Origin: Alphaproteobacteria bacterium
GTDB taxonomy: Bacteria > Pseudomonadota > Alphaproteobacteria > Micavibrionales > Micavibrionaceae
Assembly: GCA_018063145.1 (NCBI GenBank)
Contig: JAGOQV010000002.1
Location: forward strand, 1-50,295
Length of the DNA: 50,295 nucleotides
Direction of reading: 5' to 3'
The translations under genes were made by a program, and so were the position numbers. Below are positions 1 through 50,295 of the stretch, in pieces (the stretch's first letter is position 1; every line of letters begins with the position of its first letter). Below the pieces are notes generated by a model, which saw only the letters and a list, made by a program, of their open reading frames with translations, was not told the DNA's origin and did no database searches.

Positions 1-238
1 CAGGTGCAGGGGTTTTTGCGCCGTCTTCAGCAACAGTGAAAACATTTTCGCCTTCGATAACGGCTTTGGTGCCATCTTTCAAGGTGACTTCTTTAACTTC
101 AGCAGCAGGAGCTACAGCAGGAGCAGCGGCAGCGTCAGCAGCTACAGCAGGAGCAGCAGCTTTTTCATGTTCGTTGGCCGAAGCAGCAACAGGGGTCAGA
201 GCGATCAAGGCAATAGCCAAGGCGGTCAGTTTGTTCAT
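1..238 (-). CDS. Small secreted Ala/Pro-rich protein, 3' end cut off by window edge
   Basis: The reading frame starts at ATG 238 on the minus strand and is still open at base 1, so only the first 79 residues are seen. A good Shine-Dalgarno GGAGGA (246-251) lies 7 bases before the start. Residues 1-21 form a classic signal peptide (charged start, hydrophobic core, ASA before the likely cut), so the product should be exported to the periplasm or beyond. Residues about 25-48 are a low-complexity Ala/Pro/Val stretch. It is followed by a small segment with DGTKAVIEGENVF that could begin a folded domain. I do not recognise a family. It lies downstream of guaB on the same strand, 155 bases away, and probably has its own transcription signal. 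Confidence 0.75.
   Translation of the reverse strand, partial: MNKLTALAIALIALTPVAASANEHEKAAAPAVAADAAAAPAVAPAAEVKEVTLKDGTKAVIEGENVFTVAEDGAKTPAP
110..157. repeat. Two 18-bp direct repeats inside the Ala-rich coding region
   Basis: The 18-base unit AGCTACAGCAGGAGCAGC occurs at 110-127 and again at 140-157, a 30-base period. It encodes the repeated Ala/Pro/Val motif of the secreted protein and keeps the reading frame. It is a likely site of slippage or length variation. Confidence 0.8.
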
Positions 239-393
239 TTATAATTCCTCCAAGGAAAAGGGATGATTGAGAAGTGAAAGAACGTCTTTCAGGCAATAGA
301 TAAGGATCAAACTTCCTCAAAAATCAACCCATTTTTTCTCATTTTTTCAAGAAAATTTTGTGCAAGTCTTATTATTTTTCAGAAGGTTGCGAG

Positions 394-1959
<1,566 letters not shown>

Positions 1960-2041
1960 TTATAAAATAATAGGGAAATTAATGTTTCGATAAAAGATTA
2001 ACCAAAAATTTGTATTTTTTGCTGGACAGCGAGGGCGGGAC

Positions 2042-2207
2042 TCGGTACAAACCGATACTTCGTCAGGAAACAGAGATGTTTTCTGCGTGCTTTATTTGCG
2101 GACCCGAAGAAAAACCGCAACCATTCTGGAATGGCTTTAAGCTCTCCGAACCGCAGAACCGCAGCGGATTCAGGAGCATAAAGCGGGTGATGTGGTTGGA
2201 TTTTTTT
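2042..2207 (+). promoter_or_regulatory. Structured leader upstream of rpoB: five successive stem-loops then a T tract
   Basis: The 381-base gap 1873-2253 has no recognised gene. Between 2042 and 2176 I see five consecutive stem-loops: TCGGT/ACCGA (2042-2055, loop ACAA); a 9-bp stem with one G-U and a GAGA tetraloop (2064-2085); TTGCGG/CCGCAA (2096-2120); CCATT/AATGG (2121-2134, loop CTGG); and an 11-bp stem with two single-A bulges (2144-2154 with 2164-2176). The last contains a tandem GAACCGCA repeat (2148-2163). A run of eight T follows at about 2200-2207. A candidate 48-codon reading frame (2076-2222, AGGA 8 bases before its ATG) overlaps the same bases. I could not pick a convincing promoter here. 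The hairpins are seen directly; a regulatory role is inferred. Confidence 0.5.
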
Positions 2208-2253
2208 TCAAAACAGAACTGATGCAATCAGACTATTTTTTAAGGGCCTAGGA

Positions 2254-5200
2254 ATGAAAAAAACAGCGACTGCCAAGAAATCCATTTCCCTCAATCCTTC
2301 TGCCATCGTTGAAAGTTTTACCGGACGCAAGCGGATTCGCCGCTCATTCGGAAAAATCCGTGAAGTTGCGGCGATGCCGAATCTGATTGAGGTTCAAAAA
2401 GATTCCTACGAACAATTCTTGCAAATGCATATTCCGGCAGATGATCGGAAAATGCAGGGTTTGCAGGAGGTTCTTTCTTCTGTGTTTCCGATCAAGGATT
2501 TCTCGGACAAGGCTGAAATTGATTTCGTGCGGTACGAATTTGAAACGCCAAAGTACGATGTAGATGAATGCTATGCGCGGGGCATGACCTATGCTGCTCC
2601 TTTGCGGGTGACGCTGCGCTTGTCGGTCTTTGATGTGGACGAGGAAACGGGTTTGCGCTCTATTCGCGACATCAAGGAACAAGATGTGTACATGGTGGAT
2701 ATGCCTCTCATGACGCGCAACGGGACGTTTATTGTCAACGGGACTGAGCGGGTCATTGTTTCGCAAATGCACCGGTCCCCGGGCGTTTTCTTCGATCATG
2801 ACGGTGGCAAGACCCACTCTTCGGGCAAGTATCTTTTTGCTGCGCGGATTATTCCTTATCGGGGCTCGTGGCTTGATTTTGAATTTGATGCCAAAGATGT
2901 TTTGAATGTGCGGATTGACCGTCGCCGTAAATTGCCAGTGACGACGTTTTTGCGGGCTCTCTACAGCGCAGAAACCGAAGAATATATTTTGGAATGCCAG
3001 AAAAAAGACAAACCGATTGATCCTTTGCTGATTCAAGGAATGAGCAACGAGGAAATCCTCAGCACCTTCTACAAAATCATTCACTACACCCACGATAAAA
3101 AAGGCTGGAAAACCTCGTTTGATGCCGATCGCTTGCGTGGTGTCAAGTTAGTCTATGATCTGGTTGATGCCAAAAGCGGAAAAGTTGTGTCTGATGCCGG
3201 AACCAAAATGACTCCGCGTCTTGCGCGCAAGTTGATGGATGATGGTCTCAAAGACGTGTTGGTTCAAGTGGAAGAGCTGGTTGGTTCTTACCTTGCAACC
3301 GATGTTCTGGACCCTAAAACCGGCTTGGTTTTGTTTGAAGCAGGTCACGAGCTAGCTGGTGATGATGTCGAAAAAATTCTTGAAGAAGGTGGATCTGATC
3401 TGCCAATTCTTGCGATTGATCACATCAATGTCGGGCCTTATCTGCGGACCACGATGCTTGCGGATAAATGCGACACCCGCGAAGAAGCCTTGATTGATAT
3501 TTATCGTGTCATGCGTCCGGGTGAGCCTCCAACAGTTGAATCGGCGGAAGGCCTTTTCCACTCGCTGTTTTTTGATCCCGAACGGTATGATCTTTCGGCG
3601 GTTGGTCGTGTGAAAATGAATGCGCGGCTTGATCTCAAGACGGACGATCAACTGCGCGTTTTGCGCAAAGAAGATATTCTCTCGATCCTGAAATATCTTC
3701 ATGAACTCAAAGATGGTCGTGGCGAAGTCGATGATATTGACAACCTCGGCAACCGCCGCGTTCGCTCGGTCGGTGAGTTGATGGAAAACCAAGTTCGTCT
3801 TGGTTTGCTGCGGATGGAAAGAGCTATTCGGGAGCGGATGTCTTCGGTTGATATTGACAACTATATGCCGCATGATTTGATTAACTCTAAACCGGCTCAG
3901 GCGGCTGTTCGTGAATTTTTTGGTTCCAGCCAATTGTCACAGTTTATGGACCAAACCAACCCACTCTCGGAAATTACGCACAAACGGCGTCTTTCTGCAC
4001 TCGGCCCTGGCGGGTTGACGCGGGAACGTGCGGGCTTTGAAGTTCGTGACGTGCACCCAACCCACTATGGACGTATCTGCCCGATTGAAACGCCTGAAGG
4101 TCCGAACATTGGTCTGATTAACTCTCTTGCAACTTTTGCGCGGGTGAATCAGTACGGCTTTATCGAGAGCCCATACCGTAAGGTTTCTGGCGGTAAAGTA
4201 ACGGATGAAGTCGTCTATATGTCGGCCATGGAAGAAGCCAAATATACCATTGCACAGGCTAACTCTCCTTTGAGTGAAGAGGGTGGGTTTGTCGATGATC
4301 TGGTTTCTTGTCGTAAAGCTGGTGAGAACTTGATGTCTCATCCTGCAGCGATTGAATACATTGATGTTTCTCCGAAACAGATTGTATCGGTTGCCGCAGC
4401 CCTTATTCCGTTCCTTGAAAACGATGACGCGAACCGGGCCTTGATGGGCTCGAACATGCAGCGTCAAGCGGTTCCTTTGTTGCGTACAGATGCGCCGCTG
4501 GTGGGAACGGGGATGGAACTCACGGTTGCTCTTGACTCGGGGGCTGCTGTGGCCGCTCGCCGCGCAGGGACAGTGGTTGAGGTGGATGCAACCCGTATCG
4601 TTATCCGTGCAACAGAAGAATTGCGTGCGGATGAGCCGATTGTTGACATCTATAAAATGATGAAATTCCAACGTTCGAACCAATCGACCTGTATTAACCA
4701 ACGGCCTTTGGTGAAAGTTGGTGATGTCATCAAAACTGGTGACATTATTGCAGATGGTCCGTCAACTCAGCTGGGAGAACTGGCTTTGGGGCGGAACGTT
4801 CTTGTCGCCTTCATGCCGTGGAATGGGTACAACTTCGAAGATTCGATCCTGCTTTCGGAACGGATTGTTGCGGATGACGTTTTCACATCGATCCATATCG
4901 AGGAATTCGAAGTAATGGCTCGGGACACCAAATTGGGTCCTGAAGAAATTACCCGCGATATTCCAAACGTTGGTGAAGAAGCTCTCAAACACCTTGATGA
5001 GTCCGGTATTGTTCATATCGGAGCCGAAGTCGGACCTGGTGATATTCTGGTCGGTAAGGTCACACCGAAAGGTGAAAGCCCAATGACTCCAGAAGAAAAA
5101 CTTCTGCGGGCGATTTTTGGTGAAAAAGCGGCAGACGTTAAAGACTCTTCGCTGCGCTTGCCTCCCGGAACGGCTGGGACAGTGGTTGAAGTTCGTGTCT

Positions 5201-6504
5201 TCAACCGTCGTGGGATCGACAAAGATTCTCGGGCTCTCTCGATTGAGCGGTCTGAAATTGAACGTCTGGCTAAGGACCGCGATGACGAACGCAAAATCAT
5301 CGAATCTGGTTTTTATAGCCGCTTAGGTGAATTGCTGGTCGGTCAAGTTGTCTCAAGTGTCCCGAAAGGGGTGAGTTCCTTGAAAAAAGGTGAAAAACTC
5401 TCCCAATCTGATCTTGAATCAGTGGAGCGTCGCGGTTTGTGGCGTCAAATTGGTGTCGAGAATGAAGCGATCATGGCGGAAATTGAAACCATCGGCAAAA
5501 CTTTTGACGACGCCGTTGATAACCTCAAAGCTCGTTTTGAGAACAAAGTTGAAAAACTTCAACGTGGGGACGAATTGCCTCCGGGTGTCATGAAAATGGT
5601 CAAAGTTTTCGTGGCAATTAAACGGAAAACTCAGCCAGGTGATAAAATGGCGGGTCGTCATGGAAACAAGGGGGTTGTTTCGCGGATTATGAAACGCGAA
5701 GATATGCCATACTTGGAAGATGGAACACCGGTTGATGTTGTTCTCAATCCTCTTGGGGTTCCTTCGCGGATGAATGTGGGTCAGATTCTTGAAACCCATT
5801 TGGGTTGGGCTTCTGCCTCTCTTGGGCGTCAGATTGGTCAATTGATTGACGGATTTGTGGACCGGAAAAATCCATCTGGCTCGGAATTCGTACAGCTCAA
5901 CGACAAACTGAAAAACGTTTATGGCGAAAGCGAATACAACGAGAAAGTAACCTTGCTGAATGATAAGCAAACCCTTGAGATGGCCAACAACCTGCGTGGT
6001 GGTGTGCCGATGGCAACCCCTGTCTTTGACGGGGCAGAAGAATCGGATATCACTGGTCTTTTGGAACAAGCTGGTCTCCACCGTTCCGGTCAAGTTACTT
6101 TGATTGATGGGCGGACCGGTGAGAAGTTCCATCGTCAAGTAACGGTTGGGTATATGTATATGCTCAAGCTTCACCACTTGGTTGATGACAAAATCCATGC
6201 GCGGTCGATTGGTCCGTACTCTCTGGTTACGCAGCAACCTTTGGGCGGTAAAGCTCAATTCGGTGGTCAGCGGTTTGGGGAGATGGAGGTCTGGGCTCTG
6301 CAAGCTTACGGTGCGGCTTATACGCTTCAGGAACTCCTGACGATTAAGTCGGATGACGTGGCGGGCCGTTCGAAAGTCTATGAAGCGATTGTCAGAGGCG
6401 AAGACAATTTCGAAATTGGCGTTCCAGAGTCCTTCAATGTTTTGACCAAGGAACTGAAAGCCCTCGGTCTTAATGTCGAGATGACCCAATCCGAAGAAGA
6501 TTAA
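2254..6504 (+). CDS. rpoB: DNA-directed RNA polymerase beta subunit
   Basis: RpoB forms one jaw of the core RNA polymerase and carries much of the active site. The 1416 residues contain all the conserved regions. The rifampicin-binding segment lies at about 557-583 ([19 protein letters not shown]), with the residues equal to E. coli D516, H526 and S531 unchanged, which suggests a drug-sensitive type. Also seen are the GRHGNKG and [22 protein letters not shown] motifs near the C-terminus. Compared with common alphaproteobacterial RpoB there are about 20 extra N-terminal residues before the SFTGRKRIR segment. No later start codon precedes that segment, and AAGGG lies 7 bases before ATG 2254. 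rplJ and rplL, normally just upstream, are absent. rpoC follows after 93 bases. Confidence 0.99.
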
Positions 6505-6509
6505 GTTTG

Positions 6510-6541
6510 GAGCGCGGGGATAGCTCAAGCTTTCCCCGCTC
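6510..6541 (+). other. Stem-loop in the rpoB-rpoC spacer
   Basis: GAGCGCGGGGA (6510-6520) pairs with TCCCCGCTC (6533-6541), with a two-base bulge and an inner AGC/GCT mini-stem. It starts 5 bases after the rpoB stop. No T run follows, so it is more likely an mRNA processing or stability element than a terminator. Confidence 0.55.
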
Positions 6542-6597
6542 TACCGTCTGCCTCATAACCGATTACCATTGAAACCGTTATAGCGGAGTACACAAGA

Positions 6598-9500
6598 ATG
6601 AACGAACTGATGAATCTCTTTGGACAACCTACCGGAATGCAAAGCTTTGATGCAATCCGGATCTCGGTAGCCAGCCCTGAACAAATTCTCTCTTGGTCTT
6701 TTGGTGAAGTCAAAAAACCGGAAACAATCAACTATCGGACGTTCAAGCCTGAACGCGATGGGTTGTTCTGTGCTCGTATTTTTGGCCCTGTTAAGGATTA
6801 CGAATGTTTGTGCGGCAAGTACAAACGGATGAAATACAAAGGGATCATCTGCGAAAAATGTGGTGTTGAAGTCACGTTGACCAAGGTTCGCCGCGAACGC
6901 ATGGGGCATATTCAACTGGCCTCGCCAGTTGCTCATATTTGGTTCTTGAAGTCTTTGCCTTCCCGCATTGGCTTGATGCTTGATATTACCTTGAAAGATC
7001 TTGAACGGATTCTCTACTTCGAAAACTATGTTGTGATTGACCCGGGTCTTACCCCGCTCAAGCCATTCCAGCTTCTTTCCGAAGAAGAGTTCATGAATGC
7101 CCAAGACGAGTACGGCGATGATAATTTCCGTGCCGGAATCGGGGCGGAAGCCATGAAAGAAATTCTTTCGGCCATTAATCTTGAAACGGAAAAAGTCAAA
7201 ACCGAAGAAGATCTCCGTGATTGTTCTTCGGAAACCAAACGTAAGAAACTGGTGAAACGCCTTAAACTCATTGACGCATTTATCACTTCGGGGACGCGTC
7301 CAGAGTGGATGATTATGGATGTGGTTCCGGTTTTGCCACCTGAGCTTCGTCCTCTTGTTCCGCTTGATGGGGGCCGTTTTGCCACCTCGGATCTGAACGA
7401 TCTTTATCGCCGTGTTATTAACCGGAACAACCGCTTGAAACGCTTGATGGAATTGCGGGCTCCAGACATTATTGTCCGGAACGAAAAACGGATGTTGCAA
7501 GAAGCCGTTGACGCTCTCTTTGACAATGGGCGTCGTGGGCGTGTTATTACAGGAGCAAACAAACGTCCTCTCAAATCCCTTTCGGATATGCTCAAAGGGA
7601 AACAGGGTCGTTTCCGTCAGAACTTGCTTGGGAAAAGGGTCGATTACTCGGGGCGTTCCGTTATTGTTGTGGGGCCGGAGCTGAAGCTCCATCAATGTGG
7701 TTTGCCGAAGAAAATGGCCTTGGAGCTCTTCAAACCTTTTATTTATCACAAACTTGAACTCTACGGCTTGGCAACAACGGTTAAAGCCGCCAAGAAGATG
7801 GTCGAACGCGAGCGTCCGGAAGTTTGGGACATTCTCGAAGAAGTGATTCGGGAACACCCTGTTCTCTTGAACCGTGCGCCAACGCTGCACCGTTTGGGGA
7901 TTCAGGCTTTTGAGCCAACCCTTATTGAAGGGAAGGCAATTCAACTTCACCCCCTCGTTTGTACCGCTTTTAATGCGGACTTTGATGGGGACCAAATGGC
8001 CGTCCATGTGCCTCTTTCGATTGAGGCTCAACTGGAAAGCCGCGTTTTGATGATGTCCACCAACAACATTCTGTCTCCGGCATCGGGTAAGCCGATTATT
8101 GTGCCAACGCAGGATATTGTTTTGGGTCTCTATTACCTCTCGATTGTGCAAGATAAACAACCTGGGGAAGGTATGACCTTCCGTGATCTGGGCGAAATTC
8201 AGCACGCTCTGGAGAGCAAAGTTGTTACGTTGCATTCAAAAATCAAATGCCGCTACAAAACAGTCGATTCCAATGGAGAGCCTGTTACGTTGGTGATTGA
8301 TTCAACGCCCGGGCGGATGTTGATGGCGGACTTGTTGCCACGGAACAAAAACGTCCCAGTTTCGGTGCTTAATACGACGTTGACCAAAAAAGAAGTCTCG
8401 AACCTTATCGATACGGTTTACCGTCATTGCGGCCAGAAAGAGACGGTTATTTTCTGTGATCGCATGATGAAACTCGGGTTCCGTTATGCCTGTATTTCGG
8501 GGATTTCCTTTGGGAAAGACGATTTGATTATTCCTCAAGCCAAAGCTCAGTTTGTTGCGGATGCTGAAGGGAAAGTCAAAGAGTACGAACAGCAATACAT
8601 GGACGGTCTGATTACCAAGGGCGAGAAGTACAACAAGGTTGTTGACATTTGGTCGCGGTGTACCGATGACGTGGCAGATGCGATGATGAAGGGGATTTCC
8701 AACCTTTCAACAGGAACGCCGAATGCTGTTTACATGATGGCTCATTCTGGGGCGCGGGGTTCTGCGGCTCAAATTCGCCAGTTGGCAGGGATGCGGGGCT
8801 TGATGGCCAAACCTTCGGGGGAAATCATCGAAACGCCGATTATCTCGAACTTTAAGGAAGGCCTGTCGGTTCTCGAATACTTTAACTCGACCCACGGGGC
8901 GAGGAAAGGTTTGGCGGATACGGCTCTGAAAACGGCGAACTCTGGGTACCTGACGCGTCGTTTGGTGGATGTGGCTCAAGATGCTGTGATTTACGAAGAC
9001 GATTGCGGCTCGACCCGTGGGATTACTTTGCGGGCAGTGATGAGCGGCGCGGATGTTGTGGTTTCGCTGGCGGAACGCATTCTGGGGCGCAGTGCATCTC
9101 TTGACATTGTCAACCCATTGAACGGGGAAGTTATTGTCGGGGCAGGCCAGTTGATTGACGAAGTCAAGGCTGAGCAAATTGAAACGGCGGGAATCGATTC
9201 GGTTTTGGTTCGCTCGGTTTTAACCTGCGATACACAAATCGGAGTTTGCGCTCGTTGCTATGGGCGGGATCTGGCACGTGGGACGTCGGTCAACATTGGT
9301 GAAGCGGTCGGCGTGATGGCGGCTCAATCCATTGGGGAACCCGGAACGCAGCTAACCATGCGGACTTTCCACATTGGTGGGGCAGCTCAGAAAGGGGCTG
9401 AAAAATCTTCGGTGGAAGCAACTATTTCGGCAACGGTTGAAATCAAACACCATAACGTGGTTAAGAACTCTTCCGGTGTGAATATCGTGATGGGCCGCAA

Positions 9501-10791
9501 TACCGAAATCGTCTTGAAGGATGCCAAAGGGGCCGAGAAAGCCATTCACCGTTTGCCATACGGGGCGCGTTTGCTCATTGAAGATGGCGCGAAGGTTAAG
9601 CCAGGCGACAAGATGGCTGAATGGGATCCGTTCACCATGCCAATCATTACCGAAAAAGACGGGGTGGCCCATTATTTTGATATGGTCGAAGGTTTGTCCA
9701 TCTCGGAAAAAATGGATGAAGCCACAGGGATTTCTTCCAAAGTGGTGATTGACTGGCGGTCCCAGCCTCGTGGTGGAGACTTGAAACCTCGCTTGTCTTT
9801 GCTGGATAAGAAAGGCGCGATTATCTCGCTGCCAAATGGCTTGCCGGCCAACTATTACATGTCGGTTGATGCCATTCTCTCGGTTGAGAGTGGGCAAGAA
9901 GTCAAGGCAGGGGATATTATTGCGCGTATTCCGCGTGAGACTTCCAAAACGCGTGACATTACCGGTGGTTTGCCTCGTGTGGCTGAGCTGTTCGAAGCGC
10001 GTCGTCCGAAAGATGCGGCGATCATTTCGGAAATCGAAGGTCAGGTTGAATTTGGCAAGGATTACAAAGCCAAACGTCGCTTGGTGGTTCGTCCAGCCGA
10101 AAAAGATCAAGAGCCTAGAGAATACCTCATTCCCAAGGGGCGTCACCTTGCGGTCACTGAAGGTGACTATGTGCGTAAGGGCGATCGTCTGCTAGATGGG
10201 GCAATGGTTCCACACGACATTCTGGATGTTATGGGGGTTGAGGCCTTGGCCGACTACCTCATTAACGAAATTCAAGATGTTTACCGTTTGCAGGGCGTGA
10301 AAATCAACGACAAACACATTGAAGTGATTGTGCGCCAAATGCTGCAAAAAATGGAAGTTCTCGAAGTTGGTGATACAACCTATCTGGTTGGCGAACACGT
10401 CGAACGGGATGAGTTCGAGATTGAACGTCAGAAGTACTTAGCTGATGGGAAGCGTCCTCCGGTTGGGCGGCCAATTTTGCAAGGGATCACAAAAGCGTCT
10501 CTGCAAACTCGGTCCTTTATTTCGGCGGCTTCTTTCCAAGAAACGACTCGCGTTTTGACTGAGGCCGCTTGCCAAGGCAAATCTGATATCCTGAAGGGGC
10601 TCAAAGAAAACGTGATTGTGGGTCGTCTGATTCCTGCGGGGACGGGGGCCTACGTCAATCAACTTAAGAAAATGGCCTCCTCTCGCGATAAACTGGCGGT
10701 GGCAGCTCAGCAGCAATCTGCGGCGGAAAGCACAGCCATTGAGGCGGATCATGACGTGATTGAGGTTCTAGAGCTGAAATCTGGCACCTAA
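6598..10791 (+). CDS. rpoC: DNA-directed RNA polymerase beta' subunit
   Basis: RpoC is the catalytic partner of RpoB in core RNA polymerase. The 1397 residues begin with the clamp and the first zinc site (Cys70, Cys72, Cys85, Cys88). The active-site signature NADFDGD at residues 459-465 chelates the catalytic magnesium. The trigger-loop and bridge-helix region ([19 protein letters not shown]) follows, then a second zinc site in the segment with [13 protein letters not shown]. The C-terminal region has the conserved [20 protein letters not shown]. The gene lies in one transcript with rpoB and is closed by an intrinsic terminator 39 bases later. Confidence 0.99.
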
Positions 10792-10829
10792 GTAAGGGCC
10801 TTGGACTTGCGTTCGAAAAGATTGAAATC

Positions 10830-10854
10830 CGGCCCTTTCGAGGGCCGTTTTTTT
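10830..10854 (+). terminator. Intrinsic terminator after rpoC
   Basis: CGGCCCT (10830-10836) pairs with AGGGCCG (10841-10847) around a TTCG tetraloop. Seven T (10848-10854) follow directly. This is a textbook Rho-independent terminator and separates rpoBC from the rpsL operon. Confidence 0.93.
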
Positions 10855-10947
10855 GTGCCCAATGCAGGGAGATTGGCGCAGCAAAGTTGTAAAAAAACTA
10901 ACTTATTGAGATGACTCAAAAAAACTTAAAAAAGTGTAAAATAACCG

Positions 10948-10977
10948 TTGACACCTTTGCTTAAGATAACCTATAGT
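10948..10977 (+). promoter_or_regulatory. Strong sigma-70-type promoter for the rpsL operon
   Basis: A perfect -35 TTGACA (10948-10953) is followed after 18 bases by TATAGT (10972-10977). The upstream bases are A-rich (about 10891-10940), like an UP element. Transcription would start near 10984, giving a leader of about 220 bases before rpsL. Confidence 0.8.
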
Positions 10978-10984
10978 CCGCGAA

Positions 10985-11205
10985 CTTGTTTTGGATGCAT
11001 CGGCTGTAACCTTCGGAAAACACCTGAAGTTCAGGGAAAATAAAGAGGTTAAACGCGGTACTAAAAATCCCTTAGGGGATGTCCGTGTGAGATAAATATG
11101 TTCGAGGAACGATTTTATGTCCTTGACTCTCTATCTCTGTCGCGGTACGACGCACACTGTCCACAACAATTTTGAAATTTGAAGAAGGATTAAGGGCACC
11201 AGCTA
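10985..11205 (+). promoter_or_regulatory. Leader of the rpsL (str-S10-spc) transcript
   Basis: The 414-base gap 10792-11205 holds the rpoC terminator, the promoter and this leader. Small stems seen are CCTGA/TCAGG (11023-11035), ATCCC/GGGAT (11067-11080) and GTCG/CGAC (11139-11151). The octamer CGCGGTAC occurs twice (11054-11061, 11141-11148). A 21-codon reading frame at 11117-11182 has GAGGA 8 bases before its ATG and ends 23 bases before rpsL. A competing 25-codon frame starts at 11098. Regulatory meaning is inferred only. Confidence 0.4.
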
Positions 11206-11577
11206 ATGCCAACAATTCAACAGCTTATCCGTAACCCGCGGGAAAAACAGGTCAAAAGTAAGAAGAACCGGGCTCTGAAGCAGAACCCTCAGGTGCGTGG
11301 CGTTTGTACGCGCGTTTACACCACAACCCCTAAAAAGCCTAACTCGGCTTTGCGGAAGGTTGCTAAGGTTCGTTTGACCACGGGGTCTGAAGTTATCTGT
11401 TACATTCGTGGGGAAGGTCACAACCTGCAAGAGCACTCAGTGGTTCTTGTTCATGGCGGTCGGGTCAAGGATTTGCCGGGGGTTCGTTACCGTATTGTTC
11501 GTGGCGCGCTGGATACGCAGGGCGTTAAAAATCGTAAGCAATCGCGCTCTTGCTATGGCGCGAAGAAGCCTAAGTAA
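11206..11577 (+). CDS. rpsL: 30S ribosomal protein S12 (uS12)
   Basis: S12 lies at the decoding centre of the small subunit and affects tRNA selection accuracy. At 123 residues it has the standard length. The loop [12 protein letters not shown] carries Lys43 and Lys44, and [11 protein letters not shown] carries Lys88. These are the wild-type residues associated with streptomycin sensitivity. AAGGG lies 9 bases before ATG 11206. It is the first gene of the long str-S10-spc series, 21 bases before rpsG. Confidence 0.99.
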
Positions 11578-11583
11578 TTTTAA

Positions 11584-12105
<522 letters not shown>

Positions 12106-12129
12106 AAGTTTAGAAAACAGGAACAAAAA

Positions 12130-14238
12130 ATGGCCCGCGAGTATCCCCTTCAAAACTATCGTAACTTTGGCATCATGGCGCACATTGATGCTGGGAAGAC
12201 GACGACCACCGAACGTGTTCTGTACTACACCGGAAAATCTCACAAGATTGGTGAAGTTCATGATGGCGCGGCGACCATGGACTGGATGGAGCAGGAACAA
12301 GAGCGCGGGATTACCATTACCTCGGCGGCGACCACGACCTTCTGGAAAGGTCCTGATAATGGGGTTGCTCCGGGTGAGATGTTCCGCATGAATATCATTG
12401 ATACTCCGGGTCACGTTGATTTCACTATTGAAGTCGAGCGGTCTTTGCGGGTTCTTGATGGTGCGGTTTGCCTGCTTGATGGGAACCAAGGGGTTGAGCC
12501 TCAAACCGAGACGGTTTGGCGTCAAGGTGACAAATACCATGTGCCTCGTATTATTTTTGCCAATAAAATGGACAAAATCGGTGCTAACTTCTACGATTGC
12601 GTTGAGTCCGTTAAAAAGCGTCTTGGTATTGATGCGCTGGTCTTGACCTTGCCGATTGGTGAAGAAAGTGAATTCATTGGGATTGTTGATCTGATTACGA
12701 TGAAGGCGATTATCTGGAATTCGGATAACCTCGGCGCGACGTTTGAGGAAAAAGAAATTCCCGATGATCTTAAAGAGAAAGCTAAAAAATATCGCGACCG
12801 TTTGGTTGAGCAGGCCGTTGAGATGGACGATGCGGCGATGGAAGCTTATTTGGAAGGCAAAGAAATTGACGTCCCAACCTTGAAAAAATGTATCCGCAAG
12901 GGGACCATTGCTTTCAAGTTGATTCCGATGATGTGTGGTTCGGCGTTCAAAAACAAAGGCGTACAGCCGATGTTGGATGCGGTTGTTGACTATCTGCCTT
13001 CTCCGGTTGATGTGGGCAATGTCAAAGGTAAAAAAGTTGATTCTGACGAAGATGATGTTCGTCTTTGTAAAGAAGATGAGCCGTTCTCGGCTTTGGCATT
13101 CAAAATCATGAATGATCCATTTGTGGGCTCTTTGACTTTTGCGCGTATCTATTCGGGTAAGCTTGATGCTGGGTCTTATGTTTTGAACTCGGTAAAAGAC
13201 AAGAAAGAACGGATTGGTCGTATGCTTTTGATGCATGCCAATAACCGCGAAGAAATCAAAGAGGCTCATGCGGGTGATATTGTTGCTCTGGTTGGATTGA
13301 AAGATACAACAACGGGCGATACGCTCTGCGACTCTGATAAACCGATTGTTCTGGAGCGCATGGAATTTCCTGAGCCAGTTATTGAGATTGCGGTTGAGCC
13401 AAAATCCAAGGCAGATCAGGAAAAAATGGGCTTGGCCTTGCAACGTCTTGCTGCCGAAGATCCGTCCTTCCGTGTTTCTGTGGATCACGAATCTGGCCAA
13501 ACGATCATGAAAGGGATGGGTGAACTTCACCTTGAAATCCTGATTGACCGGATGCGTCGTGAATTCAAGGTCGAAGCAAATGTTGGGGCTCCTCAGGTGG
13601 CTTACCGCGAGACAATTGCGCGGGCGTCTGAAATTGATTACACCCACAAGAAACAATCAGGTGGTTCGGGGCAATATGCTCGCGTGGTGATGGTTTTCGA
13701 ACCTCAAGAGCCAGGGATGGGCTACGAATTTACTTCTGAAATTGTGGGCGGTGCTGTTCCTAAAGAATACATTCCAGGTGTTGAAAAAGGTCTTAAGGGG
13801 GCCCAAGAAACCGGGATTATTGCAGGGTTCCCTGTTGTTGACTTCAAGGTCCGCTTGATTGATGGGGCGTTCCATGATGTTGACTCCTCGGCTCTGGCTT
13901 TTGAAATTGCAGCGCGGGCTGCATTTAAGGAAGGGATGCAAAAATCTGGTCCCGTTCTGCTTGAGCCGATTATGAAGGTTGAAGTTGTGACACCAGAGGA
14001 ATACATGGGTGATGTCATCGGCGATTTGAACTCTCGTCGTGGTCAGATTAGCAGCATGGATGATCGCGGCAATGCCAAGGTTATTGCGGCAATGGTTCCC
14101 CTTTCGAATATGTTTGGTTACATCAACAACCTGCGCTCTATGTCCCAAGGGCGGGCGCAATATACGATGGTCTTTGATCACTATGATCCAGTTCCACCGA
14201 ATGTTGTTGAAGAAGTTAAAAAGAAACTGGCTGCTTAA
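12130..14238 (+). CDS. fusA: Elongation factor G
   Basis: EF-G is the GTPase that moves tRNAs and mRNA through the ribosome and, with RRF, splits ribosomes after termination. The 702 residues match the family. GTPase motifs are AHIDAGKTT (residues 17-25), DTPGHVD (91-97) and NKMDK (145-149). The RGITI switch segment and the C-terminal domains IV-V ([21 protein letters not shown]) are intact. It sits in the classic rpsL-rpsG-fusA-tuf order, 24 bases after rpsG. Confidence 0.99.
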
Positions 14239-14268
14239 TCTAAATTCTGAAGAGAAAAGGATATAAAA

Positions 14269-15462
14269 ATGGGCAAGGAAAAATTTGAGCGGAACAAGCC
14301 GCACTGTAACATTGGAACGATTGGTCACGTTGACCACGGGAAGACGACGCTGACGGCTGCGATCACGAAAGTGTTGGCAGAGACGGGTGGTGGCGCGACC
14401 GCGATGAGCTATGACCAGATTGACAAATCACCAGAAGAGAAAGCGCGTGGGATTACGATTTCGACATCACACGTTGAATATCAAACGGCTGCGCGTCACT
14501 ATGCGCACGTTGATTGCCCTGGTCACGCTGACTATGTGAAGAACATGATTACCGGTGCGGCGCAAATGGATGGTGGGATTTTGGTGGTTTCGGCTGCTGA
14601 TGGTCCTATGCCTCAAACTCGCGAACATATTCTGTTGGCGCGTCAGGTTGGGGTTCCTGCCTTGGTCGTGTTCATGAACAAAGTGGACATGGTTGATGAT
14701 GCCGAGCTTCTTGAGCTGGTTGAGATGGAAATTCGTGATTTGTTGTCGAAATACGATTTTCCTGGCGACGACATTCCGATCATCAAAGGGTCGGCATTGG
14801 CTGCGCTTGAAGGGAAGAACGACGAAATCGGGAAACAGAAAATTCTGGAACTGATGGCGGCGGTTGACAGCTATATTCCACAACCGGAACGTCCAAAGGA
14901 CAAGCCATTTTTGATGCCAGTTGAAGACGTGTTCTCGATCTCTGGTCGCGGTACCGTTGTCACGGGTCGTGTCGAGCAAGGGATTGTAAAAGTCGGTGAA
15001 GAGATTGAGATTGTTGGGATTCGTCCAACGATTAAGACGACGGTCACTGGCGTTGAAATGTTCCGCAAATTGTTGGATCGTGGGGAAGCTGGCGACAACA
15101 TTGGGGCCCTTTTGCGCGGTACGAAACGGGAAGAAGTCGAACGCGGTCAAGTATTGGCAGCCCCTGGTTCGATTACGCCTCACACGGAATTCACGGCCGA
15201 GACCTATATTCTTTCGAAAGAAGAAGGTGGTCGTCATACACCATTTTTTGGGAACTACCGTCCACAGTTTTACTTCCGGACAACGGACGTGACTGGGGAA
15301 GTTTCCTTGCCTGAAGGTGCGGAAATGGTGATGCCGGGTGACAATGTTCAGTTGAAAGTAAAACTGATTGCGCCAATCGCGATGAACGAAGGCCTACGTT
15401 TCGCTATCCGCGAAGGTGGCCGGACCGTCGGTGCTGGCGTCGTTGCTAAAATTATTAAGTAA
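14269..15462 (+). CDS. tuf: Elongation factor Tu
   Basis: EF-Tu carries aminoacyl-tRNA to the ribosomal A site as a GTP complex. The 397 residues include GHVDHGKT (19-26), DCPGHAD (83-89) and NKVDM. The conserved C-terminal [16 protein letters not shown] is present. Many alphaproteobacteria carry two tuf copies; only this one is in the window. The start has an AGAAAAGGA stretch upstream. The gene lies 30 bases after fusA and 20 bases before rpsJ, joining the str and S10 sections. Confidence 0.99.
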
Positions 15463-15482
15463 GGGTTTTAAGGAAACGTAAC

Positions 15483-15803
15483 ATGGACACGCAAACCATA
15501 CGCATTCGCCTTCGGGCATTTGACCACCGTGTGCTGGATAGTTCCACAAGTGAAATTGTGAACACAGCGCGGCGCACGGGAGCTCGGGTTCGTGGGCCAG
15601 TCCCGCTTCCGACTCGTATTGAACGGTTTACGGTTTTGCGTTCACCACATATTGACAAAAAGTCGATGGAACAGTTCGAAATGCGGACACATAAACGTGT
15701 GCTTGATATCATTGATCCAACGCCTCAAACGGTTGACGCGCTGATGAAATTGGATTTGGCCGCAGGTGTGGATGTTGAGATTAAAATTGGTCAAGCTGCT
15801 TAA
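15483..15803 (+). CDS. rpsJ: 30S ribosomal protein S10 (uS10)
   Basis: S10 sits in the 30S head and, in other bacteria, also partners NusB in transcription antitermination. The 106 residues are a few longer than the usual 102-103. The body is typical: [13 protein letters not shown] near the start, the [21 protein letters not shown] loop and [21 protein letters not shown] just before ATG gives the ribosome site. It opens the S10 part of the series. Confidence 0.98.
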
Positions 15804-15834
15804 GTAGCGCGACAAAGTCGTTTTGGAGAAAAAA

Positions 15835-16557
15835 ATGAGAAGCGGATTAATTGCACGGAAAGAAGGGATGACGCGGGTTTTTGGCGATGATGGTCGTCAT
15901 ATTCCTGTGACCGTTCTGAAGATTGATAATGTGCAGGTTGTGGATGTGCGCACCAAAGAACGCGACGGTTATCTCGCGGTTCAAATTGGGGCAGGACAAG
16001 CCAAGGCCAAAAACACCTCGAAAGCAATGCGTGGTCATTTTGCCAAAGGAAAAGTGGAGCCTAAAAGCAAAGTTGCTGAGTTTCTGGTTTCTCTAGAAAA
16101 TATGCTTGAGCCTGGAGTTGAGCTGGGAGCCAATCACTTTGTGGCGGGCCAGTTTGTTGATGTTCAGGCATCAACCATTGGTAAAGGTTTTGCGGGAGCC
16201 ATGAAACGCTGGAACTTCGGCGGTTTGCGGGCAACGCACGGCGTATCTGTTTCTCACCGTTCCCACGGGGGTACTGGTGGTGGTGGGCAGGATCCTGGCC
16301 GCGTGTACAAAGGTAAAAAAATGGCAGGCCACATGGGAACTGAAACAGTTACCACGCAAAACCTGAAAGTTGTTGCTGTTTATCCAGAGGATGGCTTGGT
16401 TTTGGTTAAAGGAGCTGTTCCTGGTAGTGTTAAATCATGGGTTATGGTGACGGATGCTGTCAAAAAAGCAGCTCCAGCAGATTTGCCAAAACCCGCAGGG
16501 TTCAAATCATCTGCTGGTGCGGCGGTTGCGGCTCCGGTTGAAGAAGTAAAGGAATAG
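15835..16557 (+). CDS. rplC: 50S ribosomal protein L3 (uL3)
   Basis: L3 starts 50S assembly and reaches toward the peptidyl-transferase centre. I take ATG 15835 as the start because GGAG (15825-15828) is 6 bases upstream and [14 protein letters not shown] is the family start. The in-frame TTG at 15823 overlaps that Shine-Dalgarno and is rejected. The product has 240 residues, longer than the usual about 210, owing to an Ala/Pro/Glu-rich C-terminal tail. The conserved [29 protein letters not shown] loop region is present at about 137-165. Confidence 0.98.
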
Positions 16558-16566
16558 GGGATCGTT

Positions 16567-17199
16567 ATGAAGGTTGCGGTCAAGAATTTGCAAAACAAAG
16601 AAGTCGGCTCAATGGAGCTTGATGAGGCTGTTTTTGGTGTAGAAATTCGTCAAGATATTCTCCACCGGATGGTGCATTATCAACTCAACAAGCGTCGGGC
16701 AGGGACTCACAAGACAAAAGGAATTTCTGATGTCAGTGGGACAGGCAAAAAGCCTCACGCTCAAAAAGGGACGGGACGTTCTCGTTTGGGGTCTTCTCGT
16801 GCACCTCAATGTGTTGGTGGTGCGACGGTTTTTGGTCCAGTAGTTCGTTCTCATGCAACGGATCTTCCGAAAAAAGTTCGTGCTCTGGCTTTGAAAACAG
16901 CGCTTTCTGCAAAGGTTGCAAGCGGCCAGTTGATCATTCTTGATGGCGAGGCTGTAACGGATGCTAAAACAAAGAATATGTCGGAAACCCTGAAAAAAAT
17001 GGGGATTTCTTCGGCTCTTGTGGTTGCAGGCAAAGAAGTTGATCGCAATTTTTCTCTTTCGACTCGGAACATTCCAGATATTGATGTTCTGCCGAGTGAT
17101 GGTGCAAATGTTTACGACATTCTTCGTCGTGACACACTGGTTCTCACGAAAGAAGCAGTTGCTAATTTGACGGCTCGTCTTGTTGGGTCGGAAGCGTAA
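16567..17199 (+). CDS. rplD: 50S ribosomal protein L4 (uL4)
   Basis: L4 lines the peptide exit tunnel. In E. coli it also represses the S10 operon through its leader; that leader is not expected here because the S10 genes are transcribed from upstream. The 210 residues match the family, with the tunnel loop segment around KPHAQKGTGRSRLGSSRAP (about residues 60-78). It starts 9 bases after rplC. The central lysine/arginine-rich loop is intact. Confidence 0.98.
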   Translation: MKVAVKNLQNKEVGSMELDEAVFGVEIRQDILHRMVHYQLNKRRAGTHKTKGISDVSGTGKKPHAQKGTGRSRLGSSRAPQCVGGATVFGPVVRSHATDLPKKVRALALKTALSAKVASGQLIILDGEAVTDAKTKNMSETLKKMGISSALVVAGKEVDRNFSLSTRNIPDIDVLPSDGANVYDILRRDTLVLTKEAVANLTARLVGSEA

Positions 17200-17211
17200 G
17201 GGAGAGTGAAA

Positions 17212-17532
17212 ATGGCAAAGGCAAAAGAAGCAGAAAAGCAAGTTTGCGAGGCGGCGTATTCGACCATTACGGCCCCAATTGTGACAGAAAAGTCCATGAT
17301 GGGTTCGGCGCATGGTCAGGTAACGTTTCGTGTTCCGGTTGATGCAAGCAAGCCACAAATTAAATCGGCTGTAGAAGCCTTGTTCAAAGTTAAAGTGATG
17401 GCGGTGAATACCAGTATCACGAAGGGCAAAACCAAACGGTTTAAGGGCGTTATCGGTCGTCGTAACGATGTTAAGAAAGCAATCGTTACTTTGGCCGAAG
17501 GGCAAACAATCGATTTTGGTGCGGCCATATAG
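17212..17532 (+). CDS. rplW: 50S ribosomal protein L23 (uL23)
   Basis: L23 stands at the tunnel exit and docks trigger factor and SRP. The start at ATG 17212 is preferred because GGAG (17201-17204) is 7 bases upstream. An in-frame GTG at 17206 is only one base from that site and is rejected. The 106 residues contain the typical PIVTEKSM segment and the [15 protein letters not shown] loop. The N-terminus is about 15 residues longer than minimal L23, rich in Ala/Lys/Glu. It follows rplD after 12 bases. Confidence 0.97.
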
Positions 17533-17559
17533 GGAATTTAGGGAAAAGGATCATTTATC

Positions 17560-18375
17560 ATGGCATTGAAGACATTCAATCCGACTTCCCCGGGGCGGCG
17601 TCAGTTAATTATTACTGATCGTAGCCAGCTCTGGAAAGGGGAACCTGAGAAAACGCTCACCGAAGGGAAGCGCAAAACGGGTGGTCGTAACAATTCGGGT
17701 CGCATTACCTGCCGCTTTATCGGTGGTGGTCATAAGCAGCGTTATCGTTTGGTCGACTTCAAGCGGACAAAGCTTGACATCGAAGCAACGGTTTTGCGTT
17801 TGGAATATGATCCAAACCGGACGGCTTTTATCGCTCTTATTGAGTATAAAGATGGTGAGAAGGCCTATATTCTTGCGCCACAACGCTTGAAAGAAGGCGA
17901 CAAGGTTATCTCTGGTGAGAAGGTTGACATTAAAGTTGGAAACTCTCTTCCTTTGAAAAATATGCCAGTTGGGACCATCATTCATAATGTTGAGCTCAAG
18001 CCTGGTAAAGGTGGTCAGTTGGCGCGAGCAGGGGGAACTTATGCTCAGCTGGTTGGTCGTGACCAAGGTTATGCTCAAATTAAACTCTCTTCCGGCGAGT
18101 TACGCTTGGTGCGTGGGGAGTGTATTGCAACTGTTGGTGCGGTTTCTAATCCAGACCAGAAAAACATCAATGTTGGGAAGGCTGGGCGTAATCGTTGGTT
18201 AGGTCATCGTCCGACTCAACGTGGGATCTCTATGAACCCTGTTGATCACCCACTTGGTGGGCGGACAAATGGTGGGGTTCATTGGTGCAGCCCGACTGGT
18301 GTTCCGTCAAAAGGATACAAAACCCGCTCTAATAAAGCGACGGATAAGTATATTGTTCGTCGTCGTAAGAAATAA
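17560..18375 (+). CDS. rplB: 50S ribosomal protein L2 (uL2)
   Basis: L2 bridges the two subunits and is needed for peptidyl-transferase activity. The 271 residues match the usual 270-280. Family features are [14 protein letters not shown] at the start, [18 protein letters not shown] and the C-terminal [15 protein letters not shown] with its conserved histidine. It starts 27 bases after rplW with AGGGAAAAGG upstream. Nothing unusual is seen. Confidence 0.99.
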
Positions 18376-18393
18376 GGTGAATTGAGGTAAATC

Positions 18394-18678
18394 ATGGCTC
18401 GTTCTGTCTGGAAAGGTCCCTTTGTTGATGGTCACTTGCTTAATAAAGCAGAAGTGGTTCGTCAGTCTGGGAAAAATACGCCGATCAAAACTTGGTCGCG
18501 TCGCTCGACAATCTTACCGCAATTTGTCGGACTGACATTTGCCGTTCATAATGGGAATAAGTTTATTCCTGTTTTGGTCACGGACAATATGATTGGCCAT
18601 AAATTGGGTGAGTTTGCGCTGACTCGCACCTATAAGGGTCACGGCGGCGATAAAAAAGCGGATAGCAAGAAGAAGTAG
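18394..18678 (+). CDS. rpsS: 30S ribosomal protein S19 (uS19)
   Basis: S19 pairs with S13 in the 30S head, near the A-site finger bridge. The 94 residues are standard. It begins [16 protein letters not shown] and contains [15 protein letters not shown] and [12 protein letters not shown]. The end is a short Lys-rich tail. It lies 18 bases after rplB and 10 bases before rplV. Confidence 0.98.
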
Positions 18679-18688
18679 GATATAAATC

Positions 18689-19063
18689 ATGGGAAAGCCT
18701 AAAAACGAAAGACGAGTGGCCGATAACGAAGCTCGTGCCTTCTCAAAGTACATAGACTCCAGTCCCTACAAGCTGAACCTTGTGGCAGAGATGATTCGTG
18801 GGAAGCAAGCGGGTAAAGCTTTGGTTGACCTCGACTTTTCTATGCGTCGGGTTGCACGTGAAGTGAAAAAGGTTTTGCAATCTGCTGTCGCTAATGCAGA
18901 GAACAACCACAGCCTTGATGTCGATCGCCTTTATGTGGCTGAAGCCACGGTCGGGAAGTCGGTTGTCATGAAGCGCTTTACAGCGCGGGCTCGTGGTCGT
19001 GCGGGGCGTATCGAAAAATTCTTCAGTAACCTGACAATCGTTGTCAGAGAGAAAGCCGAATAG
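18689..19063 (+). CDS. rplV: 50S ribosomal protein L22 (uL22)
   Basis: L22 binds all six 23S domains and its beta-hairpin lines the exit tunnel, where macrolide resistance changes arise in other bacteria. The 124 residues include [33 protein letters not shown] and the tunnel hairpin region with [17 protein letters not shown]. No deletion in the hairpin is seen. Start ATG 18689 has AGGATATAAATC before it. Confidence 0.98.
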
Positions 19064-19078
19064 AGTAGGAATAGGACG

Positions 19079-19768
19079 ATGGGTCAGAAGGTAAATTCAA
19101 TTGGTATGCGTGTTGGTGTAAACCGCACTTGGGATTCTCGCTGGTTTTCTGCGAAGGATTATGCGACCAAGCTCATTGAGGATTTGAAACTCAGAGAGTT
19201 TGTTACGGATAAACTGAAAGCAGCTGGGATCAGCAAAGTGATTGTCGAACGGGCGGCCAAAAACACTCGGGTGACTGTTCATGCGGCTCGGCCAGGTGTC
19301 ATCATTGGTAAAAAAGGGGCTGATATTGAGAAGCTCCGTAAGGACCTCTCGTCAAAATCTGGTGGTAGCGAAGTTTCTCTCAATATTGTTGAGATTCGCA
19401 AGCCTGAAATTGACGCGCAGCTTGTGGCTGAAGGTATTGCTTTGCAACTTGAGCGCCGGGTTTCTTTCCGTCGGGCTATGAAACGGGCAGTTCAATCCGC
19501 TTTGCGTCTTGGGGCAAAAGGAATTCGCGTGAACGTTGCTGGTCGTTTGGCTGGAGCTGATATTGCTCGGACTGAATGGTATCGGGAAGGCCGCGTTCCT
19601 CTTCATACGCTTCGCGCAGATTTGGACTATGGTTTTTATGAAGCGGATACAACGTACGGAATTATCGGAGTTAAAGTTTGGATCTATAAAGGCGATGTCC
19701 TTGAACATGATCCAATGGCTCGTGATAAACGCATGGCGGATTCCGTTGGTGCAACAAAAAGAGATTAG
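19079..19768 (+). CDS. rpsC: 30S ribosomal protein S3 (uS3)
   Basis: S3 forms part of the mRNA entry channel and its helicase surface. The 229 residues start [13 protein letters not shown] and contain the KH domain with [14 protein letters not shown] (GKKG loop, about residues 72-85). The C-terminal domain has [18 protein letters not shown] and [27 protein letters not shown] regions. The tail is shorter than E. coli's but normal for alphaproteobacteria. It follows rplV after 15 bases with AGGA upstream. Confidence 0.99.
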
Positions 19769-19793
19769 TAAACAGGTTTAGTGGAGCAATCAG

Positions 19794-20207
19794 ATGCTGC
19801 AACCAAAAAAGACAAAATACCGCAAGGCTCATAAGGGCCGGATGCATGGGGCCGCTAAAGGTGGGAGTGATCTCGACTTTGGATCTTTCGGCTTGAAAGC
19901 AATGGAACCAGAACGGATTACGGCTCGCCAGATCGAAGCAGCTCGTCGTGCGTTGACCCGCCACATCAAGCGGCAAGGGAAAGTCTGGATTCGGATCTTT
20001 CCGGATGTGCCTGTATCGAAAAAACCCTTGGAAGTTCGGATGGGTTCTGGTAAAGGTTCCCCCGAGTATTGGGTTTGTCGAGTAAAGCCTGGCCGCATCA
20101 TGTTTGAAGTGGAAGGAATTGCTGAGACATTAGCTCGTGAAGCGTTTGAGCTAGCTGCGGCGAAACTCCCCATGAAAACAAAATTTGTGAAGCGTGTTGG
20201 CGAATAG
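19794..20207 (+). CDS. rplP: 50S ribosomal protein L16 (uL16)
   Basis: L16 helps place the A-site tRNA acceptor arm. The 137 residues begin [16 protein letters not shown] and include [19 protein letters not shown] and [18 protein letters not shown]; the arginine reached by the hydroxylase RoxA in E. coli lies in this last region. It starts 25 bases after rpsC and shows no oddity. Confidence 0.98.
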
Positions 20208-20232
20208 CTGGCGCGAGGGAATGGAGATATAA

Positions 20233-20460
20233 ATGGCAAAAGAGATTGCAAAGACCAAGGCTGATGATTTGAAAGGGAAAACCCCTGACGAGTTGAACGC
20301 CCTCTTGCTGGAATTGAGTAGAAAAAGGCTGAATATGCGGTTTCAAAAAGCTGGCGGTCAGTTAGAGAATACGTCTGAAATTCGTAAGATTCGTCGCACG
20401 ATTGCGCGTGTTAAAACATTTTTGAGTGAGAAGGCGCAAGCCGGTAAGGCAACGAAATAG
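20233..20460 (+). CDS. rpmC: 50S ribosomal protein L29 (uL29)
   Basis: L29 lies beside L23 at the tunnel exit. The 75 residues form two long helices. The conserved TPDELNALLLELSRKRLNMRF and NTSEIRKIRRTIARVKTFL segments are visible. It is a little longer than E. coli's 63 residues, with Lys-rich ends. It begins 25 bases after rplP with GGAGATATAA before ATG. Confidence 0.97.
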   Translation: MAKEIAKTKADDLKGKTPDELNALLLELSRKRLNMRFQKAGGQLENTSEIRKIRRTIARVKTFLSEKAQAGKATK

Positions 20461-20488
20461 TTGTCGTTTAGGATGAGGAGTTAAAATT

Positions 20489-20821
20489 ATGCCGCGTCGT
20501 ATTTTGCAAGGTCGAGTTGTTAGCGACAAGATGGACAAAACTGTAACGGTTTTGGTTGAGCGTCGCTTTATGCACCCGATCTATAAAAAGTATTTGAAGC
20601 AAAGTGATAAGTTTTCTGCACATGACGAAAAAAATTCGTTTCGTGTTGGGGATATTGTTGCGATCGAAGAATGCCGCCCGTTGTCCAAAAACAAAAGCTG
20701 GACAGTGGTAACGGATCCGGCTTCGGTCAAACGTGACGAAATGGCTGATGTGGCGGCTCCGGCTGTCGAGGCTAAGGTTGCACCGAAAAAAGTGGCTCCG
20801 AAGAGCGTTAAGAAGAAGTAA
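20489..20821 (+). CDS. rpsQ: 30S ribosomal protein S17 (uS17) with Ala/Lys tail
   Basis: S17 is a primary 16S-binding protein with an OB fold. Residues 1-80 are typical ([50 protein letters not shown]). Residues about 88-110 add a low-complexity Ala/Val/Lys/Pro tail, giving 110 residues against about 80 in many bacteria. GGATGAGG lies before ATG 20489. It follows rpmC after 28 bases. Confidence 0.97.
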
Positions 20822-20854
20822 GTTGAATTTTTTAAGAATTTTGGGTGAAAAAAA

Positions 20855-21223
20855 ATGATCCAGATGCAGTCAAACCTCGATGTAGCCGACAACAGTGGTG
20901 CCCGCCGCGTTGCCTGCATCAAAGTGTTGGGTGGTTCCAAACGCTGCTTTGCAAATATTGGTGACGTGATTGTCGTCTCTATCAAGGACGCGATTCCGCG
21001 TGGCCGTGTCAAAAAAGGTGATGTTCACCGTGCGGTCATTGTGCGGACGGCCAGTGGTCTGAAAAGATCGAATGGTGAGCAAATTCGCTTTGACTCTAAT
21101 GCGGTTGTTTTGATTAACAAGCAAGGCGAGCCGATTGGTACACGTATTTTTGGTCCGGTAACCCGCGAGCTTCGTGGGAAGGGATACATGAAAATTATTT
21201 CTTTGGCGTCTGAGGTGCTTTGA
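20855..21223 (+). CDS. rplN: 50S ribosomal protein L14 (uL14)
   Basis: L14 makes inter-subunit bridges and is the docking site for the silencing factor RsfS. The 122 residues are standard, from [18 protein letters not shown] through KVLGGSKR to the C-terminal [23 protein letters not shown]. The start ATG 20855 has GGGTGAAAA upstream. rplX starts one base after its stop, so the two are probably translationally coupled. Confidence 0.98.
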
Positions 21224-21224
21224 G

Positions 21225-21551
21225 ATGACACAACCAAAATTGAAAATTAAAAAGGGCGATCAGGTCGTTGTCATTTCTGGCAAAGACAAGGGCAAAAAAG
21301 GTGAAGTCACTAAGGTGATTCCAGATGATAGCCGCGTTGTCGTTTCGGGTGTTAACCAGATGACCAAGCACGTCAAACCGACCAATACGTCGGCGGGCGG
21401 CATTCAGAAGATTGATGCCCCAATCCACGTATCAAACGTGGCATTGGCTGATCCTAAAACTGGAGCAGCGACCAGAGTGGGATTTAAGACTTTGGGCGAC
21501 GGCAAGAAAGTCCGTGTGGCGAAGAAGTCTGGCGAGACAATTGCAGAGTAG
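21225..21551 (+). CDS. rplX: 50S ribosomal protein L24 (uL24)
   Basis: L24 is an assembly initiator of the 50S subunit with a KOW motif. The 108 residues show [25 protein letters not shown] (KOW, about residues 6-30) and the [23 protein letters not shown] segment. Its start is one base after the rplN stop and its ribosome site is inside the end of rplN. No oddity is seen. Confidence 0.98.
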
Positions 21552-21562
21552 GAAATTGAACT

Positions 21563-22114
21563 ATGGCACAAGCAAAAACACGTTTTGAAACACGCTATGA
21601 AGGCGTTATCAAGCCGGCTCTGAAAACAAAGTATCAGTACAAGAACGAGTTTCAAGTTCCTAAACTTGAGAAGATTGTCTTGAACATGGGCGTTGGTGAA
21701 GCGGCTCTGGACAAAAAACATATGGAAGCGGCTTTGCGTGATTTGACGCAAATTGCAGGTCAGAAACCAGTGGCAACCAAGGCTCATAAATCCAATGCTT
21801 CCTTCAAAATTCGTGAAGGGATGTTGATTGGGGCCAAAGTGACCTTGCGTGGTAAGAGAATGTACGAATTTCTTGATCGCTTGGTGACGATTGCTTTGCC
21901 TCGTGTTCGTGATTTTCGTGGTATCAACGGCAAGGCTTTTGATGGTCGCGGAAACTACGCTTTGGGCATCAAAGAACATGTTATTTTCCCTGAGATTAAC
22001 TTTGAGAAAATCGAAGCTCCTCGTGGGATGGATATTATCATCTGCACCTCGGCGAAAACGGATGAGGAAGCAAAAGAACTTCTGCGCGGCTTTGATATGC
22101 CGTTCAAGAACTAG
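21563..22114 (+). CDS. rplE: 50S ribosomal protein L5 (uL5)
   Basis: L5 binds 5S rRNA and contacts the P-site tRNA and S13. The 183 residues match the family. Visible are [11 protein letters not shown], the loop with [21 protein letters not shown], and [11 protein letters not shown] and [25 protein letters not shown] lies 8 bases before ATG 21563. It follows rplX after 11 bases. Confidence 0.98.
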
Positions 22115-22137
22115 AAACATAGGAAAGAGGACGAACG

Positions 22138-22443
22138 ATGGCTAAAGTCGCTTCAATTAATCGCAACGAAAAACGGCGCAAGCTGACCAAGCGCGATTTG
22201 ACCAAACGGACCAAACTGAAGGAAGGGATCATGAATCGTGATCTTCCGGTTGAGGAACGCTTTGCGATGACGCTGGAATTGGCTGCTATGCCACGCAACG
22301 GGGCCAAGGTTCGCGTGCGCAATCGTTGCGCCTTGACAGGTCGTCCGCGTTCCTATCACAGGAAATTTAGTATTTGTCGGATTGCGCTGCGCAAGTTGGC
22401 CTCGGAAGGTCAATTGCCAGGTGTTGTGAAATCGAGCTGGTAG
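22138..22443 (+). CDS. rpsN: 30S ribosomal protein S14 (uS14), long zinc-free form
   Basis: S14 packs into the 30S head near S3 and S10. The 101-residue length and the lack of the paired CxxC zinc ligands mark the long C-minus type. The C-terminal [30 protein letters not shown] core is typical. AAGAGGACGAACG lies before ATG 22138. No zinc-type paralogue is in the window. Confidence 0.98.
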
Positions 22444-22454
22444 GAGATTAAAAT

Positions 22455-22853
22455 ATGTCTATGTGTGATCCGCTTGGAGATATGCTGACCAGAATTCGCA
22501 ATGGTCAAATGGCAGGGCTCAAAGTCGTTGGGTGTCCAGCTTCTCAGTTGCGTGCAAATGTTTTGAAAGTTCTCAAAGAGTGTGGCTATATTCGTGATTT
22601 CAAGGAATCGCTGGCAGCTTCTGGCCACAAAGAGCTTTCGATTGAATTAAAATATGATTCAGGTCAACCTGTTATTAAGAATTTGAGCCGTGTTTCAAAA
22701 CCAGGTCGTCGTGTTTATGCGGGCGCATCGAATATGCCTCGCTATTATAACGGGCTCGGGGTTGTGATTGTTTCGACGCCAAAAGGTGTTTTGAGCGATC
22801 AACAAGCACGTGATGAAAATGTTGGTGGCGAAGTTTTGTGCCAAGTCTTCTAA
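22455..22853 (+). CDS. rpsH: 30S ribosomal protein S8 (uS8)
   Basis: S8 binds the central domain of 16S rRNA and in E. coli represses the spc operon. The 132 residues start [18 protein letters not shown] and contain [14 protein letters not shown] and [17 protein letters not shown], the RNA-binding C-terminal half. It begins 11 bases after rpsN with AGGAG upstream. An S8 target near rplE is known in E. coli; I did not identify one here. Confidence 0.98.
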
Positions 22854-22890
22854 GACTAGACACAGATAATTTTTACGAGGAATAAAAAGA

Positions 22891-23424
22891 ATGTCTCGCA
22901 TTGGAAAAAATCCGGTTGTTTTGCCTGAGGGTGTAACGGCTGAGGTCAAAGGACAAGATGTTAAGGTCAAGGGGCCGAAGGGCGAGATGTCCTTGGTGGT
23001 TCATCCTGCTGTTGAAGTAAAACTTGACGGGTCTCATGTTGTGGTTGCTCCTCGGAATGAAGAGCGTCAAACGCGGGCTTTGTGGTCAACCATGCAGCGG
23101 CGGATCACCAATATGGTGATTGGGGTCAAAACAGGGTTTGAAAAAAACCTTGAAATTGAAGGTGTTGGTTATCGCTGCGCGATGCAGGGCACCGACTTGG
23201 TTCTTCAGCTTGGTTATAGCCATGAAATCCGTTATGCGGTTCCTGTGGGAATTACCATTGCAGTGGACAAACAGACATCTGTCAAAATTGCTGGTGTTGA
23301 TAAAGAAAAAGTCGGTCAGGTTGCTGCGGAAATTCGCGGTTACAGACCACCTGAGCCCTACAAAGGAAAAGGGGTTCGCTATGTTGGCGAATACATCCTG
23401 CGTAAAGAAGGCAAAAAGAAATAA
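22891..23424 (+). CDS. rplF: 50S ribosomal protein L6 (uL6)
   Basis: L6 is near the sarcin-ricin loop and the factor-binding site. The 177 residues begin [15 protein letters not shown] and end with the conserved [16 protein letters not shown] region. Two repeated L6 folds are implied by the length. ACGAGGAATAAAAAG precedes ATG 22891. It follows rpsH after 37 bases. Confidence 0.98.
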
Positions 23425-23452
23425 TAATTAGTAGCAAACGAGGAATCGGACT

Positions 23453-23812
23453 ATGCATCTTTCAGAAACAAATACTCAGCGGCGGGCTCGTCGCGTACGC
23501 GCCAAGCTCTCTCGGATTAACAAAGCTGGGCTTCCACGTTTGTCGGTTCATCGCACCAATAACCAGATCTATGCTCAGGTTATTGATGATGTTCGTGGTG
23601 TGACAGTTGCTGCAGCTTCGACTCTTGATGCGGAAATTCGCAGCAAAAACGGAGCAAATATTGCGGCGGCAACAAAAGTTGGCAAACTGGTTGCGGATCG
23701 TGCTAAAAAAGCCGGTATCAGCAATGTGATGTTTGATCGGGGAAGTTTCCTGTATCATGGTCGTATCAAGGCTTTGGCCGATGCGGCGCGTGAAGGTGGA
23801 TTGGTATTCTAG
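23453..23812 (+). CDS. rplR: 50S ribosomal protein L18 (uL18)
   Basis: L18 binds 5S rRNA together with L5. The 119 residues show [28 protein letters not shown] and the C-terminal [35 protein letters not shown] lies before ATG 23453. It follows rplF after 28 bases. Nothing unusual is seen. Confidence 0.98.
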
Positions 23813-23837
23813 TAAACGAAGGAATGGTGGATAAAAA

Positions 23838-24425
23838 ATGGCTCGAGCAGAACGCAAACGCGAAGAACGTGATCGCGACGAAATAGAACTGAGCGAACGC
23901 TTGGTGGCCGTTAATCGGGTTGCCAAAGTGGTGAAAGGTGGTCGTCGTTTTGGTTTCGCGGCCTTGGTTGTCGTTGGCGATGGTCGAGGTCGTGTTGGCC
24001 ATGGTCATGCAAAAGCGCGTGAGGTTCCTGATGCGATTCGCAAAGCAACCGAACAGGCTCGTCGTTGCATGATTCGTGTTCCTCTTCGTGAGGGCCGTAC
24101 GATTCATCACGATGTGGCAGGTCGCTATGGCGCGGGCCGTGTCTATCTGCGCTCGGCTCCTCAAGGGACGGGAATTATCGCGGGTGGTCCGTTGCGGGCG
24201 ATTTTTGAAGCGATTGGGATTCAGGATGTTGTGGCCAAAGCAATCGGCAGCAATAACCCTTACAACATGGTTCATGCAACGTTTGAGGCCTTTAAGGATA
24301 TGCAAAGCCCTCGTTCAGTTGCTGCACGTCGCAGCAAAAAAGTGAGTGAAATCATCTCTAACCGTGAAGTTGGCGCGAAAGCTGACAAATCGGTTGAGCA
24401 CGATGATGCTGCTAAAGAGGAGTAG
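23838..24425 (+). CDS. rpsE: 30S ribosomal protein S5 (uS5)
   Basis: S5 lines the mRNA entry channel and affects decoding accuracy. The 195 residues carry [22 protein letters not shown] (about 33-54; double-stranded RNA-binding-like fold, spectinomycin loop) and [19 protein letters not shown]. The C-terminus is extended by an acidic/Lys tail. GGAATGGTGGATAAAAA precedes ATG 23838. rpmD starts 9 bases after it. Confidence 0.98.
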
Positions 24426-24434
24426 AAATTAGCC

Positions 24435-24653
24435 ATGATTAAGAATACAAATGTAAAACAGCAATCAACCGGTAAGAAAATTAAAGTTACCCAAATTGCT
24501 AGCCCGATTGGCAGAACAGCTGATCAGGAAGGGACATTGGTTGGTTTGGGGTTGAACAAAAATCGCAGAACCAAAGAGCTGATTGATACACCGGCAGTTC
24601 GTGGGATGATTAACAAAATCGCTCATTTGGTGATTGTGGAAGAAATTGCCTAA
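24435..24653 (+). CDS. rpmD: 50S ribosomal protein L30 (uL30)
   Basis: L30 is a small 50S protein near the 5S region. The 72 residues have [41 protein letters not shown] and the closing HLVIVEE. The N-terminus has about ten extra polar residues compared with E. coli. It lies between rpsE and rplO as usual. Confidence 0.97.
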
Positions 24654-24677
24654 TTTAGGCCCAAAAAGGTGAAGAAA

Positions 24678-25184
24678 ATGAAATTAAATGAATTGGAGCC
24701 GAATGAAGGCTCAAACAAAAAAAGAACCCGCGTTGGTCGCGGGATTGGTTCCGGTAAGGGGAAAACCTGTGGTCATGGGGTCAAAGGTCAGAAATCCCGT
24801 ACGGGCGTAGCCATCAACGGCTTTGAAGGTGGGCAAATGCCCCTGTATCGTCGTTTGCCAAAAATGGGCTTTAACAACGTGTTCTCGAAAGTCTATTCCA
24901 CCATTTCTTTGGCACAAGTCCAATCGGCAATTGACTCCAAGAAACTGGATGCCAAAGCGGTGATTGATGAAAAAGCCTTGATTGCAGCAGGCATGGTTAA
25001 GAAGACGGCTGATGGAGTTCGTTTGCTCGGCAATGGCGCTCTTAAAAGCAAAGTTTCTTTGAAAGTAGCAGGGGCCACGGCTTCGGCAAAAGAAGCTGTT
25101 GAAAAAGCAGGTGGCTCGATTGAGATTTATGTTCGTGAAGTCAAGCCGGTTGTGCGTAAGAAACCAATTCCTGGCGCGAAATAG
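24678..25184 (+). CDS. rplO: 50S ribosomal protein L15 (uL15)
   Basis: L15 is a late 50S assembly protein. ATG 24678 is chosen because [11 protein letters not shown] is the family start and AAGG (24666-24669) is 8 bases upstream. The in-frame GTG at 24669 overlaps that site. The 168 residues include [21 protein letters not shown] (about 18-38), [18 protein letters not shown] and a Lys/Val C-terminal region. It is the last gene before a terminator-like hairpin. Confidence 0.97.
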
Positions 25185-25219
25185 AGTCTGAAGTAGAATC
25201 CGGTAAGGGATTTATCCGA

Positions 25220-25246
25220 AGAGGCCGTTGGGCCTCTTTTCTTTTG
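25220..25246 (+). terminator. Intrinsic terminator-like hairpin between rplO and secY
   Basis: AGAGGCC (25220-25226) pairs with GGCCTCT (25231-25237) around GTTG. TTTTCTTTT follows. It looks like a working Rho-independent terminator and would split the ribosomal series from secY-adk. A second, weaker stem (GGCTC 25285-25289 with GAGCC 25298-25302) lies before secY. The rest of the 174-base spacer shows only a TATAAT-like -10 (25339-25344) without a good -35. Confidence 0.75.
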
Positions 25247-25358
25247 GCCAATCTTCTTAAAAACTCTTGATGTTTTTTGCGTGGGGCTCTGGACATGGAG
25301 CCTTAATTCCGTTAGATAACGAGAAGTTTATTAACAGGTATAATAAGGTAGTAAAATC

Positions 25359-26705
25359 ATGGCTTCTGCGGTTGAACAGCTTTCACGCAATGCAAATTGG
25401 GGTAGTTTTTCCAAAGCAACAGATTTGAAAAAACGAATCTGGTTTGTGGTCATGGCGTTGATTGTTTATCGTCTGGGGACGTATGTTCCGATTCCCGGGG
25501 TTGACCCTCATGTGTGGGACAGCATCTTCAAGCAAAAAGGGGGTGGTTTGCTTGATATGTTCAATATGTTTTCGGGCGGATCCCTTGCGCGGATGACTGT
25601 TTTCGCCCTATCGATCATGCCTTATATTTCTGCCTCTATTATTGTCCAATTGGCAACGGCTCTTTCTCCGAAACTTGAAGCTTTGAAGAAAGAAGGGGAA
25701 TCGGGGCGTCATAAACTCAATCAATATACGCGGTATTTGACGGTGCTCTTGGCCTGTATTCAGGCTTATGGTCTTGCGGTTGGTCTTGAGGCAATGCAAG
25801 GCCCAGAAGGGTCTGCTGTGATAAACCCTGGCGTTTTCTTCCGTGTCTCAACGGTGATTACGATTGTGGGTGGGACTGTTTTCTTGATGTGGCTTGGTGA
25901 ACAAATCACTTCGCGTGGGATTGGCAACGGAATTTCTCTTATTATTTTCTCGGGGATCGTGGCGGGCTTGCCTCAGGCGTTGGTCAGCACGCTAGAGCTG
26001 GGTCGCCAAGGGCAATTCTCCTTCCTTGGAATTCTTTTGCTTGCTGCAATGGTTGTGGGCACGATTGTGTTTATTGTCTTCATGGAGCGAGCCCAGAGGA
26101 GAATTCTGGTCCAATATCCCAAACGCCAAGTGGGGATGCAGCAAATGACTCAGGCAACACAAAATCATTTGCCTCTTAAGCTCAATATGTCGGGTGTGAT
26201 TCCTCCGATTTTTGCTTCATCGCTCCTCTTTTTGCCGATGACTATTATTGGTTTTGCCGGAGTGGATGGCGGCGATTTTACTGCAACATTGTCACGTTTG
26301 TTGTCTTATGGCTCTCCGCTTCATATGTCGCTTTATGCTGTATTGATTATCTTCTTTGCTTTTTTCTATACGGCAGTGGTTTTCAATCCTGAAGACAACG
26401 CGGAAATGTTGCGCAAGTATGGTGGCTTTGTCCCTGGCGTGCGTCCGGGTAAAAATACGGCCGATTATCTCGATTACGTTCTAACGCGGGTAACGGTACT
26501 TGGGGCGGTATATCTGTGCTTGATCTGCTTGATGCCTGAGATGTTGATTTCTCATTACAGTTTGCCCTTTTATTTTGGGGGAACCAGTCTCTTGATTGTG
26601 GTTTCTGTGACGATGGATACGGTGGCTCAAATCAATTCTCATATGTTGGCCCACCAATACGAAGGGTTGATTAAAAAGACCAAACTGACGAAAGGTCGCA
26701 AATAA
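25359..26705 (+). CDS. secY: Protein translocase subunit SecY
   Basis: SecY is the ten-helix channel of the Sec translocon in the inner membrane, working with SecE, SecG and SecA. The 448 residues match the family. The first transmembrane helix follows ATDLKKRIWFVVMALIVYR. Typical segments are GGGLLDMFNMFSGGSLARM, MPYISASIIVQL, SRGIGNGISLIIF and the cytosolic loop RRILVQYPKRQ, then RPGKNTADYLDYVLTRVT. AAGGTAG lies before ATG 25359. adk starts immediately after its stop. Confidence 0.99.
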   Translation: MASAVEQLSRNANWGSFSKATDLKKRIWFVVMALIVYRLGTYVPIPGVDPHVWDSIFKQKGGGLLDMFNMFSGGSLARMTVFALSIMPYISASIIVQLATALSPKLEALKKEGESGRHKLNQYTRYLTVLLACIQAYGLAVGLEAMQGPEGSAVINPGVFFRVSTVITIVGGTVFLMWLGEQITSRGIGNGISLIIFSGIVAGLPQALVSTLELGRQGQFSFLGILLLAAMVVGTIVFIVFMERAQRRILVQYPKRQVGMQQMTQATQNHLPLKLNMSGVIPPIFASSLLFLPMTIIGFAGVDGGDFTATLSRLLSYGSPLHMSLYAVLIIFFAFFYTAVVFNPEDNAEMLRKYGGFVPGVRPGKNTADYLDYVLTRVTVLGAVYLCLICLMPEMLISHYSLPFYFGGTSLLIVVSVTMDTVAQINSHMLAHQYEGLIKKTKLTKGRK

Positions 26706-27278
26706 ATGAATATCATTCTTTTCGGCCCGCCCGGGGCAGGCAAGGGAACGCAGGCAGAGCGGCTTGAGAAAGATCGTGGCCTTATTCAGCTCTCTACGGG
26801 AAATATGTTGCGGGCGGAAATTGCGGCAGGGTCTCCTCTCGGGGTTAAGGTCAAGGCGATTATAGATGGCGGGCTGTTGGTCTCAGACGAGATTATGATT
26901 GAGATGATTTCGAACCGGATCGATCAACCAGATTGTGCCAAAGGGTTTATTCTGGATGGTTTTCCTCGGACGATTGCGCAGGCGCAAGCTCTCGACAAGA
27001 TGCTGCATACAAAGGGAAAAGACCTTGGTGCGGTGATCCAGTTGGTGGTGGACGAAGCTGGTTTGTTGGCTCGTATTCACAAGCGGGCATCTGAGTCTGG
27101 TGTGGTTCGCGCTGATGACAACGAAGAAACCTTGAAAAAACGCTTGGCAGTCTATCGCGAGCAGACCGCTCCTATCCTTCCTTATTATGAACAAAAGGGC
27201 CTTCTTCACCAGGTGGATGGCATGGCTCCTGTGGAGAAAGTCGGGGCAGAGATTGAAGCGGTTTTGCAGGCTGTTTAA
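26706..27278 (+). CDS. adk: Adenylate kinase, short-lid form
   Basis: Adk balances ATP, ADP and AMP in the cytosol. The P-loop GPPGAGKGT is at residues 7-15. LSTGNMLRA and LDGFPRTIAQAQALD form the AMP-binding part. At 190 residues it lacks the long LID insertion of the 214-residue E. coli enzyme, and no zinc ligands are present. The ATG directly follows the secY stop codon, and AAAGG within the end of secY serves as ribosome site, so translation is coupled. Confidence 0.98.
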   Translation: MNIILFGPPGAGKGTQAERLEKDRGLIQLSTGNMLRAEIAAGSPLGVKVKAIIDGGLLVSDEIMIEMISNRIDQPDCAKGFILDGFPRTIAQAQALDKMLHTKGKDLGAVIQLVVDEAGLLARIHKRASESGVVRADDNEETLKKRLAVYREQTAPILPYYEQKGLLHQVDGMAPVEKVGAEIEAVLQAV

Positions 27279-27316
27279 TGTTTTTAATGTTATCCACAGA
27301 AAAAACAAAAAAACTA

Positions 27317-27344
27317 TTGACTCAAATACGTTAATGCTTAATAT
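27317..27344 (+). promoter_or_regulatory. Strong promoter for rpsM-rpsK-rpoA-rplQ
   Basis: TTGACT (27317-27322) and TAATAT (27339-27344) are separated by 16 bases, with an A-rich stretch just upstream. Transcription would begin near 27351, giving a leader of about 150 bases before rpsM. Confidence 0.75.
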
Positions 27345-27350
27345 GCGCTT

Positions 27351-27503
27351 CATTCTGCAACGTCCCGCTTGTCGGGCCATACTCTTTTGGTTCGCTTTGG
27401 GTGCAGGATAATGGTGGACGAACTGGCGTTTCCTTCTGTTGTAGAACGAAATTTTACGGTTCGGTTTGAAATCAAACAATAGGACTTGAAGGAGTCAAAT
27501 AGT
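27351..27503 (+). promoter_or_regulatory. Leader of the rpsM operon
   Basis: The leader can pair GTCCCGC with GCGGGAC-like partners only weakly. It does have CCCG/CGGG (27364-27376 area) and GTTCG (27390-27394) with CGAAC (27419-27423). A 23-codon reading frame runs 27411-27482 and ends 21 bases before rpsM, but its AGGA is only two bases from the ATG. In E. coli the equivalent leader binds S4; rpsD is not in this operon. Any regulation here is inferred. Confidence 0.35.
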
Positions 27504-27890
27504 ATGGCCCGTATTTCCGGCGTCAATGTTCCTGACAATAAAAGAGCAATTATCTCTCTAACTTACATTCACGGTATTGGCCGCTTCACGGCAGAGCAAA
27601 TGTGCGCGGAAGTTGGCATTGATTTTTCTCGCCGTATGAAAGATCTCACAGAAGATGAACTGAACCAGATTCGTAAAATTATCGAATCCGGTCGTTTCAT
27701 GATCGAAGGGGATCTGCGTCGCGAAGTTTCAATGAACATCAAACGTCTCATTGATATGCAGTGCTATCGTGGTTTGCGCCATCGCCGTGGTTTGCCTGTT
27801 CGCGGTCAGCGGACTCGCACCAATGCTCGGACTCGTAAGGGCCCAGCAAAACCGGTTGCGGGTAAAAAGCAAGCAAACGCTAAGAAGTAA
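27504..27890 (+). CDS. rpsM: 30S ribosomal protein S13 (uS13)
   Basis: S13 contacts the P-site tRNA and L5 across the subunit interface. ATG 27504 is chosen: [14 protein letters not shown] is the family start and GGAG (27491-27494) lies 9 bases before it. An in-frame TTG at 27486 is rejected. The 128 residues show [13 protein letters not shown] and the C-terminal [20 protein letters not shown]. The tail is Lys/Ala rich. It is the first gene of this operon. Confidence 0.98.
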
Positions 27891-27931
27891 TTTGTAATAG
27901 AGATCATTGAGAGATTTAGAGGTTCAGCATC

Positions 27932-28348
27932 ATGGCAGCCAAAGAGAAAACATCCAAAGCCCCTGCAAAAGGTGGAGCGCGGAAAAAAATTGTTCGCAAA
28001 AATATCGCGGTTGGTATCGCGCATATCAATGCATCGTTCAACAACATCCATGTCAACATTACTGACACGCAGGGCAACACGATTGCCTGGTCGAGTGCAG
28101 GGATTGTTGGTTTCAAAGGGTCGCGTAAATCTACCCCTTACGCGGCACAGCTTTGTGCTGAAGATGCTGGTCGCAAGGCTCAAGAGCATGGGATGCGCGA
28201 AGTTGACGTGACTGTCAAAGGTCCTGGAGCTGGACGTGAGTCGGCTCTGCGTGCTTTGCAGTCAATTGGATACACAATACGTTCGATCAAGGATACTACA
28301 CCTGTTCCACATAATGGGTGTCGTCCTCCGAAACGTCGTCGTGTCTAG
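27932..28348 (+). CDS. rpsK: 30S ribosomal protein S11 (uS11)
   Basis: S11 lines the platform near the Shine-Dalgarno helix. The 138 residues contain [42 protein letters not shown] and the C-terminal [18 protein letters not shown]. The N-terminus has an extra Lys/Ala segment of about 15 residues. It lies 41 bases after rpsM and 63 bases before rpoA. Confidence 0.98.
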
Positions 28349-28411
28349 CCTACCACTACTTTTTTAGTCGTTCATTTCGGACTGATCCACGCGTGTTGAA
28401 AGGGAAAAAGC

Positions 28412-29437
28412 ATGCTGATACAGAAAAACTGGCAGGAACTGATTAAACCGAATAAGGTTGAAATCGAGCGTAAGGCAAATATAAACAATCAAGGGAAAAT
28501 AGTGGTTGAGCCTCTGGAAAGAGGATTCGGTCTGACTCTTGGAAATGCGTTGCGGCGGATCCTGCTGTCCTCTTTACAGGGGGCTGCGGTTACGGGCGTA
28601 AAAATTGCTGGGGTCCAGCATGAATTTTCGACCATCGAAGGCGTTCGTGAAGATGTGACGGATATTATCCTGAACATCAAGGCTATTGCCGTTCGTATGC
28701 ACGTTGAGGGGCCCAAGCGGATGCGTTTGGTTGCCGAAGGGCCTTGTGAAGTGGCGGCTGGTATGATCGAAGCTGGCGCAGATATTGAAATCATGAATCC
28801 TGATCTGGTTATTTGTACCCTTGATAAAGGGGCTAAGCTGGAAATGGAAATGACTGTCAATACGGGCAAGGGCTATCGTCCGGCGGCGCAAAACCGTCCT
28901 GAAGATGCTCCTGTTGGTCTTATTCCAGTGGACAGTATTTTCTCTCCAGTGCGCAAAGTTTCTTACGAAGTTGAAGATACTCGGGTTGGTCAAATCACCG
29001 ACTACGATAAATTGACGCTTTCAGTTGAAACCAATGGGGTTGTTTCTCCAGATGATGCGGTTGCTTTCGCTGCTCGTATTTTGCAAGACCAATTGCAAGT
29101 TTTCATCAACTTTGATGAGCCGAAAGAATCAAAAGCTTCGGGTGAAGAGGAAACGCTTCCTTTCAACCGCAATCTTCTTAAGAAAGTGGATGAGCTGGAA
29201 TTGTCGGTGCGTTCTGCCAACTGCCTTAAAAACGACAACATCGTTTATATCGGCGACTTGGTTCAAAAATCCGAGAGCGAAATGTTGCGGACTCCAAACT
29301 TCGGGCGGAAATCTTTGAATGAAATCAAAGAAGTTCTCACGATTATGGGCCTGCATCTTGGAATGCAAATCGAAGGCTGGCCTCCAGAGAACATCGAAGA
29401 CTTGGCAAAAAAAATGGATGACCCTTTCGCCAGTTGA
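28412..29437 (+). CDS. rpoA: DNA-directed RNA polymerase alpha subunit
   Basis: RpoA dimerises to start polymerase assembly and its C-terminal domain contacts UP elements and activators. The 341 residues comprise the N-terminal domain (about 1-235, with [21 protein letters not shown]) and, after a linker, the C-terminal domain (about 250-330, with [15 protein letters not shown] and [14 protein letters not shown]). AAAGGGAAAAAGC precedes ATG 28412. It is followed by an unusually long, structured spacer before rplQ. Confidence 0.99.
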
Positions 29438-29461
29438 TAGGCGGGAGGATTAACCCTAGAA

Positions 29462-29546
29462 GGGACATGGTGTCCCACTCTGGTGAAGGAACAGCCGCAA
29501 GGCAAGTGCTTGCCGGACTAACAGATAGCTTCACCCGTTTGAAGCT
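29462..29546 (+). promoter_or_regulatory. Structured rpoA-rplQ spacer with alternative pairings
   Basis: In a 133-base spacer I see GGGACA/TGTCCC (29462-29476, loop TGG), GGCAA/TTGCC (29501-29514, loop GTGC) and a long-range GGTGAAG (29482-29488) with CTTCACC (29529-29535) enclosing the second stem. The bases CTTCA are also the left arm of a local 7-bp hairpin AGCTTCA (29527-29533) with TGAAGCT (29540-29546). The long-range and local stems exclude each other. No T run follows, so translation or processing control of rplQ is more likely than termination. Confidence 0.5.
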
Positions 29547-29570
29547 GCAGAAAAAGTAAAGGAATAAAAC

Positions 29571-30137
29571 ATGAGACACGGAATGGCAGGACGGAAACTG
29601 AATCGGACTTCGTCCCATCGCAAAGCTTTGTTTTCGAACATGGCCAATGCGCTGATTAAACATGAACAAATTGTGACGACTTTGCCGAAAGCAAAAGATC
29701 TTCGTCCATTTGTTGAAAAACTCATTACCCTTGGTAAAAAGGGTGGCCTTTCCAATCGTCGTGCGGCCTTTGCTATTTTGCGGGACGAAACGATGGTGGC
29801 AAAACTCTTCTCGGTTTTGGCAGAACGTTATGGGGACCGTCCCGGGGGCTATGCTCGGGTTCTTAAGGCAGGTTTCCGTTATGGGGATGCTGCTCCACTT
29901 GCTGTGATTGAACTGGTTGATCGGGACGTGAGTGCCAAGGGTCAGGACAGCGGTCCGGTTTTCACATCGGAATACGAAGCTCCTGTCGCTCCGGCGGGGC
30001 CTGCTGACGAAACCACAGTTCCGAAAAAAGCCGTTAAAAAAGCCAATGCAGAAAAAGCAGAGAAAGCAAGCGAGCCTGCAGCAGAGAAGCCAAAGGCTCC
30101 TCGCAAAAAGAAAACGGAAGATACTCCGGCTGAGTAG
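29571..30137 (+). CDS. rplQ: 50S ribosomal protein L17 (bL17) with long Ala/Lys/Pro tail
   Basis: L17 sits at the base of the 50S subunit near the tunnel exit. Residues 1-120 are the normal protein ([49 protein letters not shown]). Residues about 135-188 form a disordered-looking Ala/Lys/Pro/Glu tail, also common in alphaproteobacteria, making 188 residues. AAAGGAATAAAAC precedes ATG 29571. It ends the operon before a bidirectional terminator. Confidence 0.98.
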
Positions 30138-30161
30138 GCAGATAGATTGCTACAGAATTTC

Positions 30162-30190
30162 AAAAAACCCGCCTAATCAGCGGGTTTTTT
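30162..30190. terminator. Bidirectional terminator between rplQ and the AsmA-like gene
   Basis: AAAAAACCCGC (30162-30172) pairs with GCGGGTTTTTT (30180-30190) around CTAATCA. T tracts occur on both strands, so it can end rplQ transcription and that of the converging 30209-33445 gene. Confidence 0.9.
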
Positions 30191-30208
30191 CTGTGTATCA
30201 AGATATTT

Positions 30209-33200
30209 CTATTCGTTCATTGGGACGGGAGATTTCTTTTTTGGCTCTTCCGGCTCGTCAAAATCATCATACGGATTCATATCAATACCGCCTTCGAACA
30301 GAATTGAGCGTAAGAATCCGGGGGTTAATACTGAAAGCGGGTTAATCATCACACTGGGGTTATCAGATGGCCCCTTGACTGCATAGGTTGCCGCAATAAG
30401 CCCACCGTTGCTCCCCCCTGTTAGAAGAGTTCCGATTAGGGGTATTTTATTGACGATGCCATTGATACCTGACATAGGCACAACTGTTCCGCTGATGTCC
30501 ATGGTTCCTTTGGTCTGATTCACGAGGCCACCAAAAGACAATCCAACCGAAGCCCCAGATGTCCTACCGTTGATAAGTGAAATAACCCGCCCTTCGGGTT
30601 TTTTCTTCCAGATAAAGTCAGCCTTGAGTTTGGAAAAAGCGATACCTTTGTTTTGCAGAAGTTCGGCTAAACCTGAGATGCTGAAAGCGTTGATGAGTTG
30701 TGCGAGGGCAGGAGCTTTAACTACTGAAAAGTTGGAAATCACGGCTCTTCCTTTCAGGTCGTTGACACCTGCTCCGGCAATTTGTTCCCCGCGAATTTTC
30801 AGTGTTCCTCCAATGATGTTATCGTATACGTCAAAAGCATAGAGTGTTTCACCAGCGTCATCTGCCGTTAGGTCAAGCTGCATGGTGTTTTTTGAGTCGG
30901 GTTTGATTGTGACAGACATACGGCTTTTTCCTGCGGTTGCCTGAAGGTCGAGCGCGTGGATTTCGCCATCACTATCAACGCGGGCAAAAAATTTTGCTTG
31001 GCGAACAAACTGATTTTCCCTCTTTCCGGTGCGAATGCGGTCGGCTTTGGCGTTTATTTTGATCGCAGGTCCAGGTTTACTAGAGAGAACAGGTGTTTCT
31101 TCTCGTGCGCTGAGAAAAGATCTCGCGTCCAAGCTCTTCCCACTAATATCAAAGGTAAAGCTGTTTGGGGAGGTTTGCTCAAAAAGCAGGGTAAAGTTAT
31201 TGTCACTGCCCAGATTTTCTACGCGAAAAGTGCCACTTTTTACGTCTTGGCTGTTACCGACTTGTCCAAATTTGAGGGTTCCACTACCCGAGACATCTTT
31301 GCCAACAGTTAGGGTTAAGTTCTTGACTTCCTGAATATCGCGTCCAGAAACTACGGCAACACAGGAGGCCTCGCCAGATACCCCTTGAGGTTTATCATAA
31401 CCAAAGGGGCGTACTCGGAACCGTACAGGCGTTAGATCGGCCCGCACATCAATTGCAATATTTCCCTTCTGAGGCTCCTTATAATGAAGATCAACTGGCA
31501 AAGAACCTTCAATAAATTGATCGAGGTGAATGCCAAAATGGTCGCGCAATTTTTGATCCGCAACGACACTAGCTTTGATGTCGCTCACAAAAGGGGCTCC
31601 CACTGGATTCAGGTATTCTGAGTAAACGAGGTCAATTGGTCGATCATCCAAAAACCCTTTTCCTTTGAGAGTGAAAGAACCATCAGCAACCTTGAGTGCG
31701 TACGGTCCGCCGGTTAGATCCAGCCCACGCACAATTTTTGGGAGGCGAATATCGTTCATGCGCGAGTCTACTGTGACTTTGACCGCATCGGCGGGTAGGT
31801 CGTGGATAGCCGGAAATGTAACATGAACATTGGCTTCTACCTGTCCTCGGATAGAGGCCTTCTCTCCGGCAATAATGTTCTGCAAGTTGATAGGTTCGCG
31901 GCCAATATAGTCGAAAATGGTTCTTAAAGGGCCGTCCAAATCTACATCAACATTCACAACCCCAGGGGTCGGACGTGTCAGGTTTGTGACGCTGACCGAG
32001 GCCTTGCGAACATCAAGGTCGGCCAGCTTTCCGTGCTCTACGCTTATTTTTAGAGCATCATCTTCAATGGTTGCATGACCTTTTGCTGCGCTAGCGGGAA
32101 TGAGTGGGGCACGATAATCTGCTTTGAGGTTTTCAAAATCAAAGGAGGCCCGAACTTGCTCTGTCGTAATGGCTAGAGGATTCTTGGGATCCACGTCCAG
32201 AAAGACTTTTAAGTCTTTGATAGTACCTTCTGAAAGTTTTTCGGTTAGCCATTCAGCCGCCGGAAGGTCCTTATACTGTGTAGGCCACAAGGCCTTGATT
32301 TCCGCGAACGACAGCTGGGGAATTCTGACCTGTACAGGGACAAGGCTCTTCGCATCTTTTTTCAAATCGTGTTCGGCACTTAGTTCAATGCGAATATCGT
32401 TTACTAGCAAACTGGTGTCATGGACCGAAAGTTTCCCACTGTCTCGGTCATAAGAAATATTTGCACTGAGATCACTAAAACTTAGAGGGGCCCCTTGTGT
32501 AGGAGAGAGATTAAGCTCACCCTGTTCGGAGGTCATCAATGTATTCAGTCGAACCAAGGACATATCTGGCGCGAGGTCTCCAGATAGCTGGGTGTTGAAC
32601 ATAAATTTTTGACCATCCAGTGCGCGGAGCGTGAAGAAATTACTAGAAAACAGGGCTAAGTCCACATGGTCCATTCTTCCCTTGAAACGCATATCTCGTT
32701 TCTTTTTGTCTCGGTTTACTTGTAATTCTATTTTGCTTTTTTGCCACGCGCCCGCCATCTGGTACTGTAAGACGACATCAAACGCATTGGCTTTGCGGTC
32801 AAGGGTGGCGTTGACTTTTGGCACAACCCATGTTGCTTTAGAGATATGGTCTTCGGTTACCAAAAGGGCATCTCTAACCTCGAAATGTTCGAGACGCGAG
32901 AAGATTGCTAGCGGAGTGTCTGGTAGGGTCCCGCCAAGAAAAAAGGCCGCCCCAATTTCCTTGATTGGGCTTGATTTCTGGGGAGTTTCTGGCCGTGGCC
33001 CTGCGTTGTTTCCTCCTACCAGAAAGCGAAAATCTCCATCAGTTTCTCGGATAATTTGCACACTAGGTTGATTTAAGATAATTGCTTCGGGTTTGAAAAG
33101 CCCAATCAGTAAAGGGGCTTTGGCTATTCGCAATCCTACCGATTGAATCTCTAGGGCTGTTTTTCCCTCTTCAAATACTTTGAATCCTCTGAGGCCTAGG

Positions 33201-33445
33201 GAAATTGGCCCATCAAATCGGGGCCACTCCGCAACGATTTGGTCAAACGCAACGGTTGTTTTTTCATCTCCTTGAACGAGAGCTTTCTGCACATAGTCGG
33301 CAGCAAAGGTTACATCAACCGGACCTTGAGAGAATTTCCACAAGATGAGAAATATCAGAGAAAGAGACAAAAAAGAAACCCCACCGATAATTTCGGTGGC
33401 GAGGATTATAGTTTTGTGGGCAAATTTTAATGTTCGAATAATCAC
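30209..33445 (-). CDS. Giant AsmA/YhdP-like inner-membrane protein
   Basis: The 1078 residues start with a single transmembrane helix (about 17-37) and continue as a very long beta-rich periplasmic domain. The N-terminal half resembles DUF3971 and the C-terminal third resembles the AsmA-like end of YhdP, with the closing NPLSVLTPGFLRSILF motif. E. coli YhdP, with TamB and YdbH, carries phospholipids between the inner and outer membranes; the same role is inferred here. The start is a GTG at 33445 with a weak ribosome site and no better in-frame start nearby. The last residues are proline/lysine rich. It faces rplQ tail to tail. Confidence 0.82.
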   Translation of the reverse strand: MIIRTLKFAHKTIILATEIIGGVSFLSLSLIFLILWKFSQGPVDVTFAADYVQKALVQGDEKTTVAFDQIVAEWPRFDGPISLGLRGFKVFEEGKTALEIQSVGLRIAKAPLLIGLFKPEAIILNQPSVQIIRETDGDFRFLVGGNNAGPRPETPQKSSPIKEIGAAFFLGGTLPDTPLAIFSRLEHFEVRDALLVTEDHISKATWVVPKVNATLDRKANAFDVVLQYQMAGAWQKSKIELQVNRDKKKRDMRFKGRMDHVDLALFSSNFFTLRALDGQKFMFNTQLSGDLAPDMSLVRLNTLMTSEQGELNLSPTQGAPLSFSDLSANISYDRDSGKLSVHDTSLLVNDIRIELSAEHDLKKDAKSLVPVQVRIPQLSFAEIKALWPTQYKDLPAAEWLTEKLSEGTIKDLKVFLDVDPKNPLAITTEQVRASFDFENLKADYRAPLIPASAAKGHATIEDDALKISVEHGKLADLDVRKASVSVTNLTRPTPGVVNVDVDLDGPLRTIFDYIGREPINLQNIIAGEKASIRGQVEANVHVTFPAIHDLPADAVKVTVDSRMNDIRLPKIVRGLDLTGGPYALKVADGSFTLKGKGFLDDRPIDLVYSEYLNPVGAPFVSDIKASVVADQKLRDHFGIHLDQFIEGSLPVDLHYKEPQKGNIAIDVRADLTPVRFRVRPFGYDKPQGVSGEASCVAVVSGRDIQEVKNLTLTVGKDVSGSGTLKFGQVGNSQDVKSGTFRVENLGSDNNFTLLFEQTSPNSFTFDISGKSLDARSFLSAREETPVLSSKPGPAIKINAKADRIRTGKRENQFVRQAKFFARVDSDGEIHALDLQATAGKSRMSVTIKPDSKNTMQLDLTADDAGETLYAFDVYDNIIGGTLKIRGEQIAGAGVNDLKGRAVISNFSVVKAPALAQLINAFSISGLAELLQNKGIAFSKLKADFIWKKKPEGRVISLINGRTSGASVGLSFGGLVNQTKGTMDISGTVVPMSGINGIVNKIPLIGTLLTGGSNGGLIAATYAVKGPSDNPSVMINPLSVLTPGFLRSILFEGGIDMNPYDDFDEPEEPKKKSPVPMNE

Positions 33446-33576
33446 ATCAAGGTTTTTTCTTTTTTATTCACAAATCGGGAAAAACTATAGCAGAATCTCA
33501 CAAAAAAATCATAGGCTAGGCTTGACTTTTTGTTTGATAATCCCAGTTTTACTGAGAAAGCTGCAAAGGAATCCTT

Positions 33577-34053
33577 ATGACCCACTTAAAATCAGGCGAT
33601 GCTGCCCCTTTTTTCGATCTTTCCTGCGATACTGGCGCACAGTGTCGATTGTCTGACTTCGCAGGGAAGTATCTGGTCGTATATTTTTATCCTAAGGATG
33701 ACACCCCTGGCTGCACGAAGGAATCCTGTTCTTTTAATGAATCCCTAGGGGACTTGCAGAAAATAAACGCTCAAGTGGTTGGCATTTCGCGGGACAGTGT
33801 GGAAAGCCATCAAAAGTTCAAAGCCAAGTATAATTTGTCTTTTCCGCTGCTCTCTGATGATTCTGGGGAAGTCTGTAATGCTTACGGCGTATGGGCTGAG
33901 AAGTCCATGTACGGAAAAAAATACATGGGGATTGAGCGATCCACGTTTTTGATTGACGGTACTGGAAAAATTCTTCGTGTCTGGTCAAACGTCAAAGTGG
34001 ATGGACACAGCGAAGAAATTCTAGCTGCGATCAAAGAATTCAACGGTCGTTAG
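33577..34053 (+). CDS. bcp: Thioredoxin-dependent peroxiredoxin, Bcp/PrxQ family
   Basis: The enzyme reduces hydroperoxides in the cytosol using thioredoxin. The 158 residues carry the Bcp signature YFYPKDDTPGCTKESCSFNE, with peroxidatic Cys46 and resolving Cys51. GISRDSVESHQKFKAKY and the MGIERSTFLID segment follow. AAAGGA lies 6 bases before ATG 33577. It is divergent from the AsmA-like gene across 131 bases and converges on the 34057 gene, three bases from its end. Confidence 0.93.
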   Translation: MTHLKSGDAAPFFDLSCDTGAQCRLSDFAGKYLVVYFYPKDDTPGCTKESCSFNESLGDLQKINAQVVGISRDSVESHQKFKAKYNLSFPLLSDDSGEVCNAYGVWAEKSMYGKKYMGIERSTFLIDGTGKILRVWSNVKVDGHSEEILAAIKEFNGR

Positions 34054-34056
34054 AAA

Positions 34057-34410
34057 TTAGGCTGCCCGTCTAAGGCTACCGAAAACTTCCCCAAAAGGGA
34101 CAATCTGACCTGACCACATATTGAGGGATTCGTCATCCCCTTGTAGAAATTGTACGGACTCACTGTGGGGAAACATAGGGGCCTGAGCGTTTTGGTTGGT
34201 TGCTAGGAAGATTGAGGACAATAAAACATCAAGACCTTGACCACGCACACGGATCAAATGGCCATTCTCGAAAATAAAACGCAGGCCACAAAGGTCAATC
34301 TTTTCACAAACTTTTCCTGCCACAGACTCGAAGCTTAATTGTCCGTGAGCACGGGCAATTTTCGCCATAGACCAGAGTTTTTCAATTCGTACAGACAGTT
34401 CATTTTGCAT
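34057..34410 (-). CDS. Conserved-looking small protein of unknown function
   Basis: The 117-residue product is not one I recognise. It has no signal peptide or membrane helix. It starts with a helix-like segment (MQNELSVRIEKLWSMAKIA), then a mixed region with two close Cys (about residues 34 and 41), and ends in SGQIVPFGEVFGSLRRAA. The start lies three bases after the stop of the hydrolase gene 34414-35127 on the same strand, with AAAGG in the end of that gene, so they are likely co-translated. A partner role with the hydrolase is inferred only from position. Confidence 0.7.
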   Translation of the reverse strand: MQNELSVRIEKLWSMAKIARAHGQLSFESVAGKVCEKIDLCGLRFIFENGHLIRVRGQGLDVLLSSIFLATNQNAQAPMFPHSESVQFLQGDDESLNMWSGQIVPFGEVFGSLRRAA

Positions 34411-34413
34411 TGG

Positions 34414-35127
34414 TTAGGCAACCTTTCTGGTTTTGGCTTTTGTAATTTTTTCGTCCCCAGAAAGGCTTTTGGTTGGCACAAGAATCGTTCCAACACTGCG
34501 TAAGTTCAAATAGTCGTGAATATGGGCCATCAATGTTTCCATTTGGTCATTGAAGAAATGGTTGGCTCCGTCAACAACCCGATAGTCAATTTTGATTCCT
34601 TTTTGTGTATTCAGACGCTGGACCACTTTTTCAACCATTGGCTCGGGCACGATGTTGTCGCGATTGCCATGAAGGATAAGGCCAGATTGAGGGCAAGGAG
34701 CCAGAAAGCTGAAGTCAATTTCATTGGCTGGCGGGCTGACTGATACAAACCCCTTAATTTCTGGACGGCGCATCAAAAGCTGCATACCGATCCACGCCCC
34801 AAAAGCAAATCCTCCAACCCAAACATAAGGGGCGTTAGGGTTCAGGGCTTGCATCCAGTCTAGGGCCGCCGCTGCATCTGAGAGTTCGCCTTCGCCTTTG
34901 TCAAAAACGCCTTGGCTCTGACCTACGCCGCGAAAATTAAAACGAAGTGTTGAGAACCCGTGCTCAACAAAAGCGTTGTACATCGAATAAGGGATACGGT
35001 GGTTCATCGTGCCCCCCCGCTCCGGATTCGGATGGAGGATCAACGCAAGTGGTGCGTTGGGGGCTTTGGAATGAGAATAACGCGCTTCCAAACGGCCTGC
35101 AGGGCCGCTAATGATAATATCTGGCAT
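34414..35127 (-). CDS. COG2945-type alpha/beta hydrolase, nucleophile Ser replaced by Ala
   Basis: The 237 residues fit the alpha/beta hydrolase fold of the COG2945 group: LILHPNPERGGTMNHR near the start, RFNFRGVGQSQG, LAPCPQSGLILHGNRDNIVP and DGANHFF. The elbow usually reads GxSxG, but here it is GFAFG with Ala108. Asp157 and His190 of the triad are kept. It may therefore bind rather than cleave, or use another residue. It is divergent from the cysteine desulfurase gene. GGGACCT just before ATG 35127 may be hidden in a stem. The C-terminus has an extra Lys-rich tail. Confidence 0.85.
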   Translation of the reverse strand: MPDIIISGPAGRLEARYSHSKAPNAPLALILHPNPERGGTMNHRIPYSMYNAFVEHGFSTLRFNFRGVGQSQGVFDKGEGELSDAAAALDWMQALNPNAPYVWVGGFAFGAWIGMQLLMRRPEIKGFVSVSPPANEIDFSFLAPCPQSGLILHGNRDNIVPEPMVEKVVQRLNTQKGIKIDYRVVDGANHFFNDQMETLMAHIHDYLNLRSVGTILVPTKSLSGDEKITKAKTRKVA

Positions 35128-35181
35128 AGGTCCCGTAATCTCTTCTGTTTAAGATCAATTTTTTGATATTGGAAGGGACCT
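35128..35181 (-). promoter_or_regulatory. Inverted repeat that could hide the hydrolase ribosome site
   Basis: AGGTCCC (35128-35134) and GGGACCT (35175-35181) are perfect inverted repeats. An inner ATCAA/TTGAT stem (35154-35167) lies between them. In the hydrolase mRNA the downstream arm GGGACCT sits directly before the ATG, so pairing would cover the likely ribosome site. It may equally be a DNA operator between the divergent genes. Confidence 0.35.
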
Positions 35182-35274
35182 TAGCCGATCTGAATTGCTT
35201 TTGTCCAATAATTTCTCATAACGTATTGATTTTACTGTGGATATTTTGTCTTTTCCCCTTATATACTCGCTCCT

Positions 35275-36408
35275 ATGAAAAGAACCACTTATCTTGACCA
35301 TAATGCTACTACCAAAATTCGTCCCGAAGCCTTGGAGCTTTTGCTTGCCGCAGCTTCGGACTCAGGAAATGCATCTTCTATTCATGGGTTTGGACGTGCG
35401 GCTCGGAAATATGTTGAGGAAGCCCGTAATCGAATCTCTTCTCTTCTTGATGTTGGTCCTAACCAAGTTTTTTTCAACAGCGGTGCAACGGAGGGCAATA
35501 ATACGATCTTAAGAGGATTTGGCGAAGGGCGTATTCTTGTTTCATCTATTGAACATCCATCGGTATTGCAAAGCGGGGTTTCGGCAGATCTTATCCCTGT
35601 TGGCTCTGATGGGGTTGTTGATGTGGCCGCTTTTTCGGAACAGATCCGTAAAGGACCTTCTCCCGTTCTTGTTTCTGTTATGTTGGTGAATAACGAAACC
35701 GGAGTTATTCAACCAGTTGCTGAGATTTCGCGCATTGCAAAAGAGGCGGGGAGTTTGGTCCATTGTGATGCGGTGCAGGGTTTTGGCCGCATAAAATTTA
35801 CTCGCGAAAGTTTGGGGGTTGATTTTCTGACTCTCTCCTCGCACAAAATTGGCGGACCCCAAGGCGTTGGGGCTTTGGTTATGGCTCCGCGTGTTCCTCT
35901 TCCCCGCCTTTTGATGGGGGGAGGCCAAGAACGCAGCCACCGCGCTGGAACAGAAAATGTTGCTGGCATCGCGGCCTTTGGTCTTGCGGCTCAACTGGCT
36001 GTTGAATCTCTTCCTGACTTTGCCAAACTGTCCCTTCTGCGTGACCAGATCGAGAAGGCGGTTCGTTGTAATTTTGTGCGCATTCAGGGAGCAACGGCAC
36101 AGCGCGTTGCCAACACCACCTTGCTGACCGTGCGGGGACAATCAAGTGAGGTTTTGTTGATTGGCTTTGATCTTGAGGGTGTTGCCTTAAGCGGTGGGTC
36201 GGCTTGCTCTAGCGGGGCGACACATTCTTCCCATGTTCTCAAAGCGATGGGTGTGCCAGAGGAAGAAGCCGGAGGCGCTTTGCGTATTTCTTTCGGGTGG
36301 AATAGTACCCAAAAAGATGTTGATGAATTTGTTCGCGCATGGAATAACCTGCGTTCTCGTGTCATGAAAGATTTAGACAATGCCCCTGCTTCATTTCGTT
36401 CTGCTTGA
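35275..36408 (+). CDS. Cysteine desulfurase, NifS/IscS type
   Basis: A PLP-dependent enzyme that takes sulfur from cysteine for Fe-S cluster or other sulfur products. The 377 residues start TYLDHNATT. The PLP lysine is Lys191 in SSHKIGGPQG, and the active cysteine is Cys311 in GGSACSSGATHSSHV, the group I long-loop form. NNETGVIQP and HCDAVQGFGR are also typical. The end overlaps the ferredoxin start by 29 bases. No iscU, iscA or suf gene is beside it. I do not assign iscS because alphaproteobacteria often carry a second NifS-like paralogue. Confidence 0.92.
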   Translation: MKRTTYLDHNATTKIRPEALELLLAAASDSGNASSIHGFGRAARKYVEEARNRISSLLDVGPNQVFFNSGATEGNNTILRGFGEGRILVSSIEHPSVLQSGVSADLIPVGSDGVVDVAAFSEQIRKGPSPVLVSVMLVNNETGVIQPVAEISRIAKEAGSLVHCDAVQGFGRIKFTRESLGVDFLTLSSHKIGGPQGVGALVMAPRVPLPRLLMGGGQERSHRAGTENVAGIAAFGLAAQLAVESLPDFAKLSLLRDQIEKAVRCNFVRIQGATAQRVANTTLLTVRGQSSEVLLIGFDLEGVALSGGSACSSGATHSSHVLKAMGVPEEEAGGALRISFGWNSTQKDVDEFVRAWNNLRSRVMKDLDNAPASFRSA

Positions 36409-36721
36409 CGGTTCGATGGCTACCATTGATGCGCCTCTTGGCCTTTCAGTCATGGAAGTTGCCGTTAAAAACAATCTCGATAAAATCGAGGGCGCGTGCG
36501 GTGGTTCACTCGCTTGCGCGACCTGCCATGTTTACGTTCATCCCGATTGGTGGGACAAGGTCTTGCCCGTAGAAGGGGAAGTTTCTGAGGAAGAAGAAGA
36601 TATGCTTGATCTTGCTTTTAACTTGACCAAAAAATCTCGGTTATCTTGCCAAATCATTGTGACTGAAGAGCTGAACGGCTTGATCCTTGCCCTCCCGGGA
36701 AGCAAACCGGATTGGCTCTAG
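36380..36721 (+). CDS. [2Fe-2S] ferredoxin, adrenodoxin type
   Basis: The 113-residue product is an electron carrier of the ISC/adrenodoxin class. The cluster cysteines are Cys40, Cys46, Cys49 and Cys90, in GACGGSLACATCHVYV and RLSCQI. EEEDMLDLAF is the typical acidic partner-binding helix. It starts inside the last 29 bases of the cysteine desulfurase gene, so the two are translated from one mRNA. It likely supplies electrons for cluster assembly. A perfect inverted repeat follows its stop. Confidence 0.93.
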   Translation: MPLLHFVLLDGSMATIDAPLGLSVMEVAVKNNLDKIEGACGGSLACATCHVYVHPDWWDKVLPVEGEVSEEEEDMLDLAFNLTKKSRLSCQIIVTEELNGLILALPGSKPDWL

Positions 36722-36723
36722 GA

Positions 36724-36759
36724 TGTGCTGACATTCAAAATAGTTTGAATGTCAGCACA
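36724..36759. terminator. Perfect 16-bp inverted repeat between convergent genes
   Basis: TGTGCTGACATTCAAA (36724-36739) pairs perfectly with TTTGAATGTCAGCACA (36744-36759) around ATAG. It lies between the ferredoxin stop and the end of the TyrA-like gene. There is no long T tail, though the inner arm ends are A/T. It could end transcription in both directions or protect mRNA ends. Confidence 0.6.
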
Positions 36760-36761
36760 CT

Positions 36762-37502
36762 CTAGGCCAGTCTGCCCAGTTTTTCTTCTAGTCGTTTGAC
36801 CGCGTCAAAAAAGGAATGTTTGGTGGATTCAACATAAGGGTTTTCGCGTTGAATAGCCAAAAACAATTCTTCACTGTCATAGCGGATCATTTCAACCATT
36901 TCGTCCAGCAAGGCGTATGTCTTTGTTTTTTGCTCAATGTTTGGAATGTCCATAAAGGTAAAAATCTTGGCCACTAGGTGAGTCAGGCCCTGCACATAGG
37001 CCATTTCACGATCATGCTCATCAGGGGTTTTCTCAAGCACGTTTAGGTTCAAAGTTTCACAGAGAAACTTGCGAATACAGGCGGCGCGGCTGGATCGTAT
37101 ATCGCACAAGGTAATATTCATACCAGAGATTCCGTTTCGCCCACTTTGGGGACCAAAGAGAGGGTGAAGACTCACAATTTCAACAAAATCGGGAAGAACT
37201 TGATCTAGAATCTTAGTTGGAACAATTTTCACGGAACACAAATCCATGACCAACTGACCGCTGCGAAGCAAAGGAGAGATGTTTTCTGCCACGGTTTTTA
37301 TGCTTTGAATGGGAACACACAAGATTAAAATTTCGCAGGAACAAACGTCTTGCAAAGATCCAATTTGAACATGAGGCGGCAGGACCAGAGAAGTTAGGTC
37401 CCTCATCTGGTCATAAATTTTGATGGTTTGGAAATGGGGAGCAAGATGCGGGAGCATAAACTCTCCGAATGCGCCGATCCCGATGACCCCAAGTGTTTTC
37501 AT
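36762..37502 (-). CDS. Prephenate/arogenate dehydrogenase-like protein (TyrA family)
   Basis: The 246 residues start with a Rossmann fold (GVIGIGAFGEFM, residues 4-15), then show LCVPIQSI and the TyrA-type SLHPLFGPQSG with its conserved His. The C-terminal half is helical. This fits NAD(P)-linked oxidation of prephenate or arogenate toward tyrosine, as in plant-type arogenate dehydrogenases. It is shorter than many bacterial TyrA proteins and has no ACT or chorismate mutase domain. Nearby genes are not aromatic-pathway genes. Substrate choice is uncertain. It is divergent from glyQ. Confidence 0.78.
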   Translation of the reverse strand: MKTLGVIGIGAFGEFMLPHLAPHFQTIKIYDQMRDLTSLVLPPHVQIGSLQDVCSCEILILCVPIQSIKTVAENISPLLRSGQLVMDLCSVKIVPTKILDQVLPDFVEIVSLHPLFGPQSGRNGISGMNITLCDIRSSRAACIRKFLCETLNLNVLEKTPDEHDREMAYVQGLTHLVAKIFTFMDIPNIEQKTKTYALLDEMVEMIRYDSEELFLAIQRENPYVESTKHSFFDAVKRLEEKLGRLA

Positions 37503-37665
37503 ATTAAATAGCCTTTCTCAAATGTTCTTTCTTTGACAATAATAGATGATGCCTTTTTTTATAACCAAATCCGTGGTAACTAGGGCTCTTAATGTATTCT
37601 TATTTAATCGCGAATTTGCCATTTGGCCAGAACCTTATGGCAGAGATTGGGAGTTGTCCGAAACC

Positions 37666-38526
37666 ATGAGCAAAGTTAAATCATTTCAAGGCTTGATCCT
37701 TGCCCTGCAAGATTACTGGGCGGCTCAGGGGTGTGTCATTTTGCAGCCCTATGATATGGAGATGGGAGCGGGAACTTTTAATCCGGCAACTGTCTTGCGG
37801 GCCCTTGGTTCTGGTGGATGGAAAGCGGCTTATGTGCAACCTTCCCGCCGTCCGACCGATGGGCGATATGGCGAAAATCCTAACCGCCTTCAAATGCACC
37901 ACCAGTATCAGGTGATTGTCAAACCTTCGCCGGAAAATTCCCAAGAGCTTTATTTGAATTCTTTGTTGGCCATTGGCATTGATCCTTTGAAACACGATTT
38001 GCGCTTTGTTGAGGATGACTGGGAGAGTCCAACTCTGGGTGCGTGGGGCCTCGGTTGGGAAGTCTGGTGCGATGGCATGGAAATTTCTCAGTACACTTAT
38101 TTCCAGCAAGTGGGTGGGCTTGACTGCAACCCTGTTTCTCTTGAGCTGACCTACGGGCTCGAACGCCTCGCTATGTATGTGCTGGATGTCGATAATGTTT
38201 ATGATCTGCCGTATAATGACACAGGTTACAAATACGGCGATGTCTTCCTGAAGAACGAACAACAGATGTCAGCTTTCAATTTTGATCATGCCGATACGGA
38301 TATGTTGTTCCAACAGTTCATTTTTGCAGAAAAATCCTGCCAGCACCTTTTGAATCAGAAATTGTCTCTGCCGGCCTATGAACAATGCTTGAAGGCTTCC
38401 CATACTTTCAATCTTTTGGATTCACGCGGAGTGATTTCCGTTCTGGAACGGCAAGGATACATTGCGCGTGTGCGCGGACTTGCCAAACAATGCTGCGAAG
38501 TCTGGTCAGAAAATATTGCAGCCTAA
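37666..38526 (+). CDS. glyQ: Glycine-tRNA ligase alpha subunit
   Basis: GlyQ and GlyS form the alpha2-beta2 enzyme that charges tRNA-Gly. The alpha subunit holds the class II catalytic site. I take ATG 37666, giving 286 residues from [19 protein letters not shown], because family proteins start near this point. The frame is open upstream to 37546 but that extension looks unrelated. The ribosome site GGGAG is somewhat far. Motifs [31 protein letters not shown] and [10 protein letters not shown] are all present. glyS follows after 33 bases. Confidence 0.95.
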
Positions 38527-38559
38527 ACTTAAAAACATCTCCACGATAAGAGAGCTCAA

Positions 38560-40605
38560 ATGTCTGAATTGTTGATTGAATTGTTTTCCGAAGAAATTCC
38601 TGCTCGTATGCAAGTGGCAGCCGAGGAAGGCTTTGCCAAACTGGTTTGCGACCGCTTGGAAGCCAAGGGGATTGTTTATCAATCCTGCGCAACCTATTCC
38701 ACGCCGCGCCGTTTGGCCCTGCATATTACAGGTATTCCGGCCTTGCGCGAGGATCGCAGCGAGGAGTTAAAAGGCCCTGCGCTGACTGCGCCGTCTCAGG
38801 CTATTGAGGGGTTTCTCAAGCGGGCTGGTCTCAAGAATGTTTCTGAGTGTGAGCAGAAAGATGTCAAGGGAACAACCTACTATTTTCATACGATCCGGCA
38901 TAAGGGAGGTCCGACCTCGGAGGCATTGGGCGAACTGATTATCGGATCTTTGGCGGCGATGACGTGGCCAAAATCTATGCGGTGGGGAAACTCTTCCGTA
39001 CGCTGGGCACGCCCACTGCACAGTGTTCTAGCGTTGTTTGATGGAAAAGTTGTTGAGGGAGAGTTTGATCTTGGTGGTGGGCAATCTATTCGCTTTGGTA
39101 ACCAAACGCGGGGCCATCGGTTTATGAGCGATGGTCAGAGTTTTTCTGTCGCAAGTTTTGAAGACTATGCTCAGAAACTCGAGTCAAAATCAGTTATCTT
39201 GAGCCGTGCGGCTCGTAAGGAGAAAATCTGGAACAGTGTTCAGGCGGCAGCAACCAAAGCAGGATTTACCGCAAAATTTGATGAAAAACTTTTGGAAGAA
39301 GTGACAGGGCTTGTTGAGTGGCCCGTGCCGTTTCTCGGGGAGTTTGATGCAGAATTTTTAGATATTCCTCCGGAAGTGATTACAACCTCCATGCGAGACC
39401 ACCAGCGGTACTTTGCTGTTCTGGACCAATCCGGAAAATTGTCCAATCATTTTATTTGTGTAGCCAATGTCCAGCCAAACGACGAAGGGAAGACGATCAT
39501 CTATGGCAACCGGAAGGTATTGCGGGCGCGTCTGTCGGATGCGCGATTTTTTTGGGATCAGGATAAGAAACATAAATTGGAAGACTATTTGCCCCGTCTT
39601 GAGCAAATTCGTTTTCACGAAAAACTGGGCAGTATGACTGAAAAGGCTATGAGGCTCCAGTCCCTCGCGGGCTTTATTGCCTCTGGTATCAACGCTGATA
39701 AAGTAAAAGCTGAACGTGCGGCTTTGCTTGCCAAAGCGGATCTGGTGACTGGCATGGTTCGTGAATTTCCTGAACTGCAGGGAATTATGGGTGGGTACTA
39801 CGCTGCCGCCGCTGGAGGAGACCAGCAAGTGGCTGAAGCGATTAAATCTCATTACTCTCCTGCTGGTCCGAATGATTCTTGCCCGAGTGATCCGGTGGCT
39901 GTGGCAGTTGCCCTTGCTGATAAGGTGGACACCTTGGTTGGGTTCTTCTCTATTGGTGAAAAGCCAACAGGCAGTAAGGACCCTTTCGCGCTGCGCCGCT
40001 CGGCCTTGGGTATTATTCGCCTCGTGCTGGATAATAACTTGACGATTGATCTGCCCTCTGTCTTGGCTCAGGCAGCGTCTTTGTACAATACGCCGTTACC
40101 GTCAGATATTGCAGAGTTTATGTCTGATCGCTTTAAGGTTCTGATGAAAGGACAAGGCACCCCGCATAATATTATTGAAGCTGTTGCTTCCGGAGAAAAT
40201 TTTCTGGATATGCGCAACCGGATGATTCAACTCTCAGGTTTTCTTGACACGGATAAGGGGAAAGACTTTGTCTTGACCGCCAAGCGGGCGATTAGCATCC
40301 TCGAAACCGAGGAGAAAAAAGGAGCCAGCTCTACAACGGTCAAAGAATCCGGCCTGACGCAACCCGAAGAACAGGACTTGTATCGGGCGTTGCTGGCGAT
40401 GACTCCCCAGTTCAATAGCTTTATCAAAGGGGCTGATTATCAAGGGGCGATGACGTGTCTTGCCAATGTCAAAGATAAGGTTGACCTGTTCTTTGATAAG
40501 GTGGTGGTTAACGACAATAATCCTGAAACAAGAGCAAACCGCCTTGCTGTTTTATCTAAGATTCGCGGCTTTGCGCAGCAAATTGCGGATTTTGGACGGC
40601 TTTGA
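38560..40605 (+). CDS. glyS: Glycine-tRNA ligase beta subunit
   Basis: The beta subunit binds tRNA-Gly and completes the bacterial-type heterotetramer. The 681 residues match the 690-residue E. coli protein: ELFSEEIPARM at the start, TPRRLALHI, TRGHRFM, the HD-like ALADKVDTLVGFFSIGEKPTGSKDPFALRR region and a C-terminal anticodon-binding domain (VNDNNPETRANRLAVLSKI). AAGAGAG lies before ATG 38560. A terminator-like hairpin follows. Confidence 0.98.
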   Translation: MSELLIELFSEEIPARMQVAAEEGFAKLVCDRLEAKGIVYQSCATYSTPRRLALHITGIPALREDRSEELKGPALTAPSQAIEGFLKRAGLKNVSECEQKDVKGTTYYFHTIRHKGGPTSEALGELIIGSLAAMTWPKSMRWGNSSVRWARPLHSVLALFDGKVVEGEFDLGGGQSIRFGNQTRGHRFMSDGQSFSVASFEDYAQKLESKSVILSRAARKEKIWNSVQAAATKAGFTAKFDEKLLEEVTGLVEWPVPFLGEFDAEFLDIPPEVITTSMRDHQRYFAVLDQSGKLSNHFICVANVQPNDEGKTIIYGNRKVLRARLSDARFFWDQDKKHKLEDYLPRLEQIRFHEKLGSMTEKAMRLQSLAGFIASGINADKVKAERAALLAKADLVTGMVREFPELQGIMGGYYAAAAGGDQQVAEAIKSHYSPAGPNDSCPSDPVAVAVALADKVDTLVGFFSIGEKPTGSKDPFALRRSALGIIRLVLDNNLTIDLPSVLAQAASLYNTPLPSDIAEFMSDRFKVLMKGQGTPHNIIEAVASGENFLDMRNRMIQLSGFLDTDKGKDFVLTAKRAISILETEEKKGASSTTVKESGLTQPEEQDLYRALLAMTPQFNSFIKGADYQGAMTCLANVKDKVDLFFDKVVVNDNNPETRANRLAVLSKIRGFAQQIADFGRL

Positions 40606-40617
40606 TTCTAAAAACCA

Positions 40618-40651
40618 AAACCCGCTGCGAGGAGGGACAAGCAGCGGGTTT
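40618..40651. terminator. Terminator-like hairpin after glyS
   Basis: AAACCCGCTGC (40618-40628) pairs with GCAGCGGGTTT (40641-40651) around a 12-base loop. The T tail is short (three T), so termination may be partial. Confidence 0.65.
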
Positions 40652-40738
40652 CATATATGGTCGGTTGGTCTGAGGTGTCTTAGTTAAGATTTCAACGCTG
40701 AAACTATGAATTCTTATCTTCTTTCATCATGGCAGAGG

Positions 40739-40794
40739 AATATGGCGGAATTTTGGTCCATATTTGCCTTATTTACGCCATATTGTTATATATT
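40739..40794 (+). promoter_or_regulatory. Possible promoter and 9-bp inverted repeat upstream of the DUF808 gene
   Basis: TTGCCT (40764-40769) and TATATA (40787-40792) have 17-base spacing. AATATGGCG (40739-40747) and CGCCATATT (40776-40784) are perfect inverted repeats. One arm lies upstream of the -35 and one inside the spacer, a layout that fits a repressor site. No regulator gene is adjacent. Confidence 0.4.
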
Positions 40795-40836
40795 CTCTGT
40801 CTTTAATGATGCTGTTTTTTTACGATGGAGTGGGTT

Positions 40837-41904
40837 GTGCCAGGCGGATTTCTGATTTTGCTGGATGATGTAGCCTCAATGATGGGCAAAGTAGCGGCTG
40901 CAGCCGGAGATGATATTGCTTCAGCGACTAAGCTGGCAACAAGCAATATGGATGGCGCAGCCTCAATGGCACAAATGGGAGTTCAAAAGGCTTCAGCTGT
41001 GGTCATGGACGACATTCCGGTTAATGCCAAGGCGGTTGCAGGGCAGGCAATTGAAGCGCGTCGGGAGTTGGCTGTGGTGGCCCGTATCGCCAAAGGATCT
41101 TTCATCAACAAAGTTTGGATTGTGCCAGCAGCGGTCGCTATCAATGCGCTTGTTCCTGTTTTGCTAACCCCCATTCTGGTGCTGGGGGGAGCCTACCTTG
41201 CCTATGAGGGAACAGAAAAGCTTTTGGGGCATGGTGGGGATGCTGATCGTAAAAGTGATACAAATTCTGATGGCAAGGAAACGGCCAAGGAGTTTGAGGA
41301 TCAACTGGTCGCAGGCGCGATTAAGACCGACATTGTCATGTCCATGGAAATTACATTTATTGCTCTTGGCGCGTTTTATCCAGATGCGTCATGGATAAAT
41401 CAGTTTGTATCATTGGCGATAGTAGGGGTTGTAACAACCATCGGAATTTACGGGATTGTTGCAGGATTGGTTAAACTTGATGACGTTGGTCTGCACTTGG
41501 CGGAGAAAAAAGGGACACGCTTGTACCACCGTAATATGCGGTTTATCGGGCGGATTATTTTGGTTTCTGCTCCTAAATTGATGCGGGGAATTTCGATCAT
41601 CGGGACGGGAGCTATGCTCTATATTGGTGGCGAACTAATAGCGCACGGTATTCCACCACTTGAGCATTTATTTCATGCAATCCGTGAAGGAATTGAATCG
41701 GCGCTCTCCGGTTGGGTAGGGGCGATTTTAGGAACATTGGCCAAAATGGGATCCGAGGGTGTGGCTGGTGTTTTCTTTGGCTTGATAATGGTGGGAGCTA
41801 TGAAACTCTATCGGTTTTTGATCTGCCAGATAAAATCAGCGGCAGAGAAAACAGAGGAAAAGGCTTCTGGCGCGGGGGCTTCTTCTTCTGTGAAGCGGCG
41901 ATGA
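40837..41904 (+). CDS. DUF808 (YedI-like) multi-pass membrane protein
   Basis: The product resembles the YedI/DUF808 inner-membrane family of unknown function: GGFLILLDDVASMMGKVA at the start, DDIPVNAKAVAGQ, AKGSFINKVWIVPAAVAINALVP and later glycine-rich membrane helices. I choose GTG 40837 (355 residues) because GGAG (40827-40830) is 6 bases before it. The upstream ATG at 40825 lacks a ribosome site and overlaps the Shine-Dalgarno. The last 97 bases overlap the converging HAD gene. The C-terminal 20 residues are a Glu/Lys/Ser tail. The function is not known. Confidence 0.85.
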   Translation: MPGGFLILLDDVASMMGKVAAAAGDDIASATKLATSNMDGAASMAQMGVQKASAVVMDDIPVNAKAVAGQAIEARRELAVVARIAKGSFINKVWIVPAAVAINALVPVLLTPILVLGGAYLAYEGTEKLLGHGGDADRKSDTNSDGKETAKEFEDQLVAGAIKTDIVMSMEITFIALGAFYPDASWINQFVSLAIVGVVTTIGIYGIVAGLVKLDDVGLHLAEKKGTRLYHRNMRFIGRIILVSAPKLMRGISIIGTGAMLYIGGELIAHGIPPLEHLFHAIREGIESALSGWVGAILGTLAKMGSEGVAGVFFGLIMVGAMKLYRFLICQIKSAAEKTEEKASGAGASSSVKRR

Positions 41905-42464
41905 ATAACAGGTAGGTTAGCTCTAGATGCGGCGGTCACTCCGACAGGCTCGTCTTCAATAGCGAGGCATTCTTGCAGGTTGATAGGGTGTCCCGTAAGG
42001 GCGGCCATTCTGGCGAGAGCACTCAGGTAGGGCGCAGGGTCTGGTTTTCGCCCTTCGTAATCTTCTTTGCCCAAGACAAACTCAAAATAGGGAAGGAGAG
42101 ACTTAGCGTTGAGGATGGCCAGTACAGATCGTTTTCGGCCATTGGAAACAACAGCTTGATGGGCTCCAGTGTTTTTGAAATAGGCGAGAGCTTCTAGAAC
42201 GCCTTCGCGTATAGCGGCCTCTCCTAAATGGTCTTCATACCATGTGTCGATCTCGTCAAGGTATACATCGCAGGGACAGGAAAGGCCAAGGTCGCGGGTC
42301 ATCCATTCCCAATTCTGCTGACCATTATTGTGATAAACCATCTTGCGGTACGAATCATGAAGATTGATTCCGTGGCGAGCCAAAGTTTCTTTGTGTTTGC
42401 GCCAATGGAGTGCGGCAGTTTCCACTAAGGTGTTGTCATTGTCCCAAAAGACGTACCGGATCAT
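41808..42464 (-). CDS. HAD-superfamily phosphatase
   Basis: The 218-residue product from ATG 42464 has the HAD motifs: DNDNT at residues 8-12 (nucleophile Asp8, acid Asp10), VVSNG (motif II), the GRKPDPAPY lysine (motif III) and IEDEPVGV (motif IV). The cap is of the subclass I helical kind. The substrate is not evident. The start lies 29 bases inside the end of the YgfZ gene on the same strand, so they are probably coupled. Its last 97 bases overlap the converging DUF808 gene. A longer start at 42509 is possible but lacks support. Confidence 0.87.
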   Translation of the reverse strand: MIRYVFWDNDNTLVETAALHWRKHKETLARHGINLHDSYRKMVYHNNGQQNWEWMTRDLGLSCPCDVYLDEIDTWYEDHLGEAAIREGVLEALAYFKNTGAHQAVVSNGRKRSVLAILNAKSLLPYFEFVLGKEDYEGRKPDPAPYLSALARMAALTGHPINLQECLAIEDEPVGVTAASRANLPVIHRRFTEEEAPAPEAFSSVFSAADFIWQIKNR

Positions 42465-43200
42465 CTTTATTTTCTTCTCTTCGTTGTTTGAGAAACTCTT
42501 CGGTTTCAAAGGTCATCAGGGCAAGTCCCATCTTCTGGCAGGAAGAACGCATATATCCCAGAGACAAATCTTCCATTTTAATTTCTTCCCCCCATGCGGG
42601 CTGAGGAGAATCAAACTCCAGTGCAACCAAATGCTTTTTCCCAAGGTTTCGGTTGTGCATTCTTGCGACCAATTCTTGTCCTATATAACAGCCTTTGGTG
42701 TAGGAAACAGTAGTGGTATCAAGGTTTAGTTCGGCCAAAGTGGATAGACCAATTTCAGCATCGCGACTTCCGTCCGGGCGGCCATGGAGAATTCGGAACT
42801 TATCCCAATTCTCGAAAGAAACTTCAGGAAAAAGCGGGAAGGCAGAATAGGAAATTTGCCAATCTGGCAAAGAGAGAAAGGTCCTAACCTGAGAGATATG
42901 GTCTATTGTGATCTTGCTGCGTAGTTTATAAAAGCCAAGTCTTTTGGCGAGATCTTCGGTGCGGGTGTTTCCTTCACAGTTTAGCAGGTAGGTTTCGCCA
43001 TCCTTTGTGATATAAAAATCATGCAGAAACTTTCCTTGTGGAGAGAGCAGACAGGCGTGGATCGTTGCGGTGCTGGTTAGGCGATCGAGATCATTGGTAA
43101 CTAGGTTTTGCAAAAACTTCGAAGCTTCAGGACCAGAAACGCGCACAATGCCGCGCTGGGGAAGGGTTACAAAACAAGACTTATCATCTACAGGGTTCAT
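42436..43200 (-). CDS. ygfZ: YgfZ/GcvT-family folate-binding Fe-S cluster repair protein
   Basis: YgfZ-type proteins bind tetrahydrofolate and support activity of certain Fe-S enzymes. The family signature K-G-C-Y-x-G-Q-E is at residues 169-176 with Cys171. I choose ATG 43200 (254 residues) because it leads into the PQRGIVRVSGPEASKFLQNL fold start. The upstream TTG at 43242 would overlap the divergent gene. The end overlaps the HAD gene by 29 bases. The ribosome site is weak. Confidence 0.88.
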   Translation of the reverse strand: MNPVDDKSCFVTLPQRGIVRVSGPEASKFLQNLVTNDLDRLTSTATIHACLLSPQGKFLHDFYITKDGETYLLNCEGNTRTEDLAKRLGFYKLRSKITIDHISQVRTFLSLPDWQISYSAFPLFPEVSFENWDKFRILHGRPDGSRDAEIGLSTLAELNLDTTTVSYTKGCYIGQELVARMHNRNLGKKHLVALEFDSPQPAWGEEIKMEDLSLGYMRSSCQKMGLALMTFETEEFLKQRREENKDDPVRLLGQ

Positions 43201-43235
43201 AGGTATCTTGTAAGGGAATTTAGGAAAAAACGCCA

Positions 43236-44210
43236 ATGTCAAACTTACTCGTTCCGCGCCGTATTCTTTTTATCACCTCAACACGGATTGGGGATGCTGT
43301 GTTTTCCAGTGGTTTGCTTGATTATCTGGTGCGGTCTTATCCAGATCATAAAATAACCATCGTGTGTGGCCCACTTTGCGCGAGTTTGTTTGAAGGTGTG
43401 CCGACACTGGAGCGGATCATTGCTCTGAACAAGGAAAAGTGGAACAGACACTGGTGGAAGTTGTGGAAACTGGTTGTCCCTCTTCGTTGGGATATTGTTG
43501 TGGATTTACGCAATTCTCTGGTTTCTCGTTTGGTACGAGCCAACCATGTTTATAGCCACGGCTCCCATATAGACAAGACTCTTCCCAAACCAGCACAAAA
43601 TGCTCAGATTATGGGGTTAAACAAAATTCCTTTGCCCCGCCTTTACCTCTCGAAGTCTCAACAAGAACGGGCACAGTTCTTGGTTCCTGATGGACCTTTA
43701 GTCCTCGGAATCGGGCCGACATCAAATTGGATTGGCAAGACATGGCCGATTGACCGTTATAAAGATGTTGCTGCGCGGCTTCTTGGTGAAGGAGGGTTAT
43801 GTGAGGGATGGAGGTTGGCAGTCTTCGCGGCTCCGGGTGAAGAGAAAGAAGCTTATGCTCTTTTGAACTCAGTCCCTGAAGTGCAGCGTATTGATGTGAT
43901 TGCCAAAGGGACCCCCGGGGAAGCGGCGGCGGCTCTTGCGCGGTGCAATTTGTTTCTGGGTAATGATTCGGGGCTCACTCATTGCGCGGCAGCGGTAGGA
44001 GTTCCAACATTGGGACTATATGGCCCAAGTTTTCCAGATATTTATGCACCTAGTGGATTACGGGCACACCACGTTCGGACCCCTGAATCTTCTGCCGAAC
44101 TGATTAACTTTTCTGGTTACGATCCCAAAACCCTCAAACACAATCTCATGGAAAGTTTGAGTGTAGAAGAGGTTCTGCGCGGTGTTGCCGAGCTGATGCA
44201 GCGGCCATAA
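43236..44210 (+). CDS. Glycosyltransferase family 9 (heptosyltransferase-like)
   Basis: The 324 residues have the GT-B fold of ADP-heptose:LPS transferases: RRILFITSTRIGDAVFSSGLLDYL near the start, DIVVDLRNSL, and GNDSGLTHCAAAVGVPTLGLYGPS at about 245-268. The acceptor is probably an LPS core sugar, inferred from the family. It is divergent from ygfZ with only 35 bases between starts. TAGGA lies about 10 bases before ATG 43236. A bidirectional terminator follows at 44211. No LPS neighbours are present. Confidence 0.87.
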   Translation: MSNLLVPRRILFITSTRIGDAVFSSGLLDYLVRSYPDHKITIVCGPLCASLFEGVPTLERIIALNKEKWNRHWWKLWKLVVPLRWDIVVDLRNSLVSRLVRANHVYSHGSHIDKTLPKPAQNAQIMGLNKIPLPRLYLSKSQQERAQFLVPDGPLVLGIGPTSNWIGKTWPIDRYKDVAARLLGEGGLCEGWRLAVFAAPGEEKEAYALLNSVPEVQRIDVIAKGTPGEAAAALARCNLFLGNDSGLTHCAAAVGVPTLGLYGPSFPDIYAPSGLRAHHVRTPESSAELINFSGYDPKTLKHNLMESLSVEEVLRGVAELMQRP

Positions 44211-44237
44211 AAAACCCCGCGATTGTTGCGGGGTTTT
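44211..44237. terminator. Bidirectional terminator
   Basis: AAAACCCCGC (44211-44220) pairs with GCGGGGTTTT (44228-44237) around GATTGTT. On the minus strand the T tail is six bases long, so it suits the lipoprotein gene at least as well as the glycosyltransferase gene. Confidence 0.88.
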
Positions 44238-44247
44238 CAGGAAACTG

Positions 44248-44781
44248 CTAATCGTTGAAACCTTTTTTAGGCTCAATACTTTTGGATGTTTCATTGAGCT
44301 TGGCGCGGTAGCGTTCATAGCCCATGTTATCAAGGTAGGTATCGCGAGAGCGTTTGGCTGTCTCGTAGTTCACATACTTGACGCGCTCCCAGCCTTTGAA
44401 GGTCATACAACCTTCAAAATCATGATAATCAAGATGTTCGGTTCGCAAATAACCATCGCGCTCTGGCGTGTCCCACTTGGCTAAGCGGCCTTCAGAGGAA
44501 TTGGGATCTACTTTGTTAAAATCCTTATCGAACGTGTCGGCAGGGATCGCGTTTTTGACTGCGCCGAGGCGTTCCAGTTCATTCAGTTCCGATGTGCAGC
44601 GGGCAATATCTTGGAACAGCATTTGCTGGGCTTTTGGTCCTTGCTGATAAATGGCATCGGTGGTGTCAATGCGCTGCCAGTAGCGGCCATTCTCTTCGAT
44701 TTCACGGGTCATGGCACTTTCACAAGCGGTCAAGGAAAGAGCAGATAGGGTGGCAAGCAAAAGGGCAGAAGACTTTATCAT
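44248..44781 (-). CDS. Predicted lipoprotein of unknown function
   Basis: From ATG 44781 the 177-residue product starts with a lipoprotein signal whose lipobox LTAC places the acylated Cys at residue 20. Ser-independent features show no membrane helix later. The mature part is charged and helical, with ENGRYWQRIDT and KGWERVKYVN segments and two further Cys. The start is chosen because AGGA lies 8 bases before it; the ATG three codons upstream directly abuts that site. Residue 21 is Glu rather than Asp, so outer-membrane sorting is plausible. I do not recognise the family. Confidence 0.78.
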   Translation of the reverse strand: MIKSSALLLATLSALSLTACESAMTREIEENGRYWQRIDTTDAIYQQGPKAQQMLFQDIARCTSELNELERLGAVKNAIPADTFDKDFNKVDPNSSEGRLAKWDTPERDGYLRTEHLDYHDFEGCMTFKGWERVKYVNYETAKRSRDTYLDNMGYERYRAKLNETSKSIEPKKGFND

Positions 44782-44835
44782 TCGGGGCATCCTGAATTGG
44801 TGTGAATCTTAAATCTGGCTGTAACCATAACAGGA

Positions 44836-46662
44836 CTATGGTTTTCCCTCAATGCCGTTTTCATCATACCACCAGCTTTCTATCACGTTTCCGTAGAGAG
44901 GGGTCTTTTGGGGATGGCGAAACGGTTTCCATGAGGCTACGAAGTCGCTTCCCGCGAAAAATAAGGGAATTGCATAGTGTTCATGGGTTAAAATGCGGTC
45001 CAGAGCCCGTGTTGTTGTGACCAATTCTTCGCGGGTTTTGACTTGAGGAATAGATTTTGCAAGGAAATCTGTGGCTTCGTGACAAATTCCGGCGTAGTTA
45101 AAGCGGCCCTCCTGCTTCGCTGAGTCGCAGCCCCAGTAAATCAACTGCTCTGTTCCCGGGGAAAGGGTGTTTTGCCAAAAATATAGTGTTAAATCAAAGT
45201 CATAGCCGTTTAGTCGGTCTCGAAAAGCGGCGTTATCGAGCGTTCGTAAGCTAACTTCTATCCCCAGTCGTTTGAGGGCGCGTTTGAAGGCGAGTGCGAC
45301 TTTTTCGTCCTCAGCACTCCCTAGCAGAATTTCAAATCTTAATGGTTTTCCGGTTTTTTTCTGAATGCGGGTTTCCTTCTGGATTTCCCATCCGGCGGAT
45401 TTGAGGAGAGAATCAGCTTCTCTCAAGTTGTCCCGTAAGGAACGAGGGGTTCCGCTTTGGGGGGGAGCCCACGCTGGTCCAAAAACTTCGGGAGGAAGCT
45501 TGTCACGAAAGGGGGCCAGTAAAGCAAGTTCTGCTGTTGACGGGAGCCCAGATGCAGCAAGGGAAGAATTGGGATAGTAACTTGAGAGAGTTTGATATTT
45601 GCCATGAAAAATATTGCGATTGACCCAGTCATAATCAAGCATGAGGGAGAGTGCTTTGCGGACTCTGAGGTCATTAAAGGGAGGGCGGCGCGTGTTGAAA
45701 ATAAATCCCCACATCCGCTCAACGCGCCCGTGTTTCAGGTTTTCCTGACGTGCGGCTCCATTGGTAAGGCCTTTGAACCGATAAGCTTTATCCCACAGGG
45801 CTGGATTTTGTTCGGTTCGAACATCAATGTTGGCAGTTTTGAAGGCTTCGAACGAAACGGTATTGTCACGGTAGTAATCAAAGACCACTTCGTCAAAGTT
45901 ATAAAGTCCTCGATTTACAGGAAGATCTTTGGCCCAATAATTTGGGTCTCGCTTAAAAACAATTTGACGGCCTGGATCAAGTTTTTCGATGCGATATGGG
46001 CCAGATGAGAGGGGAAATTCGAGAATAGTTTGGTTGAAAGAACGGTTTTTCCACCATTTTTCACTTAAAACGGGCATCATTGCCAAAATCATCACTGTTT
46101 CTTGGTCAAAACCGCTATTTAGGCTGAATTTAACCCCATTTTCTCCAATTTTTTCGGCTTTTTTAACCAATTTATAGACTTGGCGCATGTTGGGGCGGCC
46201 TTCTTCCTTCAAGGTCTTGAAGGTGAAGAGAACATCCTCGGGGAGGATGGGGCTTCCATCCTGAAAGCGGGCTTTAGGGTTGAGGGTGAAACTGATACTT
46301 GATCGGTCCTTGGGCGTTTCAATTTTCTCGGCAATCAAGGGGTAAAGGGTAAACGGCTCATCCCATGAGCGGGCGGTCAAACGGTCATAGGCTAGGTTTA
46401 GGCCTTGAGCAGATTTGCCTTTGAGTGAGAAAGGGTTAATGGTGTCAAAGGTTCCAATCGCGGCTTGGCGCAGCTTTCCACCTTTGGGAGCTTCAGGATT
46501 GGCATAACTGAAATGACTAAATCCGGCAGGCATTTCGGCGGTCCCATGCATGGCTAGACCTTGGTGTTCGGTCTGGTCTGCGCACAATGGTGTGGCTAGA
46601 AATAAAAAAGGGGCTGTAACGGCAAGAATTTTGAGTATGATTGGGCGCATGAATGAAGACAT
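44836..46662 (-). CDS. Family 5 extracellular solute-binding protein (YejA-like)
   Basis: A periplasmic peptide-type binding protein for an ABC importer. From ATG 46662 (AAAGG 6 bases upstream) it has 608 residues with a signal peptide of about 27 residues. GLAMHGTAEMPAGFSHFSYANPEAPKGG and the later FNTRRPPFNDLRVRKALSLMLDYDWVN resemble YejA-type proteins. Permease and ATPase genes, usually adjacent in yejABEF, are absent, so it is an orphan here. Its start overlaps the start of the divergent macro gene by 14 bases. Confidence 0.88.
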   Translation of the reverse strand: MSSFMRPIILKILAVTAPFLFLATPLCADQTEHQGLAMHGTAEMPAGFSHFSYANPEAPKGGKLRQAAIGTFDTINPFSLKGKSAQGLNLAYDRLTARSWDEPFTLYPLIAEKIETPKDRSSISFTLNPKARFQDGSPILPEDVLFTFKTLKEEGRPNMRQVYKLVKKAEKIGENGVKFSLNSGFDQETVMILAMMPVLSEKWWKNRSFNQTILEFPLSSGPYRIEKLDPGRQIVFKRDPNYWAKDLPVNRGLYNFDEVVFDYYRDNTVSFEAFKTANIDVRTEQNPALWDKAYRFKGLTNGAARQENLKHGRVERMWGFIFNTRRPPFNDLRVRKALSLMLDYDWVNRNIFHGKYQTLSSYYPNSSLAASGLPSTAELALLAPFRDKLPPEVFGPAWAPPQSGTPRSLRDNLREADSLLKSAGWEIQKETRIQKKTGKPLRFEILLGSAEDEKVALAFKRALKRLGIEVSLRTLDNAAFRDRLNGYDFDLTLYFWQNTLSPGTEQLIYWGCDSAKQEGRFNYAGICHEATDFLAKSIPQVKTREELVTTTRALDRILTHEHYAIPLFFAGSDFVASWKPFRHPQKTPLYGNVIESWWYDENGIEGKP

Positions 46663-47203
46663 ACCAAACCTTTCGCCGTTCTCCAATGCCCAACGGGTTC
46701 AGACTCTTCGTATTGTCCACGGGGAATTGCTGGAACAAACCGATTTACAGGCTCTTGTGTCGTTTTTAAGCGAGGATTTGTCATGGGGAGGGCCTGTTAA
46801 CCAGCTTCTTCTCAAAGCGGCCGGACCGCGCCTTGATGAATATGTCTTGGGCCATATTATCAAACCCAAACCAGGAGATGTCCATTTGGCTCCGGCTTTT
46901 GGTTTGCCCTTCAAATACTTGATCTTTTGCATTATTCCAAAGTGGAAAGACGGACTCGGGAACGAAGAGAAACTGCTGCGTTCTTGTTACCGTCATGCCA
47001 TTGAACTGGCGGCCCAGCATGGGATCGGATCGGTGGGGGTTCCGGCTTTGGGGTCGGGGCGCAGTGATTTTCCCTTGCGCCGTGCGGCCCGCCTTGCGAT
47101 TACATCGCTCAAAGAGGCGGTAGGGCCGGAGATCGAAGAGATTCGTATTGTTTGCAAATCTCGTGAGTCTTTCGACACTTACCGCGAAATTGTCGGGATG
47201 TAA
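46649..47203 (+). CDS. Divergent macro-domain protein
   Basis: The 184-residue product follows the macro-domain pattern: RIVHGELLEQTDLQALVSFL, KAAGPRLDE, KPGDVHLAPAFGLPFKYLIF, LLRSCYRHAIELAAQHGIGSVGVPALGSGRSDFPLRRAARLAI. Macro domains bind ADP-ribose and some remove it from proteins or nucleotides. Here the usual NAAN segment reads VSFLSED and the catalytic-loop glycines read SWGGPVN, so binding or catalysis may be changed. ATG 46649 gives the most typical start; ATG 46637 in frame is possible. Both lack a clear ribosome site. The start overlaps the divergent solute-binding gene. Confidence 0.75.
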   Translation: MNEDIPNLSPFSNAQRVQTLRIVHGELLEQTDLQALVSFLSEDLSWGGPVNQLLLKAAGPRLDEYVLGHIIKPKPGDVHLAPAFGLPFKYLIFCIIPKWKDGLGNEEKLLRSCYRHAIELAAQHGIGSVGVPALGSGRSDFPLRRAARLAITSLKEAVGPEIEEIRIVCKSRESFDTYREIVGM

Positions 47204-47221
47204 GAGCGCCAAAATCCTAAA

Positions 47222-48220
47222 TCAGGCCGCGAGTTTGGCGAGGCCTTCCCGCAAAGGACGCGCCGGACGTGGTCCCATGTGGCTGATAACTTCCGAGGCG
47301 GCAAAAGAGCCAATCCGTCCAGCTTCCGCCAAAGATTTTCCTTCGCTAAGACCGAACAAGACTCCGGCGGCGTAGGCATCTCCAGCCCCCGTGGTATCCA
47401 CCAGTTGCACCGGAAGAATGGCAGCAACTGAAATGGTTTCGTTGCCGGAAATCAGGATGGAGCCCTTTGCCCCCAAGGTGATGGCAGCAATTGAACAACT
47501 TGAACGTACTCTATCAAAAGCGTCTTCTACGGTCAGAACGTCATAAAGACCTTTGAGTTCTTCTTCGTTGGCAAAGAGAATATCCACGTGATCTTCAATC
47601 AGCTTGAGAAAGTCTTCGCGGTGACGGTGAACACAGAATGGGTCTGATAAGGTGAGGGCCAGACGGCGACCATGTTTTTTCACGAGAGTGGCGGCTTTGA
47701 AGAAAGCGGCTTTGGCCACAGGATCATCAAACAAATATCCTTCTAGATAGGTGATTGCTGAGGAAGCAATCAGGGATTCATCAACATCATCGCTGGCAAT
47801 GCGGGTTGATGCTCCTAAAAATGTATTCATTGTCCGCTGGGCATCGGGGGTGACAAGAATCAAACATTGAGCGGTCGGAGGACCGTCTTTCAAAGGAGGG
47901 GTGTCAAAATCAATCCCGATTGAGCGCATATCATGGCGGTACACAGTGCCAAATTCATCATCGGCAACTTTGCCGATGAAAGCTCCTGTTCCACCAAGCG
48001 AGGCGTAAACGGCCATCGTATTGCCAGCAGACCCACCCGACATTTCGGTGGCCGGTCCCATCAAGTTATAGAGTTCTGCTGCACGCTGGGAACTAATTAA
48101 ACTCATGGCTCCCCGATTCATGCCATACGGGATTTGTGATGTGATGAACTCTTCGGTGGTGGGGGAGAGAATATCAATAATTGCATTACCAATGGCGACT
48201 AGGCCGTATTGTTTCGTCAT
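47222..48220 (-). CDS. PfkB-family sugar/nucleoside kinase (adenosine kinase-like)
   Basis: The 332 residues from ATG 48220 begin GLVAIGNAIIDIL and contain the first PfkB signature (SGGSAGNTMAVYASLGGTGAFIGKV, about 62-86) and the second, DTTGAGDAYAAG, at 275-286 with catalytic Asp281. Overall this is closest to the alphaproteobacterial adenosine kinase-like group. The substrate could be adenosine or a sugar. A longer start at 48253 would overlap the divergent regulator region and is not needed. It ends 18 bases from the converging macro gene. Confidence 0.9.
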   Translation of the reverse strand: MTKQYGLVAIGNAIIDILSPTTEEFITSQIPYGMNRGAMSLISSQRAAELYNLMGPATEMSGGSAGNTMAVYASLGGTGAFIGKVADDEFGTVYRHDMRSIGIDFDTPPLKDGPPTAQCLILVTPDAQRTMNTFLGASTRIASDDVDESLIASSAITYLEGYLFDDPVAKAAFFKAATLVKKHGRRLALTLSDPFCVHRHREDFLKLIEDHVDILFANEEELKGLYDVLTVEDAFDRVRSSCSIAAITLGAKGSILISGNETISVAAILPVQLVDTTGAGDAYAAGVLFGLSEGKSLAEAGRIGSFAASEVISHMGPRPARPLREGLAKLAA

Positions 48221-48312
48221 TTTTATAAATCTTTCGCTTGTTTGAAAGGTCATTGCGGGAGACTTTATCTCTGATACATTGGTATGACAATATGTTGCTT
48301 TGGGAGTTCAGG

Positions 48313-48897
48313 ATGGTTGTAAAGAAAAGGCGAGCTAAGAAATCAGAGGAAATTTCACCGGAAACTCTTCTGGCCTCGGCGATTGGTTTGGCGGCTGAAG
48401 CTCCGTGGGCCGAGGTGACAGTATGGGATGTTGCGCATAACGCAGGGGGGACATCGGCTGATTTTTACCGTTTCTTTCTTGATAAATCCTCTGTTCTGCT
48501 TGCGTATAGCGAAAAGCTGGACGAGGCAGTAGCGGCGGCGTTTCCAGATATTGATGAAACATCTCCTGTGAAAGAGCGTGTTTTTGATGTTCTCATGGAA
48601 CGACTCGAAGCCTCTAACCGGAACAGGGCTGCGAGCCTTTCTTTTCTACGGTCACTTTCTTGTGATCCAAAACAGGCCTTAGCTGGTGGTCCCCAACTCG
48701 CCGAGTCCATGCGCAATATGCTGGATGTTGCCAAGGTTGAAACCTCTGGCCTTTTGGGACTTGCAAAGGTGGCGGGTTTAACGCTCGGGTATGTTTGGGT
48801 TTTGCGGACATGGGCCGAGGACGAAAGCCCTGACCTTGGCAAGACAATGGCTGCCCTAGATCAAATGCTTTCTCGTTGTCGCTTGGTTGTGGAATAA
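48313..48897 (+). CDS. TetR-like transcriptional regulator
   Basis: From ATG 48313 (GGGAG upstream) the product has 194 residues. Residues about 15-60 fit a TetR DNA-binding domain: LLASAIGLAAEAPWAEVTVWDVAHNAGGTSADFYRFFLDKSSVL. The rest is helical, as in ligand-binding and dimer domains. It is divergent from the PfkB kinase gene with 92 bases between starts, so it may control that gene or itself. No clear palindrome is evident beyond a short ATAC/GTAT. The ligand is unknown. A basic N-terminal arm (KKRRAKK) precedes the helix-turn-helix. Confidence 0.78.
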   Translation: MVVKKRRAKKSEEISPETLLASAIGLAAEAPWAEVTVWDVAHNAGGTSADFYRFFLDKSSVLLAYSEKLDEAVAAAFPDIDETSPVKERVFDVLMERLEASNRNRAASLSFLRSLSCDPKQALAGGPQLAESMRNMLDVAKVETSGLLGLAKVAGLTLGYVWVLRTWAEDESPDLGKTMAALDQMLSRCRLVVE

Positions 48898-48972
48898 AAG
48901 GTTACGACACAAACCAGCTAATTAGAACAAAACCAGAGTACTGTGGTGCCTTTTCTTTGCCCCGCCTCAAGT

Positions 48973-49986
48973 TTATCTCCTGAGTGCTGCAAAGTAAGCG
49001 GCGGTTTGGGCAAGGAGATTATGGCGCGGGTCTTCCATATCCTGAAGTGTTCCGTGGTAGGTACCTCTTCCTTTTTGATCATCTCCCGGGAAGGCTGCCT
49101 CCCCATCGACACTCACAATGCGACTTACACAGTCAAACACCATAGTCAAAGGCATAGTCAGGCTGAAAGTCCGAATGGGAGAATCCAAGTAGGGGAAAGC
49201 CGGAACGGTTTCATCTGGTCTGCCAAGATAGGAAATGACAACCGTGTTATCTCTGTCTTTGGGGAGCGGGCCAATGACGGCGCTGGTGTAAGCTATATGC
49301 AAAGGTGAAGGAGGCATTGCCTTGCCCGTTTTTTGAGCCAGACGTCCCCGTACCCTTTCCTCATTCTCACGGTAGATTTTTCTAAAGAGAGACTTTGTGT
49401 CTATAGTCTTTTCTTGGGGATCTGCAACAATCCAACTGTTCGTCGTGGGATCAGTCAGGGCAATTTCCTCAAGCCCTTCTTTGAGCCCACACAAAAGGGG
49501 GTGTCCTGAAGCAAGCCCTGTTGCCTCGTGAAGTTGGTTCGGACGAACAGGCGCGTTTGCCCCACGTCTGATGAGAACAAAAACAGGTTCGGTGTTTTTT
49601 CCACGCTGCTGCAAAACGGGCAGGCATCCGGTCCCTATAGCAACTCGATTTTGCCAAATATCGGTAAGTTTTGTTCGTTGGAGTAACCTATTATCATCTT
49701 CTGTTGCATTCCCGTTCTCTAGCCTGCTTGTCAGATCAATGAACTCTTTGCGGCTCTGGAGTAAAATCCCTCGCACTTTCTCAACGTTCTCAATAAACCC
49801 ATTGGGAAGACTTGGCGGGTTTATAAAAACGGGCCAGTCTTTCGGAACAACAAGACGATAAGCCTCCTGCGTGATTCTTTCGGCATACCCTGAGACAAAG
49901 GCTACGTCTCCGTGAGCAAAGAGAGGGGAATTTTCAAGTTCTTCGTTCGTTACAGGAAAGGTATCTGGAAAGACAACGTATTGCAT
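48973..49986 (-). CDS. Possible degenerate Nudix-like protein
   Basis: From ATG 49986 (AGGAG 5 bases upstream) the product has 337 residues. The middle has VFVLIRRG, then GLASGHPLLCGLKEGLEEIAL, which resembles a Nudix box (G5xE7xREUxEExGU) with Lys for Arg and no first Glu. No signal peptide is seen. The N-terminal 130 residues and the C-terminal 100 residues match nothing I know. The family call is tentative. An alternative is an unrelated protein with a chance match. The frame extends upstream to 50073 but lacks a ribosome site. Confidence 0.5.
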   Translation of the reverse strand: MQYVVFPDTFPVTNEELENSPLFAHGDVAFVSGYAERITQEAYRLVVPKDWPVFINPPSLPNGFIENVEKVRGILLQSRKEFIDLTSRLENGNATEDDNRLLQRTKLTDIWQNRVAIGTGCLPVLQQRGKNTEPVFVLIRRGANAPVRPNQLHEATGLASGHPLLCGLKEGLEEIALTDPTTNSWIVADPQEKTIDTKSLFRKIYRENEERVRGRLAQKTGKAMPPSPLHIAYTSAVIGPLPKDRDNTVVISYLGRPDETVPAFPYLDSPIRTFSLTMPLTMVFDCVSRIVSVDGEAAFPGDDQKGRGTYHGTLQDMEDPRHNLLAQTAAYFAALRR

Positions 49987-50057
49987 ATTTACTCCTACTA
50001 GGGCGACAGAGACGATGATGTTTTCGTAATATTTACCTCCTGCGCTGTCAATATTTT

Positions 50058-50295
50058 TTATAAAAACCGGCAAATGAGGATTTTATCACTGTCCATGCCT
50101 TGCGCCGGAATGCGCACAATGTGGCCATTGCCTGGGGCTACTTCTATGTGGTTTCCTTTGGAATCCAACATTTCAGCCAGAATGACTTCACGATTTTGAC
50201 CTGAAGGGAGAATGAATTCAAGGCGGTCCCCGACTGCAAATTTGTTTTTAACATCGACCGTGATCCAGCCGTTTTCAATCTTCATGGCTTCGCCG
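50058..50295 (-). CDS. C-terminal end of a U32-family peptidase-like protein (YegQ/TrhP type)
   Basis: The frame is open to the window edge, so only the last 78 residues are seen. WITVDVKNKFAVGDRLEFI, LDSKGNHIEVAPGNGHIVRIP and the closing hydrophobic residues match the C-terminal beta-barrel of YegQ-type U32 proteins. E. coli YegQ (TrhP) takes part in 5-hydroxyuridine formation in tRNA. The N-terminal catalytic part lies outside the window, so this call rests on the tail alone. It ends 71 bases before the Nudix-like gene on the same strand. Confidence 0.75.
   Translation of the reverse strand, partial: GEAMKIENGWITVDVKNKFAVGDRLEFILPSGQNREVILAEMLDSKGNHIEVAPGNGHIVRIPAQGMDSDKILICRFL

Follow-up and report, generated by a model that had tools for sequence, protein, structure and literature searches.

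The spacer between rpoA and rplQ in the stretch of DNA analysed here (50,295 nt, hereafter the window) holds a structured RNA of three hairpins, and comparison with related genomes makes it close to certain that this RNA is real and conserved. This comparison shows that the element is conserved in structure, occurs once per genome and keeps a constant position in front of rplQ, and the element probably represents a ribosomal-protein leader of the L17 type that is absent from Rfam, in which excess L17 would bind the P2 and P3 hairpins and hinder loading of the 30S subunit at the AAAGGA ribosome site. A cis-acting structured RNA before rplQ, with L17 as a possible ligand, had been proposed in a first-pass annotation of the same DNA; the RNA is supported by covariation in relatives and by the match of a covariance model built blind to the window, and L17 is supported as a plausible ligand, the assignment being by position only. 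The accompanying proposal, that the spacer switches between two exclusive folds, was not borne out.

Gene setting and architecture of the spacer RNA

The window comprises an alphaproteobacterial S10-spc-alpha ribosomal cluster with the operon gene order rpsM, rpsK, rpoA, rplQ (rpsD is absent from the operon), and among named relatives the closest are MAGs designated Micavibrionaceae, Micavibrio or just Alphaproteobacteria. The rpoA stop lies at 29437 and the rplQ start at 29571, giving a spacer of 133 nt which is flanked, according to Pfam, by RpoA domains on one side and Ribosomal_L17 on the other. A search of the + strand of the spacer for a sigma-70-like internal promoter, covering the sigma-70 type, returned none. 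Further upstream, an Alpha_RBS-like element (RF00140) was observed at the rpsM start (27456-27536, + strand; 31.4 bits, Rfam cut-off 38), with matches at E up to 1 in 98 of the family's 104 genomes, 27 of which exceed the Rfam cut-off; this model runs into the rpsM coding sequence, and its score is partly coding conservation. The features of the spacer and its surroundings are as follows.

29438..29570, + strand: rpoA-rplQ intercistronic spacer, which holds the element (ORF table, sequence, flanking Pfam domains)
29463..29550, + strand: whole three-hairpin element, from P1 to GCAG (covariance models R1, 40.8 bits, and R2, 54.2 bits)
29462..29476, + strand: hairpin P1, GGGACA-TGG-TGTCCC (own fold and pairing in relatives)
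29479..29517, + strand: hairpin P2 (minimum-energy fold of window and relatives; compensatory change)
29489..29508, + strand: conserved P2 internal loop, closed by P2b (near-invariant letters in relatives)
29518..29526, + strand: single-stranded linker ending in a conserved AU (conservation in relatives)
29527..29546, + strand: hairpin P3, AGCTTCA-CCCGTT-TGAAGCT, the local 7-bp hairpin of the first-pass annotation (compensatory change)
29547..29550, + strand: conserved GCAG tail (C in 40/40)
29558..29563, + strand: AAAGGA, likely Shine-Dalgarno sequence of rplQ, unpaired in the conserved fold (sequence)
29571..30137, + strand: rplQ, ribosomal protein L17, directly behind the element (Pfam PF01196, E 6.4e-37)
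29482..29535, + strand: long-range stem GGTGAAG/CTTCACC, present in the sequence but neither conserved nor belonging to the element (pairing versus shuffles)

The spacers of relatives share a common layout consisting of P1 (of the GGGCAUnnnGCCC type), about 3 nt, P2 with its internal loop, about 9 nt, P3, GCAG, the ribosome site and rplQ. In the window, P1 pairs 29462-29467 with 29471-29476, as had been claimed, and the lower helix of P2 (29479-29484 with 29512-29517) is followed by a bulged G29485 and three further pairs (29486-29488 with 29509-29511), above which GAACA (29489-29493) stands opposite AAGUG (29504-29508) in an internal loop. This loop is closed by P2b, GCC-GCAA-GGC (29494-29503), which was also present as claimed and for which an alternative pairing GGCAAG/CTTGCC exists. 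P3 pairs 29527-29533 with 29540-29546, again as described, and the AAAGGA site lies 11 nt 3' of it. Within the window's family, the internal loop has A at the position of A29490 in 35/35 sequences, and opposite it U29507 in 36/37 and G29508 in 35/37; the linker-end AU before P3 has A29525 in 40/40 and U in 38/40. These conserved letters of the internal loop, linker and tail suggest, as far as sequence can tell, a specific binder rather than stability alone. The probability of P2 in the window's own ensemble is only about 0.4, and therefore the support for this hairpin comes from the relatives.

Covariation and distribution in relatives

Located in 55 of the 58 related genomes, rplQ served to place the spacers, which were then read. 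An alignment made with MAFFT from sequence only, comprising 13 relatives and leaving the window out (A2), had 92.1% of cells paired and compensatory change in 17 of the 22 pairs, against 38–51% of cells when the partners were slid by 1–3 columns. The covariance model built from it (R1), and hence blind to the window, returned a single match in the window, at 29463-29550 (40.8 bits, E 1.9e-7); elsewhere in the window's genome, one place was listed at E up to 10 (15.4 bits, E 2.28). When 41 copies (40 distinct) were aligned to R1 (A3), the 40 distinct sequences had 93.9% of cells paired and compensatory change in all 22 pairs, with 34–52% in the slid versions. Since A3 was fitted to the structure, A2 and the blind R1 match are the cleaner evidence. 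By hairpin, relatives had 100% of cells paired in P1 (compensatory change in 4/4 modelled pairs), 91.5% in P2 (8/8 pairs) and 95.3% in P3 (7/7 pairs).

A second model built from the 41 copies (R2), which scored the window copy at 54.2 bits, found exactly one copy each in 67 of 142 Micavibrionales genomes, spread over two families, and in 53 when only the 98 better assemblies of the order are counted. Of 30 loci examined, 28 had the rplQ start located immediately 3' of the element; in the remaining two the pattern used did not pick up the start, although the rpoA end was recognised. Two features expected of ribosomal-protein leaders were found here: a covarying structure, and a consistent site just upstream of a ribosomal-protein gene, with one copy per genome.

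Relatives bearing the element have spacers of roughly 110–190 nt, some longer, whereas those of relatives without it are often 14–38 nt; the absence in short-spacer relatives is as expected for an optional cis-regulator, and, with about half of the order's genomes giving no match, the control would not be essential. The spacer had been called long for this gene pair, which stands in comparison with E. coli (40 nt); among relatives that carry the element its length is typical. Searches with R1 and R2 over the whole class gave only weak matches outside the order, none of them convincing: the one inspected, L107, falls within a coding frame, and several of the rest are on contigs other than the one bearing rplQ. 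Spacers resembling P2, linker and P3 were nevertheless recognised by eye and by folding in other alphaproteobacteria (L128, L155, L163 and Azospirillum L219), and in a mixed set of 14 sequences drawn from inside and outside the order, 90.8% of the P3 cells were paired, compared with 34–43% when slid. In many further alphaproteobacteria the spacer is short and lacks the element, and a wider alphaproteobacterial spread of a looser form is put forward tentatively.

Individual spacers showed features of their own. The 183-nt rpoA-rplQ spacer of L007 (G052) has no three-hairpin element and contains an apparent small open reading frame starting ATGGTTAAAGTTGTAGTAGATGAA. In the 290-nt spacer of L017 (G007), about 100 additional nt lie between the element and rplQ, an apparent insertion between P3 and the ribosome site. 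L289 (G178), from another family of the class, has upstream of rplQ a P1-like hairpin, GGGTCATGGTGACCC, with GCCCC after it in the manner of the linker; the full element was not recognised there.

Folding energy and the long-range stem

Taken by itself, the window spacer has the same folding energy as its shuffles (z -0.07), and being unremarkable alone it leaves the decision to the relatives. The 93-nt core of the window has a z of -1.94 and cores in relatives a mean of -1.9, values that carry a slight favourable bias from trimming the cores to the motif. Single-sequence folds made without an alignment gave the same three hairpins as the minimum-energy structure in most of 33 trimmed cores, and the local hairpins are far above chance when set against relatives. 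An automatic architecture count on 110-nt spacers recovered 6 of 38 even within the order, the criterion being too strict to be useful.

The first-pass annotation had read the spacer as a translational switch, in which a long-range stem alternates with P3 and so exposes or hides the rplQ start. The 7-bp complement it described is present (GGTGAAG at 29482-29488 with CTTCACC at 29529-29535) and would exclude P2 and P3; these, however, are precisely the helices that are conserved, and the AAAGGA site is inside neither of the competing helices. The spacer contains two 7-bp Watson-Crick complements, against a shuffled mean of 0.26, with at least one in 18.6% of shuffled spacers and two in 5%; as such complements arise in about one in five shuffled spacers, the long-range stem taken alone is nothing unusual. 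The compensatory-change test that had been set beforehand in the first-pass annotation was run on this stem, which failed it: 34.3% of its cells are paired in the alignment versus 34.9% in shuffles, with a covariation score of 0.102 versus 0.104. Without alignment, the longest match between the two arms has a mean length of 3.3 bp both in relatives and in shuffles, the window having 7. The stem further accounts for less than 1% of the predicted ensemble, and structures constrained to contain it are less stable by about 4 kcal/mol. A fortuitous complementarity in this one genome is the best reading of it, and a switch built on it is very hard to credit.

Known rplQ-linked elements and the probable ligand

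Rfam 15 searched over the whole window gave no match at the gathering score, and when 29380-29640 was searched at E up to 10 only one chance snoRNA match (E 7.2) was obtained. Rfam searches of the relatives likewise gave none at the gathering score, and lax limits yielded sub-threshold, mostly scattered matches to unrelated families. The earlier statement that no family matches is thus accurate for the sequence, but it overlooks RF03132, a family near in kind: a predicted L17 leader of Actinobacteria and Alphaproteobacteria, whose assignment to L17 rests on rplQ being the sole gene regulated (PMC7247131, 2020). With the RF03132 model (cut-off 34.9 bits; positive control at Nonomuraea rplQ, 44.5 bits), the spacer gave no match even at an E limit of 10, and none of 142 order genomes or 289 class genomes was over the cut-off; among weak matches in the order, those with a known rplQ place lie elsewhere. 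By position, the element is L17-leader-like, yet it is outside RF03132 by Rfam's test.

The two RNAs are nonetheless alike in several respects. Both are directly upstream of rplQ, both begin with a hairpin, 3 nt and a second hairpin, as in P1 and P2, and both have a U.G wobble and then an unpaired purine atop the P2 lower helix (...CCGGU-A-C..G-GCCGG in RF03132; UCUGGU-G-AAG..CUU-GCCGGA in the window). They differ in that RF03132 is 56 nt long and lacks the third hairpin, and in that its conserved apical GGUACCUGAUACGGCC is absent here, where P2 has GAACA/AAGUG and GCC-GCAA-GGC. A divergent member of RF03132, rather than a separate family, is a possibility that we regard as doubtful, and it is a matter of descent compatible with the L17-leader reading: the shared gene, place, layout and wobble-purine feature favour it, as do the look-alike spacers in other alphaproteobacteria, while P3 and the failure of the model to match in the spacer or to pass its cut-off in the order or the class speak against it. 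Two other known elements are more distant. L17DE is also an RNA element tied to rplQ, but it is downstream of the gene and restricted to Firmicutes (PMC7247131), whereas the window element is upstream and alphaproteobacterial, and the Rfam search gave no L17DE match in the window. RF00140, the Alpha operon ribosome binding site with its uS4 pseudoknot, controls genes of the same operon but differs in place and structure.

In the L17-leader reading, L17 made in excess over free 23S rRNA would bind the leader RNA, with contacts most likely near the P2 internal loop and P3, and the bound protein would obstruct 30S loading at the ribosome site, located 11 nt beyond P3; in this way rplQ, as the last operon gene, could be tuned apart from the gene for RNA-polymerase alpha, with which it would share a transcript. 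Because the conserved fold leaves the ribosome site free, repression would need blocking or trapping of the ribosome. We infer that the element is transcribed within the operon mRNA, that control would act on translation and that L17 would be the ligand. This ligand assignment, which draws on position only, would follow from there being a single regulated ribosomal gene (the ‘Only’ principle), as applied to RF03132 in PMC7247131. A likeness to 23S rRNA was sought in the LSU rRNA of a relative and none beyond chance was found, the best covariance match having 7.2 bits (E 0.93) and local alignments lying within the shuffled range.

Other roles for the same conserved RNA have to be set against this. 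It could bind uS4 instead of L17, as a second S4 site before rplQ through which S4 would control this gene together with the alpha operon start, and the Alpha_RBS-like element at the rpsM start, widespread in the family, and the repression of rplQ by S4 in E. coli (PMC10931766) are in keeping with such a role. The score of that element is partly rpsM coding conservation, however, no Alpha_RBS match was found in the rplQ spacer, and rpsD is outside the operon in the window. The E. coli precedent, a second S4 site before rplQ proposed by Meek and Hayward 1984 (as cited in PMC10931766), concerns the same gene boundary but a 40-nt spacer without these hairpins, and strong evidence for the site was not provided, according to PMC10931766; we consider binding of uS4 decidedly improbable. 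Alternatively, the hairpins could be an intercistronic processing or stability element, marking RNase cleavage or shielding the rplQ end and setting the rpoA:rplQ ratio without any ligand. Three hairpins between genes whose products the cell requires at unequal levels would suit this role, for which the position fits equally well, but the invariant loop A opposite a near-invariant UG and the conserved linker AU and GCAG suggest a specific binder, and we judge a ligand-free element improbable.

If the L17-leader reading is correct, the element might constitute an independent family, with three hairpins of its own and an internal-loop protein site, extending across Micavibrionales and, in looser form, other alphaproteobacteria; together with RF03132 it would then be either a second solution to L17 self-control or one of the two ends of a single ancient leader. 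We hold this wider proposition tentatively, a little short of an even call. In the literature, no experimentally shown L17 leader was found, RF03132 itself being a prediction, and a second covariation-supported structure before rplQ that is absent from Rfam provides a concrete RNA for testing L17 self-control. It also illustrates how the last operon gene can be uncoupled from the RNA-polymerase gene that precedes it, and accords with the view, put forward in PMC7247131, that numerous ribosomal leaders still await discovery.

The window L17 protein (29571-30137) possesses a long C-terminal tail, rich in K/A/P/E, past its Pfam domain (residues 20–116 of 188), and the lengths of the rplQ open frames differ among relatives.
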